A stretch of DNA of 44,317 bases from Flavicella sediminum. Its GTDB lineage: Bacteria; Bacteroidota; Bacteroidia; Flavobacteriales; Flavobacteriaceae. The position numbers and the translations under genes are program-made. The notes beneath the pieces are model-generated. The model was not told where the DNA came from. It made no database searches and saw only the letters and a list, made by a program, of their open reading frames with translations. Each line of letters opens with the position of its first letter. Within the stretch, counting starts at the first letter, position 1. The DNA lies in the NCBI RefSeq assembly GCF_006381105.1, contig NZ_VDET01000027.1, forward strand, positions 1 to 44,317, given 5' to 3'. Below, in pieces: positions 1-44,317 of the stretch.

Positions 1-132
1 ACGTTTAACGCCAAAATCAAAGACTTTAGAAGGAATTTTAGAGGCGTAACTGACCTAAAATTTTTCTTATTTAGATTGACCAAAATTTATGCCTGCACAG
101 AAGAGAACCCAGAAATTGCACCTGATCCGTAA
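1..132 (+). mobile_element. 3' end of an IS transposase, cut by the left edge
   Basis: The frame open at base 1 runs to TAA at 130-132 and encodes the last 43 residues of a protein. It contains NAKIKDFRRNFRGVTDLKFF followed by LFRLTKIYA. As I recall it, this matches the C-terminus of the DDE transposases of the ISL3/ISAon1 type common in Bacteroidota (esFNaKIKaFR..FRGV....FFLFRL.K.YA). The rest of the gene lies outside the window, so whether it is intact cannot be said. The tail after IYA (CTEENPEIAPDP) may simply be read-through into the IS end. The family name rests on pattern memory, not on a search. Confidence 0.6.
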
Positions 133-165
133 TTATCAAAATCCCACAACTTTTACGACTGACCC
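133..165. mobile_element. probable right end of the IS element
   Basis: These bases lie between the transposase stop and the first tRNA terminator. Read on the minus strand they begin GGGTCAGTCGTAAAAGTTGT, which has the look of an ISL3-type terminal inverted repeat starting GGGTC. The other end is outside the window, so neither the inverted repeat nor a target duplication can be checked. The boundary near 165 is inferred from where the tRNA-linked terminator repeat starts. Confidence 0.4.
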
Positions 166-201
166 TAAAAAAGCTCCACATAAAAAATGTGAAGCTTTTT
201 G
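166..201 (-). terminator. terminator behind a tRNA-Lys remnant
   Basis: Reading the minus strand, an inverted repeat (AAGCTTCACAT, T-rich loop, ATGTGGAGCTT) is followed by a T run. It is an exact copy of the hairpin at 267-301, but only a 17-nt tRNA fragment remains upstream of it. Confidence 0.7.
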
Positions 202-218
202 TGACCGGGCTGGGGCTC
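202..218 (-). pseudogene. 17-nt 3' remnant of tRNA-Lys
   Basis: On the minus strand these bases read GAGCCCCAGCCCGGTCA. This equals the last 17 nt of the three intact tRNA-Lys genes (end of the T arm, acceptor 3' strand and discriminator). The match stops abruptly at 218/219, where unrelated sequence begins. The remnant and the terminator after it duplicate 267-319, so this was once another tRNA-Lys unit that lost its 5' part. Confidence 0.8.
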
Positions 219-244
219 ACTTCGACAGGCTCAGTGTAAACTTC
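219..244. repeat. short dispersed-type repeat with a TGAGCCTGTCGAAG core
   Basis: The sequence contains CTTCGACAGGCTCAGTG, a palindromic-type element I recognise as a frequent intergenic repeat in marine Bacteroidota and some other bacteria. It replaces the missing part of the truncated tRNA-Lys. Only one copy is present here, so its repetitive nature rests on recall. Confidence 0.5.
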
Positions 245-266
245 TTGCCCCAAACCAAATTAGAAT

Positions 267-301
267 AAAAAAAGCTCCACATAAAAAATGTGAAGCTTTT
301 T
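267..301 (-). terminator. terminator of the last tRNA-Lys in the array
   Basis: This is an intrinsic terminator immediately 3' of the tRNA-Lys at 303-375: an 11-bp stem (AGCTTCACAT with ATGTGGAGCT), a short loop and a run of T on the minus strand. Confidence 0.8.
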
Positions 302-302
302 G

Positions 303-375
303 TGACCGGGCTGGGGCTCGAACCCAGGACCCTCTCCTTAAAAGGGAGATGCTCTACCAACTGAGCTACCAGGTC
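303..375 (-). tRNA. tRNA-Lys (anticodon TTT), copy 3 of the array
   Basis: On the minus strand the gene starts GACCTGGTAGCTCAGTTGG and ends CCCAGCCCGGTCA. The acceptor GACCTGG/CCCGGTC closes with one G-T pair, the anticodon loop is CTTTTAA (TTT), the T loop is TTCGAGC and the discriminator is A. It is 73 nt long with no encoded CCA and is identical to the copies at 610-682 and 836-908. Confidence 0.96.
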
Positions 376-404
376 GTAGTTAAAAATAAAAAATTGAAAT
401 ATAG

Positions 405-485
<81 letters not shown>

Positions 486-572
486 AATATTTCAATAAAA
501 GTTAAAATTCACTTTCGCAAATTTTTGTATCCAGAATATTCAGTAAAAACTTAGCATTCTAAACAGTTTCGT

Positions 573-608
573 AAAAAAAGCTTCACATAAAAAAATGTGA
601 AGCTTTTT
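573..608 (-). terminator. terminator after tRNA-Lys copy 2
   Basis: This is the same hairpin family as at 267-301 (AAAGCTTCACAT / ATGTGAAGCTTT with perfect pairing here) followed by a T tract on the minus strand. It lies in front of the second tRNA-Tyr, so that Tyr-Lys pair must be reached by read-through or by its own promoter. I could not identify a clear promoter in 486-572. Confidence 0.75.
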
Positions 609-609
609 G

Positions 610-682
610 TGACCGGGCTGGGGCTCGAACCCAGGACCCTCTCCTTAAAAGGGAGATGCTCTACCAACTGAGCTACCAGGTC
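610..682 (-). tRNA. tRNA-Lys (anticodon TTT), copy 2
   Basis: It is identical over 73 nt to the copies at 303-375 and 836-908, with anticodon loop CTTTTAA and discriminator A. It lies 32 nt downstream of tRNA-Tyr copy 1 and is followed directly by the terminator at 573-608. Confidence 0.96.
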
Positions 683-714
683 AGACTAAAACTAGAAAAT
701 AGATTGAAATATAG

Positions 715-795
<81 letters not shown>

Positions 796-812
796 AATAT
801 TTCAATAAAAGG

Positions 813-834
813 AAAATTTACTTTCGTAAATTTT
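813..834 (-). other. hairpin in the Lys-Tyr spacer
   Basis: A 9-bp perfect stem AAAATTTAC/GTAAATTTT with a 4-nt loop lies one base from the 3' end of the first tRNA-Lys. There is no T run after it, so a processing hairpin is as likely as a weak terminator. A decayed version is seen near 500-520 in the other spacer. Confidence 0.45.
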
Positions 835-835
835 G

Positions 836-908
836 TGACCGGGCTGGGGCTCGAACCCAGGACCCTCTCCTTAAAAGGGAGATGCTCTACCAACTGAGCT
901 ACCAGGTC
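836..908 (-). tRNA. tRNA-Lys (anticodon TTT), copy 1, promoter-proximal
   Basis: This is the first gene of the array, 73 nt, identical to the other two copies. A consensus Bacteroidota promoter lies 25-55 nt upstream. Confidence 0.96.
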
Positions 909-933
909 ATTATTTCCTTTGTTTTAGCGGGTG

Positions 934-964
934 CAAATATAGAACCTTATTCCAATAAAACAAA
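934..964 (-). promoter_or_regulatory. promoter of the tRNA array
   Basis: On the minus strand TTTG (964-961), 19 nt, then TATATTTG (941-934) matches the Bacteroidota sigma-ABfr consensus TTTG-N19-TAnnTTTG exactly. The first tRNA begins 25 nt further on, at 908. Confidence 0.8.
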
Positions 965-972
965 CATTTTTA

Positions 973-1740
973 TTAATTAATTTCATTTAAATAAGCCTGT
1001 CTAACTTTCTTAAATAAATTAGAGCTGTAAACAAAATCTACAACCGATTCATTATCAGTTTTAAAGATCTCTTTTGAAGTTCCTTCCCATGCTTTTAGTC
1101 CATCTTGTAAAAAAATAATTTTTTCTCCAATTTCCATTACTGAATTCATATCATGGGTATTTATAACCGTTATGATTTGATATTCGTCTGTAATTTCTTG
1201 AATTAAATTATCGATGACAATGGCCGTTTTTGGATCCAATCCAGAATTTGGCTCGTCACAAAATAAATATTTTGGATTCATTACTATAGCTCTGGCAATG
1301 GCAACTCGTTTTTGCATACCTCCAGAAAGTTCCGCAGGAAACTTTTTAAAAGCATCTGGCAAGTTTACTCTATTTAAAACAGCACTAACTCGATCTTGCA
1401 TTTCTGAAAAAGATTGGTCCGTAAACATTTTTAAGGGAAACATGACATTTTCTTCAACCGTTAAGGAATCGAATAGGGCAGAACCTTGAAAAACCATTCC
1501 AATATCTTGTCGCAGTTGACGTTTGTCTTTTACGTCCATTTGACCACTAATTCTGCCATCAAAGGAAATTGTTCCTTCTTCAGGGACATGCAAGCCTAAT
1601 AGACTCTTTAAAAAGACGGTTTTACCAGAACCACTTTGACCAATAATTAAACTTGTTTTTCCCTTTTCAAAGCTAGCACTGATTCCTTTCAAAATTTTTG
1701 ACTCCCCAAAACTTTTGTGTATGTTGTTTACTTCAATCAT
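973..1740 (-). CDS. MlaF-like ABC transporter ATP-binding protein
   Basis: This is the ATPase subunit of a phospholipid/organic-solvent-type (Mla/Mce) ABC transporter, acting at the inner membrane with the permease encoded just upstream. Visible motifs in the 255 residues are Walker A GQSGSGKT at 34-41, the signature LSGGMQKR at 138-145, and Walker B YLFCDEP at 158-164 followed by SGLD. The length and the LSGGM signature fit MlaF. It directly follows the mlaE-like gene (stop at 1741, start at 1740), so the two are one transcript. No MlaD substrate-binding gene is next to it; in this group it is usually elsewhere. The substrate is inferred from the family. Confidence 0.88.
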   Translation of the reverse strand: MIEVNNIHKSFGESKILKGISASFEKGKTSLIIGQSGSGKTVFLKSLLGLHVPEEGTISFDGRISGQMDVKDKRQLRQDIGMVFQGSALFDSLTVEENVMFPLKMFTDQSFSEMQDRVSAVLNRVNLPDAFKKFPAELSGGMQKRVAIARAIVMNPKYLFCDEPNSGLDPKTAIVIDNLIQEITDEYQIITVINTHDMNSVMEIGEKIIFLQDGLKAWEGTSKEIFKTDNESVVDFVYSSNLFKKVRQAYLNEIN

Positions 1741-2481
1741 TTAGCTTAAAAGTAATTGTGTTAAAAAATAATTTAAAAGAATGATGACAACACTGGTCCA
1801 AACTACGGCTTGCGTACTGGCTCTACCCACTTCTAAAGCACCACCTTTTACATAATAGCCATGGTAAGAAGGTACCGTTGCAATAACAAAAGCAAAGACC
1901 ACCGCTTTTATGGCAGCATATTTTAATAAAAAGGGATTGAAATCCATTTGTATTCCTTCAATATAATTTACAGAATGAAATAAATCGGTTAATGCACCAG
2001 CTACCCAACCTCCAAATATTCCTAAAAATATAGCCAAGGCAACTAATAAAGGGTAAAAGAAAACAGCAGCAATTATTTTGGGCAATACCAAGTAGTTAAG
2101 TGAATTAATTCCCATAACCTCCAAAGCATCAATTTGCTCAGTAACCCGCATAGTACCAATACTAGAGGTAATAAAAGAACCTACTTTACCTGCTAAAATA
2201 ACAGAAGCAAATGTAGGTGCAAATTCTAAAATCATGGCTCGTTTGGTGGCAAAACCAATTAAATATTTGGGAATAATTGGGCTTTCAAGGTTTAAGGCTG
2301 TTTGTATGGCAATAACGCCACCAACAAAAAAAGCAATAAATGCAACAATACCAACAGATTTTAGGCCTAAATCTTCAATTTCACGGAATAAAGCATCTTT
2401 AAAAACATTCCATTTTTGGGGGCGTTTAAATACTTGTCCAAGCATTTGAAAGTACTTCCCAACATGTTCAATATAATTCAT
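1741..2481 (-). CDS. MlaE-like ABC transporter permease
   Basis: This is a 246-residue integral membrane permease of the MlaE/Mce-linked family. It has about five hydrophobic segments (about 45-62, 85-110, 148-175, 190-207 and 225-245). The family region around EFAPTFASVILAGKVGSF, and the stretch TEQIDALEVMGINSL that contacts the ATPase, are clear. It is the first gene of a two-gene unit with the MlaF-like ATPase and likely moves phospholipids between inner and outer membrane. An imperfect -7-like TACTTTAG lies about 20 nt upstream; I see no clear -33 element. Confidence 0.87.
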   Translation of the reverse strand: MNYIEHVGKYFQMLGQVFKRPQKWNVFKDALFREIEDLGLKSVGIVAFIAFFVGGVIAIQTALNLESPIIPKYLIGFATKRAMILEFAPTFASVILAGKVGSFITSSIGTMRVTEQIDALEVMGINSLNYLVLPKIIAAVFFYPLLVALAIFLGIFGGWVAGALTDLFHSVNYIEGIQMDFNPFLLKYAAIKAVVFAFVIATVPSYHGYYVKGGALEVGRASTQAVVWTSVVIILLNYFLTQLLLS

Positions 2482-2571
2482 GTATAATTCTTGTTTTTTG
2501 CTAAAGTATTAAATAATGGTAAGGTTTAAGAAATTCTACATTTAAAATTTTTTAGAATCTGATGTTTGTAG

Positions 2572-2579
2572 TAAGTTTG
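2572..2579 (+). promoter_or_regulatory. -7 element upstream of the PafA-like gene
   Basis: TAAGTTTG matches TAnnTTTG and lies 23 nt before the ATG at 2603. No TTG is found at the right distance upstream, so only half of the promoter is supported. Confidence 0.4.
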
Positions 2580-2602
2580 GGCAAATTCTAAGATCTAAAA
2601 AA

Positions 2603-4234
2603 ATGAAAAAATTATTTTTCTTATTGATGGCATTAAGTACTTTGGCTAGCTTTGCTCAAAAAACAGAACGACCTAAATTGGTGGTTGGTATTGTTGTTGA
2701 TCAAATGCGATATGATTATTTGGTTCGTTTTGCAGATAAGTTTGGTGATGATGGTTTTAAAAAAATAATCTCTAAAGGTTTTCATTTAGAAAATGCTCAT
2801 TACAATTATATTCCTACTTATACCGCGGTTGGACATAGCAGTATATTTACAGGAACTACACCTAGCAATCATGGAATTATTGGGAATAATTGGTATGATA
2901 AATTTTTGAAAAAAAGTATTTATTGTGTAGATGATAGTCGTTATACCTCTCTAGGAGTTGCTTCGAAAGCAGGACAGAAGTCGCCATACAGGTTGCACGT
3001 AACAACGATTGCCGATCAGTTAAAGTTAGCGCAGAATAACAAAGGAAAATCGATTGGGATTGCCATAAAAGATAGGTCTGCTATTTTACCTGTTGGGCAT
3101 ACAGCTAATGCTGCCTATTGGTTTGAAGGAGGTAAAGAAGGGAAATTTATTAGTAGTTCTTTTTATGGTGAAGCTTTGCCGAGTTGGGTGACCAATTTTA
3201 ATAGCAACGGAAAAGTAGCTTCTTATGTAAACCAAGTTTGGAATACGTATTATCCTATAGAAAACTATACGGAAAGTATGGTCGATGACAATATGTATGA
3301 AGGAAAGTTTAAAGGAGAAGAGAAGCCTGTTTTTCCGCATGATATTCCAACATTGAAAAATACGAATGGAAATTATTCTATTTTAAAAGGCATTCCTTTA
3401 GGAAATACAATTACCACCGATTTTGCAGAAGCTGCCATCGTAGGAGAAAACTTAGGGAAGTATTCAGTAACCGATTTTTTATCGATTAGTTATTCAAGTA
3501 CCGATTATGTTGGGCATAAATATGGTGTAGATTCGAAAGAAATTGAAGACACCTATATCAGAATGGATTTTGAAATTGCACGCTTGCTAAAATTTCTAGA
3601 CAAGCAAGTAGGGAAAAAGAAATACACTTTGTTTTTAACAGCGGATCATGCCGTAGCGCAAACACCTAATTATTTAAAAGAATTACATATTCCTGCGGCT
3701 TATTTTGATGATAAAGGTTTTAATGCTTTTGTAAAACAATTGGTAAATGAAAAATTTGGTTCAAAAGAACTCATTGAAAATATTTCTAATTATCAAATCT
3801 TTTTAAATAAGAAGAAATTAAAAGAATTGAAGTTAAGCAGCCGAGTGGTTGAAGAGTTTTTAGTGGATGAAGTGGTTGCTTTTGAAAATATTTACAAAAC
3901 GGTAAGTGCGCATACTTTACAAAACACATATTTTGATGCAGGCTTGTTGAGTTTGGTGCAAAGGGGCTACAATCAAAAATTGTCTGGTGATGTATTTTTT
4001 ATTCCCAACCCAGCTACTTTAAGCTCTGGGTATAAACATACAGGTACGAGTCATGGTACAGGTTATAGTTATGACACCCATGTGCCCATGATTTTTTATG
4101 GTTTTGGAATTAACCAAGGGAGTTCTAAAAAGTACCAAGCCATTACAGCTATTGCACCAACTATTTCTAGTTTGTTGCAAATTGAATTTCCAAATGGAAA
4201 TACAGGAACTGTTATAGAAGAGGTGTTAAAGTAA
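2603..4234 (+). CDS. pafA: PafA-type alkaline phosphatase, exported
   Basis: This is a 543-residue periplasmic phosphomonoesterase of the alkaline phosphatase superfamily, PafA branch, which hydrolyses phosphate esters for phosphorus supply. A signal peptide MKKLFFLLMALSTLASFA ends near Q19. Active-site residues of the characterised PafA (D38, T79, N100, K162, R164, D305, H309, D352, H353, H486) have counterparts: D33 in VVDQMRYD, T74 in PTYTAVGH, N95, K156 and R158 in IKDR, D and H in STDYVGHKYG, TADHA, and the late H in TSHGTGYSYD. Threonine as nucleophile separates it from Ser-type PhoA. It is monocistronic, with a terminator after it. PafA in Flavobacteriia often works without strict phosphate repression; no Pho box was recognised. 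Confidence 0.9.
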   Translation: MKKLFFLLMALSTLASFAQKTERPKLVVGIVVDQMRYDYLVRFADKFGDDGFKKIISKGFHLENAHYNYIPTYTAVGHSSIFTGTTPSNHGIIGNNWYDKFLKKSIYCVDDSRYTSLGVASKAGQKSPYRLHVTTIADQLKLAQNNKGKSIGIAIKDRSAILPVGHTANAAYWFEGGKEGKFISSSFYGEALPSWVTNFNSNGKVASYVNQVWNTYYPIENYTESMVDDNMYEGKFKGEEKPVFPHDIPTLKNTNGNYSILKGIPLGNTITTDFAEAAIVGENLGKYSVTDFLSISYSSTDYVGHKYGVDSKEIEDTYIRMDFEIARLLKFLDKQVGKKKYTLFLTADHAVAQTPNYLKELHIPAAYFDDKGFNAFVKQLVNEKFGSKELIENISNYQIFLNKKKLKELKLSSRVVEEFLVDEVVAFENIYKTVSAHTLQNTYFDAGLLSLVQRGYNQKLSGDVFFIPNPATLSSGYKHTGTSHGTGYSYDTHVPMIFYGFGINQGSSKKYQAITAIAPTISSLLQIEFPNGNTGTVIEEVLK

Positions 4235-4294
4235 GGCTTGAGTTTCAGTAAAAAACAGGTATTAATACCTAGCTGTAAAAGGTGAATAAAAATA

Positions 4295-4332
4295 AAAATC
4301 CCTTGATCTATTCATAAGATCAAGGGATTTTT
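4295..4332. terminator. bidirectional terminator
   Basis: A 14-bp perfect stem AAATCCCTTGATCT/AGATCAAGGGATTT with a 7-nt loop has A-rich and T-rich flanks. It serves the PafA-like gene on + and the KdsC-like gene on minus, which converge here. Confidence 0.85.
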
Positions 4333-4356
4333 TTATTAATTGAAAATGTTTGATCG

Positions 4357-4884
4357 TTAATCAAACTTTGCGTAAAATTTTCCTTTCCATTTGCCTTGTA
4401 CACGCATAATTTGTTCAATAACATCACGTACACATCCTTCGCCACCTTTTTTAGGTGAAATATATTTAGAAACTTCTTTAATTTCTGTTGCAGCATCTTG
4501 TGGAGCACAAGGAAAACCTACTAATTCCATAACAGGATAATCAGGGACGTCATCACCCATATATAATACGTTTTCAGGTAGTAAATTATACTTGTCAATA
4601 ATTTGGTAATACTGTTTTATTTTGTCGTGTGCTCCTAAAAAAATATCTGTTAAGCCTAAACCTTGCAAGCGAGTTCTTACTGCTTCATTGCTTCCGCCAG
4701 AAATAATACAAACTTTGTAACCAGCATCAACTGCCGTTTTTAAAGCATAACCATCCTTTATGTTCATTTGACGAACCAACTGTCCGTCAGGAAAAACAGT
4801 CACCATTCCGTTAGTTAAAACACCATCTACATCAAAAATTAAGGTGTCAATTTGTGGCATTAATTCTTTATAACTTACTTCCAT
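4357..4884 (-). CDS. kdsC: KdsC-like HAD phosphatase (KDO-8-phosphate phosphatase)
   Basis: This 175-residue HAD-superfamily enzyme lacks a cap domain and is predicted to remove phosphate from KDO-8-phosphate in lipopolysaccharide core synthesis. HAD motifs are DVDGVLT (nucleophile D18, acid D20), S62 in ISGGSN, K88 in HDKIK, and GDDVPD at 110-115. Length and motif spacing are those of tetrameric KdsC. The C-terminal KGGEGCVRD resembles the family's GG.GavRe tail. It starts 5 nt after the DUF2520 gene and shares its transcript. Other C0-type HAD phosphatases acting on sugar acids cannot be excluded. Confidence 0.85.
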   Translation of the reverse strand: MEVSYKELMPQIDTLIFDVDGVLTNGMVTVFPDGQLVRQMNIKDGYALKTAVDAGYKVCIISGGSNEAVRTRLQGLGLTDIFLGAHDKIKQYYQIIDKYNLLPENVLYMGDDVPDYPVMELVGFPCAPQDAATEIKEVSKYISPKKGGEGCVRDVIEQIMRVQGKWKGKFYAKFD

Positions 4885-4889
4885 TTTTT

Positions 4890-5636
4890 TTAGGTTTTTA
4901 AAATTGCTGCTGTCAGCAATTGATATATTTCTTTTTGTTGTAAATCCAATTTGGATTCGTGAATTTTTATCGTTTCTTGATCGTTTCTACTAGCAGGTCC
5001 TGTTTGTGCTTCTGTTGGTGACAGTTTGTTTAACTTTGTCGCTGTTTCTAGAATTAAGGGATGCAAAATTTCAAAAGGAATTTTATTTTCTGTACAAATG
5101 TCTTCTCCAATTTTATAGAGGTGATTCACAAAATTATTGACAAATACAGCAGCAATATGTAAAGTTTTTCTTTGAGAAGAATCGATGCGGTATACTTTAG
5201 TGGAAATTTTTTCAGCCAAGTCCTTTAGTAATAAAACGTCCTTTTCAGTACTTGCTTCTATGCAAATAGGAATGTGTTGAAAATCGACGGGTTTGTTTTT
5301 GCTAAACGATTGCAGTGGGTAAAAAACACCTTTTTTTTCTCTTTTACCTAAGATAGCTATATCCATAGCGCCTGAAGTATGCACAAGCAATCCTTTTTTG
5401 TTTGTCAGTTGGTCAGCGATTTCCTTTATGGATTTGTCTGCAATACATATGATGTATATGTCGGCCGCTTTTAAATTGTTCAAACTATCGGTAAGTTCGG
5501 TGCTGTTTTTAAAAGCACTAATCGCCTGTAAATTCCGATTGTAAATTTGTAGCAATTGAATACCCGGGGTTTTTATAAATAATTCAGCCAAATGCGTGGC
5601 TAAATTTCCTCCTCCAAGTAGTGTAATTGTAATCAT
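4890..5636 (-). CDS. Rossmann-like and DUF2520 protein
   Basis: This 248-residue protein has an N-terminal dinucleotide-binding fold (LLGGGNLATHL, glycines 8-10) and a C-terminal helical DUF2520 domain (HIAAVFVNNFVNHLY). The build resembles pyrroline-5-carboxylate and ketopantoate reductases. The family is sometimes labelled NADP oxidoreductase, but no substrate is established. It is the first gene of a unit with the KdsC-like phosphatase. No function beyond NAD(P)-binding is claimed. Confidence 0.8.
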   Translation of the reverse strand: MITITLLGGGNLATHLAELFIKTPGIQLLQIYNRNLQAISAFKNSTELTDSLNNLKAADIYIICIADKSIKEIADQLTNKKGLLVHTSGAMDIAILGKREKKGVFYPLQSFSKNKPVDFQHIPICIEASTEKDVLLLKDLAEKISTKVYRIDSSQRKTLHIAAVFVNNFVNHLYKIGEDICTENKIPFEILHPLILETATKLNKLSPTEAQTGPASRNDQETIKIHESKLDLQQKEIYQLLTAAILKT

Positions 5637-5662
5637 AAAGCGAAGATACTAACTAATATTAT

Positions 5663-5697
5663 TTTGCGCACTTTTTGAAAGGGAATTTGTACTTTTG
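5663..5697 (+). promoter_or_regulatory. promoter of the glutathione peroxidase gene
   Basis: TTTG at 5663-5666 and TACTTTTG at 5690-5697 match the Bacteroidota consensus, with a 23-nt gap at the long end of the allowed range. The start codon is 29 nt downstream of the -7 box. Confidence 0.55.
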
Positions 5698-5725
5698 AAA
5701 GGAATGAAACTAAAATTATAAAGAG

Positions 5726-6295
5726 ATGAAATATATTTTATTATTGGTGGTAGTACTTACTTTGGTGGGGTTTAACTATTATAAAAAAACGAAGAATAAA
5801 AAAGCTGCTTTGGGGGTTTCTTCCATTTATGACTTTAAGGTAAAGGATTTGCAAAATAAGGAGTTTGATTTTTCGAGTTTGAAAGGCAAAAAAATAATGA
5901 TTGTAAATACGGCTTCTAAATGTGGACTGACACCACAATATGAAGGTTTGCAAAAATTATACGAAACCTATAAAGATGATGGATTTGTTATTGTAGGTTT
6001 TCCTTCCAACGATTTTTTATTTCAAGAACCAGGAACCGCAGATGAAATCGCTTCTTTTTGTCAGTTGAACTATGGCGTTACTTTTCCAATGATGCAAAAA
6101 GTAAAAGTGAAAGGAAGTAAACAACATCCCGTCTACCAGTATTTAACAAAAAAAGTAAACAATGGATTACAGGATTCTAAAGTGAAGTGGAATTTTCAAA
6201 AGTATTTGATCAATAGAGAAGGAGCTTTAGAAATGGTTATTTCGCCTAAAACAAAACCAAACGACGCTGCTATTATTAGTTGGATAGAAAAATAG
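5726..6295 (+). CDS. glutathione peroxidase family protein, membrane-anchored or exported
   Basis: This 189-residue thiol peroxidase has a thioredoxin fold and an N-terminal hydrophobic segment (residues 3-16), which places the enzyme in or beyond the inner membrane. The catalytic tetrad is visible: C66 in NTASKCGLTPQY, Q100 in FQEPG, and W and N in KWNFQKYLI. A second cysteine, C112 in ASFCQLNYGV, sits where thioredoxin-dependent bacterial and plant enzymes have the resolving cysteine, so thioredoxin rather than glutathione is the likely reductant. The usual FPCNQF is FPSNDF here. It leads a short unit with the PH-domain gene 20 nt downstream. Confidence 0.9.
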   Translation: MKYILLLVVVLTLVGFNYYKKTKNKKAALGVSSIYDFKVKDLQNKEFDFSSLKGKKIMIVNTASKCGLTPQYEGLQKLYETYKDDGFVIVGFPSNDFLFQEPGTADEIASFCQLNYGVTFPMMQKVKVKGSKQHPVYQYLTKKVNNGLQDSKVKWNFQKYLINREGALEMVISPKTKPNDAAIISWIEK

Positions 6296-6315
6296 TTTTT
6301 TAACAAACTGAAAAA

Positions 6316-6753
6316 ATGAAATTCAAAAGTAGAAAAGATTTTTTTATGAAGGGCATGACCTTCGGTACCAGTATTTTTTTGATGGTTATTTTATTTATTA
6401 GAATTCTAACAGAAGGCTACAGTCAGTTGGGCTTTGTTTTTTTAGATCTTATAATCTTAACCACAATTGGTTTGCTGGTTTGGATTTATGTAGGTACTGC
6501 TTATGAATTGACGTCAACGGAATTAAAATACAAAAGTGGACCTTTAAGTGGTGCGGTGAAAATTGAAAAAATTACGGAAATAATTGTGGGAGGAACTCTT
6601 TGGTCTGGTGTAAAACCCGCAACAGCTTTGAAGGGTTTGCTGATTAAATTTGGCAAGTATGATGAGATTTATATAAGTCCGGAAACAAATGCCACATTTG
6701 TTGAAAAAATTAAGACACTAAACAAAAACATAAAAATAACGGAGAAAAAATAA
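6316..6753 (+). CDS. small membrane protein with a bacterial PH-like domain
   Basis: This 145-residue protein has two transmembrane segments (about 15-33 and 38-58) followed by a soluble C-terminal part, ELTSTELKYKSGPLSGAVKI onward. That part resembles the bacterial PH-like domain of YyaB-type proteins (bPH_6). Function is unknown; it may bind the membrane or a partner. It lies 20 nt after the peroxidase gene and is probably co-transcribed. Confidence 0.7.
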   Translation: MKFKSRKDFFMKGMTFGTSIFLMVILFIRILTEGYSQLGFVFLDLIILTTIGLLVWIYVGTAYELTSTELKYKSGPLSGAVKIEKITEIIVGGTLWSGVKPATALKGLLIKFGKYDEIYISPETNATFVEKIKTLNKNIKITEKK

Positions 6754-6811
6754 TTTTCTTCATAAGAATCAATTACCCAAGAATTGTAGTTGGGTAGAAA
6801 AATTAACAAAC

Positions 6812-7528
6812 ATGAAATTAGATATATTGGCTATAGGCGCACATCCAGATGATGTGGAATTAGGATGTTCAGGAACATTGGCAAAAGAAATTTCTTTAGG
6901 GAAGAAAGTCGGCATTTTAGATTTAACGCGTGGAGAACTAGGAACAAGAGGTTCTGCAGAAATTAGAGACGCTGAAGCAGCGGCAGCAGCAAAAATTTTA
7001 GGAGTTTCGGTTCGTGAAAATTTAGCCTTTCAAGATGGCTTTTTTGTCAATGACAAAGCACATCAATTAAAGATTATAGAAATTATTCGAAAATACCAAC
7101 CAGAGATTGTTTTGTGCAACGCTATAGACGATCGTCATATAGATCATCCAAAAGGAAGTAAATTAACTTCAGACGCTTGTTTTTTATCAGGCTTGCGAAA
7201 GATAGTAACCGAGCATAACGGAGAAGTGCAGCAGGAGTGGAGACCCAAAAAAGTGTACCATTACATCCAATGGAAAAATTTAGAACCCGATTTTGTTGTA
7301 GATGTTACAGGATTTATGGATGTGAAACTAAAAGCGGTAAAAGCATACGGTTCGCAGTTCTACGATCCTAACAGTTCTGAGCCAGAATCGCCTATAACTA
7401 GCAAGAATTTTTTAGATAGTGTGGTTTATAGAGCAAATGATTTAGGAAGAATGATTGGAGTGGAAAGTGCAGAGGGTTATAATTCAGAACGTTATGTAGC
7501 CGTTGAAAAATTAGATGATTTAATTTAA
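6812..7528 (+). CDS. bshB1: bacillithiol biosynthesis deacetylase BshB1
   Basis: This 238-residue zinc enzyme of the LmbE/PIG-L family removes acetyl from GlcNAc-malate, the second step of bacillithiol synthesis. Zinc ligands are visible in AHPDD (H11, D14) and in DDRHIDHPKG near residue 110. The segment TRGELGTRG is typical of BshB. The length matches the family (about 235-240). Bacillithiol is the main low-molecular-weight thiol in many Bacteroidota, so this gene and the thiol peroxidase at 5726 both serve redox defence, though they may not share a transcript (58-nt gap from the PH gene). Confidence 0.93.
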   Translation: MKLDILAIGAHPDDVELGCSGTLAKEISLGKKVGILDLTRGELGTRGSAEIRDAEAAAAAKILGVSVRENLAFQDGFFVNDKAHQLKIIEIIRKYQPEIVLCNAIDDRHIDHPKGSKLTSDACFLSGLRKIVTEHNGEVQQEWRPKKVYHYIQWKNLEPDFVVDVTGFMDVKLKAVKAYGSQFYDPNSSEPESPITSKNFLDSVVYRANDLGRMIGVESAEGYNSERYVAVEKLDDLI

Positions 7529-7535
7529 AAAAAAG

Positions 7536-7566
7536 TTTGCAGGATTAATGAAATAGTGTAAATTTG
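7536..7566 (+). promoter_or_regulatory. promoter of tRNA-His
   Basis: TTTG (7536-7539), 19 nt, then TAAATTTG (7559-7566) is an exact consensus match. The tRNA starts 15 nt after the -7 box. The promoter begins right after the bshB1 stop. Confidence 0.8.
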
Positions 7567-7580
7567 CATCCGTTAAACAT

Positions 7581-7655
7581 GGTGGTTGTAGCTCAGTTGG
7601 TTAGAGTATCGGTTTGTGGTACCGAGTGTCGCGGGTTCGAGTCCCGTCTTCCACC
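7581..7655 (+). tRNA. tRNA-His (anticodon GTG)
   Basis: The anticodon stem-loop TCGGT-TTGTGGT-ACCGA gives GTG. It has the extra 5' G (7581) facing C73, as tRNA-His requires. The D arm is GCTC...GAGT with one G-T pair and the T arm is GCGGG-TTCGAGT-CCCGT. The acceptor GTGGTTG/CTTCCAC has two adjacent T-T mismatches at pairs 5-68 and 6-67, which is unusual. CCA is not fully encoded. Confidence 0.93.
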
Positions 7656-7664
7656 CAAGTTTTC

Positions 7665-7695
7665 AAAGCTTCTCAGAAATGAGAAGCTTTTTTTT
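7665..7695 (+). terminator. terminator of tRNA-His
   Basis: An 11-bp stem AAAGCTTCTCA/TGAGAAGCTTT with a 4-nt loop is followed by eight T, 10 nt after the tRNA. Confidence 0.85.
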
Positions 7696-7740
7696 GTGCT
7701 TGTTTTTTTGAAATATAGAGAAGTCTTAGCGTAGACTGCA

Positions 7741-7782
7741 AAAAAAAATTAGGCTGTCTGAAAATAAAATTTCAGACAGCCT
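7741..7782 (-). terminator. terminator of the sulfatase gene
   Basis: A 13-bp stem AGGCTGTCTGAAA/TTTCAGACAGCCT is followed on the minus strand by AATTTTTTTTT. It lies 26 nt after the sulfatase stop. Confidence 0.85.
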
Positions 7783-7807
7783 ATTGCTTGTTTAAGAAAG
7801 GTTGTGC

Positions 7808-9715
7808 TTATTTCGCGGACAGTGCAAAATCGGAGTACTGCTTTTTAAGAGATCTCAGTCCTTTTATGGTAGGCATTTCAGGGTAACTAACCAAGAAATT
7901 ATGCTCGTCAATTAAGTTAAGGATGTAATGTGTAGTTCCTTTAGGTAAAGTTACAGTTACAGTGCCATTTGAGTTTATTTTCGCCTGTAATTTAAACCAT
8001 TCCTCATATCTATGTCCGCCATTTTTGGTGTACATTAAATTTGCGATTGCTATTTTAGCACCATGTTCTTTAAAAGTGAATGTAACTTCGTTTTTCTTTT
8101 TAGAAGTACTGGTTACTGAAGGTACCGTTTCTTTATGTTCCATTTCGTTCTTGTTAGAAGGATTGTAAGAAGGGTAGCTGGCTTTCATTTCGGTCAAGAT
8201 AGCAGTTAGCTGGGCGTTCATTTCTTGTGTTTTTTTAGGCTGAGCGCTTGCTAAGTTTTTAGCTTCTTCTATGTCTACACGTTTTGCAGTTCCATTCGTA
8301 GTTTTGTACAATTGATAAAGCTCAAATTGCGGAGTTCTTGGGTTGTTTTTATAATCGTAGTTTCTAATTAATTTATAATCGCCAACACGTAAGGTACTTT
8401 GGTAAGAAGAGTGAGGGAAGTGCCACATCATGGTAGTTCTTTCTTTCCCTGTTTTGTCTAGTACCAGTTTAGCATCGGTTGGATCTTTTAATAACAGGTT
8501 TGATAAGTCATCACCATCTAAATGTTTGTTCTTTGGAGTATCTACATCTAATAAAGATAAAATGGTAGGATAAAAATCGAGTCCGTTAACCACTACGTCC
8601 GATTGAATTCCTTTTTTTATTCCAGGACCTGCAATAAGTAAAGGGACTCTCGTACCTCCTTCTTTAGCGTTAATTTTTCCTTTGTCTAGTGGGTAGTTGT
8701 CGGTAATAATTTCTCCTGGATGTTTTTCCATTCCTCCATTATCAGAGGTGAAAATAATGTAAGTATTCTCACTTAATTTATGACCTGGCCAACGAGGATC
8801 ATCCGTCGTTTCTAAATAAGTAAAAACTTGTCCAACATAATAATCCAACATTTCTACCATGGCGCAGTAAAAAGGATTGCTTTGTCCTTCTACGGTCCAT
8901 TTTTTTGGGTCTGTCGGATAATCGACACCTAGTTTTTTACAGTATTTTTCTAAAAGTGCTTTGCTTCTTGTGTGAATAGGAGCGTGTACTAAAAAGGTTG
9001 CGAAGTACAAGAAAAAAGGATCTTGTTTGTTTTCTTTTAAGAATTTTAGAGCATCTTGGCTATTTTGATGGTAAGGAAATCCATTCTCATCTAAACGATA
9101 AGGGTCTGAAGCTTTATAGGTAGCAAAATCGGTTAACCTATGAGGTTTTTGGGGGGTTGTCGCGCCACGGTTCGCGGTAGATATATCAAAACCTTGGTCT
9201 AATGGCTGAGGATAGGCAAAATGATTGATGGCCATATGCCATTTTCCAGCGTGTCCAGTTTTATATCCTTTTTGTTGCAATGCTCTAGCTAAAGTCATTT
9301 CATTTTCAGGCATACGTCCACTGTACCATGGATCCATAATTCGTTGTATGTTTTTGTTCGCATAGGTTGTGGGAGGTGCTCCACCTACAACATGTGTTTT
9401 TTGAGCTCTAGCAGGGTGGGTTCCACTCATAATAGCACATCTACTAGGTGCACAGGTTGGAGCAGGAGAGTAGGCTTGCCAGAACTGCACACCCTTTTGA
9501 GCAAAGGCATCTAAGTTTGGAGTTTCGTAGGGCGAAGGCTGGTCTATATCGTAACATTTTACGTCCTGCCATCCTAAATCATCTGTAAGTAAAAGAACCA
9601 CATTGGGCTCCGGTCTGTTTCCATTTAAATCTTTGTAACTAGATTTTTTTTGAGCAGTGGCTACCACAGAAATGCTACAAGCTAAAGCAAGCTGCAAATA
9701 ATTTTTTAAATTCAT
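7808..9715 (-). CDS. secreted type I sulfatase
   Basis: This 635-residue formylglycine-dependent sulfatase (S1 family) is predicted to cleave sulfate esters from carbohydrates outside the cytoplasm. The signature CAPSR holds C88, which is converted to formylglycine. Metal-binding residues are D45 and D46 in TDDLGW and the later D and N in FTSDNGG, and further active-site groups lie in HAGKWH. An N-terminal signal peptide ends near Q22; ALAC13 is a weak lipobox alternative. The C-terminal 110 residues form an extra beta-rich region. No SusC/SusD pair or glycoside hydrolase is next to it, so the substrate is unknown, and a maturase (FGE or anSME) must be encoded elsewhere. Confidence 0.88.
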   Translation of the reverse strand: MNLKNYLQLALACSISVVATAQKKSSYKDLNGNRPEPNVVLLLTDDLGWQDVKCYDIDQPSPYETPNLDAFAQKGVQFWQAYSPAPTCAPSRCAIMSGTHPARAQKTHVVGGAPPTTYANKNIQRIMDPWYSGRMPENEMTLARALQQKGYKTGHAGKWHMAINHFAYPQPLDQGFDISTANRGATTPQKPHRLTDFATYKASDPYRLDENGFPYHQNSQDALKFLKENKQDPFFLYFATFLVHAPIHTRSKALLEKYCKKLGVDYPTDPKKWTVEGQSNPFYCAMVEMLDYYVGQVFTYLETTDDPRWPGHKLSENTYIIFTSDNGGMEKHPGEIITDNYPLDKGKINAKEGGTRVPLLIAGPGIKKGIQSDVVVNGLDFYPTILSLLDVDTPKNKHLDGDDLSNLLLKDPTDAKLVLDKTGKERTTMMWHFPHSSYQSTLRVGDYKLIRNYDYKNNPRTPQFELYQLYKTTNGTAKRVDIEEAKNLASAQPKKTQEMNAQLTAILTEMKASYPSYNPSNKNEMEHKETVPSVTSTSKKKNEVTFTFKEHGAKIAIANLMYTKNGGHRYEEWFKLQAKINSNGTVTVTLPKGTTHYILNLIDEHNFLVSYPEMPTIKGLRSLKKQYSDFALSAK

Positions 9716-10080
9716 TTGATAAGGTGTTTAATTTTTTAGACTAGGTATTCTATGTATATTTTGTTTGCTACGAGGCTTTCCGCATAAAAAAACATTCTAC
9801 TTGTTAAATGAGTTGCATTTAGGTCGAGTAGGCTAATAATGCAGAGTAATCTCGGTTATATTGTAAATCAAAGATCTCATATTTTATTATTAAACAGGGT
9901 CTCAAATCTATTATTCCTTTGCTCATTTTAGTTTTATGGCGATTTATAAGTCGAATTTTAGTTTGTGTTGATGGTTCAATTTGCGCTATACGTGTGTTTT
10001 GTGTGAAAAGAGCAAAATTGTCTAAAATTTTTAGGAGAGTTTGTGTAGAGTAGTTAGGTGTGATTTTAGGGTAATGCAAA
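9716..10080. other. 365-nt stretch without a supported gene
   Basis: Nothing convincing is seen between the sulfatase start and the icd terminator. A minus-strand reading frame at 9819-10079 starts with TTG, overlaps the poly-A flank of the terminator and resembles no known family. A clean TAnnTTTG promoter for the sulfatase was not found. Confidence 0.5.
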
Positions 10081-10119
10081 AAAAAGGCTCTCTAAAATTT
10101 AATTTTAGAGAGCCTTTTT
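10081..10119 (-). terminator. terminator of icd
   Basis: The long perfect stem AAGGCTCTCTAAAA/TTTTAGAGAGCCTT with a 5-nt loop and T runs on both sides ends 20 nt after the icd stop. Confidence 0.88.
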
Positions 10120-10138
10120 AGAGTTGTTTTTATGAAAC

Positions 10139-12770
<2,632 letters not shown>

Positions 12771-13436
12771 ATGAATTCAGCTTTTTTGAAAATTCAAATG
12801 AAACAAGTTTTCGGTTTGCTTTTGTTTCTTGTTTTATTTTTTCTTTTTACCGATCAAAATTTACACTTGTTCGTCAATTCTTATCACAGTCCATTTTTTG
12901 ATGTGTTTTTTAAATATGTCACGTTTTTTGGTGATGGGGCTTTGTTCGGTGTTTTTATCATTACCTTTTTTATTGTCAAGAAAAAACATTGCTTAAAATT
13001 TGTGATTTCAGGACTCCTGACCTTGCTGATTACTTTTGTACTAAAGAAATTAATTTTTTTAGGAACGCCAAGACCGGTTGAGTATTTTGGCGAAGAAAAA
13101 TTGCATTTAATTGAAGGTGTAAAAATGTGTCATTGGAATACCTTTCCTTCGGGGCATGCCATGGCTGCTTTTGCCATGTTTTTCATCCTATTTATCATCA
13201 GTAAAAGTCCCTATTTAAAATGGGGAGCTTTGTCCATCGCTTTTTTAGCAGCTCTTTCTAGAGTGTATTTGTCGCAGCACTTTTTATTAGATATTCTTGT
13301 TGGAGGTATGTTAGGAGTAGGAATTGCTAGGCTTAGTAATTATTGGGGGATTTTATGGTTCAAACAAATAAAAAAGAAAAGGAAAATGGCGAAGAATAAA
13401 ATTTCTAAAAGAGGATTGGAGAATGAACTTTTTTAA
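12771..13436 (+). CDS. PAP2-family membrane phosphatase
   Basis: This 221-residue integral membrane phosphatase acts on lipid phosphates or pyrophosphates such as undecaprenyl pyrophosphate or phosphatidylglycerol phosphate. The three PAP2 motifs are present: KLIFLGTPRP (R101, P102; the lysine is 8 residues before R, one more than the usual KX6RP), PSGH at 126-129, and SRVYLSQHFLLD with R164, H170 and D174. About five transmembrane segments are seen. The 3' end overlaps the next gene by 14 nt, so the two are translationally linked; lipid-carrier recycling or lipid A trimming alongside the transferase is a reasonable inference. Confidence 0.88.
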   Translation: MNSAFLKIQMKQVFGLLLFLVLFFLFTDQNLHLFVNSYHSPFFDVFFKYVTFFGDGALFGVFIITFFIVKKKHCLKFVISGLLTLLITFVLKKLIFLGTPRPVEYFGEEKLHLIEGVKMCHWNTFPSGHAMAAFAMFFILFIISKSPYLKWGALSIAFLAALSRVYLSQHFLLDILVGGMLGVGIARLSNYWGILWFKQIKKKRKMAKNKISKRGLENELF

Positions 13437-14931
13437 TAATTTATCGCATCAAAAAACAGCTTATTTTTTTATTTTTCTGTCTACATTGTTCCGACTTTTT
13501 CTAGCTGGAAGTCTTGAGTTTGGTAACGATGAAGTATATTATTGGTTGTATGCATTGCAGCCAGATATCAGTCATTTTGATCATCCGCCAATGGTGGGTT
13601 ATTTTATTCAATTTTTTACTGCAGATTTGTTTTTGGATTCGGAATTGTGGATTCGATTGGCGGCTATAATTCCTGGTAGTTTGACTATGTTGCTGGTGTA
13701 TAAAATAGGTGTGGAGTTGGATAATGAATATACCGGGCTACTTGGTGTGTTGTTGTATCAAATCAGTCCATATGGATTGCTTATTTCTGGTACGCTGATT
13801 TTACCTGATGCACCTTTGTTGCTGTTTTGGATGGCTGCATTTTATTGTTTTTTAAAAAGTTTGCCTTTTCAGCCCGATGGAAAGAATACAGTTTATTTAT
13901 TATTTGGTTTTGTGTGTACGGGCTTGGCTATTTATTCCAAATATCAAGCAGTGTATTTGTTATTTGGAGCGGTAGCGTATGTTGTTTTTTTGAATAGGAG
14001 TTGGTTAAGAATTCGTCAGTTTTACTTCGGTTTTATTGTGCCTATTTTAGTTGTTCTGCTTATTTTTTCTTGGAACTATGAAAATAATTTTAGTTCGTTT
14101 TCATTTCATGGCGCTAGAGTCGCGTTTTGGGGGTTGAATTTTAATTGGTCAAGTTTTCTTCAAGAGGTTGTGGGACAAATAGCTTATAACAATCCGTATA
14201 TCATTGTGTTGGTTTTGTTTGCTATTTTCAATCTAAAAAAGCTGACCACACCGTTAGAGTTGAAAAAGAAATATATGTTTTTGTTTTTCTCCTTACCATT
14301 AATAGCGACAGTGATTTATTTGTCTTTGTATAAAAGTACCTTACCGCACTGGTCTGGAGTTGCTTACTGTACTTTATTGCCGTTGGTTGCTATGTTTTTA
14401 AGTGTTCGAAAAAAAATAGCCAAACAGTTTTATTACGGAATTGCGGTGTTTTGGATGTTAGTATTGGTGCTTGTAGGATGTATTAATTGCGGCTGGTTTT
14501 CTGTTGACATAGAAAATGTTTCAAAGAAAACGCTAGGAAATAAAGATTTGACCTTAGATATGTATGGTTGGCAGCAAGCTTCAGAGAAATTGGCTGTTTT
14601 TTTACAAGAGAATACACAATTAAAAGCTTTGCCTATAGTCATCAATAAATGGTATCCAGGAAGTCATATTCATTATTATTTGGCCAAGCCTAACAATAGA
14701 GAAGTATATGCTTTGGGAAGTTTAACGGATATTCATAAATATTATTGGTGGAATGAAAAACTAGGGCGTAAACCAAAAGCTGCCTTGTATATAACAGATA
14801 GTAGAAATTACACAGATCCAAATAAAATTTATGATAGGGATTATGCTAAGATTCAATTGTTGCAAATACTTCCGATTGAGAGAAACGGGCAACTTGTAAA
14901 AAATGTATTTGTCTTTCGGTTGCAAGAATAG
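13423..14931 (+). CDS. GT39-type membrane glycosyltransferase (ArnT/PMT-like)
   Basis: This 502-residue protein of the dolichyl/undecaprenyl-phosphate-sugar mannosyltransferase fold (GT-C) moves sugars from a polyprenyl-phosphate donor on the outer face of the inner membrane. The acidic catalytic pair is D36-E37 in GNDEVYYW, followed by DHPPMVGYF at 53-61 and the LPDAPLLLFW motif near 126. About ten membrane segments precede a soluble C-terminal domain (from about 345). It overlaps the PAP2 gene by 14 nt. The acceptor, lipid A or a protein or glycan, is not shown by the sequence. It is paralogous to the gene at 15555-17033. Confidence 0.85.
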   Translation: MNFFNNLSHQKTAYFFIFLSTLFRLFLAGSLEFGNDEVYYWLYALQPDISHFDHPPMVGYFIQFFTADLFLDSELWIRLAAIIPGSLTMLLVYKIGVELDNEYTGLLGVLLYQISPYGLLISGTLILPDAPLLLFWMAAFYCFLKSLPFQPDGKNTVYLLFGFVCTGLAIYSKYQAVYLLFGAVAYVVFLNRSWLRIRQFYFGFIVPILVVLLIFSWNYENNFSSFSFHGARVAFWGLNFNWSSFLQEVVGQIAYNNPYIIVLVLFAIFNLKKLTTPLELKKKYMFLFFSLPLIATVIYLSLYKSTLPHWSGVAYCTLLPLVAMFLSVRKKIAKQFYYGIAVFWMLVLVLVGCINCGWFSVDIENVSKKTLGNKDLTLDMYGWQQASEKLAVFLQENTQLKALPIVINKWYPGSHIHYYLAKPNNREVYALGSLTDIHKYYWWNEKLGRKPKAALYITDSRNYTDPNKIYDRDYAKIQLLQILPIERNGQLVKNVFVFRLQE

Positions 14932-14946
14932 CGCAGCGTTTGTATC

Positions 14947-14984
14947 AAAAAAAAACTCGTTTGAAAAGTATCAAACGAGTTTTT
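14947..14984. terminator. bidirectional terminator
   Basis: A perfect 13-bp stem AAAACTCGTTTGA/TCAAACGAGTTTT with loop AAAGTA has A and T runs on either side. It separates the convergent GT39 gene (+) and rplS (minus). Confidence 0.88.
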
Positions 14985-15005
14985 ATATTTTTAAGAGAAG
15001 AAATC

Positions 15006-15359
15006 TTATTTACGACGGATTTCTTTGATTCTTGCTTTTTTACCAGTAAGTTCTCTAAAGTAGAAAATACGAGCTCTTCTTACTTTACCTTGCTTGTTAA
15101 CTTCAATTTTTTGAATAGCTGGTAAGTTTAATGGGAAGATACGCTCTACACCAACTGTTCCAGACATTTTTCTAATTGTAAAAGTTTCTGATGCTCCAGC
15201 ACCTCTTCTTTGAATAACAACTCCTCTATAAAACTGAGTACGAGTTTTGCTACCCTCTTTAATTTCATAATACACAGTAATTGTGTCTCCAGCTTGAAAT
15301 TCTGGAAGATCGTTTTTTGTTACAAATTCGTTTTGTACAAAATCTACTAAATTAGCCAT
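15006..15359 (-). CDS. rplS: 50S ribosomal protein L19
   Basis: This 117-residue ribosomal protein L19 sits at the 30S-50S interface. Family signatures are [16 protein letters not shown] near residue 22, [16 protein letters not shown], and [13 protein letters not shown]. In many bacteria rplS directly follows trmD; here a glycosyltransferase gene lies between them. A minus-strand TATATTTG at 15439-15432, about 73 nt upstream, suggests rplS has its own promoter. Confidence 0.97.
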
Positions 15360-15431
15360 TGTTTTCTATATTTAATGGGTTTTCAACAAATCAACATTCA
15401 CGATTCTCGTCAGAGGTTAATTTTGAGGTTG

Positions 15432-15439
15432 CAAATATA
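15432..15439 (-). promoter_or_regulatory. -7 element upstream of rplS
   Basis: TATATTTG on the minus strand matches TAnnTTTG and lies 72 nt before the rplS start. No TTG at the right spacing was seen. A leader of about 65 nt would leave room for ribosomal-protein autoregulation, but no structure was identified. Confidence 0.4.
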
Positions 15440-15554
15440 TATCTTTTTTTTCTATTCTTACGCCGTAAATTCTTTTTTTATAGGTAAGATCTTTTACACC
15501 GTTTTAAAAATGTTCTTGTTGAAAATCAGTTTGTTAGGTAATGTGTTCTACGGG

Positions 15555-17033
15555 CTATTTATTTGCTAAGTAATTTTTACAGTGGTATACCCAAAATTTA
15601 CGAATGTCTTTGTCTCCTTTTTTAATAAAAATAGGGGCTAGTTGTTCTACTTCAGTAAAGTAGTCGGTTAAATCTTTTCTAGGTTTGTCGTTTTTATCTC
15701 TGTTTTTAAAACGTTTGTCAGAGTCTATAAAAATAGCATCCTTACCTTTTAATAACTGCAAATCGTCACCAATATAATCAAAATGCAGGGCAGGCTCACC
15801 GATGATGTTTTGAGAGTAAATTTTTTGTTCGGTAAAAAAGGTCATACAGGCGGCCGTTTTGTAGCTGTCTGCTGAAAAAATAAATGTGTCAGGATATCTT
15901 TCTTGAAGTTTTTCCGTTTCTTGTGTTAATTCTTCCCAACCTAACCAGGTATCATCACTTTTAATGGGAGCCACATAAAAAAGGATTTCTACAGCTACCA
16001 ATAAGTGAAAAATAAGAGAAATAATTAAATGTGATTTGATCAGTTTTTTAGAAATAAAAATACTAGCCAAAATTATCCCTGTCATATAAGAAGGCATCAT
16101 CCAGTTAAGTTTAACCCAGTAAATAGGAGTAAGCAAAAAGAAACCTAAAAAAGTAGGCAGAAAAAAGGCCAATAAAAATAGAATATGAGCAGAAGGTAAT
16201 TTGAATTTGGTTAATGCTCGTTTGCTGTATTTGAACAGTAAATTAAAAAATACACAAAGTAAAATAGGCAATAACAAAAACAATTGATGCCCTAAAGCTC
16301 CGAATAAAAAGTTGGGCTTGAATTCAAATTTCGAAATGTCACCAGTTCTTGTCGAAGATTGAAAGAGAAAACTAGCAAAATCATTTTGATAGTTCCAATA
16401 CCAAACAGGGAAAGTAACTAGGGCAGAAATGAGTAAGCACATCCATAGCCATGGCGATTTCAATAATTTTCTATGCGTATTCGAAAAAGCTAAAAATAGC
16501 AGCAATCCTATTTGTAATAATAAGGCCGTGTATTTGCTGTCAAAAGCTAATCCCATAAGAATACCAGCTACAATCCAATATGTTTTTTGTTCTTGAAATA
16601 AGGCTTTGTATAAAGCAATTAGCGATAAAGTCCAAAATAAAATCAACGGAACATCTGGCGTAGAATTAAAACTAAGTATCGAAATAAATAAGGTAGAACT
16701 TAATAAAACCAGCGCATTTAAGGCTTTTTGCTTGCTTAAAAAATAACTAGCGAGTTTGTGGAAACTTAAAAGTGTAATTGAGGTCACAAAAAAATCGGCA
16801 AACTTAACCACAAAAACTGTTTTGCCAAAAACGGTGGTAAATAATCGCAAAATATAGGCAATCATTCCAGGGTGATCAAAATACGAAAGCGATAAATGTT
16901 CTCCGTAAAAATGATAATACGCATCTTGAGGCATCAATCCCATAAAAGGCAATAGCAACAATCGGAACAATTGAAAACCGAGCACAATGCTTAAGGCAGG
17001 GTGTTTTTTTGAGAAGTTTATAATAGTATTCAT
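15555..17033 (-). CDS. second GT39-type membrane glycosyltransferase
   Basis: This 492-residue GT-C protein is paralogous to the one at 13423: MPQDAYYHF takes the place of GNDEVYYW, FDHPGM of FDHPPM, and TPDVPLILFW of LPDAPLLLFW. It has about ten transmembrane segments and a soluble C-terminal domain. The first acidic position is a single aspartate, whereas the paralogue has D-E. The ATG at 17033 (MNTIINF) is chosen over an in-frame TTG at 17048. It lies 39 nt after trmD and before rplS, interrupting a usually adjacent pair. The substrate is unknown; a polyprenyl-phosphate sugar donor is expected. Confidence 0.82.
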   Translation of the reverse strand: MNTIINFSKKHPALSIVLGFQLFRLLLLPFMGLMPQDAYYHFYGEHLSLSYFDHPGMIAYILRLFTTVFGKTVFVVKFADFFVTSITLLSFHKLASYFLSKQKALNALVLLSSTLFISILSFNSTPDVPLILFWTLSLIALYKALFQEQKTYWIVAGILMGLAFDSKYTALLLQIGLLLFLAFSNTHRKLLKSPWLWMCLLISALVTFPVWYWNYQNDFASFLFQSSTRTGDISKFEFKPNFLFGALGHQLFLLLPILLCVFFNLLFKYSKRALTKFKLPSAHILFLLAFFLPTFLGFFLLTPIYWVKLNWMMPSYMTGIILASIFISKKLIKSHLIISLIFHLLVAVEILFYVAPIKSDDTWLGWEELTQETEKLQERYPDTFIFSADSYKTAACMTFFTEQKIYSQNIIGEPALHFDYIGDDLQLLKGKDAIFIDSDKRFKNRDKNDKPRKDLTDYFTEVEQLAPIFIKKGDKDIRKFWVYHCKNYLANK

Positions 17034-17072
17034 ACTAGGATGTTGCAATTAATCTTTTTTCGCAGCTATTTG

Positions 17073-17750
17073 TTAGTCGTCTAACAGCTCAGGTTTGATT
17101 TGTTTGGTTCTTTCGTAGGCTTGTTCAGTTCTCCAATCGTCAATTTTTGGAAAATTACCAGAAAGTAAAATTTCAGGAACTTTTGCCCCTTTGTATTCTG
17201 CCGGACGCGTATAAACAGGTGGCGATAATAGATTGTCTTGAAAAGAATCTGTCAATGCAGAAGTCTCATCTCCTAAAACACCAGGAATCAATCGGATGAT
17301 ACTGTCGCATAAAACGGCTGCACCTAATTCTCCTCCACTTAAAACATAGTCGCCAATAGAAATTTCTTTGGTAATAAATAAATCACGAACACGTTGATCT
17401 ACTCCTTTATAATGCCCACACAAAACAATAATATTTTCTGTCATTGAAAGTGTATTGGCAGTTTGCTGATTTAAAATTGGCGCATCAGGAGTCATGTAAA
17501 TAACTTCATCATAATCTCTTTCTGCTTTTAATTTTGAAATGCATTTGTCAATAGGTTCTATCATAAGAACCATTCCTGCACCACCACCAAACTGATAGTC
17601 GTCAATTTTATTGTATTTGTTCAGTGCAAATTCTCTTAGGTTGTGAAAATGTACTTCAGCCAAGCCTTTTTCTTGGGCTCTTTTTAAAATAGAATACTGA
17701 AACGGACTCTGAATCAATTCTGGGGAAACGGTAATAATGTCAATTCTCAT
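17073..17750 (-). CDS. trmD: tRNA (guanine-N1)-methyltransferase TrmD
   Basis: This 225-residue SPOUT methyltransferase makes m1G37 in tRNAs that read codons starting with C, which prevents +1 frameshifts. Knot motifs are visible: [13 protein letters not shown] near residue 54, [11 protein letters not shown], and [16 protein letters not shown]. The catalytic aspartate of the D-Q-R region and the conserved C-terminal NFPKIDDWR are present. The length fits the family. A -7 box lies only 4 nt from the start codon, which could give a nearly leaderless mRNA. Confidence 0.96.
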
Positions 17751-17754
17751 TTTG

Positions 17755-17762
17755 CAAATATA
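17755..17762 (-). promoter_or_regulatory. -7 element touching the trmD start
   Basis: TATATTTG on the minus strand is followed by CAAA and then the ATG of trmD. If it is used, transcription would start at or within a few bases of the start codon. No -33 TTG was found. Confidence 0.4.
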
Positions 17763-17818
17763 CTTAATATTAGTTGTGAGTGCTAAGTGTTGAGTTGTGA
17801 GTTTTTTTTTCTGAAAAA

Positions 17819-18664
17819 TTAGCGTTTCGATTTCGTCATTCGGTGGTTGCCAAAAATATCTTTGCGCAACTCGTTTTGTGTAAAACCTAATTCTTCTAAT
17901 AAATTAAGGGTTTCAGCTCCCAAGTACTGATTGATTTCAAAATAAAGCACTCCTTTTGGTTTTAGATGTGTTTTTGCCAATTCTGCAATTTTTTTATAAA
18001 AAACCAAAGCATTATCGTCAGGAACAAATAAGGCAGCATGAGGTTCGTTATTTAAAACATTGTTTTGAATTTCTTCCTTTTCCAATTCGCGAACATAAGG
18101 AGGGTTGCTGACAATAACATCAAATTTTTGAGTCAGTGCTTCTGTGGCTAAAATATCAGTTTTTATAAATTGCACAGCAACTTTGTTTAATTGGGCATTT
18201 TTTTTGGCAGTGATTAAAGCTTTTTCTGAAAAATCAAGCGCAGTAACCTTTGAATCTTTGCTGTTTTTGGCTAAGGAAATTGCAATACAACCACTACCGG
18301 TTCCAATATCTAAAATATCAATGTTTTTTTTGTCTTGAAAATCATCTAAAATCCATTCCACCAATTCCTCTGTTTCTGGTCTAGGAATCAAAACATTTTT
18401 ATTCACATGAAACGGCATACTGTAAAATTCTGTTTTGCCAGTAATGTATTGAATCGGTAATTCATTTTTTAATTGTTGAATACTTTCCGTAAAAAAGGTC
18501 AAATTTTCATGCAGCACTTCAATATGCGGTTGCAAAGCCAAATCTACACGAGTCAGACCTAATTTAAATTCGACAAGAATGTTAAAAAAAGAAGTGATTT
18601 CTGTTTTAGGGTATAGTTGTTCTAATTCAGAATAAAATAATGCTTTTAGTATCGTAATTTTCAT
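17819..18664 (-). CDS. prmC: release factor glutamine methyltransferase PrmC
   Basis: This 281-residue enzyme methylates the glutamine of the GGQ motif in peptide release factors 1 and 2. The SAM-binding motif [14 protein letters not shown] and the catalytic NPPY in [12 protein letters not shown] are clear, along with the upstream family motif [12 protein letters not shown]. The ATG at 18664 (MKITILK) is preferred to an in-frame TTG at 18682. It is transcribed towards trmD, with a 68-nt AT-rich gap that contains short GTTGTGAG-like repeats. Confidence 0.94.
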
Positions 18665-18746
18665 ATAACAAAAATAAGGCAAGAAAAATTAAGGTTGGCC
18701 ATGGAACAGGCATTGAATTTAATTAATTCATAGTTTCTATATGGCC

Positions 18747-18776
18747 TTGCCTTTTACAACTTAAAGTTTATTTTTG
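18747..18776 (+). promoter_or_regulatory. promoter of ribD
   Basis: TTG (18747-18749), 19 nt, then TATTTTTG (18769-18776) is a full consensus match. The ATG of ribD begins 6 nt after the -7 box, so the mRNA may be leaderless. No FMN riboswitch fits in that space. Confidence 0.7.
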
Positions 18777-18781
18777 CAGCA

Positions 18782-19840
18782 ATGAAGAATCACGAACATT
18801 TTATAGCGCGCTGTTTAGAATTGGCAAATAAAGGAATTGGGACAACCAGACCAAATCCATCAGTAGGTGCCGTTGTAGTTTGTGATGGACTTATTATAGG
18901 TGAAGGTTATACAAGTCCTTATGGAGGAAACCATGCAGAGGTAAATGCCATTCATGCGGTAACCGACAAATCTTTGTTAAAAAGAGCTACTATTTATGTG
19001 ACTTTAGAGCCTTGCGCACATTTTGGAAAAACACCACCCTGTGCCGATTTAATTGTGTCTTCTAAAATTCCAAAAGTTGTAATTGGCTGTATAGATAGCA
19101 ATGCACAAGTTGCCGGAAAAGGAGTGGAGCGTTTGTTGCAAGCAGGTTGTCAAGTGGTTGTTGGCGTTTTAGAAAAAGAATGTTTGGAACAGCACAAACG
19201 TTTTTTTACGGTTCAAAATAAAAAACGTCCTTACTTAATTTTAAAATGGGCCGAAACTCGAGATGGATTTATAGCGCCTTTGAAAAAAGAAGAAAATAGA
19301 CCTGTTTGGATTAGCAATGGTGCCAGTCAACAATTAGTGCATAAATGGCGTAGTGAAGAACATGCTATTTTGGTAGGTACAGAAACCGCCATTGCCGACA
19401 ATCCTAAATTGGATGTTCGAAAGTGGGGAGGAAATAATCCGATTCGTGTGGTGTTGGATAAAAGTTTAAGAATTCCTTCGGGTTATTCGTTGTTTGATCA
19501 AAGTGTGAAAACAATTGTATTGACAAGTAAGAAAAATTCTATAGAGAAAAAAGAGACCGAAAATTTGATTTATAAAGGCATTGATTTTTCAGAAAATATG
19601 GCCGCTCAAATTTGTGAGGTGCTAATGGAAGAAAATATTCAGTCGTTGTTGGTAGAAGGAGGAAGGCAGACCTTGCAAAGTTTTATTGAGGCAGGTTTGT
19701 GGGATGAAGCGAGAGTGTTTGTTGGTCCGGTTTCTTTTAAAGAAGGAATTTTGGCCCCAAAACTAGAAGCAGGAATGTTTGAAGAAAAGGATATTAAGGG
19801 AACAAAATTAAGTCTGTATAAAAATTCAAAGCAAGCCTAG
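18782..19840 (+). CDS. ribD: riboflavin biosynthesis bifunctional protein RibD
   Basis: This 352-residue enzyme carries out deamination and reduction of the pyrimidine intermediate in riboflavin synthesis. The N-terminal deaminase domain has the zinc site H51 and catalytic E53 in HAEVNAI, with C78 and C87 in EPCAHFGKTPPCADL. The C-terminal reductase domain starts near residue 145 (PYLILKWAETRDGFIA) and has VGTETAIADNPKLDVR and LLVEGGRQTLQSF. Both domains are complete. The YigZ-family gene follows after 3 nt. No other rib gene is in the window. Confidence 0.95.
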   Translation: MKNHEHFIARCLELANKGIGTTRPNPSVGAVVVCDGLIIGEGYTSPYGGNHAEVNAIHAVTDKSLLKRATIYVTLEPCAHFGKTPPCADLIVSSKIPKVVIGCIDSNAQVAGKGVERLLQAGCQVVVGVLEKECLEQHKRFFTVQNKKRPYLILKWAETRDGFIAPLKKEENRPVWISNGASQQLVHKWRSEEHAILVGTETAIADNPKLDVRKWGGNNPIRVVLDKSLRIPSGYSLFDQSVKTIVLTSKKNSIEKKETENLIYKGIDFSENMAAQICEVLMEENIQSLLVEGGRQTLQSFIEAGLWDEARVFVGPVSFKEGILAPKLEAGMFEEKDIKGTKLSLYKNSKQA

Positions 19841-19843
19841 TCG

Positions 19844-20461
19844 TTGAAAGAAATCATAGATTCATACCGTACTTTAGCAAAAGCCTCTGAAGAATCTTTA
19901 TTCAAAGAGAAAGGCAGTAAGTTTTTTGGTTACGCTTTTCCTGTGACCAAGGAAGCAGAAATAAAAGAAATAATAGTTCAAATAAAAAAAGAACACTATG
20001 CCGCTAGGCATTGGTGCTATGCTTGGAAGCTAGGTGTTGAACAAGTACAGTATCGTGTCAATGATGATGGCGAACCAAGTAATTCTGCAGGACAACCAAT
20101 TTACGGACAAATTTTATCGGCAGAGATCACCAATGTATTGGTGGTAATTGTTCGGTATTTTGGAGGGGTGAAATTGGGCGTAGGTGGTTTGGTAAGAGCT
20201 TACAAAGCGGCAGCAGAATTAACAATTGAAAATTCGGAAATAGTTGAGAAAATTATTGAAGAAGAATTGGTCTTGGTTTTTGAGTATGCGCATATGAATA
20301 AAGTCATGCGATTGGTAAAGCAATTAAATGTGACAATTCAACAACAAGAAATGGCATTGAATTGTCAATTAACTTTGTCGATAAAAAAATCAGAATATGC
20401 ACAGGTAAAAAGTGCTTTTGAAAAACTTCATTTTTTAAGCATACCCAAGAATGAAGAATAG
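19844..20461 (+). CDS. YigZ/IMPACT-family protein
   Basis: This 205-residue protein has an N-terminal UPF0029/Impact domain (KGSKFFGYAFPV, DDGEPSNSAGQPI, VRYFGGVKLGVGGLVRAY) and a C-terminal ferredoxin-like DUF1949 domain. Homologues are linked to translation or stress, but a precise bacterial role is not established. The start is a TTG at 19844, 3 nt after the ribD stop, because no ATG precedes the conserved region; translational coupling to ribD is likely. Confidence 0.88.
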   Translation: MKEIIDSYRTLAKASEESLFKEKGSKFFGYAFPVTKEAEIKEIIVQIKKEHYAARHWCYAWKLGVEQVQYRVNDDGEPSNSAGQPIYGQILSAEITNVLVVIVRYFGGVKLGVGGLVRAYKAAAELTIENSEIVEKIIEEELVLVFEYAHMNKVMRLVKQLNVTIQQQEMALNCQLTLSIKKSEYAQVKSAFEKLHFLSIPKNEE

Positions 20462-20463
20462 AA

Positions 20464-20487
20464 TTGTTAATAACCTTTGTTAATAAC
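20464..20487 (+). repeat. 11-bp direct repeat in a convergent gap
   Basis: TTGTTAATAAC occurs at 20464-20474 and again at 20477-20487, in the short gap between the YigZ gene and the convergent thioesterase gene. No strong terminator hairpin is present there. Its meaning is unknown. Confidence 0.4.
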
Positions 20488-20501
20488 GAATATAAACAGT
20501 C

Positions 20502-20900
20502 TTATTTTACAAATTTTTCCAATAATTGTTGCGGTATTTTTACGGGCCTATTTTTAGTAGTGTCGAAAAAGACCAAAGTGGTATTTCCAGTTGTAATTAA
20601 CTCCTTGTTTTCATTTGTAATTTCGTACTCAAACTCAATCCGTACAGAAGGTGTTTTTTTTAATTTCGTTTTTAAAGTCACTAAATCATCAAACTTAGCA
20701 GGTTTAAAAAACCGAGTATCTATAGAGTGTACAGGTAGTATTAGTCCGTCTTCCTCCATTTTTTTATAGGACACACCAATGGTTCTCATAAGTTCCAGTC
20801 GGCCCATTTCAAAGTATTGTGCATAGTTACCATGGTGGGCATAACCCATTTGATCTGTCTCCGAATAACGGATTCTAAAAGTCATTATATTTTCAATCAT
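20502..20900 (-). CDS. acyl-CoA thioesterase, hotdog fold (YbgC/4HBT-like)
   Basis: This 132-residue single hotdog-domain thioesterase resembles YbgC/4-hydroxybenzoyl-CoA thioesterase and is predicted to hydrolyse acyl-CoA or aryl-CoA esters in the cytoplasm. The catalytic aspartate is D16 in ETDQMGYAHHGNYAQYFE, which matches the usual tDamGvvyHanYl.wfe pattern. A second start at M6 (MTFRIRY) is possible and would fit the family N-terminus. It is monocistronic and converges on the YigZ gene. Confidence 0.85.
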   Translation of the reverse strand: MIENIMTFRIRYSETDQMGYAHHGNYAQYFEMGRLELMRTIGVSYKKMEEDGLILPVHSIDTRFFKPAKFDDLVTLKTKLKKTPSVRIEFEYEITNENKELITTGNTTLVFFDTTKNRPVKIPQQLLEKFVK

Positions 20901-21067
20901 TATTTTTATTTTGATGATTGATATTTTACGGAAAAAATAAATAGAAACCTATACCCTTTTCATTTTTTTATACTAAAAAATATTCACACTTTTGTACAAC
21001 GAAAAACAAGGCCTATTTTCTGCTTTTTTTTTCAAATATTAACCAAATATATTACCCTATAATAATA

Positions 21068-22495
21068 ATGACGAAAGTAGCCACTACGGTTTGGGAGGAA
21101 TGTTTATCTTTTATACAAGATAACATCAAACCGCAAGCATTTAAAACATGGTTTGAGCCTATTAAACCAATTCGAGTTACCGGCGAGGTTTTAACAGTTC
21201 AGGTACCTAGTAAATTTTTTTACGAATGGTTGGAGGAGCACTATATTAAACTATTAGGTGTTGCTTTAAAACGTCAGTTAGGTAATGGTGCAAAGTTAGT
21301 ATATGAGGTAAGAATGGAAAATTCTTACAGAAGTAATAGTCCACAAATAGTAAAAATTCCAAGTTCAAATAGAGCGCCTTTAAAATCGCAAAATGTTTCG
21401 GTTCCTTTGGAAATTAATAAAAGAGAATTAAGAAATCCTTTTATTATTCCTGGTTTGCAAAAGGTGAAAATTGAATCGCAATTAAATGCCAATTACAATT
21501 TTGAAAGCTTTATTGAAGGAGATTCTAACCGTTTGGCAAGATCAGCTGGTATGGCTGTGGCAAATAAGCCTGGTGGAACTTCCTTTAACCCACTTTTAAT
21601 TTATGGTGGTGTTGGGTTGGGTAAAACACATTTAGCACACGCTATTGGTGTTCAAATAAAAGATAAATACGCAGATAAAACAGTTTTGTATATTTCTTCA
21701 GAGAAATTTACACAGCAATATATTGATTCTGTAAAAGGAAATACAAGAAATGATTTTATTCATTTTTATCAAATGATTGATGTTTTGATCATTGATGATG
21801 TGCAATTTCTTTCTGGTAAAACCGGAACGCAAGATGTATTCTTCCATATTTTCAACCATTTACATCAAAATGGAAAACAAGTAATTTTAACGTCTGACAA
21901 AGCTCCTGTAGATATGCAAGACATTGAACAACGTTTGTTGTCTCGTTTTAAATGGGGATTGTCGGCAGAATTGCAAACGCCAGATTTTGAAACTAGAATT
22001 TCTATTCTTCAAAATAAATTATTTAGAGACGGTGTGGAAATGCCTGACGAAATAGTGGAGTATGTTGCAAAAAACATCAAATCAAATGTTCGTGAATTAG
22101 AAGGTGTGTTAATTTCTATGATTGCACAAGCTTCTTTTAACAAAAAAGAATTTACGATGACTTTGGTAAAACAAATTGTAGATAAATTTGTTAAAAACAC
22201 CAAACGCGAAGTTTCTATTGAATACATTCAAAAAGTAGTTTCGAAATATTTCGATATGGATGTTGCTACTTTACAGTCTAAAACACGTAAAAGACATATT
22301 GTACAAGCCAGACAGTTGGCCATGTATTTTGCAAAAAGAATGACAAAATCTTCTTTGGCAAGTATTGGTTCTCAAATTGGAAAACGAGATCATGCTACGG
22401 TATTACATGCTTGTAAAACAGTGGATAACTTAACGGAAACAGACAAGCAGTTTAAAAAATATGTAGAAGATATTACCAATAAATTGACATTCTAA
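21068..22495 (+). CDS. dnaA: chromosomal replication initiator DnaA
   Basis: This 475-residue AAA+ initiator binds DnaA boxes and opens oriC. Domain I covers about 1-85 and a short linker about 86-140. The AAA+ domain has Walker A GGVGLGKT at 180-187 and Walker B VLIIDDVQFL near 238-247. The C-terminal DNA-binding domain carries the signature GKRDHATVLHACKTVD near 435-450. dnaN and gyrB are not adjacent, as is usual in Bacteroidota. No cluster of DnaA boxes was found in the 167-nt upstream gap, so oriC need not be here. Confidence 0.97.
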   Translation: MTKVATTVWEECLSFIQDNIKPQAFKTWFEPIKPIRVTGEVLTVQVPSKFFYEWLEEHYIKLLGVALKRQLGNGAKLVYEVRMENSYRSNSPQIVKIPSSNRAPLKSQNVSVPLEINKRELRNPFIIPGLQKVKIESQLNANYNFESFIEGDSNRLARSAGMAVANKPGGTSFNPLLIYGGVGLGKTHLAHAIGVQIKDKYADKTVLYISSEKFTQQYIDSVKGNTRNDFIHFYQMIDVLIIDDVQFLSGKTGTQDVFFHIFNHLHQNGKQVILTSDKAPVDMQDIEQRLLSRFKWGLSAELQTPDFETRISILQNKLFRDGVEMPDEIVEYVAKNIKSNVRELEGVLISMIAQASFNKKEFTMTLVKQIVDKFVKNTKREVSIEYIQKVVSKYFDMDVATLQSKTRKRHIVQARQLAMYFAKRMTKSSLASIGSQIGKRDHATVLHACKTVDNLTETDKQFKKYVEDITNKLTF

Positions 22496-22499
22496 ATTT

Positions 22500-22949
22500 A
22501 TGGTTGCCGTTTTAATGGTTTGTCTCGGAAATATTTGTCGTTCGCCTTTGGCGGAAGGTATTTTAAAATCCAAAGTTGATCCTTCAAAAGTATATGTAGA
22601 TTCTGCTGGAACTGGTGCTTACCATGTTGGTAATTTACCCGATCCAAGATCTATTGAAGTGGCTGCTAAATATGGAATTGATATCACAGATCAGCGAGCA
22701 AGAGCTTTTTCAAAAAAAGATTTTGACACCTTTGATGTGATTTATGCCATGGATGCTTCTAATTATAACAATATTTTAAATTTGGCTCAAAGCGATCTGC
22801 AGCGAGCGAAAGTTAAATTGATTTTAAATGAAATCCGTCCCGATAGAAATGAACAAGTTCCTGATCCTTACTACGGTGGTGATAATGGATTTGAGCATGT
22901 CTATCAACTTTTGGATGAGTCGTGTGAATTGATTGCCAAGCAATTATAA
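22500..22949 (+). CDS. low-molecular-weight protein tyrosine phosphatase
   Basis: This 149-residue cytoplasmic phosphatase has the P-loop CLGNICRS at 8-15 (nucleophile C8, R14) and the general acid aspartate in VPDPYYGG. Length and motifs are canonical. Substrates are not known; in other bacteria such enzymes act on tyrosine kinases of polysaccharide export or on protein arginine phosphates. It starts 4 nt after dnaA and is followed after 12 nt by the methylase gene, so all three may share a transcript. Confidence 0.92.
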   Translation: MVAVLMVCLGNICRSPLAEGILKSKVDPSKVYVDSAGTGAYHVGNLPDPRSIEVAAKYGIDITDQRARAFSKKDFDTFDVIYAMDASNYNNILNLAQSDLQRAKVKLILNEIRPDRNEQVPDPYYGGDNGFEHVYQLLDESCELIAKQL

Positions 22950-22961
22950 CAACAATAAATT

Positions 22962-23669
22962 ATGAGTTTAGGGAAATTATATCTAATTCCGACAACCTTA
23001 GGAGAAAATGAACCTTTGGAAGTAATGCCTATTTCTGTAAAAAAGGTGGTGGAAGAAATTGATTATTTTATTGTTGAAAATGAAAAATCTGCACGTCGAT
23101 TTATAAAAAAAATAACTCCAAAAAAATCACAGCCAGGTTTAGAAATCATGATGCTTGATAAATATGCGGATGCTTTGGAAGTACGACATTATTTGGATAT
23201 TTGTCAGAAAGGAATTTCTGTAGGTTTGCTTTCAGAAGCCGGTGTCCCTGCTATTGCAGATCCTGGAGCTGAAGTGGTAAAACTAGCACATGAAAAAGGT
23301 ATTCAAGTTGTCCCTTTGGTCGGACCTTCTTCTATTTTAATGGCCATGATGAGTTCTGGTATGAATGGACAAAATTTTGCTTTTAACGGTTATTTACCTA
23401 TTGACAAAGGGGATAGAAAAAGAGAAATTAAATTTTTAGAAAAAATATCACTGGATAGAAATCAATCGCAAATTTTTATAGAAACACCTTATAGAAACGA
23501 CAAAATTTTGGCCGATTTAAAAGCTTTTTTAAGTCCCGCAACACGTTTGTGCATTGCAGCCGATATTACTTTGTCTACCGAGTACATTAAAACCTTGACC
23601 ATTCAAGAATGGAAAAACGCCAAACCCGATTTACATAAAAGACCTGCTATATTTATCATTCATAAGTAG
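22962..23669 (+). CDS. RsmI-like SAM-dependent methyltransferase
   Basis: This 235-residue tetrapyrrole-methylase fold protein is related to RsmI, which 2'-O-methylates C1402 of 16S rRNA. Family motifs are LYLIPTTLGENEP at the N-terminus, GLLSEAGVPAIADPGAEVV, PLVGPSSILMAMMSSGM and FNGYLP. RsmI proper reads GNLGD at the first motif and is about 280 residues, so this shorter Bacteroidota version may be a paralogue with a different target. A strong terminator follows. Confidence 0.82.
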   Translation: MSLGKLYLIPTTLGENEPLEVMPISVKKVVEEIDYFIVENEKSARRFIKKITPKKSQPGLEIMMLDKYADALEVRHYLDICQKGISVGLLSEAGVPAIADPGAEVVKLAHEKGIQVVPLVGPSSILMAMMSSGMNGQNFAFNGYLPIDKGDRKREIKFLEKISLDRNQSQIFIETPYRNDKILADLKAFLSPATRLCIAADITLSTEYIKTLTIQEWKNAKPDLHKRPAIFIIHK

Positions 23670-23730
23670 TATTTTTTCTACTGTTTGAATAAGCCTATCA
23701 AGCTTGTTTATTAGGATTTCTTTAAAATAA

Positions 23731-23767
23731 AAAAAACTCAGAATTGATTTCAATTCTGAGTTTTTTT
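23731..23767. terminator. bidirectional terminator
   Basis: A 13-bp perfect stem AAACTCAGAATTG/CAATTCTGAGTTT with a 4-nt loop lies between A and T runs. It separates the RsmI-like gene (+) from the lysozyme-like gene (minus). Confidence 0.88.
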
Positions 23768-23788
23768 GTTTTAATAAGATTTTTACTT

Positions 23789-24403
23789 TTATACCGTTAC
23801 AATTGGCATTCTGTCTGCTACAATATCCGATGTATCATAGGCTGCAAATAATTCTAAATAACTAGCAACCGTAGTTCCAAATGCGTCTGCAAAACCATTT
23901 TGGCCTTGACTACGTAAGAATTTTTTTACATTTCCTGCGCCTGCTAAATGTGCAGCTGCTAAAATTCCTGATTCAGTAATAAGAATTCCGTTAATTTTTT
24001 TACCAACAGAACGTCGAATATCCTTTCTTAAAATCCATTTGTTAACAGCACAAAGCGCTAAAAATGCTTTTTCTTGTAGCTCAGGATCTTTTAAAAATTC
24101 ATTGGTGTCATAAATTTTAAAACGCTCTAAGGTAGTTCTCCCAAATTGGTATTTTCCTAAATACCCCAATTTGTTTACAACAAGGTAGTTTCCTTGTGAT
24201 TCTTTAAAAGCCAAAGCTTCTTTAAAATCGTCAAATTCATGTTTTGCGTAAGGAGGGGCAAAATTAGTAATTGCTTCCTCTTCAGTTAAAACACTAGCAA
24301 TTGTCTCTTCAGGATTTTTTGAAAATAAACTGCTTGCATACATGGTACATATTCCTAGTCCAAATGCCACACTTAAAAAACTCTTTTTTCTGATAGATTC
24401 CAT
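23789..24403 (-). CDS. exported lysozyme-like/lytic transglycosylase-like protein
   Basis: This 204-residue protein has an N-terminal hydrophobic signal or anchor (about 8-27). The core AFKESQGNYLVVNKLGYLGKYQFGR places E68 in the ES.GNY context of transglycosylase/lysozyme folds, and GKYQFG stands where GLMQ occurs in SLT enzymes. The later AAHLAGAGNVKKFL fits the same fold. It is predicted to cut peptidoglycan in the periplasm; activity is inferred. In databases such proteins are sometimes mislabelled as LysM proteins, but no LysM repeat is visible. It has its own -7 box (24443-24450). Confidence 0.7.
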   Translation of the reverse strand: MESIRKKSFLSVAFGLGICTMYASSLFSKNPEETIASVLTEEEAITNFAPPYAKHEFDDFKEALAFKESQGNYLVVNKLGYLGKYQFGRTTLERFKIYDTNEFLKDPELQEKAFLALCAVNKWILRKDIRRSVGKKINGILITESGILAAAHLAGAGNVKKFLRSQGQNGFADAFGTTVASYLELFAAYDTSDIVADRMPIVTV

Positions 24404-24442
24404 ACTGTTTTCTATTTCGATTTAATTTTGTTTTTCGAGCTG

Positions 24443-24450
24443 CAAATATA
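24443..24450 (-). promoter_or_regulatory. -7 element of the lysozyme-like gene
   Basis: TATATTTG on the minus strand, 39 nt before the start codon, matches TAnnTTTG. No properly spaced TTG is seen. Confidence 0.4.
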
Positions 24451-24494
24451 CGAACTATATATTAATTGATTGTAAATCAGTAATTAACTGTTTT

Positions 24495-25394
24495 TTAAAA
24501 GTATAAAAGATGCGTTTTGATCTTTCCTTTACTAGTAAACTCAATGGCTGGCGCTGGTATTTTAATAAAGTTAATGGTGTTGAAAAGAGCCTTTAAAAAT
24601 TTTGATTTGGTTTTTATTTTTGTCAAATCTACGTCCAATCCGGCGTAAAACTGCCTATATGGAGTGGGAAGTGAAAGTTCTTGATTTTTATTTTGGCTGT
24701 ATAGCATTCCTTGAGCTCCAAAACCTATGGCAATATTTAACCATTTAGGAAAGTTGCTTTTTTTATGGAAGGACCAAATATTAGCAGATAGCCAGTAAGT
24801 TTGTCCGTTGTAATCTTTTAATAATTCTTCTGAAAAATTGGATCCTAAGGTGTTTGGTCTTTGTGCTGCAAATGAGGTTCTATGAAATGAATATTTTAAT
24901 TTGATTCGCTGTTCGTTCCAAAGCAGTTCTTGTCCAACTAACAATCCAGTTCCAGCGGCATTGGCTAAAATATCTCCAGGCGAAGCGCCCCATTCTTTTG
25001 AATAGCCATCAAAGACTTCTACCGCTGTTAAAAAAGCGAAACCTAGCGTAGCTCCATAAACTAATTGTTGCTTCTTAGAAGAACCTGCCCAGTCTAAACT
25101 AGACATACCCAATTTACCTATATAGTAGGAAGTCATCATATGACCCATCTTATCCATTTGTAACCAATCTTTGTTATCGTTGTTGAAATGAAATTTTGAT
25201 TTAGGGAAGTCCGCATACCAAAGTTGATGCAAACCAACCAAGGTAACTGTGGCCAAAGTAGCTTCGGTAAGGTACACTCCCTTTAACCTAGAGTTGTTTA
25301 AGGTGTCCGATTTTTGAAAAAAAGTACGCTGTGCGTTTGTATTGAATACAAATAGAAGGGTGCATACGATAAAAAGAAAATGCTTTTTTTTCAA
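24495..25394 (-). CDS. DUF2279 (YfiM-like) exported protein
   Basis: This 299-residue protein has a signal peptide ending near A21 and conserved stretches DKMGHMMTSYYIGKL and EVFDGYSKEWGASPGDILAN, which mark the DUF2279/YfiM family. Histidines and aspartates in DKMGH and in SPGD might form a site, but no activity is known. A beta-rich C-terminus suggests an outer-membrane location. It is the last gene of a minus-strand run beginning with the porin, although a 104-nt gap separates it from mltG. Confidence 0.8.
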   Translation of the reverse strand: MKKKHFLFIVCTLLFVFNTNAQRTFFQKSDTLNNSRLKGVYLTEATLATVTLVGLHQLWYADFPKSKFHFNNDNKDWLQMDKMGHMMTSYYIGKLGMSSLDWAGSSKKQQLVYGATLGFAFLTAVEVFDGYSKEWGASPGDILANAAGTGLLVGQELLWNEQRIKLKYSFHRTSFAAQRPNTLGSNFSEELLKDYNGQTYWLSANIWSFHKKSNFPKWLNIAIGFGAQGMLYSQNKNQELSLPTPYRQFYAGLDVDLTKIKTKSKFLKALFNTINFIKIPAPAIEFTSKGKIKTHLLYF

Positions 25395-25498
25395 AATATT
25401 TTTAATTTAATTAGGATGCGTTTGTGACTTCTACAAATGATAGTGTTCGTTATTTGTTTGAATTTTATAATGAATATTTTACAAAACACAAAATAGGC

Positions 25499-26536
25499 TT
25501 ATCTATTCACACCTTGTTTAGACAACCATTTTTGATATTTCCGTGCATTTTTGTTATGCTGACGTAAACTTTTAGCAAAAGCATGCGATCCAAATTTTTC
25601 AATACTAGCACACATATAAAAATAATCGTGATTGGCTGGATTTAAAACGGCATCAATTGAAGAAATATCCGGCATTGCAATTGGACCTGGAGGCAAACTC
25701 ACATTTTTATAGGTGTTGTAAGGAGAATCAATTTTTAAATCTTTAAGTAAAACTCTTTTGATGATGGTGTCCTGTCCATATTTTTCTTTGATGGAAAAAA
25801 TAACCGTAGGATCGGCTTGTAAAGGCCATTTTTTGTGAAATCTGTTCAAATACAAACCCGCAACAATTGGTCTTTCTGAAGTGATGGCGGTTTCTTTTTG
25901 TACGATAGAAGCCAAGATACTCACTTCTTCAATAGTTAACTTTTGTTGTTGTGCTTTTGAAATTCTATTGGCATTCCAAAAAGTATTGTATTCTTTAAAC
26001 ATTTTGGCTCTAAAACCTTCGGCATCCGTATTCCAATATAGATCATAGCTGTTAGGAATATACATGCTTAAAGCTGTCGCTTTTGTAAATCCATTTTTTT
26101 GTAAAAAAGATTCGTCTTTAAAAGCAGTTAGCAAACTTAAAGAATCGGCTTCTAGTTGAGAGGCAATTCTACCGGCCAAATCTTCTAAGCTGTGTTGGTT
26201 GTTAAACGTTAGGTTGACAGTTGTTTGTCGTCCGCTTCTTAAAAAATTAACCAATTCATTGTTATTCATTCCAGCTTTTAGCTGAAATTTACCGGCTCTT
26301 ATTCGGGTGTTGTATTTTTTCTTTTGAGCCACCCATTCAAAATCATCTAAATTTAATAGCTCATCTTTTAATTGCTCTTTAACATCAGCCAATGTTGCAT
26401 TGGTTGGAATATAAATGATAAAGTCCGAGGTTAAATTCTTTGCGTAAATTTTTGAATAATAATGGTATCCTACAAACACACTTAAAATAACTCCCGCAAT
26501 GGCAATGAAAGTTATAAGTTTCTTTTTGTCTAGCAT
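25499..26536 (-). CDS. mltG: endolytic murein transglycosylase MltG
   Basis: This 345-residue inner-membrane enzyme cuts nascent peptidoglycan strands and sets glycan length. A single transmembrane segment spans about 8-26, a LysM-like domain follows, and the YceG catalytic domain holds E215 in ILASIVQKETA. The motifs VAGLYLNRFHKKWPLQADPTV and SPYNTYKNVSLPPGPIAMP are typical. It begins 3 nt after the GNAT gene and is co-transcribed with it and probably dapF. Confidence 0.93.
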   Translation of the reverse strand: MLDKKKLITFIAIAGVILSVFVGYHYYSKIYAKNLTSDFIIYIPTNATLADVKEQLKDELLNLDDFEWVAQKKKYNTRIRAGKFQLKAGMNNNELVNFLRSGRQTTVNLTFNNQHSLEDLAGRIASQLEADSLSLLTAFKDESFLQKNGFTKATALSMYIPNSYDLYWNTDAEGFRAKMFKEYNTFWNANRISKAQQQKLTIEEVSILASIVQKETAITSERPIVAGLYLNRFHKKWPLQADPTVIFSIKEKYGQDTIIKRVLLKDLKIDSPYNTYKNVSLPPGPIAMPDISSIDAVLNPANHDYFYMCASIEKFGSHAFAKSLRQHNKNARKYQKWLSKQGVNR

Positions 26537-26539
26537 TTT

Positions 26540-27073
26540 TTAGCCTTCAATTTTATGAATAAGTTGATAAAGTGCTTCGTCTTTGTAATTTTGGTCGACA
26601 AAGATCCAGTCTTTTTTTATGCCGACACATTCAAATTTGAAACTTTCAAACAAAGCAATACTTGCTTTATTATCGGTGGTGATGTTGGCAAAAAGTTGGT
26701 GTACGTTTAAATAGTGAAACGCATAAGAAAGCAGCAAGCGCAAAGCTTCTTTAGCCACCCCTTGTCCTTGAAATTCTTTCTCTATTAAGATGCCTATACC
26801 GGCTCTACGGTTTATAGGATCAAAGTCAAATAGATCAATCATTCCCATAGGAATGTCCGATTTATTGGAAGCAATAACTAAACGCAATTGCTTTGCTTCG
26901 TAAATATCTTGGTGTGCATTTTCAAGATATTTGACCAATAAAAATTTAGAATAGGGCGCCTGTGTACAACTGACTTCCCAATGGTCTTCATTATTTTCTG
27001 AATCGAATAAAAATTGAAGATCTTCAGGTTCAAGTGCACGTAGGTGTACGGTATTCCCTTTTAAGGTTTGCAT
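26540..27073 (-). CDS. GNAT N-acetyltransferase (RimJ/RimL/SpeG type)
   Basis: This 177-residue GNAT-fold acetyltransferase has an acetyl-CoA loop, IEKEFQGQGVAKEAL, with the Q-x-x-G-x-A pattern. NKASIALFESFKFECVG is the family's C-terminal beta-strand and helix region. The substrate may be a protein N-terminus or a small amine; the sequence does not decide. It lies in the dapF-GNAT-mltG unit. Confidence 0.85.
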   Translation of the reverse strand: MQTLKGNTVHLRALEPEDLQFLFDSENNEDHWEVSCTQAPYSKFLLVKYLENAHQDIYEAKQLRLVIASNKSDIPMGMIDLFDFDPINRRAGIGILIEKEFQGQGVAKEALRLLLSYAFHYLNVHQLFANITTDNKASIALFESFKFECVGIKKDWIFVDQNYKDEALYQLIHKIEG

Positions 27074-27109
27074 TTGTTGTTGTATAAAAACGAAACGTTT
27101 CCTGTTTTT

Positions 27110-27889
27110 TTAAGCTTTAAAGTTTCCTTTGAAAACAAATTTTGCAGGACCTTTTAAAAATACGTTTTTATATTGAGAATTTTCTTTTTGAAAAGAAACT
27201 TCTAATTCGCCACCTTCAACCAGTAATTTTATTTTGGAAGAATTGGTTAATTTTTGTTCAAACATAGCAATGGCCACAGCAGTAACTCCTGTTCCACAGG
27301 CTAAAGTTTCATCTTCAACACCTCTTTCGTAGGTTCTAACTCTAAAAGTAGCGTCGTTTATAGCTTCTGCAAAATTTACATTTGTACCTTCTTCAAAATA
27401 AGGAGCCCCATAACGAATGGCTTTCCCATTTTTAAAAACATCATATTGGCCAATGTTTTTAACCAGTTGTACATGATGAGGTGAACCTGTGTTTAAAAAA
27501 GCTGAATCAGCATTGATTGTTATTTCTGAAACATCAATCATTTGTAAATCTACGAGGCCATTTTCAATGGTAGCATGGTGCAAACCATCTATAGCATCAA
27601 AGGTTGTTTTGTTTGTAATAACTCCTAAGTCGTGTGCAAAAGCTACTAGGCAGCGACCTCCGTTACCACACATCGTTCCTTCATTTCCATCGGCATTGTA
27701 ATACACCATGGTAAAATCGTATTTGTCAGAAGGATTTAATAAAATCAGTCCATCTGCACCCACACCAAAACGTCTGTCGCATAAATTATGTACTAATTGA
27801 ACATCATCTTGAGGGAAATGCAAATCGCGATTGTCAATCATCACAAAATCGTTTCCTGTTCCTTGGTATTTATAAAAATTTACTTCCAT
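27110..27889 (-). CDS. dapF: diaminopimelate epimerase
   Basis: This 259-residue cytoplasmic enzyme converts LL- to meso-diaminopimelate for lysine and peptidoglycan. The two catalytic cysteines are C74 in MCGNGGRC and C198 in ACGTGVTA. The N-terminal YQGTGNDFV and the GADG motif are present. The length is slightly below the usual 270-280 but both domains are complete. Its linkage with mltG is consistent with cell-wall synthesis. Confidence 0.96.
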   Translation of the reverse strand: MEVNFYKYQGTGNDFVMIDNRDLHFPQDDVQLVHNLCDRRFGVGADGLILLNPSDKYDFTMVYYNADGNEGTMCGNGGRCLVAFAHDLGVITNKTTFDAIDGLHHATIENGLVDLQMIDVSEITINADSAFLNTGSPHHVQLVKNIGQYDVFKNGKAIRYGAPYFEEGTNVNFAEAINDATFRVRTYERGVEDETLACGTGVTAVAIAMFEQKLTNSSKIKLLVEGGELEVSFQKENSQYKNVFLKGPAKFVFKGNFKA

Positions 27890-27990
27890 TAGTTCTTTTA
27901 TTGGCAGACAAATTTACAGAATATTTGTCGTTAAATGTACTTGTATTTAGGGATTAACGAAGTTGTACAAAATGTTTTATTTTCAACAAA

Positions 27991-29544
27991 CTAGTTTTGA
28001 ATAGCACATTTTTCTGCACATTTTTCTCCATCGATGGCTGCTGAAATAATTCCACCAGCATAGCCTGCACCTTCTCCACAAGGATACAATCCTTTAATTT
28101 GTGGATGCTGCAAGGTATCACTTTCTCTAGGTATTCTTACTGGAGATGAAGTTCTAGACTCTGGCGCATGCACCACCGCTTCATTGGTTAAATAGCCATG
28201 CATAGATTTTCCGAATTGCTTGAATCCATTTTGTAAGGTTTTGTAAATAAAATCAGGAAATACTTCTGATAGTTCTACAGAAGTTGTTCCGGGCTGGTAA
28301 GAGGTCTTTGGAATTTCTGAAGATCTTTTACCTTCCGTAAAATCGACTAATTTTTGCGCGGGTACTTTTTGCGTTTTGCCTCCCAAATGCCAAGCGGTTT
28401 GTTCTATTTGTTTTTGAAATTCCATAGCTGCCAAAGGGCCGCGTTTGTGAAATTCGCCAAAATCCTGAATTTTTAATTCTACGGCAATTCCAGAATTTGA
28501 GGTAGGCTGATCTCTTTTTGAAGGTGACCAACCATTGGTTACTACTTCTCCTGGACTTGTAGCGCAAGGAGCGATAATCCCTCCTGGACACATACAAAAG
28601 GAATAGACACCTCTGTTTTTAACCTGCTTTACAATACTATAAGGAGCAGGAGGTAAGTGTTCACTTCTTATATCGCATTTGTATTGTATTTGATCAATAA
28701 GTGTTTGAGGATGCTCTACACGAACTCCTAAAGCAAAAGGTTTGGCTTCAATTAAAATATTTTTTTTATGCAATAATTCAAAAATATCTCTGGCAGAGTG
28801 TCCTGTGGCCAATATTAATTTAGAGGCATGAATAGTACTGCCGTCTTTTAATGCAACACCATCAATGCTGTTATTCTTTATCAATAGATCAGTCACTTTT
28901 GCCTCAAAGTGGACTTCGCCGCCATGTGCAATGATAGTCTCTCGCATGCTTGCAATAATCTTGGGCAATTTATTGGTTCCAATATGAGGATGTGCATCAA
29001 TTAAAATATTTTTAGTAGCGCCAAAAGCGACTAACAATTCTAATACAGCATTTACATCTCCACGTTTTTTTGAACGCGTGTATAATTTTCCGTCAGAATA
29101 AGTTCCTGCGCCTCCTTCACCAAAACAATAATTAGAATCTTCATCAACAAGATGAAATTTATTAAGTGCTGCTAAGTCTCTTCTCCTTGCTCGCACATCT
29201 TTTCCTCGTTCTAATACAACGGGTTTTAAGCCTTTTTCAATTAATTTTAAAGCGGCAAATAAACCTGCTGGTCCAGCACCTACAATTAGCACACTTTCTT
29301 TTGTGCTTACGTTCGGGTAATTGGGTAAATCAGGTAAAACTTCTTCAAAATCTTCCTTGATATAAACAGCGACTTTTAAATTTATTTTGACAGATCTTTG
29401 TCTTGCATCGATAGATCGTTTTAAAATTTCTACATGCTTAATGTCATCAAAAGGAACTTTTAATTTAAAGGCGACTTCTCTTTTTAGTAAAGTATCGGTA
29501 ACCGCAACTTTAGGTTTGACTTGTAATTGTAACTCTTGTGGCAT
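27991..29544 (-). CDS. FAD-dependent oxidoreductase (COG2509 type)
   Basis: This 517-residue flavoprotein has a leading domain of about 80 residues, then the FAD-binding GAGPAG at 89-94 with ERG at 112-114. Further conserved parts are CFGEGGAGTYSDGKLYTR, LATGHSARDIF, VYSFCMCPGGIIAPC and LYPCGEGAGYAGGI. This matches the large uncharacterised COG2509 family related to HI0933/BaiN-type dehydrogenases. The substrate is unknown. It lies 101 nt upstream of dapF and 44 nt downstream of the porin gene. Confidence 0.87.
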   Translation of the reverse strand: MPQELQLQVKPKVAVTDTLLKREVAFKLKVPFDDIKHVEILKRSIDARQRSVKINLKVAVYIKEDFEEVLPDLPNYPNVSTKESVLIVGAGPAGLFAALKLIEKGLKPVVLERGKDVRARRRDLAALNKFHLVDEDSNYCFGEGGAGTYSDGKLYTRSKKRGDVNAVLELLVAFGATKNILIDAHPHIGTNKLPKIIASMRETIIAHGGEVHFEAKVTDLLIKNNSIDGVALKDGSTIHASKLILATGHSARDIFELLHKKNILIEAKPFALGVRVEHPQTLIDQIQYKCDIRSEHLPPAPYSIVKQVKNRGVYSFCMCPGGIIAPCATSPGEVVTNGWSPSKRDQPTSNSGIAVELKIQDFGEFHKRGPLAAMEFQKQIEQTAWHLGGKTQKVPAQKLVDFTEGKRSSEIPKTSYQPGTTSVELSEVFPDFIYKTLQNGFKQFGKSMHGYLTNEAVVHAPESRTSSPVRIPRESDTLQHPQIKGLYPCGEGAGYAGGIISAAIDGEKCAEKCAIQN

Positions 29545-29588
29545 TTTTTAATTTTTAAAGGAAACGATTGCTGATGATCGAAATAAAA

Positions 29589-31601
29589 TTAATTAAAGAA
29601 ATTCCATACAACGCCAAATCGTATAACAAAATCTCTATAAGGTGTATTGGGTGCTGAATAATATGTAGCTGAGCTAATTTTAGACAACACGTTTTCGGCT
29701 CTTAAAAATATACGGGTTCTTCTTATTTGCCCGTTTACAAAAAAGTCTAGGATTGGTTTTCCTCCAATAGATTGTGTGTCTTGAAGCATAAAATCTCCTA
29801 CAACGGCATTGTATTGATTTGCTTTGTATGCAGAAAAATAATTGGCAGTAACACCCGTTTGTAAAAACAAAGATCTCTTTTTAAAGAAGTAACTGGTGTA
29901 ATAAAAACTACTTCTTCCTACAGCAGTAGGAACTCTAAAAACAGAAGCTCCGTCTGCTACTTTTTGATAGAGTACAGTGGTGTTCAAAGCAAATTTACCG
30001 ACTTTAAATTCATTGTTTGCTTGTAATTTTAAATAATTGACGGTTCCGCCATATTGTGTGGCAGCTGTTTGTTCATCGGCATTAAAGTAGATGTAATTTT
30101 CTATTTGTGTAAGCGTAGCTGACGTATTGATCCATTTGGTTTTTATCTCAAATTTCAAATTTCTCGTGTCTACATTTTTAAAATCGTTGTACCAATTGTA
30201 AGCAATAAAATTACTTTGCAACAAGGTTTGTGTATAATCAGGTGCTCTAGAATTTAGTTGCAAGGAAGCAGAGACTTCTGTTCCGCTTTTATTTTTGTAA
30301 TAGGCTTTGGTATATAAATTGGTTCCTGATAAGCTGCCACCAATACTTTTTGTTGCTTCTGCATCAAAATAAATATTTTGAATAACGGCATTCCATTTAG
30401 CACCCAAGCTGATATTATTTCCTTTTAGGTAGGCGGGTATAGTTTGATTGTTATCAATAACAATGGCTTTGTAGCCTTGGAAATAATGTTGGTAATCTGC
30501 TAAAACTCTAAAATTTCCTAATATATAAGGAGAAGTAAAATCTAAATAAGCCTGATTGTTAACGGTTTTATTTGAGGTACGATCATTGGTGGTTGTTTTA
30601 AAGCTATCTCCAAAAAAATCGGTACTTGTATCAATATTGTATTTAAACTGTTTGGTTTCGTAGTTGAAGATATGTCCAATTTTTAAATTGGATATTTTTT
30701 GCGGCAGACTGTCGTTTGTTTTGAATAGTTTGTAGCTTTGATCAAAATAATATCTTTTTCCTACCAAATAACTGGTTCCACTTTCCAAGTTTACATCTAT
30801 TTTTCCACGATCGTCAAAATCGGCGACATTGTCTTCAAAATTAGAAACATGAGCGTCGGTGATTCCTCCGTTTTCTTGGTTTTCTATGGTTTGAGAAGCA
30901 ATGTGCATTCTTAAGTTATAGCGACTGTCTTTTGAGTCATAAGAAACAGTTCCTCTAAAATTTACATGGCTGCTTAATGAATTTCTGTAACTTCCTAAGG
31001 AACGCAAACCTCTATAGGAAAGTGATAAATTCAATCGGTCGTGTATATTAATGGCAATTCTAGAATCTAAAACCTGCCCCTGTTCCAAACCTGTTTTGTA
31101 CAAAAACTCTGAAGCAGGTGTGGGGAAACGGTAATATTTTATGTCTTCAACTTCGTAATAATTTATGTGTTTTGCTTTGGCTCCTAAGGAAGGGAAGATG
31201 TCATTGCTATTAAAATCGTAGGTTAAAGATGTATAGACTTGCCCCATGTTTTCATAGGAATGCAATCCAAATAAATCTTTACGCAAATAATTCATTTGGT
31301 ATTCTTTCTGAATAGTCAATGTGGTGTCTATAAGCGTGGTGTCGTTTAAATGCGAAATTATTTTATAATCCAAATAATTGGCTTTTCCTGACTCTTCATC
31401 TACTTTGTGCTTTTCTTCTTCTTTGGCTTTTTTTCTTGAAACTTTTCGGTATCGTGCTTTTAGGCTGTCTCTACTTTTTGTGTTTGCATTTTCAACTTTT
31501 TCTAAGTTGATGGTTGTAGGTTCTGCAATAGAATCTAATTCTTGGGCAAATACACCTGAGCAAAAAAATGAAAAAGTAAGAATTAATAAAAGATGCTTCA
31601 T
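29589..31601 (-). CDS. putative outer-membrane porin
   Basis: This 670-residue protein has the signal peptide MKHLLLILTFSFFCSGVFA and a long beta-rich body with many alternating aromatic strands, ending in VIRFGVVWNFFN, a typical C-terminal beta-signal with a terminal aromatic region. It fits the putative-porin family of Flavobacteriia. The start at 31601 is chosen because residues before it (to 31637) would precede the signal peptide. A charged linker EEEKHKVDEESGK lies near residue 60. Solute specificity is unknown. Confidence 0.82.
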   Translation of the reverse strand: MKHLLLILTFSFFCSGVFAQELDSIAEPTTINLEKVENANTKSRDSLKARYRKVSRKKAKEEEKHKVDEESGKANYLDYKIISHLNDTTLIDTTLTIQKEYQMNYLRKDLFGLHSYENMGQVYTSLTYDFNSNDIFPSLGAKAKHINYYEVEDIKYYRFPTPASEFLYKTGLEQGQVLDSRIAINIHDRLNLSLSYRGLRSLGSYRNSLSSHVNFRGTVSYDSKDSRYNLRMHIASQTIENQENGGITDAHVSNFEDNVADFDDRGKIDVNLESGTSYLVGKRYYFDQSYKLFKTNDSLPQKISNLKIGHIFNYETKQFKYNIDTSTDFFGDSFKTTTNDRTSNKTVNNQAYLDFTSPYILGNFRVLADYQHYFQGYKAIVIDNNQTIPAYLKGNNISLGAKWNAVIQNIYFDAEATKSIGGSLSGTNLYTKAYYKNKSGTEVSASLQLNSRAPDYTQTLLQSNFIAYNWYNDFKNVDTRNLKFEIKTKWINTSATLTQIENYIYFNADEQTAATQYGGTVNYLKLQANNEFKVGKFALNTTVLYQKVADGASVFRVPTAVGRSSFYYTSYFFKKRSLFLQTGVTANYFSAYKANQYNAVVGDFMLQDTQSIGGKPILDFFVNGQIRRTRIFLRAENVLSKISSATYYSAPNTPYRDFVIRFGVVWNFFN

Positions 31602-31657
31602 ATTTGTGGTAAGGCATTTGTAAAATACCCCTATCAATTTTTCAATAATTATGGAAG

Positions 31658-31665
31658 CAAAGGTA
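31658..31665 (-). promoter_or_regulatory. -7 element upstream of the porin gene
   Basis: TACCTTTG on the minus strand matches TAnnTTTG, 56 nt before the porin start. The -33 part is not evident. Confidence 0.35.
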
Positions 31666-31780
31666 AATTAATTATTGCGAATTAAAAGGGTTAAAAAAGT
31701 TGAATGTTTGTTAAGGTTTTTATCAAATATTCCAATCAGATACAAGTAAAAATTGCTCGTTTTAGTTTGATAAAAAAGCT

Positions 31781-31788
31781 TATTTTTG
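31781..31788 (+). promoter_or_regulatory. -7 element of rnhB
   Basis: TATTTTTG lies 17 nt before the ATG at 31806. It supports that start, because the in-frame ATG at 31704 would lie upstream of the promoter. Confidence 0.5.
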
Positions 31789-31805
31789 ACAACTTAATTT
31801 GTTGT

Positions 31806-32414
31806 ATGGCATTAGCAAAAAAGTTTTCGAAATTTAAATTAGAAGTCGGTACCGACGAGGCTGGAAGAGGTTGTTTGTCGGGACCAGTAGTTGCGGCTGC
31901 TGTTATTTTACCTGCTCGATTTTCACATCCTTTATTAGACGATTCGAAAAAACTAACGGAAAAACAACGGGAAATTTTAAGACCGATTATAGAAAAAAAA
32001 GCTTTGGCCTTTGGTGTTGGGATTGTAGATGAAAAAGAAATTGACAAAATAAATATTTTACAGGCTTCTATTTTGGCCATGCACAAATCTATAGAGGCCA
32101 TGGATGTGGTCCCTGAATTTATTATTGTGGATGGAAACAAATTCAAATCCTATAAAGACATTCCGCACGAAACCATTATAAAAGGAGATGGTAAATACCG
32201 AAGTATTGCCGCTGCTTCAGTGCTAGCAAAAACATACAGAGATGCTATTATGGAAGCCTTAGACAAAGAACATCCTGAGTATAATTGGAAAAAAAATAAA
32301 GGATATCCAACCAAAGAACACAGAACTGCCATTCGTGAAATGGGAAGTTGTTCATATCATAGAAAATCGTTTAGATTGTTGCCTGAAGGAGAAATTGCAA
32401 AAGAAAAAAACTAG
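31806..32414 (+). CDS. rnhB: ribonuclease HII
   Basis: This 202-residue endonuclease cuts RNA in RNA-DNA hybrids and removes misincorporated ribonucleotides. Active-site D and E are in VGTDEAGRGCLSGPVVAAAV, with DDSKKLTEKQRE and the later D in ASVLAKTYRDAIM. Starting at 31806 (MALAKKFSKF) gives the usual length; the longer frame from 31704 adds 34 residues with no family match. The 3' end overlaps the convergent GNAT gene by 4 nt. Confidence 0.95.
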   Translation: MALAKKFSKFKLEVGTDEAGRGCLSGPVVAAAVILPARFSHPLLDDSKKLTEKQREILRPIIEKKALAFGVGIVDEKEIDKINILQASILAMHKSIEAMDVVPEFIIVDGNKFKSYKDIPHETIIKGDGKYRSIAAASVLAKTYRDAIMEALDKEHPEYNWKKNKGYPTKEHRTAIREMGSCSYHRKSFRLLPEGEIAKEKN

Positions 32415-33004
32415 ATCAAATCTTTGAACAATTCAAATTTTAAATTGCGCCATTCTTCTTTAAGTATGCTATAATATACCGTAGTTCTTCTATGTCCGTC
32501 TAACATTAGGGTATGACTTCGAAGTTCGCCTTCAAAGGTAGCTCCAATTTTTTCTATTGCGCGCCTAGATTGTAAATTGCGACTGTCGGTTTTTAATTCA
32601 ATTCTTTCAAAGCCAAGATTTTCAAAAGCATATTGAAGTAATAAAAATTTACATTGTTTGTTGATTCCTTTTCCCTGTGCCGATTTATCTAACCAAGTCC
32701 ATCCAATTTCTAAACGCTTATCATGATTGGAAATATTTCCATAGGAAGTACTGCCAATATAAGTTTTCAATCGTTTGTCAAAAATAACAAAAGCATAACG
32801 TTGTTTATTTTCTCTACTGCTTAAGGCTTCTTGAATGTAAAATTGTAGATTTTCTTTATTGCCAAAAAGAGAAGGAGAATATTTTAATAAGTCGGGATGT
32901 TTTAAGGCAATAGGCACCAATTCTGTAAGGTGTTTTTCCTGAAGAGGAATTAACCGAATGAAATTATTTTCTAAAATGATATTTTCTTCGAAATTTAAAC
33001 CCAT
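32411..33004 (-). CDS. GNAT N-acetyltransferase (RimJ/RimL type)
   Basis: This 197-residue GNAT protein has LDKSAQGKGINKQCK as the acetyl-CoA loop and NLQSRRAIEKIGATFEGELR as the conserved C-terminal part, which matches the RimJ/RimL-like branch (Acetyltransf_3). The substrate is unknown. Its stop codon overlaps the stop of rnhB in opposite orientation. It is the second GNAT gene in the window and not closely similar to that at 26540. Confidence 0.85.
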   Translation of the reverse strand: MGLNFEENIILENNFIRLIPLQEKHLTELVPIALKHPDLLKYSPSLFGNKENLQFYIQEALSSRENKQRYAFVIFDKRLKTYIGSTSYGNISNHDKRLEIGWTWLDKSAQGKGINKQCKFLLLQYAFENLGFERIELKTDSRNLQSRRAIEKIGATFEGELRSHTLMLDGHRRTTVYYSILKEEWRNLKFELFKDLI

Positions 33005-33039
33005 AGTCTAACGAAGATAAGAATTTTAGTTCTTGAAAA

Positions 33040-33384
33040 CTAAAGTTCCTCTAGCGTAGAAGTTCCAACCGATTTGTCGCCAGAAGTCCATTGCCATTTT
33101 TCATGCAACAAGATTTTTCCATTGGCAAGAATTTCTGGAGTTGAAGTACAAATTCCGGTCATTAATTCTTTCTTCAAGTTTATTTGTTGGTAACTCATTT
33201 CAATGCTGCCATCAGTATTGACCAAACCTAATAATTCACCTTTGATAATAGTGCTGTCTGAATAGCTACAACTTAGAATAGTTCCGGTTTGCTGGTAATG
33301 AAAAATCATTTGAGTGCTTAGTGCTCCATTTTCAGAATTGGAACGCACTCTAAATTTTTTGTTGTGGTAATTTATGAAGGACAT
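33040..33384 (-). CDS. small beta-rich protein of unknown function (folP partner)
   Basis: This 114-residue cytoplasmic protein has no signal or membrane segment. Its repeated short strands (TGTILSCSYSDSTIIKGELL, DGSIEMSYQQINLKKELM, NGKILLHEKWQW) suggest a lipocalin- or MORN-like beta-sheet. Similar Flavobacteriia proteins carry the label n-acetylglutamate synthase, but nothing here resembles a GNAT or ArgA domain, so that label looks wrong. It starts inside folP (13-nt overlap) and is translationally coupled to it. Confidence 0.7.
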   Translation of the reverse strand: MSFINYHNKKFRVRSNSENGALSTQMIFHYQQTGTILSCSYSDSTIIKGELLGLVNTDGSIEMSYQQINLKKELMTGICTSTPEILANGKILLHEKWQWTSGDKSVGTSTLEEL

Positions 33385-34199
33385 AATTCTAAAATTTTGA
33401 TTGTTTCTACAGCCTCTTTAACATCGTGTACACGTAACAACTGACTTCCTTTTTGTAGCGCAATAGTATGTGCAACACTGGTGGCATTTAGCGCATCTTG
33501 AGCAGAAATATCCAAAGGTTTGTAAAGCATCGATTTTCTAGAAATTCCCGTAAGAATTGGGCAATCTAAACTTTGAAACAGGTCTAAGTTTTTTAGCAAT
33601 TCATAATTATCAGAGACTGATTTTCCAAAACCAAAACCAACATCAAAAATCAAATCGTGTAGCCCCATTTTTTTTAATTGAAAAGCTTTCTCAGAAAAAT
33701 CCTTTAAAATATCTTGGGTGATGTTTGAGTAGGTAGGGTTGTTTTGCATGGTTTGTGGTGTGCCCTGCATATGCATTAAAATATAAGGAACTTGCAATGA
33801 AACGGCGGTTTCAAACATGGCATCATCTGCATTTCCACCAGAAATATCGTTGATCATACAAGCACCTTTTTCAATACATTCTTTAGCTACTTTGTTTCTA
33901 AAAGTATCAATGGAAATTAAAATACTAGGAAAATGCTGTATCAGCAATTCTATAACAGGAACAATACGCTCTAGTTCCTCTTCTTCAGAAATATGCGTAG
34001 CACCAGGTCTAGAAGAATAAGCCCCAACATCAATAAAGCTAGCCCCTTCTATCAACATTTTTTCTACTTGTTTTAAAATACTTTCTGGCGCATTGTATTT
34101 GCCGCCATCAAAAAAAGAATCGGGAGTAATATTGAGGATTCCCATTACTTTTGGGGTTGCTAAATCAATTAAAGTGCCTTTGCAGTTGATAGTGCTCAT
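33372..34199 (-). CDS. folP: dihydropteroate synthase
   Basis: This 275-residue TIM-barrel enzyme of folate synthesis joins p-aminobenzoate to the pterin pyrophosphate and is the target of sulfonamides. Conserved loops are MGILNITPDSFFDGGKY near residue 19, GASFIDVGAYSSRPGA, ISIDTFR, DISGG, and FDVGFGFGKS. The last is slightly varied from the usual DPGIGFGK. It diverges from the DUF1599 gene and leads a two-gene unit with the small protein at 33040. Confidence 0.95.
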   Translation of the reverse strand: MSTINCKGTLIDLATPKVMGILNITPDSFFDGGKYNAPESILKQVEKMLIEGASFIDVGAYSSRPGATHISEEEELERIVPVIELLIQHFPSILISIDTFRNKVAKECIEKGACMINDISGGNADDAMFETAVSLQVPYILMHMQGTPQTMQNNPTYSNITQDILKDFSEKAFQLKKMGLHDLIFDVGFGFGKSVSDNYELLKNLDLFQSLDCPILTGISRKSMLYKPLDISAQDALNATSVAHTIALQKGSQLLRVHDVKEAVETIKILELCPS

Positions 34200-34330
34200 T
34201 TTAAGGGAGATAAAAAAACAGATTTCTATGGAATTTGATAAAGTTTTTTATAATTTCGTTTGCGTTATTTTTCTTCTGAAAAGGATAAAAAACAGAAGCG
34301 AAATTTACATAATTATTTTGAAACTTACCT

Positions 34331-34876
34331 ATGCAAAACACAGCTCAACAATACGATGCTATTATAGCCACTTGTAAAACTTTATTTGAAAATAAAATGA
34401 CCGATTATGGGAGCGCTTGGCGTATTTTACGTTTGGCATCTTTAACGGATCAAATTTTTATCAAAGCCCAAAGAATTCGTCAGTTGCAAGAAAACGCGAC
34501 TAGAAAGGTTGATGAAGGCGAGGTTTCTGAATTTATTGGAATTATCAATTATGCCATCATGGCGCTTATTCAAATTGAAAAAGGAATTGCCAACCAGCCA
34601 GATATTGATACCAAAGAAGCAGTTGCTTTGTATGAAAAACATATTGGGATTACAAAAAGCTTGATGGAAAACAAGAACCACGATTATGGGGAGGCTTGGA
34701 GAGATATGCGTGTAAGTTCATTGACCGATTTAATTTTACAGAAATTATTACGTGTCAAACAAATTGAAGATAATCAAGGGAAAACCTTAGTTTCGGAAGG
34801 AATTGACGCCAATTACCAAGACATGATTAATTATGCCATTTTTGCAATGATTCATTTAGGACAAGCAGAATTATAA
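34331..34876 (+). CDS. DUF1599 protein with two internal repeats
   Basis: This 181-residue soluble helical protein is built from two halves that match each other: ENKMTDYGSAWRILRLASLT (from about 19) with ENKNHDYGEAWRDMRVSSLT (from about 113), and INYAIMALIQI with INYAIFAMIHL. This is the DUF1599 (nucleotide-modification-associated type) family. The role is unknown; the duplicated DYG.AWR segments could form a pseudo-symmetric site. It diverges from folP and is followed after 19 nt by the acyltransferase gene. Confidence 0.85.
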   Translation: MQNTAQQYDAIIATCKTLFENKMTDYGSAWRILRLASLTDQIFIKAQRIRQLQENATRKVDEGEVSEFIGIINYAIMALIQIEKGIANQPDIDTKEAVALYEKHIGITKSLMENKNHDYGEAWRDMRVSSLTDLILQKLLRVKQIEDNQGKTLVSEGIDANYQDMINYAIFAMIHLGQAEL

Positions 34877-34895
34877 GATTTTACAAAAGTATTAA

Positions 34896-35420
34896 ATGAC
34901 ACAACTTCAGTATTTCAGTAAAGATTTGACAAAGATGCTTGGAAAGTATAAAATCCGTATACTTCATGTATGGATGAGTAGAGTGTTTTGGGGAATTTTT
35001 ATGTATAGATTTGAAAGAAGTTTGTTTTTAGTATTTAAAAAATACTATCCTATTTTAAGAGTTCCTTTTATTCCTCTGTTTTATATGATTCAAATGTATT
35101 CAAATGTAGACATTCATTATAAGGCCAGTATTAAAGGGGGACTGTTGGTTTTGCATCCTGCCTGTGGGGTGGTAATTTCAGGGCAATCTGTCATAGGAGA
35201 AAATTTATTATTGACAGGAGGTAATTTTATAGGATTAAAAAAGAGAGCAGAAAACGGCAATTTTTCTATTGGTGATAATTGCTATATGGGAGCCAATGCC
35301 ACTTTAATAGGTCCACTAATAATAGGCAATAATGTAAAGATTGGTGCTTCTGCATGTGTTACAAAATCTTTTGAAGCAGATAATATTGTGTTAGCTGGAG
35401 TTCCTGCTAAAGTCATGTAA
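34896..35420 (+). CDS. hexapeptide-repeat acyltransferase (serine acetyltransferase-like)
   Basis: This 174-residue left-handed beta-helix protein has the active-site region VLHPACGVVISGQSVIGENL and hexapeptide repeats through NCYMGANATLIGPLIIGNNV and IGASACVTKSF, ending in AGVPAKVM. The N-terminal 70 residues contain aromatic-rich helices, unlike classical CysE. It resembles the CysE-like transferases of polysaccharide gene clusters, which acetylate sugars, so O-acetylation of a glycan is as likely as cysteine synthesis. No cysteine gene is nearby. Confidence 0.75.
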   Translation: MTQLQYFSKDLTKMLGKYKIRILHVWMSRVFWGIFMYRFERSLFLVFKKYYPILRVPFIPLFYMIQMYSNVDIHYKASIKGGLLVLHPACGVVISGQSVIGENLLLTGGNFIGLKKRAENGNFSIGDNCYMGANATLIGPLIIGNNVKIGASACVTKSFEADNIVLAGVPAKVM

Positions 35421-35452
35421 TTTAGGTTTTAAATAATAATAAAAAATACGTT

Positions 35453-36427
35453 ATGAGAATATTAGTTTTTATCATAAGAATTTTAGTTTCCGCTACTTTT
35501 TTGTATTCTGGTTTTGTAAAATTGGTTGATCCTACGGGTTCTGCTTATAAATTTCAAGAATATTTTGGCGCAGATGTATTGAATATGGAATTTTTAATTC
35601 CCTATGCTTTGCCATTTTCAATTCTGTTGATATTGACAGAAATTATGCTAGGTGTTACTTTATTGATAGGTTACAAACGTAGAATAACGGTTTGGGCACT
35701 TTTTGGTATTACTTTGTTGTTTTTGTTTTTAACCTGGTATTCTGCCTATTATAATAAGGTAACAGATTGCGGCTGTTTTGGCGATGCTTTGAAATTAAGT
35801 ACCTGGGAAACCTTTTATAAAAATGTAGTTTTAATTGTTTTTATTTTATTCTTATTGGTGAAAAAAGGGGCTATTTACGCTATTTTTTCTGATAAGATTT
35901 TACGAAATATAACCATCGCTTTCTTTGTTGGTTTTTCTTATGTGGTTTATCATGTGTTGGTGCATTTACCAATTATCGATTTTAGAGCCTATGCGATTGG
36001 GAAAAATATTCAAGAGGGAATGGAGTTTGTTGATGGGAGTGATGAATTGCCACCAGTGCACGATTTTTTCTTAGAATCGGATGTAGATGGCGACTTAACA
36101 GATAAAATATTGTCGGCAGAAAAGGCCATGCTTGTTATTGCTTTTGATATAAACGAAAGTGACCAACAAGGTTTTGCAGCCTTGCAGGAAGTTGCTCAAA
36201 AAGCCAAAGAAAAAGGCTATTTGGTTTATGGAGTTTCTGCTTCTTCTACAAGTGATTTGGTACAGTTGCAAAAAGATCAAAATTTGCCTTTTGAATTTTT
36301 GTTTTGTGATGAAACGACTCTTAAAACAATTATTCGAGCCAATCCAGGAATTGTAACGCTAAACAAAGGTACCGTCGTCGGAAAATGGAATTGGATTGAT
36401 GCAGACGAAGTATTTGCTAGGGAATAA
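35453..36427 (+). CDS. DoxX-like/BT_3928-family membrane protein with thioredoxin-like C-terminus
   Basis: This 324-residue protein has four or five N-terminal membrane segments (about 4-20, 50-73, 78-97, 122-138, 150-170), a C106-x-C108 pair in TDCGCFGD as in MauE/DoxX-type proteins, and a soluble C-terminal part (about 215-324) with a thioredoxin-like pattern (AMLVIAFDINESD; LPFEFLFCDE) but no CxxC. The family is linked to redox roles in general; the exact role is unknown. It follows the acyltransferase gene by 32 nt. Confidence 0.8.
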   Translation: MRILVFIIRILVSATFLYSGFVKLVDPTGSAYKFQEYFGADVLNMEFLIPYALPFSILLILTEIMLGVTLLIGYKRRITVWALFGITLLFLFLTWYSAYYNKVTDCGCFGDALKLSTWETFYKNVVLIVFILFLLVKKGAIYAIFSDKILRNITIAFFVGFSYVVYHVLVHLPIIDFRAYAIGKNIQEGMEFVDGSDELPPVHDFFLESDVDGDLTDKILSAEKAMLVIAFDINESDQQGFAALQEVAQKAKEKGYLVYGVSASSTSDLVQLQKDQNLPFEFLFCDETTLKTIIRANPGIVTLNKGTVVGKWNWIDADEVFARE

Positions 36428-36488
36428 CTGCTTTTTTAAGGAGTATTGAGGAAAGGAATAAAAAGGTTATTTTTATAAAAACTAATTT

Positions 36489-37622
36489 ATGACTTTATTT
36501 ATGCGGACGTCCTTACTTGTATTTTTATCATTTTTTTTGAATTTCAACTTGCTAAGTTGTAAAAAAAATGAAGAATCCATAGATACTGTAGAACCCGTAT
36601 CAATGGATATTTCTATTACTTCCTCTGTAAACTTAATTCGTTGGTCTGATACGAACGATTTGACACAACAACTTGAAAATGTAATTAGTTATGATTTTGC
36701 AGGTTTAGACGAAGATAAAATTGTAAAACAAGAAGATTTTAAGGAAGACATGACAGCAGTTACGCTGGCAGTTGCTATTAAAACTGAATTTATGTCGATG
36801 TACAAGGATTCAAATCTAACTAATAATTCAGTAACTATTCAACTTGAAAAAGAAAGTGAAGAAACAAGCAAAGGAATTGCTCTAAAGGCTGATGGACCAG
36901 GAAATACCTACGAATTAATTACATCTGTTTTGGCTCCAAATTACAGCCCTATAGAAACTCCAGATTGCAATCATTCAGATTTTGGAAAGCATATTGATGA
37001 AATATTTGATGCGGATTTAGATAGCAATGTTTTTCGATTTTTTATCCATACAAGTCCAGATAATGATCGCTGTCAGAAATTTGATCGACAACGGAATGAA
37101 ATCAAAACCTATGACCGTTCTCCTGATAACTTATTAGGAGTAGAAAATGAAAAAGTTGTTTATCAATGGAAGTTTAAATTGCCACTCGGATTTCAATCCT
37201 CATCAAGTTTTACCCATATCCATCAGATAAAATCGGTTGGGGGAGATTTAGCAAGTATGCCTATGTATACGTTGACGACAAGAAAAGGCAGTCCAGATAA
37301 ATTGGAGTTGCGTTATGCAGAAACGGATAAGCAAATTACTTTAGATCAAGAGTCGTTGGCACCATTTCTTGGAAATTGGGTAGAAGTAACGGAAACCATT
37401 TTATATGGAAGGTCTGGAACGTATGAAATTGAAATCAAAAATGTTAAAGATGATACCGTATTATTTTCCTTTAGGGATGATGCAATAATAAATTGGAGGC
37501 CAGGTGCCGATTTTGCAAGACCTAAATGGGGAATTTATAGGAGTTTGTTAAAAGCGGAAGACCTGCGAGATGAGGAACTTTTATTTGCCGATTTTTATAT
37601 AGAGGAATTGATTGGTGAATAA
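36489..37622 (+). CDS. surface lipoprotein resembling polysaccharide lyases
   Basis: This 377-residue lipoprotein has lipobox LLSC with C24, followed by KKNEES, a charged run like the surface-export signal of Flavobacteriia lipoproteins. Residues about 138-375 form a beta-sandwich-like domain with PDCNHSDFGKHI, DRQRNEIKTYDRSP, WKFKLPLGF, FTHIHQIKSVGG, TLTTRKGSP and RPKWGIYRSL. This pattern recalls uncharacterised or lyase-like proteins shared between fungi and Bacteroidota with a concanavalin-type jelly roll, such as the PL20/PL13-type fold. The conserved R, E, H, Q, K and Y residues could form a lyase site. Family assignment is tentative. An in-frame ATG at 36501 is an alternative start. Confidence 0.6.
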   Translation: MTLFMRTSLLVFLSFFLNFNLLSCKKNEESIDTVEPVSMDISITSSVNLIRWSDTNDLTQQLENVISYDFAGLDEDKIVKQEDFKEDMTAVTLAVAIKTEFMSMYKDSNLTNNSVTIQLEKESEETSKGIALKADGPGNTYELITSVLAPNYSPIETPDCNHSDFGKHIDEIFDADLDSNVFRFFIHTSPDNDRCQKFDRQRNEIKTYDRSPDNLLGVENEKVVYQWKFKLPLGFQSSSSFTHIHQIKSVGGDLASMPMYTLTTRKGSPDKLELRYAETDKQITLDQESLAPFLGNWVEVTETILYGRSGTYEIEIKNVKDDTVLFSFRDDAIINWRPGADFARPKWGIYRSLLKAEDLRDEELLFADFYIEELIGE

Positions 37623-37637
37623 GGAATAAGTAAGAAA

Positions 37638-37669
37638 TGGAGAAGTGGAGAAGTGGAGAAGTGGAGAAG
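37638..37669 (+). repeat. tandem repeat, four copies of TGGAGAAG
   Basis: Four perfect 8-bp units lie 16 nt after the lyase-like gene and before its terminator. A slippage-prone microsatellite outside coding sequence is the simplest reading. Confidence 0.9.
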
Positions 37670-37680
37670 AAAACTAACTA

Positions 37681-37710
37681 AAAAAGCGATACATCTGTAT
37701 CGCTTTTTTT
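37681..37710. terminator. terminator between convergent genes
   Basis: The stem AAAAAGCGATAC/GTATCGCTTTTT with loop ATCT is followed by T. It ends the lyase-like gene and, in reverse, the DUF1684 gene. Confidence 0.85.
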
Positions 37711-37737
37711 AGGCTTTAATAAAATTCAAGAGCAGAA

Positions 37738-38349
37738 TTATTTTTTCAATATTCCATTTTTAACGCCCGCTTCAATGGCAATGTCTAAATGGTTTTCTGC
37801 GGGAGGAATGGGACAAGAATATTTATAATTATACGCACAATAAGGATTGTAAGCTTTGTTAAAATCGATAATTATTTGATTGTTCACGATATCACTTATA
37901 AAAACATCAATATATCTACCAGCTCCATAAGAACTTTCTCCATTGGTCAAATCTTTAAAAGGCAAAAACAAATAATCCTGGTATTCTGGATTCATTTTAG
38001 AGTCTTGACTTCTGTAAATACTCAATTGGTAACCCGCACCGTCAATAATAAATCGCGCTATAGCATATTGTCTGTACAAAGGTTTTCTTTTTGTTGAAGT
38101 CGTTAATGGAAACATGGGCGCTTCTGGTGTAAGTTGCAAAGAAGCTAATATTTTATATTTTTTATCAATTTTAAAAAAAGGCAAGGCTTTAAAATCAGAT
38201 AGGTCTTTTTTAGTTAAAGGCGAAGAATCTTTTGTGGCGTATTCATGAATTAATTTTTCTTGAAAAGCGGTTATTTTTTTAGTGTAAGCATCTTGTGCAA
38301 TAGCAGTAACGGTACTAAGAAAGCATATAAGTAAAACGATTTTTTTCAT
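37738..38349 (-). CDS. DUF1684 exported protein
   Basis: This 203-residue protein has a signal peptide ending near A18. The DUF1684 signature is clear: FLPFKDLTNGESSYGAGRY, then IDFNKAYNPYCAYNYKYSCP and PPAENHL. The conserved N, C and H residues of that block look like a site, but no activity is established. Its start overlaps the stop of the methyltransferase gene by 4 nt (ATGA), so the two are coupled. Confidence 0.87.
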   Translation of the reverse strand: MKKIVLLICFLSTVTAIAQDAYTKKITAFQEKLIHEYATKDSSPLTKKDLSDFKALPFFKIDKKYKILASLQLTPEAPMFPLTTSTKRKPLYRQYAIARFIIDGAGYQLSIYRSQDSKMNPEYQDYLFLPFKDLTNGESSYGAGRYIDVFISDIVNNQIIIDFNKAYNPYCAYNYKYSCPIPPAENHLDIAIEAGVKNGILKK

Positions 38350-39074
38350 GATCTGTTTTTTGTTTTATAGAGGATTGTTAATTTGGCAAGATAGTCGTAA
38401 TGTTCTCCTTCAGCAAGTAGTTCGCAATGCAAACCGTTGTAATTGGCACAGCGTTGCAATGTGTTAAAATCGACATATAACCAATCAAATTTTGGTGTTT
38501 TTTTTCCTTTATAGCCCATTTGAAAAGTTACTTCACCATAATAAGCTTGCTCACTATCAATCCAATGGTCTCCATTTTCATCTTCAAACATATAAATTAT
38601 ATCAGAAGAATCAATCAATATTTGTCCGTTTGTAGTGAGTATACTTTTAAGTTGACTTAAAAAAGGGCCGAGGTTTTCTAGTTTTCCACAGATTCCCGTT
38701 CCGTTCATTAAGGCCAGAAGTGTATCGTATTTTTCTTCTTTCAACGTCCAGATATCTTCGGCTTTACTTTGAGAAATACCTCTTTGCTGACAAACAGCAA
38801 TGGCTCCTTTAGAAATATCTAAAGCCGTAACGTTTTTTTGTTGGTTTTGTAAATACAAAGAATGACTTCCAGCACCTGCGCCAATATCTAAAATATTTCC
38901 CTTGCAGTGGTTTAAAGCAATTTGCTCTAGTTTCGGCATGTCAGAAAAAGTTCTAAATAAATAAGCCAAAGGAATGCTGTCATCTTCAGTGATAGATGAA
39001 TAAGTGGTAATATCTTCTGAATAATTGCCCTGTTGAAAATCTAACAAAGCGTCTCCATAAATATCTTCTGTCAT
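38346..39074 (-). CDS. class I SAM-dependent methyltransferase
   Basis: This 242-residue methyltransferase has the SAM-binding motif NILDIGAGAGSHSLYL near residue 81 and ALDISKGAIAVCQQRG as the acidic second motif. The substrate is unknown. It may be small-molecule directed, since no RNA-binding part is visible. A -7 element TAGATTTG (39099-39092, minus) lies 17 nt before the start. It is coupled to the DUF1684 gene by a 4-nt overlap. Confidence 0.85.
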   Translation of the reverse strand: MTEDIYGDALLDFQQGNYSEDITTYSSITEDDSIPLAYLFRTFSDMPKLEQIALNHCKGNILDIGAGAGSHSLYLQNQQKNVTALDISKGAIAVCQQRGISQSKAEDIWTLKEEKYDTLLALMNGTGICGKLENLGPFLSQLKSILTTNGQILIDSSDIIYMFEDENGDHWIDSEQAYYGEVTFQMGYKGKKTPKFDWLYVDFNTLQRCANYNGLHCELLAEGEHYDYLAKLTILYKTKNRS

Positions 39075-39091
39075 GCTAAAAATAATTTTAG

Positions 39092-39099
39092 CAAATCTA
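39092..39099 (-). promoter_or_regulatory. -7 element of the methyltransferase-DUF1684 unit
   Basis: TAGATTTG on the minus strand matches TAnnTTTG, 17 nt before the start codon at 39074. This suggests the unit is not simply the tail of the sigZ transcript. Confidence 0.4.
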
Positions 39100-39142
39100 G
39101 CGATTTTAGTTGTAGTTCAGAAGGAAATTTAAGGGATCTTGT

Positions 39143-39685
39143 TTAAGAGGAGCAGACCTTGCAATCAGCTTTGTCTTTGTGTTCTCCTATTAAATGGCCA
39201 TGTTCATCAAGTGTGTAATCACAACAAGCAATAAAACCTTTTTTCAAAGCTTCACGGCCTCGTAAAATTCTTGATTTAGCAGCTGGCAGACTTATTTTTA
39301 ATTGATCGGCGACCGCTTGTTGTTTCCAACCTTTTAGTTCACTTAACAGCAAAGCCTCCTTGTAATGCTTCGGCAAATTTAAAATAAGGGGTAACAGACA
39401 GTCTTTGGCGTCGTGATTTTCGTTTTTACTTGTGTCGGCTGCCTCTTTTAATTCATTGGTTGTTGCAAGCGTATGTTTTCTAAAATAATCATTTATGGTA
39501 TTGTTGCAAATTGTAAATATCCACGATTTTAATCGATCTTTTTTTTGAAGTGTTTCTTTTTGTAAATGTATTTTTATAAAAACCTCTTGTAAAATATCAT
39601 CGGCCACAGTGGGGTTTTTGACTTTACTTAGAATAAATTTCAGTAAAGAATTGGAAAATTCCTTCCATATTTTTTCTGTTTCCAT
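39143..39685 (-). CDS. sigZ: ECF RNA polymerase sigma factor, SigZ type
   Basis: This 180-residue extracytoplasmic-function sigma factor has region 2 with DDILQEVFIKIH and the promoter-melting part KSWIFTICNNTINDYFRK, and region 4 with LSELKGWKQQAVADQLKISL and AAKSRILRGREALKKG. After region 4 comes a cysteine/histidine-rich tail (ACCDYTLDEHGHLIGEHKD, then CKVC) with four cysteines and three histidines, as in SigZ proteins; it may bind metal or sense thiols. No anti-sigma gene is adjacent. The ATG at 39685 is preferred to a TTG at 39718. A cysteine-rich micro-ORF ends 102 nt upstream in the same direction. Confidence 0.88.
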   Translation of the reverse strand: METEKIWKEFSNSLLKFILSKVKNPTVADDILQEVFIKIHLQKETLQKKDRLKSWIFTICNNTINDYFRKHTLATTNELKEAADTSKNENHDAKDCLLPLILNLPKHYKEALLLSELKGWKQQAVADQLKISLPAAKSRILRGREALKKGFIACCDYTLDEHGHLIGEHKDKADCKVCSS

Positions 39686-39787
39686 GCTGCTTTTTTTTGA
39701 AGTACTATCAAGGTACAATTAATAAAACGATAGATTTCAGTAGCTCTTATTAATTCAAGAATACTGAAATCTAAAGTTGATTTGTTT

Positions 39788-39889
39788 TTAGCAGTTGCAA
39801 TTCGTGCAAGTACACGATTCACAAGTACAGTTGCTACATTGTCCGTTTTTACATGCTTTACATTCACATGTACAATTTGTATTTCTCAT
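39788..39889 (-). CDS. 33-residue metallothionein-like cysteine-rich peptide
   Basis: An ATG at 39889 opens a 33-codon frame ending in TAA at 39788. It begins MRNTNCTCECKACK and has cysteines at 6, 8, 10, 13, 18, 21, 23, 26, 28, 31 and 33: 11 of 33 residues, mostly as C-x-C and C-x-x-C pairs, with almost no hydrophobic residue. This is what small metallothioneins look like, although I do not recognise a named family. It lies in the same orientation as sigZ, 102 nt upstream of its start, with a promoter-like sequence at 39910-39941. The length is below usual gene-finding limits. Random sequence would hardly give such a cysteine pattern, so I take it as a real gene; metal binding is inferred. 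Confidence 0.75.
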   Translation of the reverse strand: MRNTNCTCECKACKNGQCSNCTCESCTCTNCNC

Positions 39890-39909
39890 AATTTCTAACA
39901 TTTATAGGT

Positions 39910-39941
39910 TAAAGTTATTCATAAGACGGGATTGTTCCAAA
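39910..39941 (-). promoter_or_regulatory. likely promoter of the cysteine-rich peptide and sigZ
   Basis: On the minus strand TTTG (39941-39938), 20 nt, then TAACTTTA (39917-39910) fits the Bacteroidota consensus with one mismatch (A for the last G). The micro-ORF begins 20 nt downstream. Confidence 0.5.
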
Positions 39942-40000
39942 AAAGATGCAGAAGAATGCAAAATAATTTCATAATAAAAAATGAGTTGTCTTAGAAAGTT

Positions 40001-40008
40001 TATTTTTG
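40001..40008 (+). promoter_or_regulatory. -7 element of the DUF4197 gene
   Basis: TATTTTTG matches TAnnTTTG, 22 nt before the start codon. The nearest upstream TTG (39986) is too close (12 nt), so the -33 part is unclear. Confidence 0.45.
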
Positions 40009-40030
40009 CCGAATATTTAAAAGTATACAA

Positions 40031-40747
40031 ATGATGAAAAAAATAGGTTTACTGGTTTTGTTGATCCAATTAACAGCTTGTGCAGAATTACAAACAATTG
40101 TAAATAATTTACCAATTTCTAAAGAAGCGGTCTTGTCAAACGCCCAAATAGGAAATGGTTTAAAAGAAGCATTAGGAAATGGAATTCAGCATCAGGTAAC
40201 TAAACTAACTCAAGAAAACGGTTTTTATAAAAATGAAGCGGTGAAAATTTTATTGCCAGCAGAGTTGCAAAAAGTAGATAAAACTTTGCGCGATCTTGGT
40301 TTAGGAAATTTGGCAGATGAAGGATTAAAAGTATTGAACAAAGCCGCAGAAGATGCCGTAAAAGAAGCAACACCAATTTTTATAGCTGCTGTTAAAAATA
40401 TGAGTTTTACAGATGTGAAATCTGTTTTGTTGGGAAATGAAAATGCAGCAACAACCTATTTACAAAGTAAAACAACGACCGATTTGTATGCTAAATTTAA
40501 TCCTGTAATTAAGAAATCATTCGACAAAGTAGGAGCAGATCAAATTTGGACAAATTTAATAAAAAGATACAACAGCATTCCGTTTGTAAATGATGTAAAT
40601 CCGAATTTAACAGATTATGTAACGCAAGAAGCTTTAAAAGGAGTGTTTACCATGATTGCTGTTGAAGAAAAAGGAATTAGAGAAAATGTGCAGTTACGTA
40701 CATCAGCACTTTTGCAAAAAGTTTTTGCTTTACAAGATAAAAAATAA
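40031..40747 (+). CDS. DUF4197 lipoprotein
   Basis: This 238-residue protein has a lipoprotein signal ending LTAC17, then an all-helical DUF4197 body with LGNGIQHQVTKLTQENGFYK, VKILLPAELQKVDKTLRDLG and NPNLTDYVTQEALKGVF. The family is widespread in Bacteroidota and Proteobacteria with no known function. The DUF5522 gene follows after 3 nt, so they are co-transcribed. Confidence 0.87.
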   Translation: MMKKIGLLVLLIQLTACAELQTIVNNLPISKEAVLSNAQIGNGLKEALGNGIQHQVTKLTQENGFYKNEAVKILLPAELQKVDKTLRDLGLGNLADEGLKVLNKAAEDAVKEATPIFIAAVKNMSFTDVKSVLLGNENAATTYLQSKTTTDLYAKFNPVIKKSFDKVGADQIWTNLIKRYNSIPFVNDVNPNLTDYVTQEALKGVFTMIAVEEKGIRENVQLRTSALLQKVFALQDKK

Positions 40748-40750
40748 CAG

Positions 40751-40921
40751 ATGTCTGGCTTTAATTTAGCTCCGTTAGAAGAAGGAGATTTTTATTGGAA
40801 TGAAGACGGTTACCGTGTGTTTACAGAACAATTTCATTTAAAAAGAGGGTATTGCTGTAAAAGTGGATGCAAGCACTGTCCGTACCACTACGATAAAAAA
40901 ACAGATTCGTTTAAGCAATAA
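40751..40921 (+). CDS. small DUF5522 protein
   Basis: An ATG at 40751 opens a 56-codon frame (MSGFNLAPLEEGDFYWNEDG onward) ending in TAA at 40919-40921. The core RGYCCKSGCKHCPYHY has four cysteines in a compact C-C-x3-C-x2-C arrangement, typical of DUF5522, which probably binds a metal or an Fe-S-like centre. It lies 3 nt after the DUF4197 gene and 7 nt before the phosphotransferase gene, so the three form one unit. It is too short for a 60-residue gene cut-off. Function is unknown. Confidence 0.88.
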   Translation: MSGFNLAPLEEGDFYWNEDGYRVFTEQFHLKRGYCCKSGCKHCPYHYDKKTDSFKQ

Positions 40922-40928
40922 GTAAATT

Positions 40929-41915
40929 ATGAACTCACAATTTGTTGCTACTTTATTAAAAGTTACAGGAGCAAGCAATTATTTTGAAATAGAAATGATT
41001 CAAAGCTTGTGGAGTGGATATGGTAAAATTATACGTGTGGGTTTGCAAGATTCTGTGCACAAAACAGTGGTGTTAAAACATGTTCGCTTACCAAAAACAG
41101 AAAACCACCCAAGAGGTTGGAATACCGATATTTCTCATCAAAGAAAAATAAAATCTTATGCTGTAGAAAGTAATTTTTATAAAGATTTTGCTTCGGAATT
41201 AGACTCGGCAAAAATCCCCAATTGTTTGGCGGTTGATTTTTTTGAAGAGGAAGTTTTGATGGTGCTAGAAGATTTGGATGCTGTCGGTTACCCAATAAGA
41301 AAACAGTCGGTAAACTGGCAAGAAATTCAAATTTGTTTGCAATGGTTGGCTAATTTTCATGCCGCTTATTTACATACAAACCCAAAAGACTTATGGGAAA
41401 TTGGCAGCTATTGGCATTTAGATACTAGGCCAGAGGAATTAGACGTTTTGTCAGATATTCCTTTAAAAGAAAAGGCTTCGAAAGTAGATGCACTTTTAAA
41501 TAATGCGAACTACAAAACCTTGGTTCATGGAGATGCCAAATTAGCTAATTTTTGTTTTTCTGAAAATGGAGAAAAAGTTGCTGCTGTCGATTTTCAATAT
41601 GTAGGCGGTGGTTGTGGAATGAAAGACCTTGCTTATTTTGTAGGAAGTTGTTTGCATGAAGAAGACTGCGAAAAATTAGAAGAACCGATTTTGACCTATT
41701 ATTTTGAACAATTGAAAATTGCTGTTGATAAATCGAGTAGGCCAAGCTTTTCGAAGTCTATTAATTTTAAAGAACTAGAAAAAGAATGGCGCAAATTGTA
41801 TCCGGTGGCCTGGACCGATTTCCACAGATTTCTAAAAGGTTGGAGTCCTGGTCACTGGAAGATCAATTCTTATAGTGAAAGAGTGGCTAAAGAAGTACTT
41901 GTGAGATTAAAATAG
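40929..41915 (+). CDS. APH/ecdysteroid-kinase-like phosphotransferase
   Basis: This 328-residue kinase-fold protein has the catalytic loop [13 protein letters not shown] (HGDxxxxN) near residue 198 and the metal-binding [12 protein letters not shown], with DFQ in place of DFG. An N-terminal lobe precedes it, with a nucleotide-binding lysine probable in [12 protein letters not shown]. This matches the APH/EcK-like (DUF1679) group that phosphorylates small molecules. The substrate is unknown, and the context (DUF4197, DUF5522) gives no antibiotic-resistance signal. Confidence 0.85.
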
Positions 41916-41979
41916 TTCTCAAGTTTAAACACATAAAAGAGGGTTTCTTGAGCACTCTAATTAAATATTTTTCCTAAAT

Positions 41980-41997
41980 ATACTCAATATTGAGTAT
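41980..41997. promoter_or_regulatory. 18-bp perfect palindrome
   Basis: ATACTCAATATTGAGTAT is perfectly self-complementary without a loop, the form of a dimeric regulator site rather than a terminator. It lies 275 nt upstream of the secreted-protein gene and 64 nt after the phosphotransferase stop. No regulator is identified. Confidence 0.45.
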
Positions 41998-42117
41998 GGG
42001 AAATTTGGTTTATAATTATATCTTTATGGTTTACGAATCGTTAAATTAAATACTTAATAAAAGTTTTTCTTATTCACTATGTAATTTATACTGCCTACTC
42101 AAGTATAAAGTTCATTC

Positions 42118-42131
42118 ACTAATTAATTAGT
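42118..42131. promoter_or_regulatory. 14-bp AT-rich palindrome
   Basis: ACTAATTAATTAGT is perfectly self-complementary. In such AT-rich DNA it could be chance, but it is the second palindrome in this gap. Confidence 0.3.
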
Positions 42132-42210
42132 AATTTGTTCGTTTTATAAATCGGATTTTTTTCTTTTTAAGTTAGTTTTGTTAAAATTTCACTGTTTAAT
42201 AATTAACCAA

Positions 42211-42243
42211 TTGTTCTTGCAATAGATGTCGTAAATACGTTTG
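42211..42243 (+). promoter_or_regulatory. promoter of the large secreted-protein gene
   Basis: TTG (42211-42213), 22 nt, then TACGTTTG (42236-42243) matches the Bacteroidota consensus. The start codon is 28 nt after the -7 box. A second TTG at 42217 would leave a 16-nt gap. Confidence 0.55.
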
Positions 42244-42271
42244 TATTGTTGGGGCTTAAAAACTTTTAATT

Positions 42272-44317
42272 ATGAAAAAAAACTTACTTATTTTTAGAAA
42301 AAGCTTAGTATTACTAGGTTTTTTTCTTGTAACTTCTGTAGCTTTTGCAAGCCATTTTAGATATGGTGACATTAGTTATAGAGTAGATGGAAATGACCCA
42401 ACGGGGAGAACTATTATATTTAAAGCAAATACAGGTTGGCGCTGCTGTCCTGGAGTGTATCTTCAATTTACGGGTGATTCCTACGGAAGCATAGGTTCAG
42501 TTCCTCAAAACTTAACAGGTAACGCTAATGGTGCTGAGTATTACTCCGGAGAAATATCCTATACGTTTCCTGCTGATGGAAGCTATAAAGTTTATTATAG
42601 TGGAGGAGCTAAGATTGGTGGGTTATCCAACAATGCAAACGGAAGTTGGTATGTATATACTACTGTAAATGTAGGTTCGGGAAATAATTCACCTGTTACT
42701 TCAGTTCCAGCGATAGTAAATGTACAAGTAGGTTTGCCAACAGCTACCTTTGCAATTCCTGTAGCCGATCCAGATGGAGATTCAGTAACTTATAGATTGG
42801 CAACTACTGCTGATGGATGGAATGGAACGCAACCATCTGGTTTAAGTATTAATCCTACTACTGGTCAAATTAATTGGAGTACACAAAATACTTCTATAGG
42901 CCAATTATGGAATACAGCAGTTGTAATTAGAGATTCTAAGGGTTCTGAAATTCTTGTTGATTTTATCATGCAGATTACGCAACAGTCTAATCCTCCAGAA
43001 TTTGATTATAATAGTACACCTGCAAATGGTTTTGCTTATCAATCAGCACCAGGACAAACAATTTCGTTTCCTTTAAATGCTTTTGATACGGATCCAGGAA
43101 GTACTGTTTCAATGTTTGCCGCTGGATTGCCAATAGGAGCCTCTGTTTCTCCTGCTTTTGGTGCCGCAGCCAACCCAATAAGTCATGTGTTTACATGGAC
43201 GCCAACTCCTTCTCAATTTGGTCAGTTTTTGATCAATTTTACGGCACAAGATAATAATGGAGTACAAGTTGCTACAAGTGTTTCTATAAATGTTTCGTTA
43301 AAGCCTACGTTTGACGTTCCTCCAACACCTGCGTCCGGTATCCATACGGTGTATACTCCAGGAGATTTGATTAGTTATACGGTACAAGCTTCTGATCCAG
43401 ATCCTACGGATGTAGTTCAAATAGTTTCAGTAGAAGGGAAAAATTCTATGGGAAATCCAATTCCAATTTATTCAGGGGCAAACTTTTCTACAATACCTAC
43501 AGTAGCTTCTAATCCAACTTCAGGAACGTTTACTTGGGCTACTTCGGCAGCTGATTGGGGGCATAAACATGTTTTCTTTACAGCTAGAGATAGTTATGGT
43601 GACGAAACCATACATGAGATCAATCAACTTATAAATACACCTCCAGTTTTTGCTTCTTTACCAGTGTTGACAGCGGATGTTGGACAGCCATATTCTTACA
43701 CGGTTCAAATTACAGATCCCGATCAGGCTTATGGAGACCAAATTTCAATTTTAGGAATATCATTGCCAACATGGTTAACTCTTGTAGATAATGGTAATGG
43801 AACGGCAACTTTGTCAGGAATACCAACAACAGCTGATGCGGGAAATAATAGTATTAATGTTCAAGCTGAAGATACACATCATCATGTTGATGTCAGAGGA
43901 ATCGTTAATCAATTTTTTAATATAGAGGTGAATAATTGTTCAGTTTCTGCTACTGCAAAAAATATAACAGTTCAGTTAGATGCATCAGGTAATGCAACGA
44001 TAAATGCTGCTGATGTAGATAATAACTCTATAGCTACATGCGGAGTTGAAAGTTTAGTTGTTAGTCCAAATTTATTTACCTGTGCTAATATTGGTGTAAA
44101 TACGGTAACATTAACCATTACAGATGTTCATGGAAATATAGCTTCAGTAGATGCACAAGTTACTGTAATGGACTCTGTAGCTCCTTCGGTTTTAGTAAAA
44201 GACCTTGTGGTGAAGTTAGATGAGAATGGAGTTGGTTTAATTGCTTGTGCAGATGTAGATAATGGTTCTTTAGATGCTTGTGGTATTGCTAGCGCTGTTT
44301 TAAATACAACGAACTTC
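42272..44317 (+). CDS. large secreted Ig/cadherin-like repeat protein, 5' part (open at right edge)
   Basis: The ATG at 42272 opens a frame with no stop to the window end (682 codons seen). A signal peptide (MKKNLLIFRKSLVLLGFFLV..AFA) ends near residue 28. The N-terminal domain begins SHFRYGDISYRV with a CC pair in GWRCCPGVYLQF. Then follow several cadherin/He_PIG-like putative Ig repeats (VPVADPDGDSVTYRL, INWSTQNTS; SYTVQITDPDQAYGD, ATLSGIPTTADAG) and, from about residue 560, repeats with paired cysteines (INAADVDNNSIATCG, FTCANIGVNTVTLTITD, VTVMDSVAPSV). This is a typical type IX-secreted, cell-surface or gliding-associated adhesin; the expected C-terminal sorting domain lies outside the window. 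Confidence 0.85.
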   Translation, partial: MKKNLLIFRKSLVLLGFFLVTSVAFASHFRYGDISYRVDGNDPTGRTIIFKANTGWRCCPGVYLQFTGDSYGSIGSVPQNLTGNANGAEYYSGEISYTFPADGSYKVYYSGGAKIGGLSNNANGSWYVYTTVNVGSGNNSPVTSVPAIVNVQVGLPTATFAIPVADPDGDSVTYRLATTADGWNGTQPSGLSINPTTGQINWSTQNTSIGQLWNTAVVIRDSKGSEILVDFIMQITQQSNPPEFDYNSTPANGFAYQSAPGQTISFPLNAFDTDPGSTVSMFAAGLPIGASVSPAFGAAANPISHVFTWTPTPSQFGQFLINFTAQDNNGVQVATSVSINVSLKPTFDVPPTPASGIHTVYTPGDLISYTVQASDPDPTDVVQIVSVEGKNSMGNPIPIYSGANFSTIPTVASNPTSGTFTWATSAADWGHKHVFFTARDSYGDETIHEINQLINTPPVFASLPVLTADVGQPYSYTVQITDPDQAYGDQISILGISLPTWLTLVDNGNGTATLSGIPTTADAGNNSINVQAEDTHHHVDVRGIVNQFFNIEVNNCSVSATAKNITVQLDASGNATINAADVDNNSIATCGVESLVVSPNLFTCANIGVNTVTLTITDVHGNIASVDAQVTVMDSVAPSVLVKDLVVKLDENGVGLIACADVDNGSLDACGIASAVLNTTNF

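Follow-up and report, generated by a model that had tools for sequence, protein, structure and literature searches.

What does a reading frame of 33 codons, one third of them for cysteine, do directly in front of an ECF sigma factor gene? Such a frame lies before sigZ in the window, the whole 44,317-nt stretch of Flavicella sediminum DNA analysed here, where the initial annotation had proposed an overlooked, tiny metallothionein. The features of the locus are collected in Table 1.

Table 1. Features of the peptide–sigZ locus, in window coordinates.
Feature	Position	Strand	Remarks
−35-type element GCATCTTTTT of SigZ-type ECF promoter	39940..39949	-	fixed spacing in sigZ-linked copies
−10-type element CGTCTTAT	39921..39928	-	same shared promoter
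Metallothionein-like peptide gene, type A, 33 aa, 11 Cys	39788..39889	-	ATG to TAA; conserved, Cys spacing fixed
Hairpin in peptide–sigZ gap	39731..39773	-	z −4.2; terminator/attenuator or mRNA 3′-end stabiliser
sigZ, ECF sigma factor, 180 aa	39143..39685	-	Sigma70_r2 and r4_2; ATG start METEKIW
sigZ codon of invariant Cys96	39398..39400	-	sigma2–sigma4 linker/region 4 junction; region 4 begins at residue 96
sigZ C-terminal tail CC-x19-C-x2-C (C154, C155, C175, C178)	39152..39226	-	candidate metal sensor
SAM-dependent methyltransferase gene	38346..39074	-	68 nt after sigZ

Results

A conserved cysteine-rich gene

The frame reads as the initial annotation described it: an ATG-to-TAA frame on the minus strand that encodes MRNTNCTCECKACKNGQCSNCTCESCTCTNCNC, 33 residues with 11 cysteines and the C-terminus NCNC, followed after 102 nt by sigZ in the same direction. 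A second in-frame ATG lies 12 nt further upstream; alignment shows that the start at 39889 is the one common to relatives. Among 2,566 ATG-initiated small open reading frames (smORFs) of 18–60 aa in a 444,317-base sample of the host genome (the window and 20 × 20 kb), the peptide frame alone combined a length of ≥25 aa with a Cys share of ≥25%; of the smaller frames, two (19 and 24 aa) reached 32% and 29%. First-order Markov sequences (ten of 400 kb) gave 22 smORFs with at least 20% Cys and a maximum of 28%.

The 33-residue frame is a conserved gene under purifying selection. The peptide was recovered by tblastn in 10/99 genomes including the host, among them 5/6 of the genus (the sixth, G003, is 87% complete), and sigZ lay directly downstream in 9/10. 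All 11 cysteines were invariant in these ten genomes, in an alignment made without requiring any Cys pattern. A profile of the peptide matched 70/397 Flavobacteriaceae genomes and 48/237 genera at E≤0.01. The loci of these 70 and of G004 were read (71 loci), and 66 could be parsed with a pattern requiring 9/11 Cys; the unparsed L062, L063, L077, L080 and L081 stand outside later counts. Full 11-Cys spacing was present in 52/52 parsed sigZ-linked copies and 12/14 parsed copies without sigZ. When all sigZ-linked loci are counted it was present in 52/53, the exception, L080 (G231), being a decayed pair, in which a peptide without a start codon stands beside a sigZ with two in-frame stops; the two seem to have decayed together.

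Pooled over 38 gapless sigZ-linked copies, pN was 0.216 and pS 0.736 (pN/pS 0.29), with pN lower than pS in 701/703 pairs. Cysteine was encoded by 303 TGT and 115 TGC codons, both of which were used at every Cys position, and codons other than Cys were also constrained (pN 0.353, pS 0.604). Recovery of the peptide in relatives, 5′ of sigZ, and retention of its cysteines alongside synonymous change in other codons had been suggested as checks on the frame, and both came out in its favour.

The metallothionein superfamily is recognised by its character: small proteins in which cysteine makes up roughly a third or a fifth of the residues, with CxC/CxxC arrays and few or no aromatic residues. The type-A peptide has this sequence character in size, Cys share and CxC/CxxC spacing, and the window peptide is without any aromatic residue. 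No Pfam model was matched at E≤1 by type-A peptides (0/10 members) and no NCBIfam model by the window peptide, a comparison that HMMER composition correction weakens for Cys-rich peptides; a PDB profile search and a search of plasmids with the peptide likewise gave no match. ‘Tiny metallothionein’, the original proposal, is the best reading of the peptide sequence, metal binding being predicted from it.

Linkage of peptide and SigZ

Type-A SigZ was found only together with the peptide. The SigZ profile (A2) was built from 16 peptide-linked SigZ proteins, and is biased towards these; it scored 52 of the 397 genomes at 178.7–292.8 bits, with the next score at 164.8, and the type-A clade is taken as at least 178 bits, a split chosen after the scores were known. 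By this definition 52 genomes had type-A SigZ and peptide, 18 the peptide alone and 327 neither (Fisher p 4.5e-50, a statistic that ignores phylogeny). Loss or breakage of the frame where sigZ is kept had been named in advance as evidence against a gene: type-A SigZ without the peptide occurred in 0/397 Flavobacteriaceae genomes and in 0/327 of those lacking the peptide, and in G231 both genes are decayed. These 52 genomes are not quite the same set as the 52 parsed loci: G231 belongs only to the former and G004 only to the latter.

Genomes with the peptide but without type-A SigZ measured 1.3–3.4 Mb, 13/18 of them 2.2 Mb or less, and several are incomplete. With the first ATG taken as start, the distance from peptide to sigZ was 12–249 nt (median 72) in 50 full-length cases. 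At L011 (G002) the first sigZ codons lie in another frame than the rest, which appears to be an assembly error or early decay.

A promoter shared by sigZ-linked copies

The window promoter, GCATCTTTTT-N11-CGTCTTAT, is common to relatives and ends 31 nt before the peptide ATG, a correction to the initial annotation, which had placed a promoter-like sequence 20 nt upstream; sigZ-linked loci show TGCATCTTTTT-N11-CGTCTATTATATGAAC upstream of the peptide. The relaxed form GCATCTTTTT-N11-CGTCT was found in 48/52 sigZ-linked copies, at a single spacing in all 48, compared with 0/13 peptide copies without sigZ and 1/10,400 mononucleotide shuffles. The four sigZ-linked copies that depart from the motif show visible variants (two GAATC, one GCATCTTTGAC, and one GCATCTTTATT further away). 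Shared −35 and −10 elements at fixed spacing ahead of the sigma operon are the pattern of ECF autoregulation, and we infer that the promoter is read by SigZ itself. The earlier conjecture of co-regulation with sigZ is strongly supported by this shared ECF-type promoter.

In the host genome only one site, at 39921–39949, was present at 0 or 1 mismatch, the reversed control pattern giving one match in one scan of that genome and none in the other. When up to one mismatch was accepted, a match was present in 38 of the 40 SigZ genomes scanned (out of 52), and 38/51 sites, including all 26 exact ones, lay at the peptide. Control genomes without type-A SigZ had a one-mismatch site in 7/40 and an exact site in none; these 40 were without a match for peptide or type-A SigZ, 7 of them as tested with TIGR02959 only. 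Reversed-pattern matches numbered 7 in each group of 40. A wider regulon was sought among the 13/51 sites away from the peptide, to be set against 7 sites in the controls; given these numbers and the single site in the host, there is no clear further target of the promoter.

The box TAnnTTT[AG], which we take to be the Bacteroidetes housekeeping box, was present in 11/13 copies without sigZ versus 5/52 sigZ-linked copies. Type-A peptides with neither sigZ nor the SigZ promoter were seen in small genomes at L053, L057, L065, L069, L075, L076, L078 and L079. These peptides have apparently been rewired to another promoter.

A recurrent hairpin before sigZ

The gap between peptide and sigZ had a hairpin with z below −1.5 in 46/48 loci (50 mononucleotide shuffles each; 48 of the 52 loci, four being outside length limits or partial). 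The arm sequences differ from locus to locus, and a structure that recurs although its sequence does not is suggestive of selection for a device. By partial termination or by protection of a 3′ end, the hairpin could yield much peptide and little sigma factor.

Invariant cysteines in SigZ

The best NCBIfam models for the window sigma factor are those of SigZ (181.2 of 212 and 164.9 of 168.65 bits). The protein falls under both curated cut-offs (TIGR02959, NF007215), and SigZ is the best-matching family by 83–99 bits over the next. A TTG start upstream of the sigZ ATG is also open. Among 14 control genomes, the SigZ model found matches in two, B. subtilis and Bacteroides ihuae.

C96, C154, C155, C175 and C178 were Cys in 50/50 full-length type-A SigZ proteins. 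The CC pair was invariant in an alignment of window SigZ with 34/36 loci of at least 140 bits among the best 80 of 302 relatives (L224 and L244 stood outside the alignment), and among phylum-wide matches to the SigZ model it was present in 24/30 and absent from 6/30. An AlphaFold model of SigZ has the ECF fold (pTM 0.44), in which the tail is of moderate confidence (pLDDT 75 in the penultimate block and 61 in the last), and a fold search with this model returned generic ECF sigma factors. The tail is a candidate metal sensor, reminiscent of the metal-sensing CorE sigma factors.

A second peptide type and other SigZ neighbours

The SigZ profile search also gave 39 lower-scoring SigZ-like places, of which 20 were fetched (L112–L131). 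Upstream of sigZ in 16/20 lay a second peptide, type B, MNTCKCTNCDCTKCNCGNCLENNCPCTKCDCNKCNCC-like, 37–39 aa long, with 14 invariant cysteines and a CC end, for which no Pfam or NCBIfam model was matched (0/16). Its promoter, judged by eye, had GTATC in 16/16, with GTCT in 15 and GTCA in L121; the −35 element thus shifts with the SigZ class, from GCATC to GTATC in the second. On the linker side, the Cys pattern of type-B SigZ is C-C-F or C-F-F. A type-B profile matched 24/397 genomes and 18/237 genera and, when the listings were compared by eye, no genome had both peptide types and 21/24 type-B genomes had a SigZ-like match.

No peptide was seen beside the SigZ-like gene in L114, L129, L130 and L131. 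SigZ of L114 has the CC...CxxC tail but no peptide, and in L130 and L131 GCGTCTTTTT...CGTC stands before sigZ itself; this kind of promoter may therefore predate the pairing of peptide and sigZ. Together with L245, L130 and L131 carry a SigZ-type promoter pattern immediately ahead of a sigZ-like gene that lacks a peptide, an arrangement that would represent autoregulation without a metallothionein.

Among the best 80 of 302 relatives in GTDB, a peptide of type A, type B or similar lay upstream of SigZ in 17/17 loci of at least 219 bits, with the promoter pattern in 14/17; at L219 the peptide is ~650 nt from sigZ with another frame between them, and L214 has a divergent form. Within the same best 80, a Cys-rich frame accompanied SigZ of 140–172 bits in 1/19 loci (L240), and an unlike Cys-rich frame accompanied other ECF loci in 2/44. 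A phylum-wide SigZ search matched 57/198 genomes. In 14/30 of the phylum-wide loci, a Cys-rich frame (at least 15% Cys) was found outside sigZ on the same strand of the fetched flanks, and the promoter pattern was found in 8/30. Four of these 14 frames were type A and those of L183, L184, L185 and L189 type B or similar, while other Cys-rich layouts lay upstream of sigZ in L166 and L175 and downstream in L167, L168, L169 and L176. Hosts of L166, L167, L168, L169, L175, L176 and L240 are other Bacteroidota and one unclassified bacterium.

Genes beyond sigZ and the question of metal

The common unit is a bicistron, since no co-directional gene recurs beyond sigZ. In 16 loci examined, the gene after sigZ was convergent in 8, and in the remaining 8 no co-directional first gene recurred, so that these loci offer no anti-sigma candidate, ten of the neighbours having been judged by eye; one gene family lay beyond sigZ, adjacent or nearby, in 6 of the 16. 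The methyltransferase gene follows sigZ in 4/5 loci of the genus (L009, L010, L012 and L013) and in none of the other five loci examined, having been seen only inside the genus, where it is possibly co-transcribed with sigZ; in NCBIfam, the window methyltransferase did not match ArsM. A small DUF5522 protein with a CCKSGCKHCPY motif is encoded next to the cluster on the opposite strand (window 40751–40921, plus strand); it is of a known family and apparently unrelated to the cluster.

Arsenic genes accompany some distant SigZ genes. Annotation of 20 neighbouring proteins from 11 loci placed an arsenite methyltransferase, over cut-off, directly after a more distant, SigZ-like gene of another phylum in 3/11 (L227, L229 and L232, from Proteobacteria, Syntrophomonadaceae and Paenibacillaceae MAGs), and SaoE-like permeases, far below cut-off, near L229 and L247. 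Distant SigZ occurred in 16 plasmid records. On a Hymenobacter plasmid, arsC and ACR3 lie within a few genes of the SigZ-like gene, and two small annotated frames before sigZ are not Cys-rich. No metal genes were among the neighbours of SigZ on Priestia and Vibrio plasmids, and none was apparent when ten Flavobacteriaceae neighbours were judged by eye. Outside Bacteroidota, SigZ may govern a response to arsenic or soft metals. On this sample of 11 loci a reading specific to arsenic was considered but not adopted, most other neighbours not being metal genes by name and the Priestia, Vibrio and ten Flavobacteriaceae neighbours showing none.

Discussion

The coding gene, its order before sigZ, the co-occurrence of the two, the promoter, the hairpin and the invariant SigZ cysteines probably belong to a bicistronic, self-amplifying metal-response operon, consisting of promoter, metallothionein, hairpin and metal-sensing sigma factor. 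The sensor would be on SigZ itself, formed by the C-terminal CC...CxxC tail and the cysteine at the linker/region 4 junction. A thiol-loving metal or metalloid would fill this site, upon which SigZ would bind RNA polymerase and read GCATCTTTTT-N11-CGTCT, a sequence nearly alone in the genome, before its own operon. From the first gene would come a metallothionein with 11 thiols that traps the metal, and the hairpin would either let only part of transcription reach sigZ or stabilise a short mRNA. As free metal fell, SigZ would lose its metal and the loop would shut. What we infer from these arrangements is that both proteins bind metal, which kind of metal is involved, which way the switch works and what the hairpin does. 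The evidence now goes further than the claim of a tiny metallothionein, pointing to an autoregulated metallothionein–sigma operon, common in Flavobacteriaceae and with parallel versions, in which the proteins would handle metal and SigZ would read the promoter.

A function for the frame could be denied altogether, as it is short and matches no Pfam or NCBIfam model, but chance is refuted by conservation, selection, promoter and linkage, and its prospects are negligible. It is very unlikely, too, that the frame is a cysteine-sensing leader, in which Cys codons stall ribosomes at low cysteine, the hairpin attenuates sigZ and the peptide has no function. Poly-Cys attenuator leaders are known in mycobacteria, and the order seen here, of short poly-Cys frame, strong hairpin and regulator gene, resembles theirs; in such leaders, the frame is found only with the downstream gene and pairs with a hairpin arm. 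Here, however, the frame persists without type-A SigZ in 18 genomes, and its pairing with the 5′ arm of the hairpin was not beyond that of codon shuffles (45 loci, mean z 0.15; two below −2). Moreover, Cys spacing is fixed (52/53 loci) and non-Cys residues are under selection, neither of which stalling needs. Leader-peptide attenuation found no support in either test, selection on non-Cys codons or pairing of the frame with the 5′ arm, and was set aside.

The peptide might act on SigZ, as a small thiol- or metal-bearing regulator (a soluble anti-sigma factor or a metal donor) and not mainly as a metal sink. This would account for the strict co-occurrence of type-A SigZ with the peptide, and for type-A and type-B peptides each having their own SigZ class; yet 18 genomes keep the peptide without type-A SigZ, with the TAnnTTT[AG] box in 11/13 examined, and the quite different Cys layouts beside SigZ are better explained by a common requirement for thiols than by a binding surface in common, so we regard it as unlikely. 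Equally unlikely, in our judgement, is a thiol-redox operon, with the peptide as thiol buffer and a SigZ that senses oxidants or electrophiles, not metals, by disulphides. In its favour, disulphides could form from the Cys pairs in the tail of SigZ, an Arenibacter plasmid carries a thioredoxin-family gene next to one for a SigZ-like protein, and a thioredoxin-fold gene is downstream in L245. Against this, arrays of CxC/CxxC with 11–14 Cys and little other conserved chemistry, as in these peptides, are typical of metal clusters, and SigZ-like genes precede an arsenite methyltransferase in 3/11 annotated loci, with one near arsC and ACR3.

The metal-response operon, which we prefer, leads to a broader proposal on which we are evenly divided: that SigZ stands at the head of a sigma-factor family whose members sense thiol-loving metals or metalloids by a built-in Cys tail, and that Bacteroidota have repeatedly recruited unrelated mini-metallothioneins (11-Cys, 14-Cys and other) into autoregulated operons whose regulon is nearly all trap and sensor. 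Two new sequence types of metallothionein-like peptide come from Flavobacteriaceae, present in 70 and 24 of the 397 genomes and associated with a sigma factor in place of a repressor, and the orphan regulator SigZ would gain a likely and directly testable job. The compact promoter–trap–sensor cassette could serve as a metal biosensor. Even where no family model exists, an adjoining promoter and regulator can lead to the discovery of genes of fewer than 40 residues.

Comparison with known systems

Like SmtA/BmtA and mycobacterial MymT, the type-A peptide is very small and Cys-dense, with C-x-C and C-x-x-C spacing. Unlike the SmtA/BmtA family, for which Pfam has PF02069, type A matches no Pfam model. 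Characterised bacterial metallothioneins are reported to adopt a fold of the GATA zinc-finger type and to contain His and hydrophobic residues (PMC10612145); in type A, His is not conserved and a hydrophobic core is lacking. Where the regulation of metallothioneins is described in the papers cited, it lies with an ArsR/SmtB-type repressor (PMC8790569) or with RicR (PMC10141476); the type-A peptide is tied, by contrast, to a sigma factor. A link between SigZ and a metallothionein was found in none of the titles and abstracts of the full-text literature searched, a body that takes in few subscription journals, and SigZ is listed simply as ‘ECF’, without a role, in a B. subtilis sigma-factor table (PMC10141391).

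Metal sensing by a cysteine-bearing C-terminus has precedents among sigma factors. OrbS, an ECF sigma factor, uses a C-terminal Cys cluster as a built-in Fe(II) sensor, comparable with the SigZ tail, is inhibited by metal and controls an iron-starvation regulon; its Cys spacing differs from that of the SigZ tail (PMC9023288). CorE and CorE2 also belong to the ECF group, and in both a cysteine-containing domain at the C-terminus lets metals switch the protein (PMC8999054, PMC3107203). As an ECF sigma factor, SigZ shares with these proteins (former ECF44, now ECF238) the lack of a linked anti-sigma gene, a short Cys-bearing C-terminal extension and a cysteine between the two sigma domains. The tails are spaced C-x4-C-x2-C-x-C in CorE and CC-x3-C-x2-C-x-C in CorE2 (PMC9023288), and differ from the CC-x19-C-x2-C of 50/50 full-length type-A SigZ proteins, which have one linker-side Cys (50/50) in place of the CxC linker motif of CorE-like ECF238. 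Because tail spacing and linker motif differ, SigZ is not filed with CorE and CorE2. The targets differ as well: CorE activates multicopper oxidase and copper ATPase genes (PMC10141476), whereas the one clear target of SigZ would be its own operon, with a metallothionein-like gene in it.
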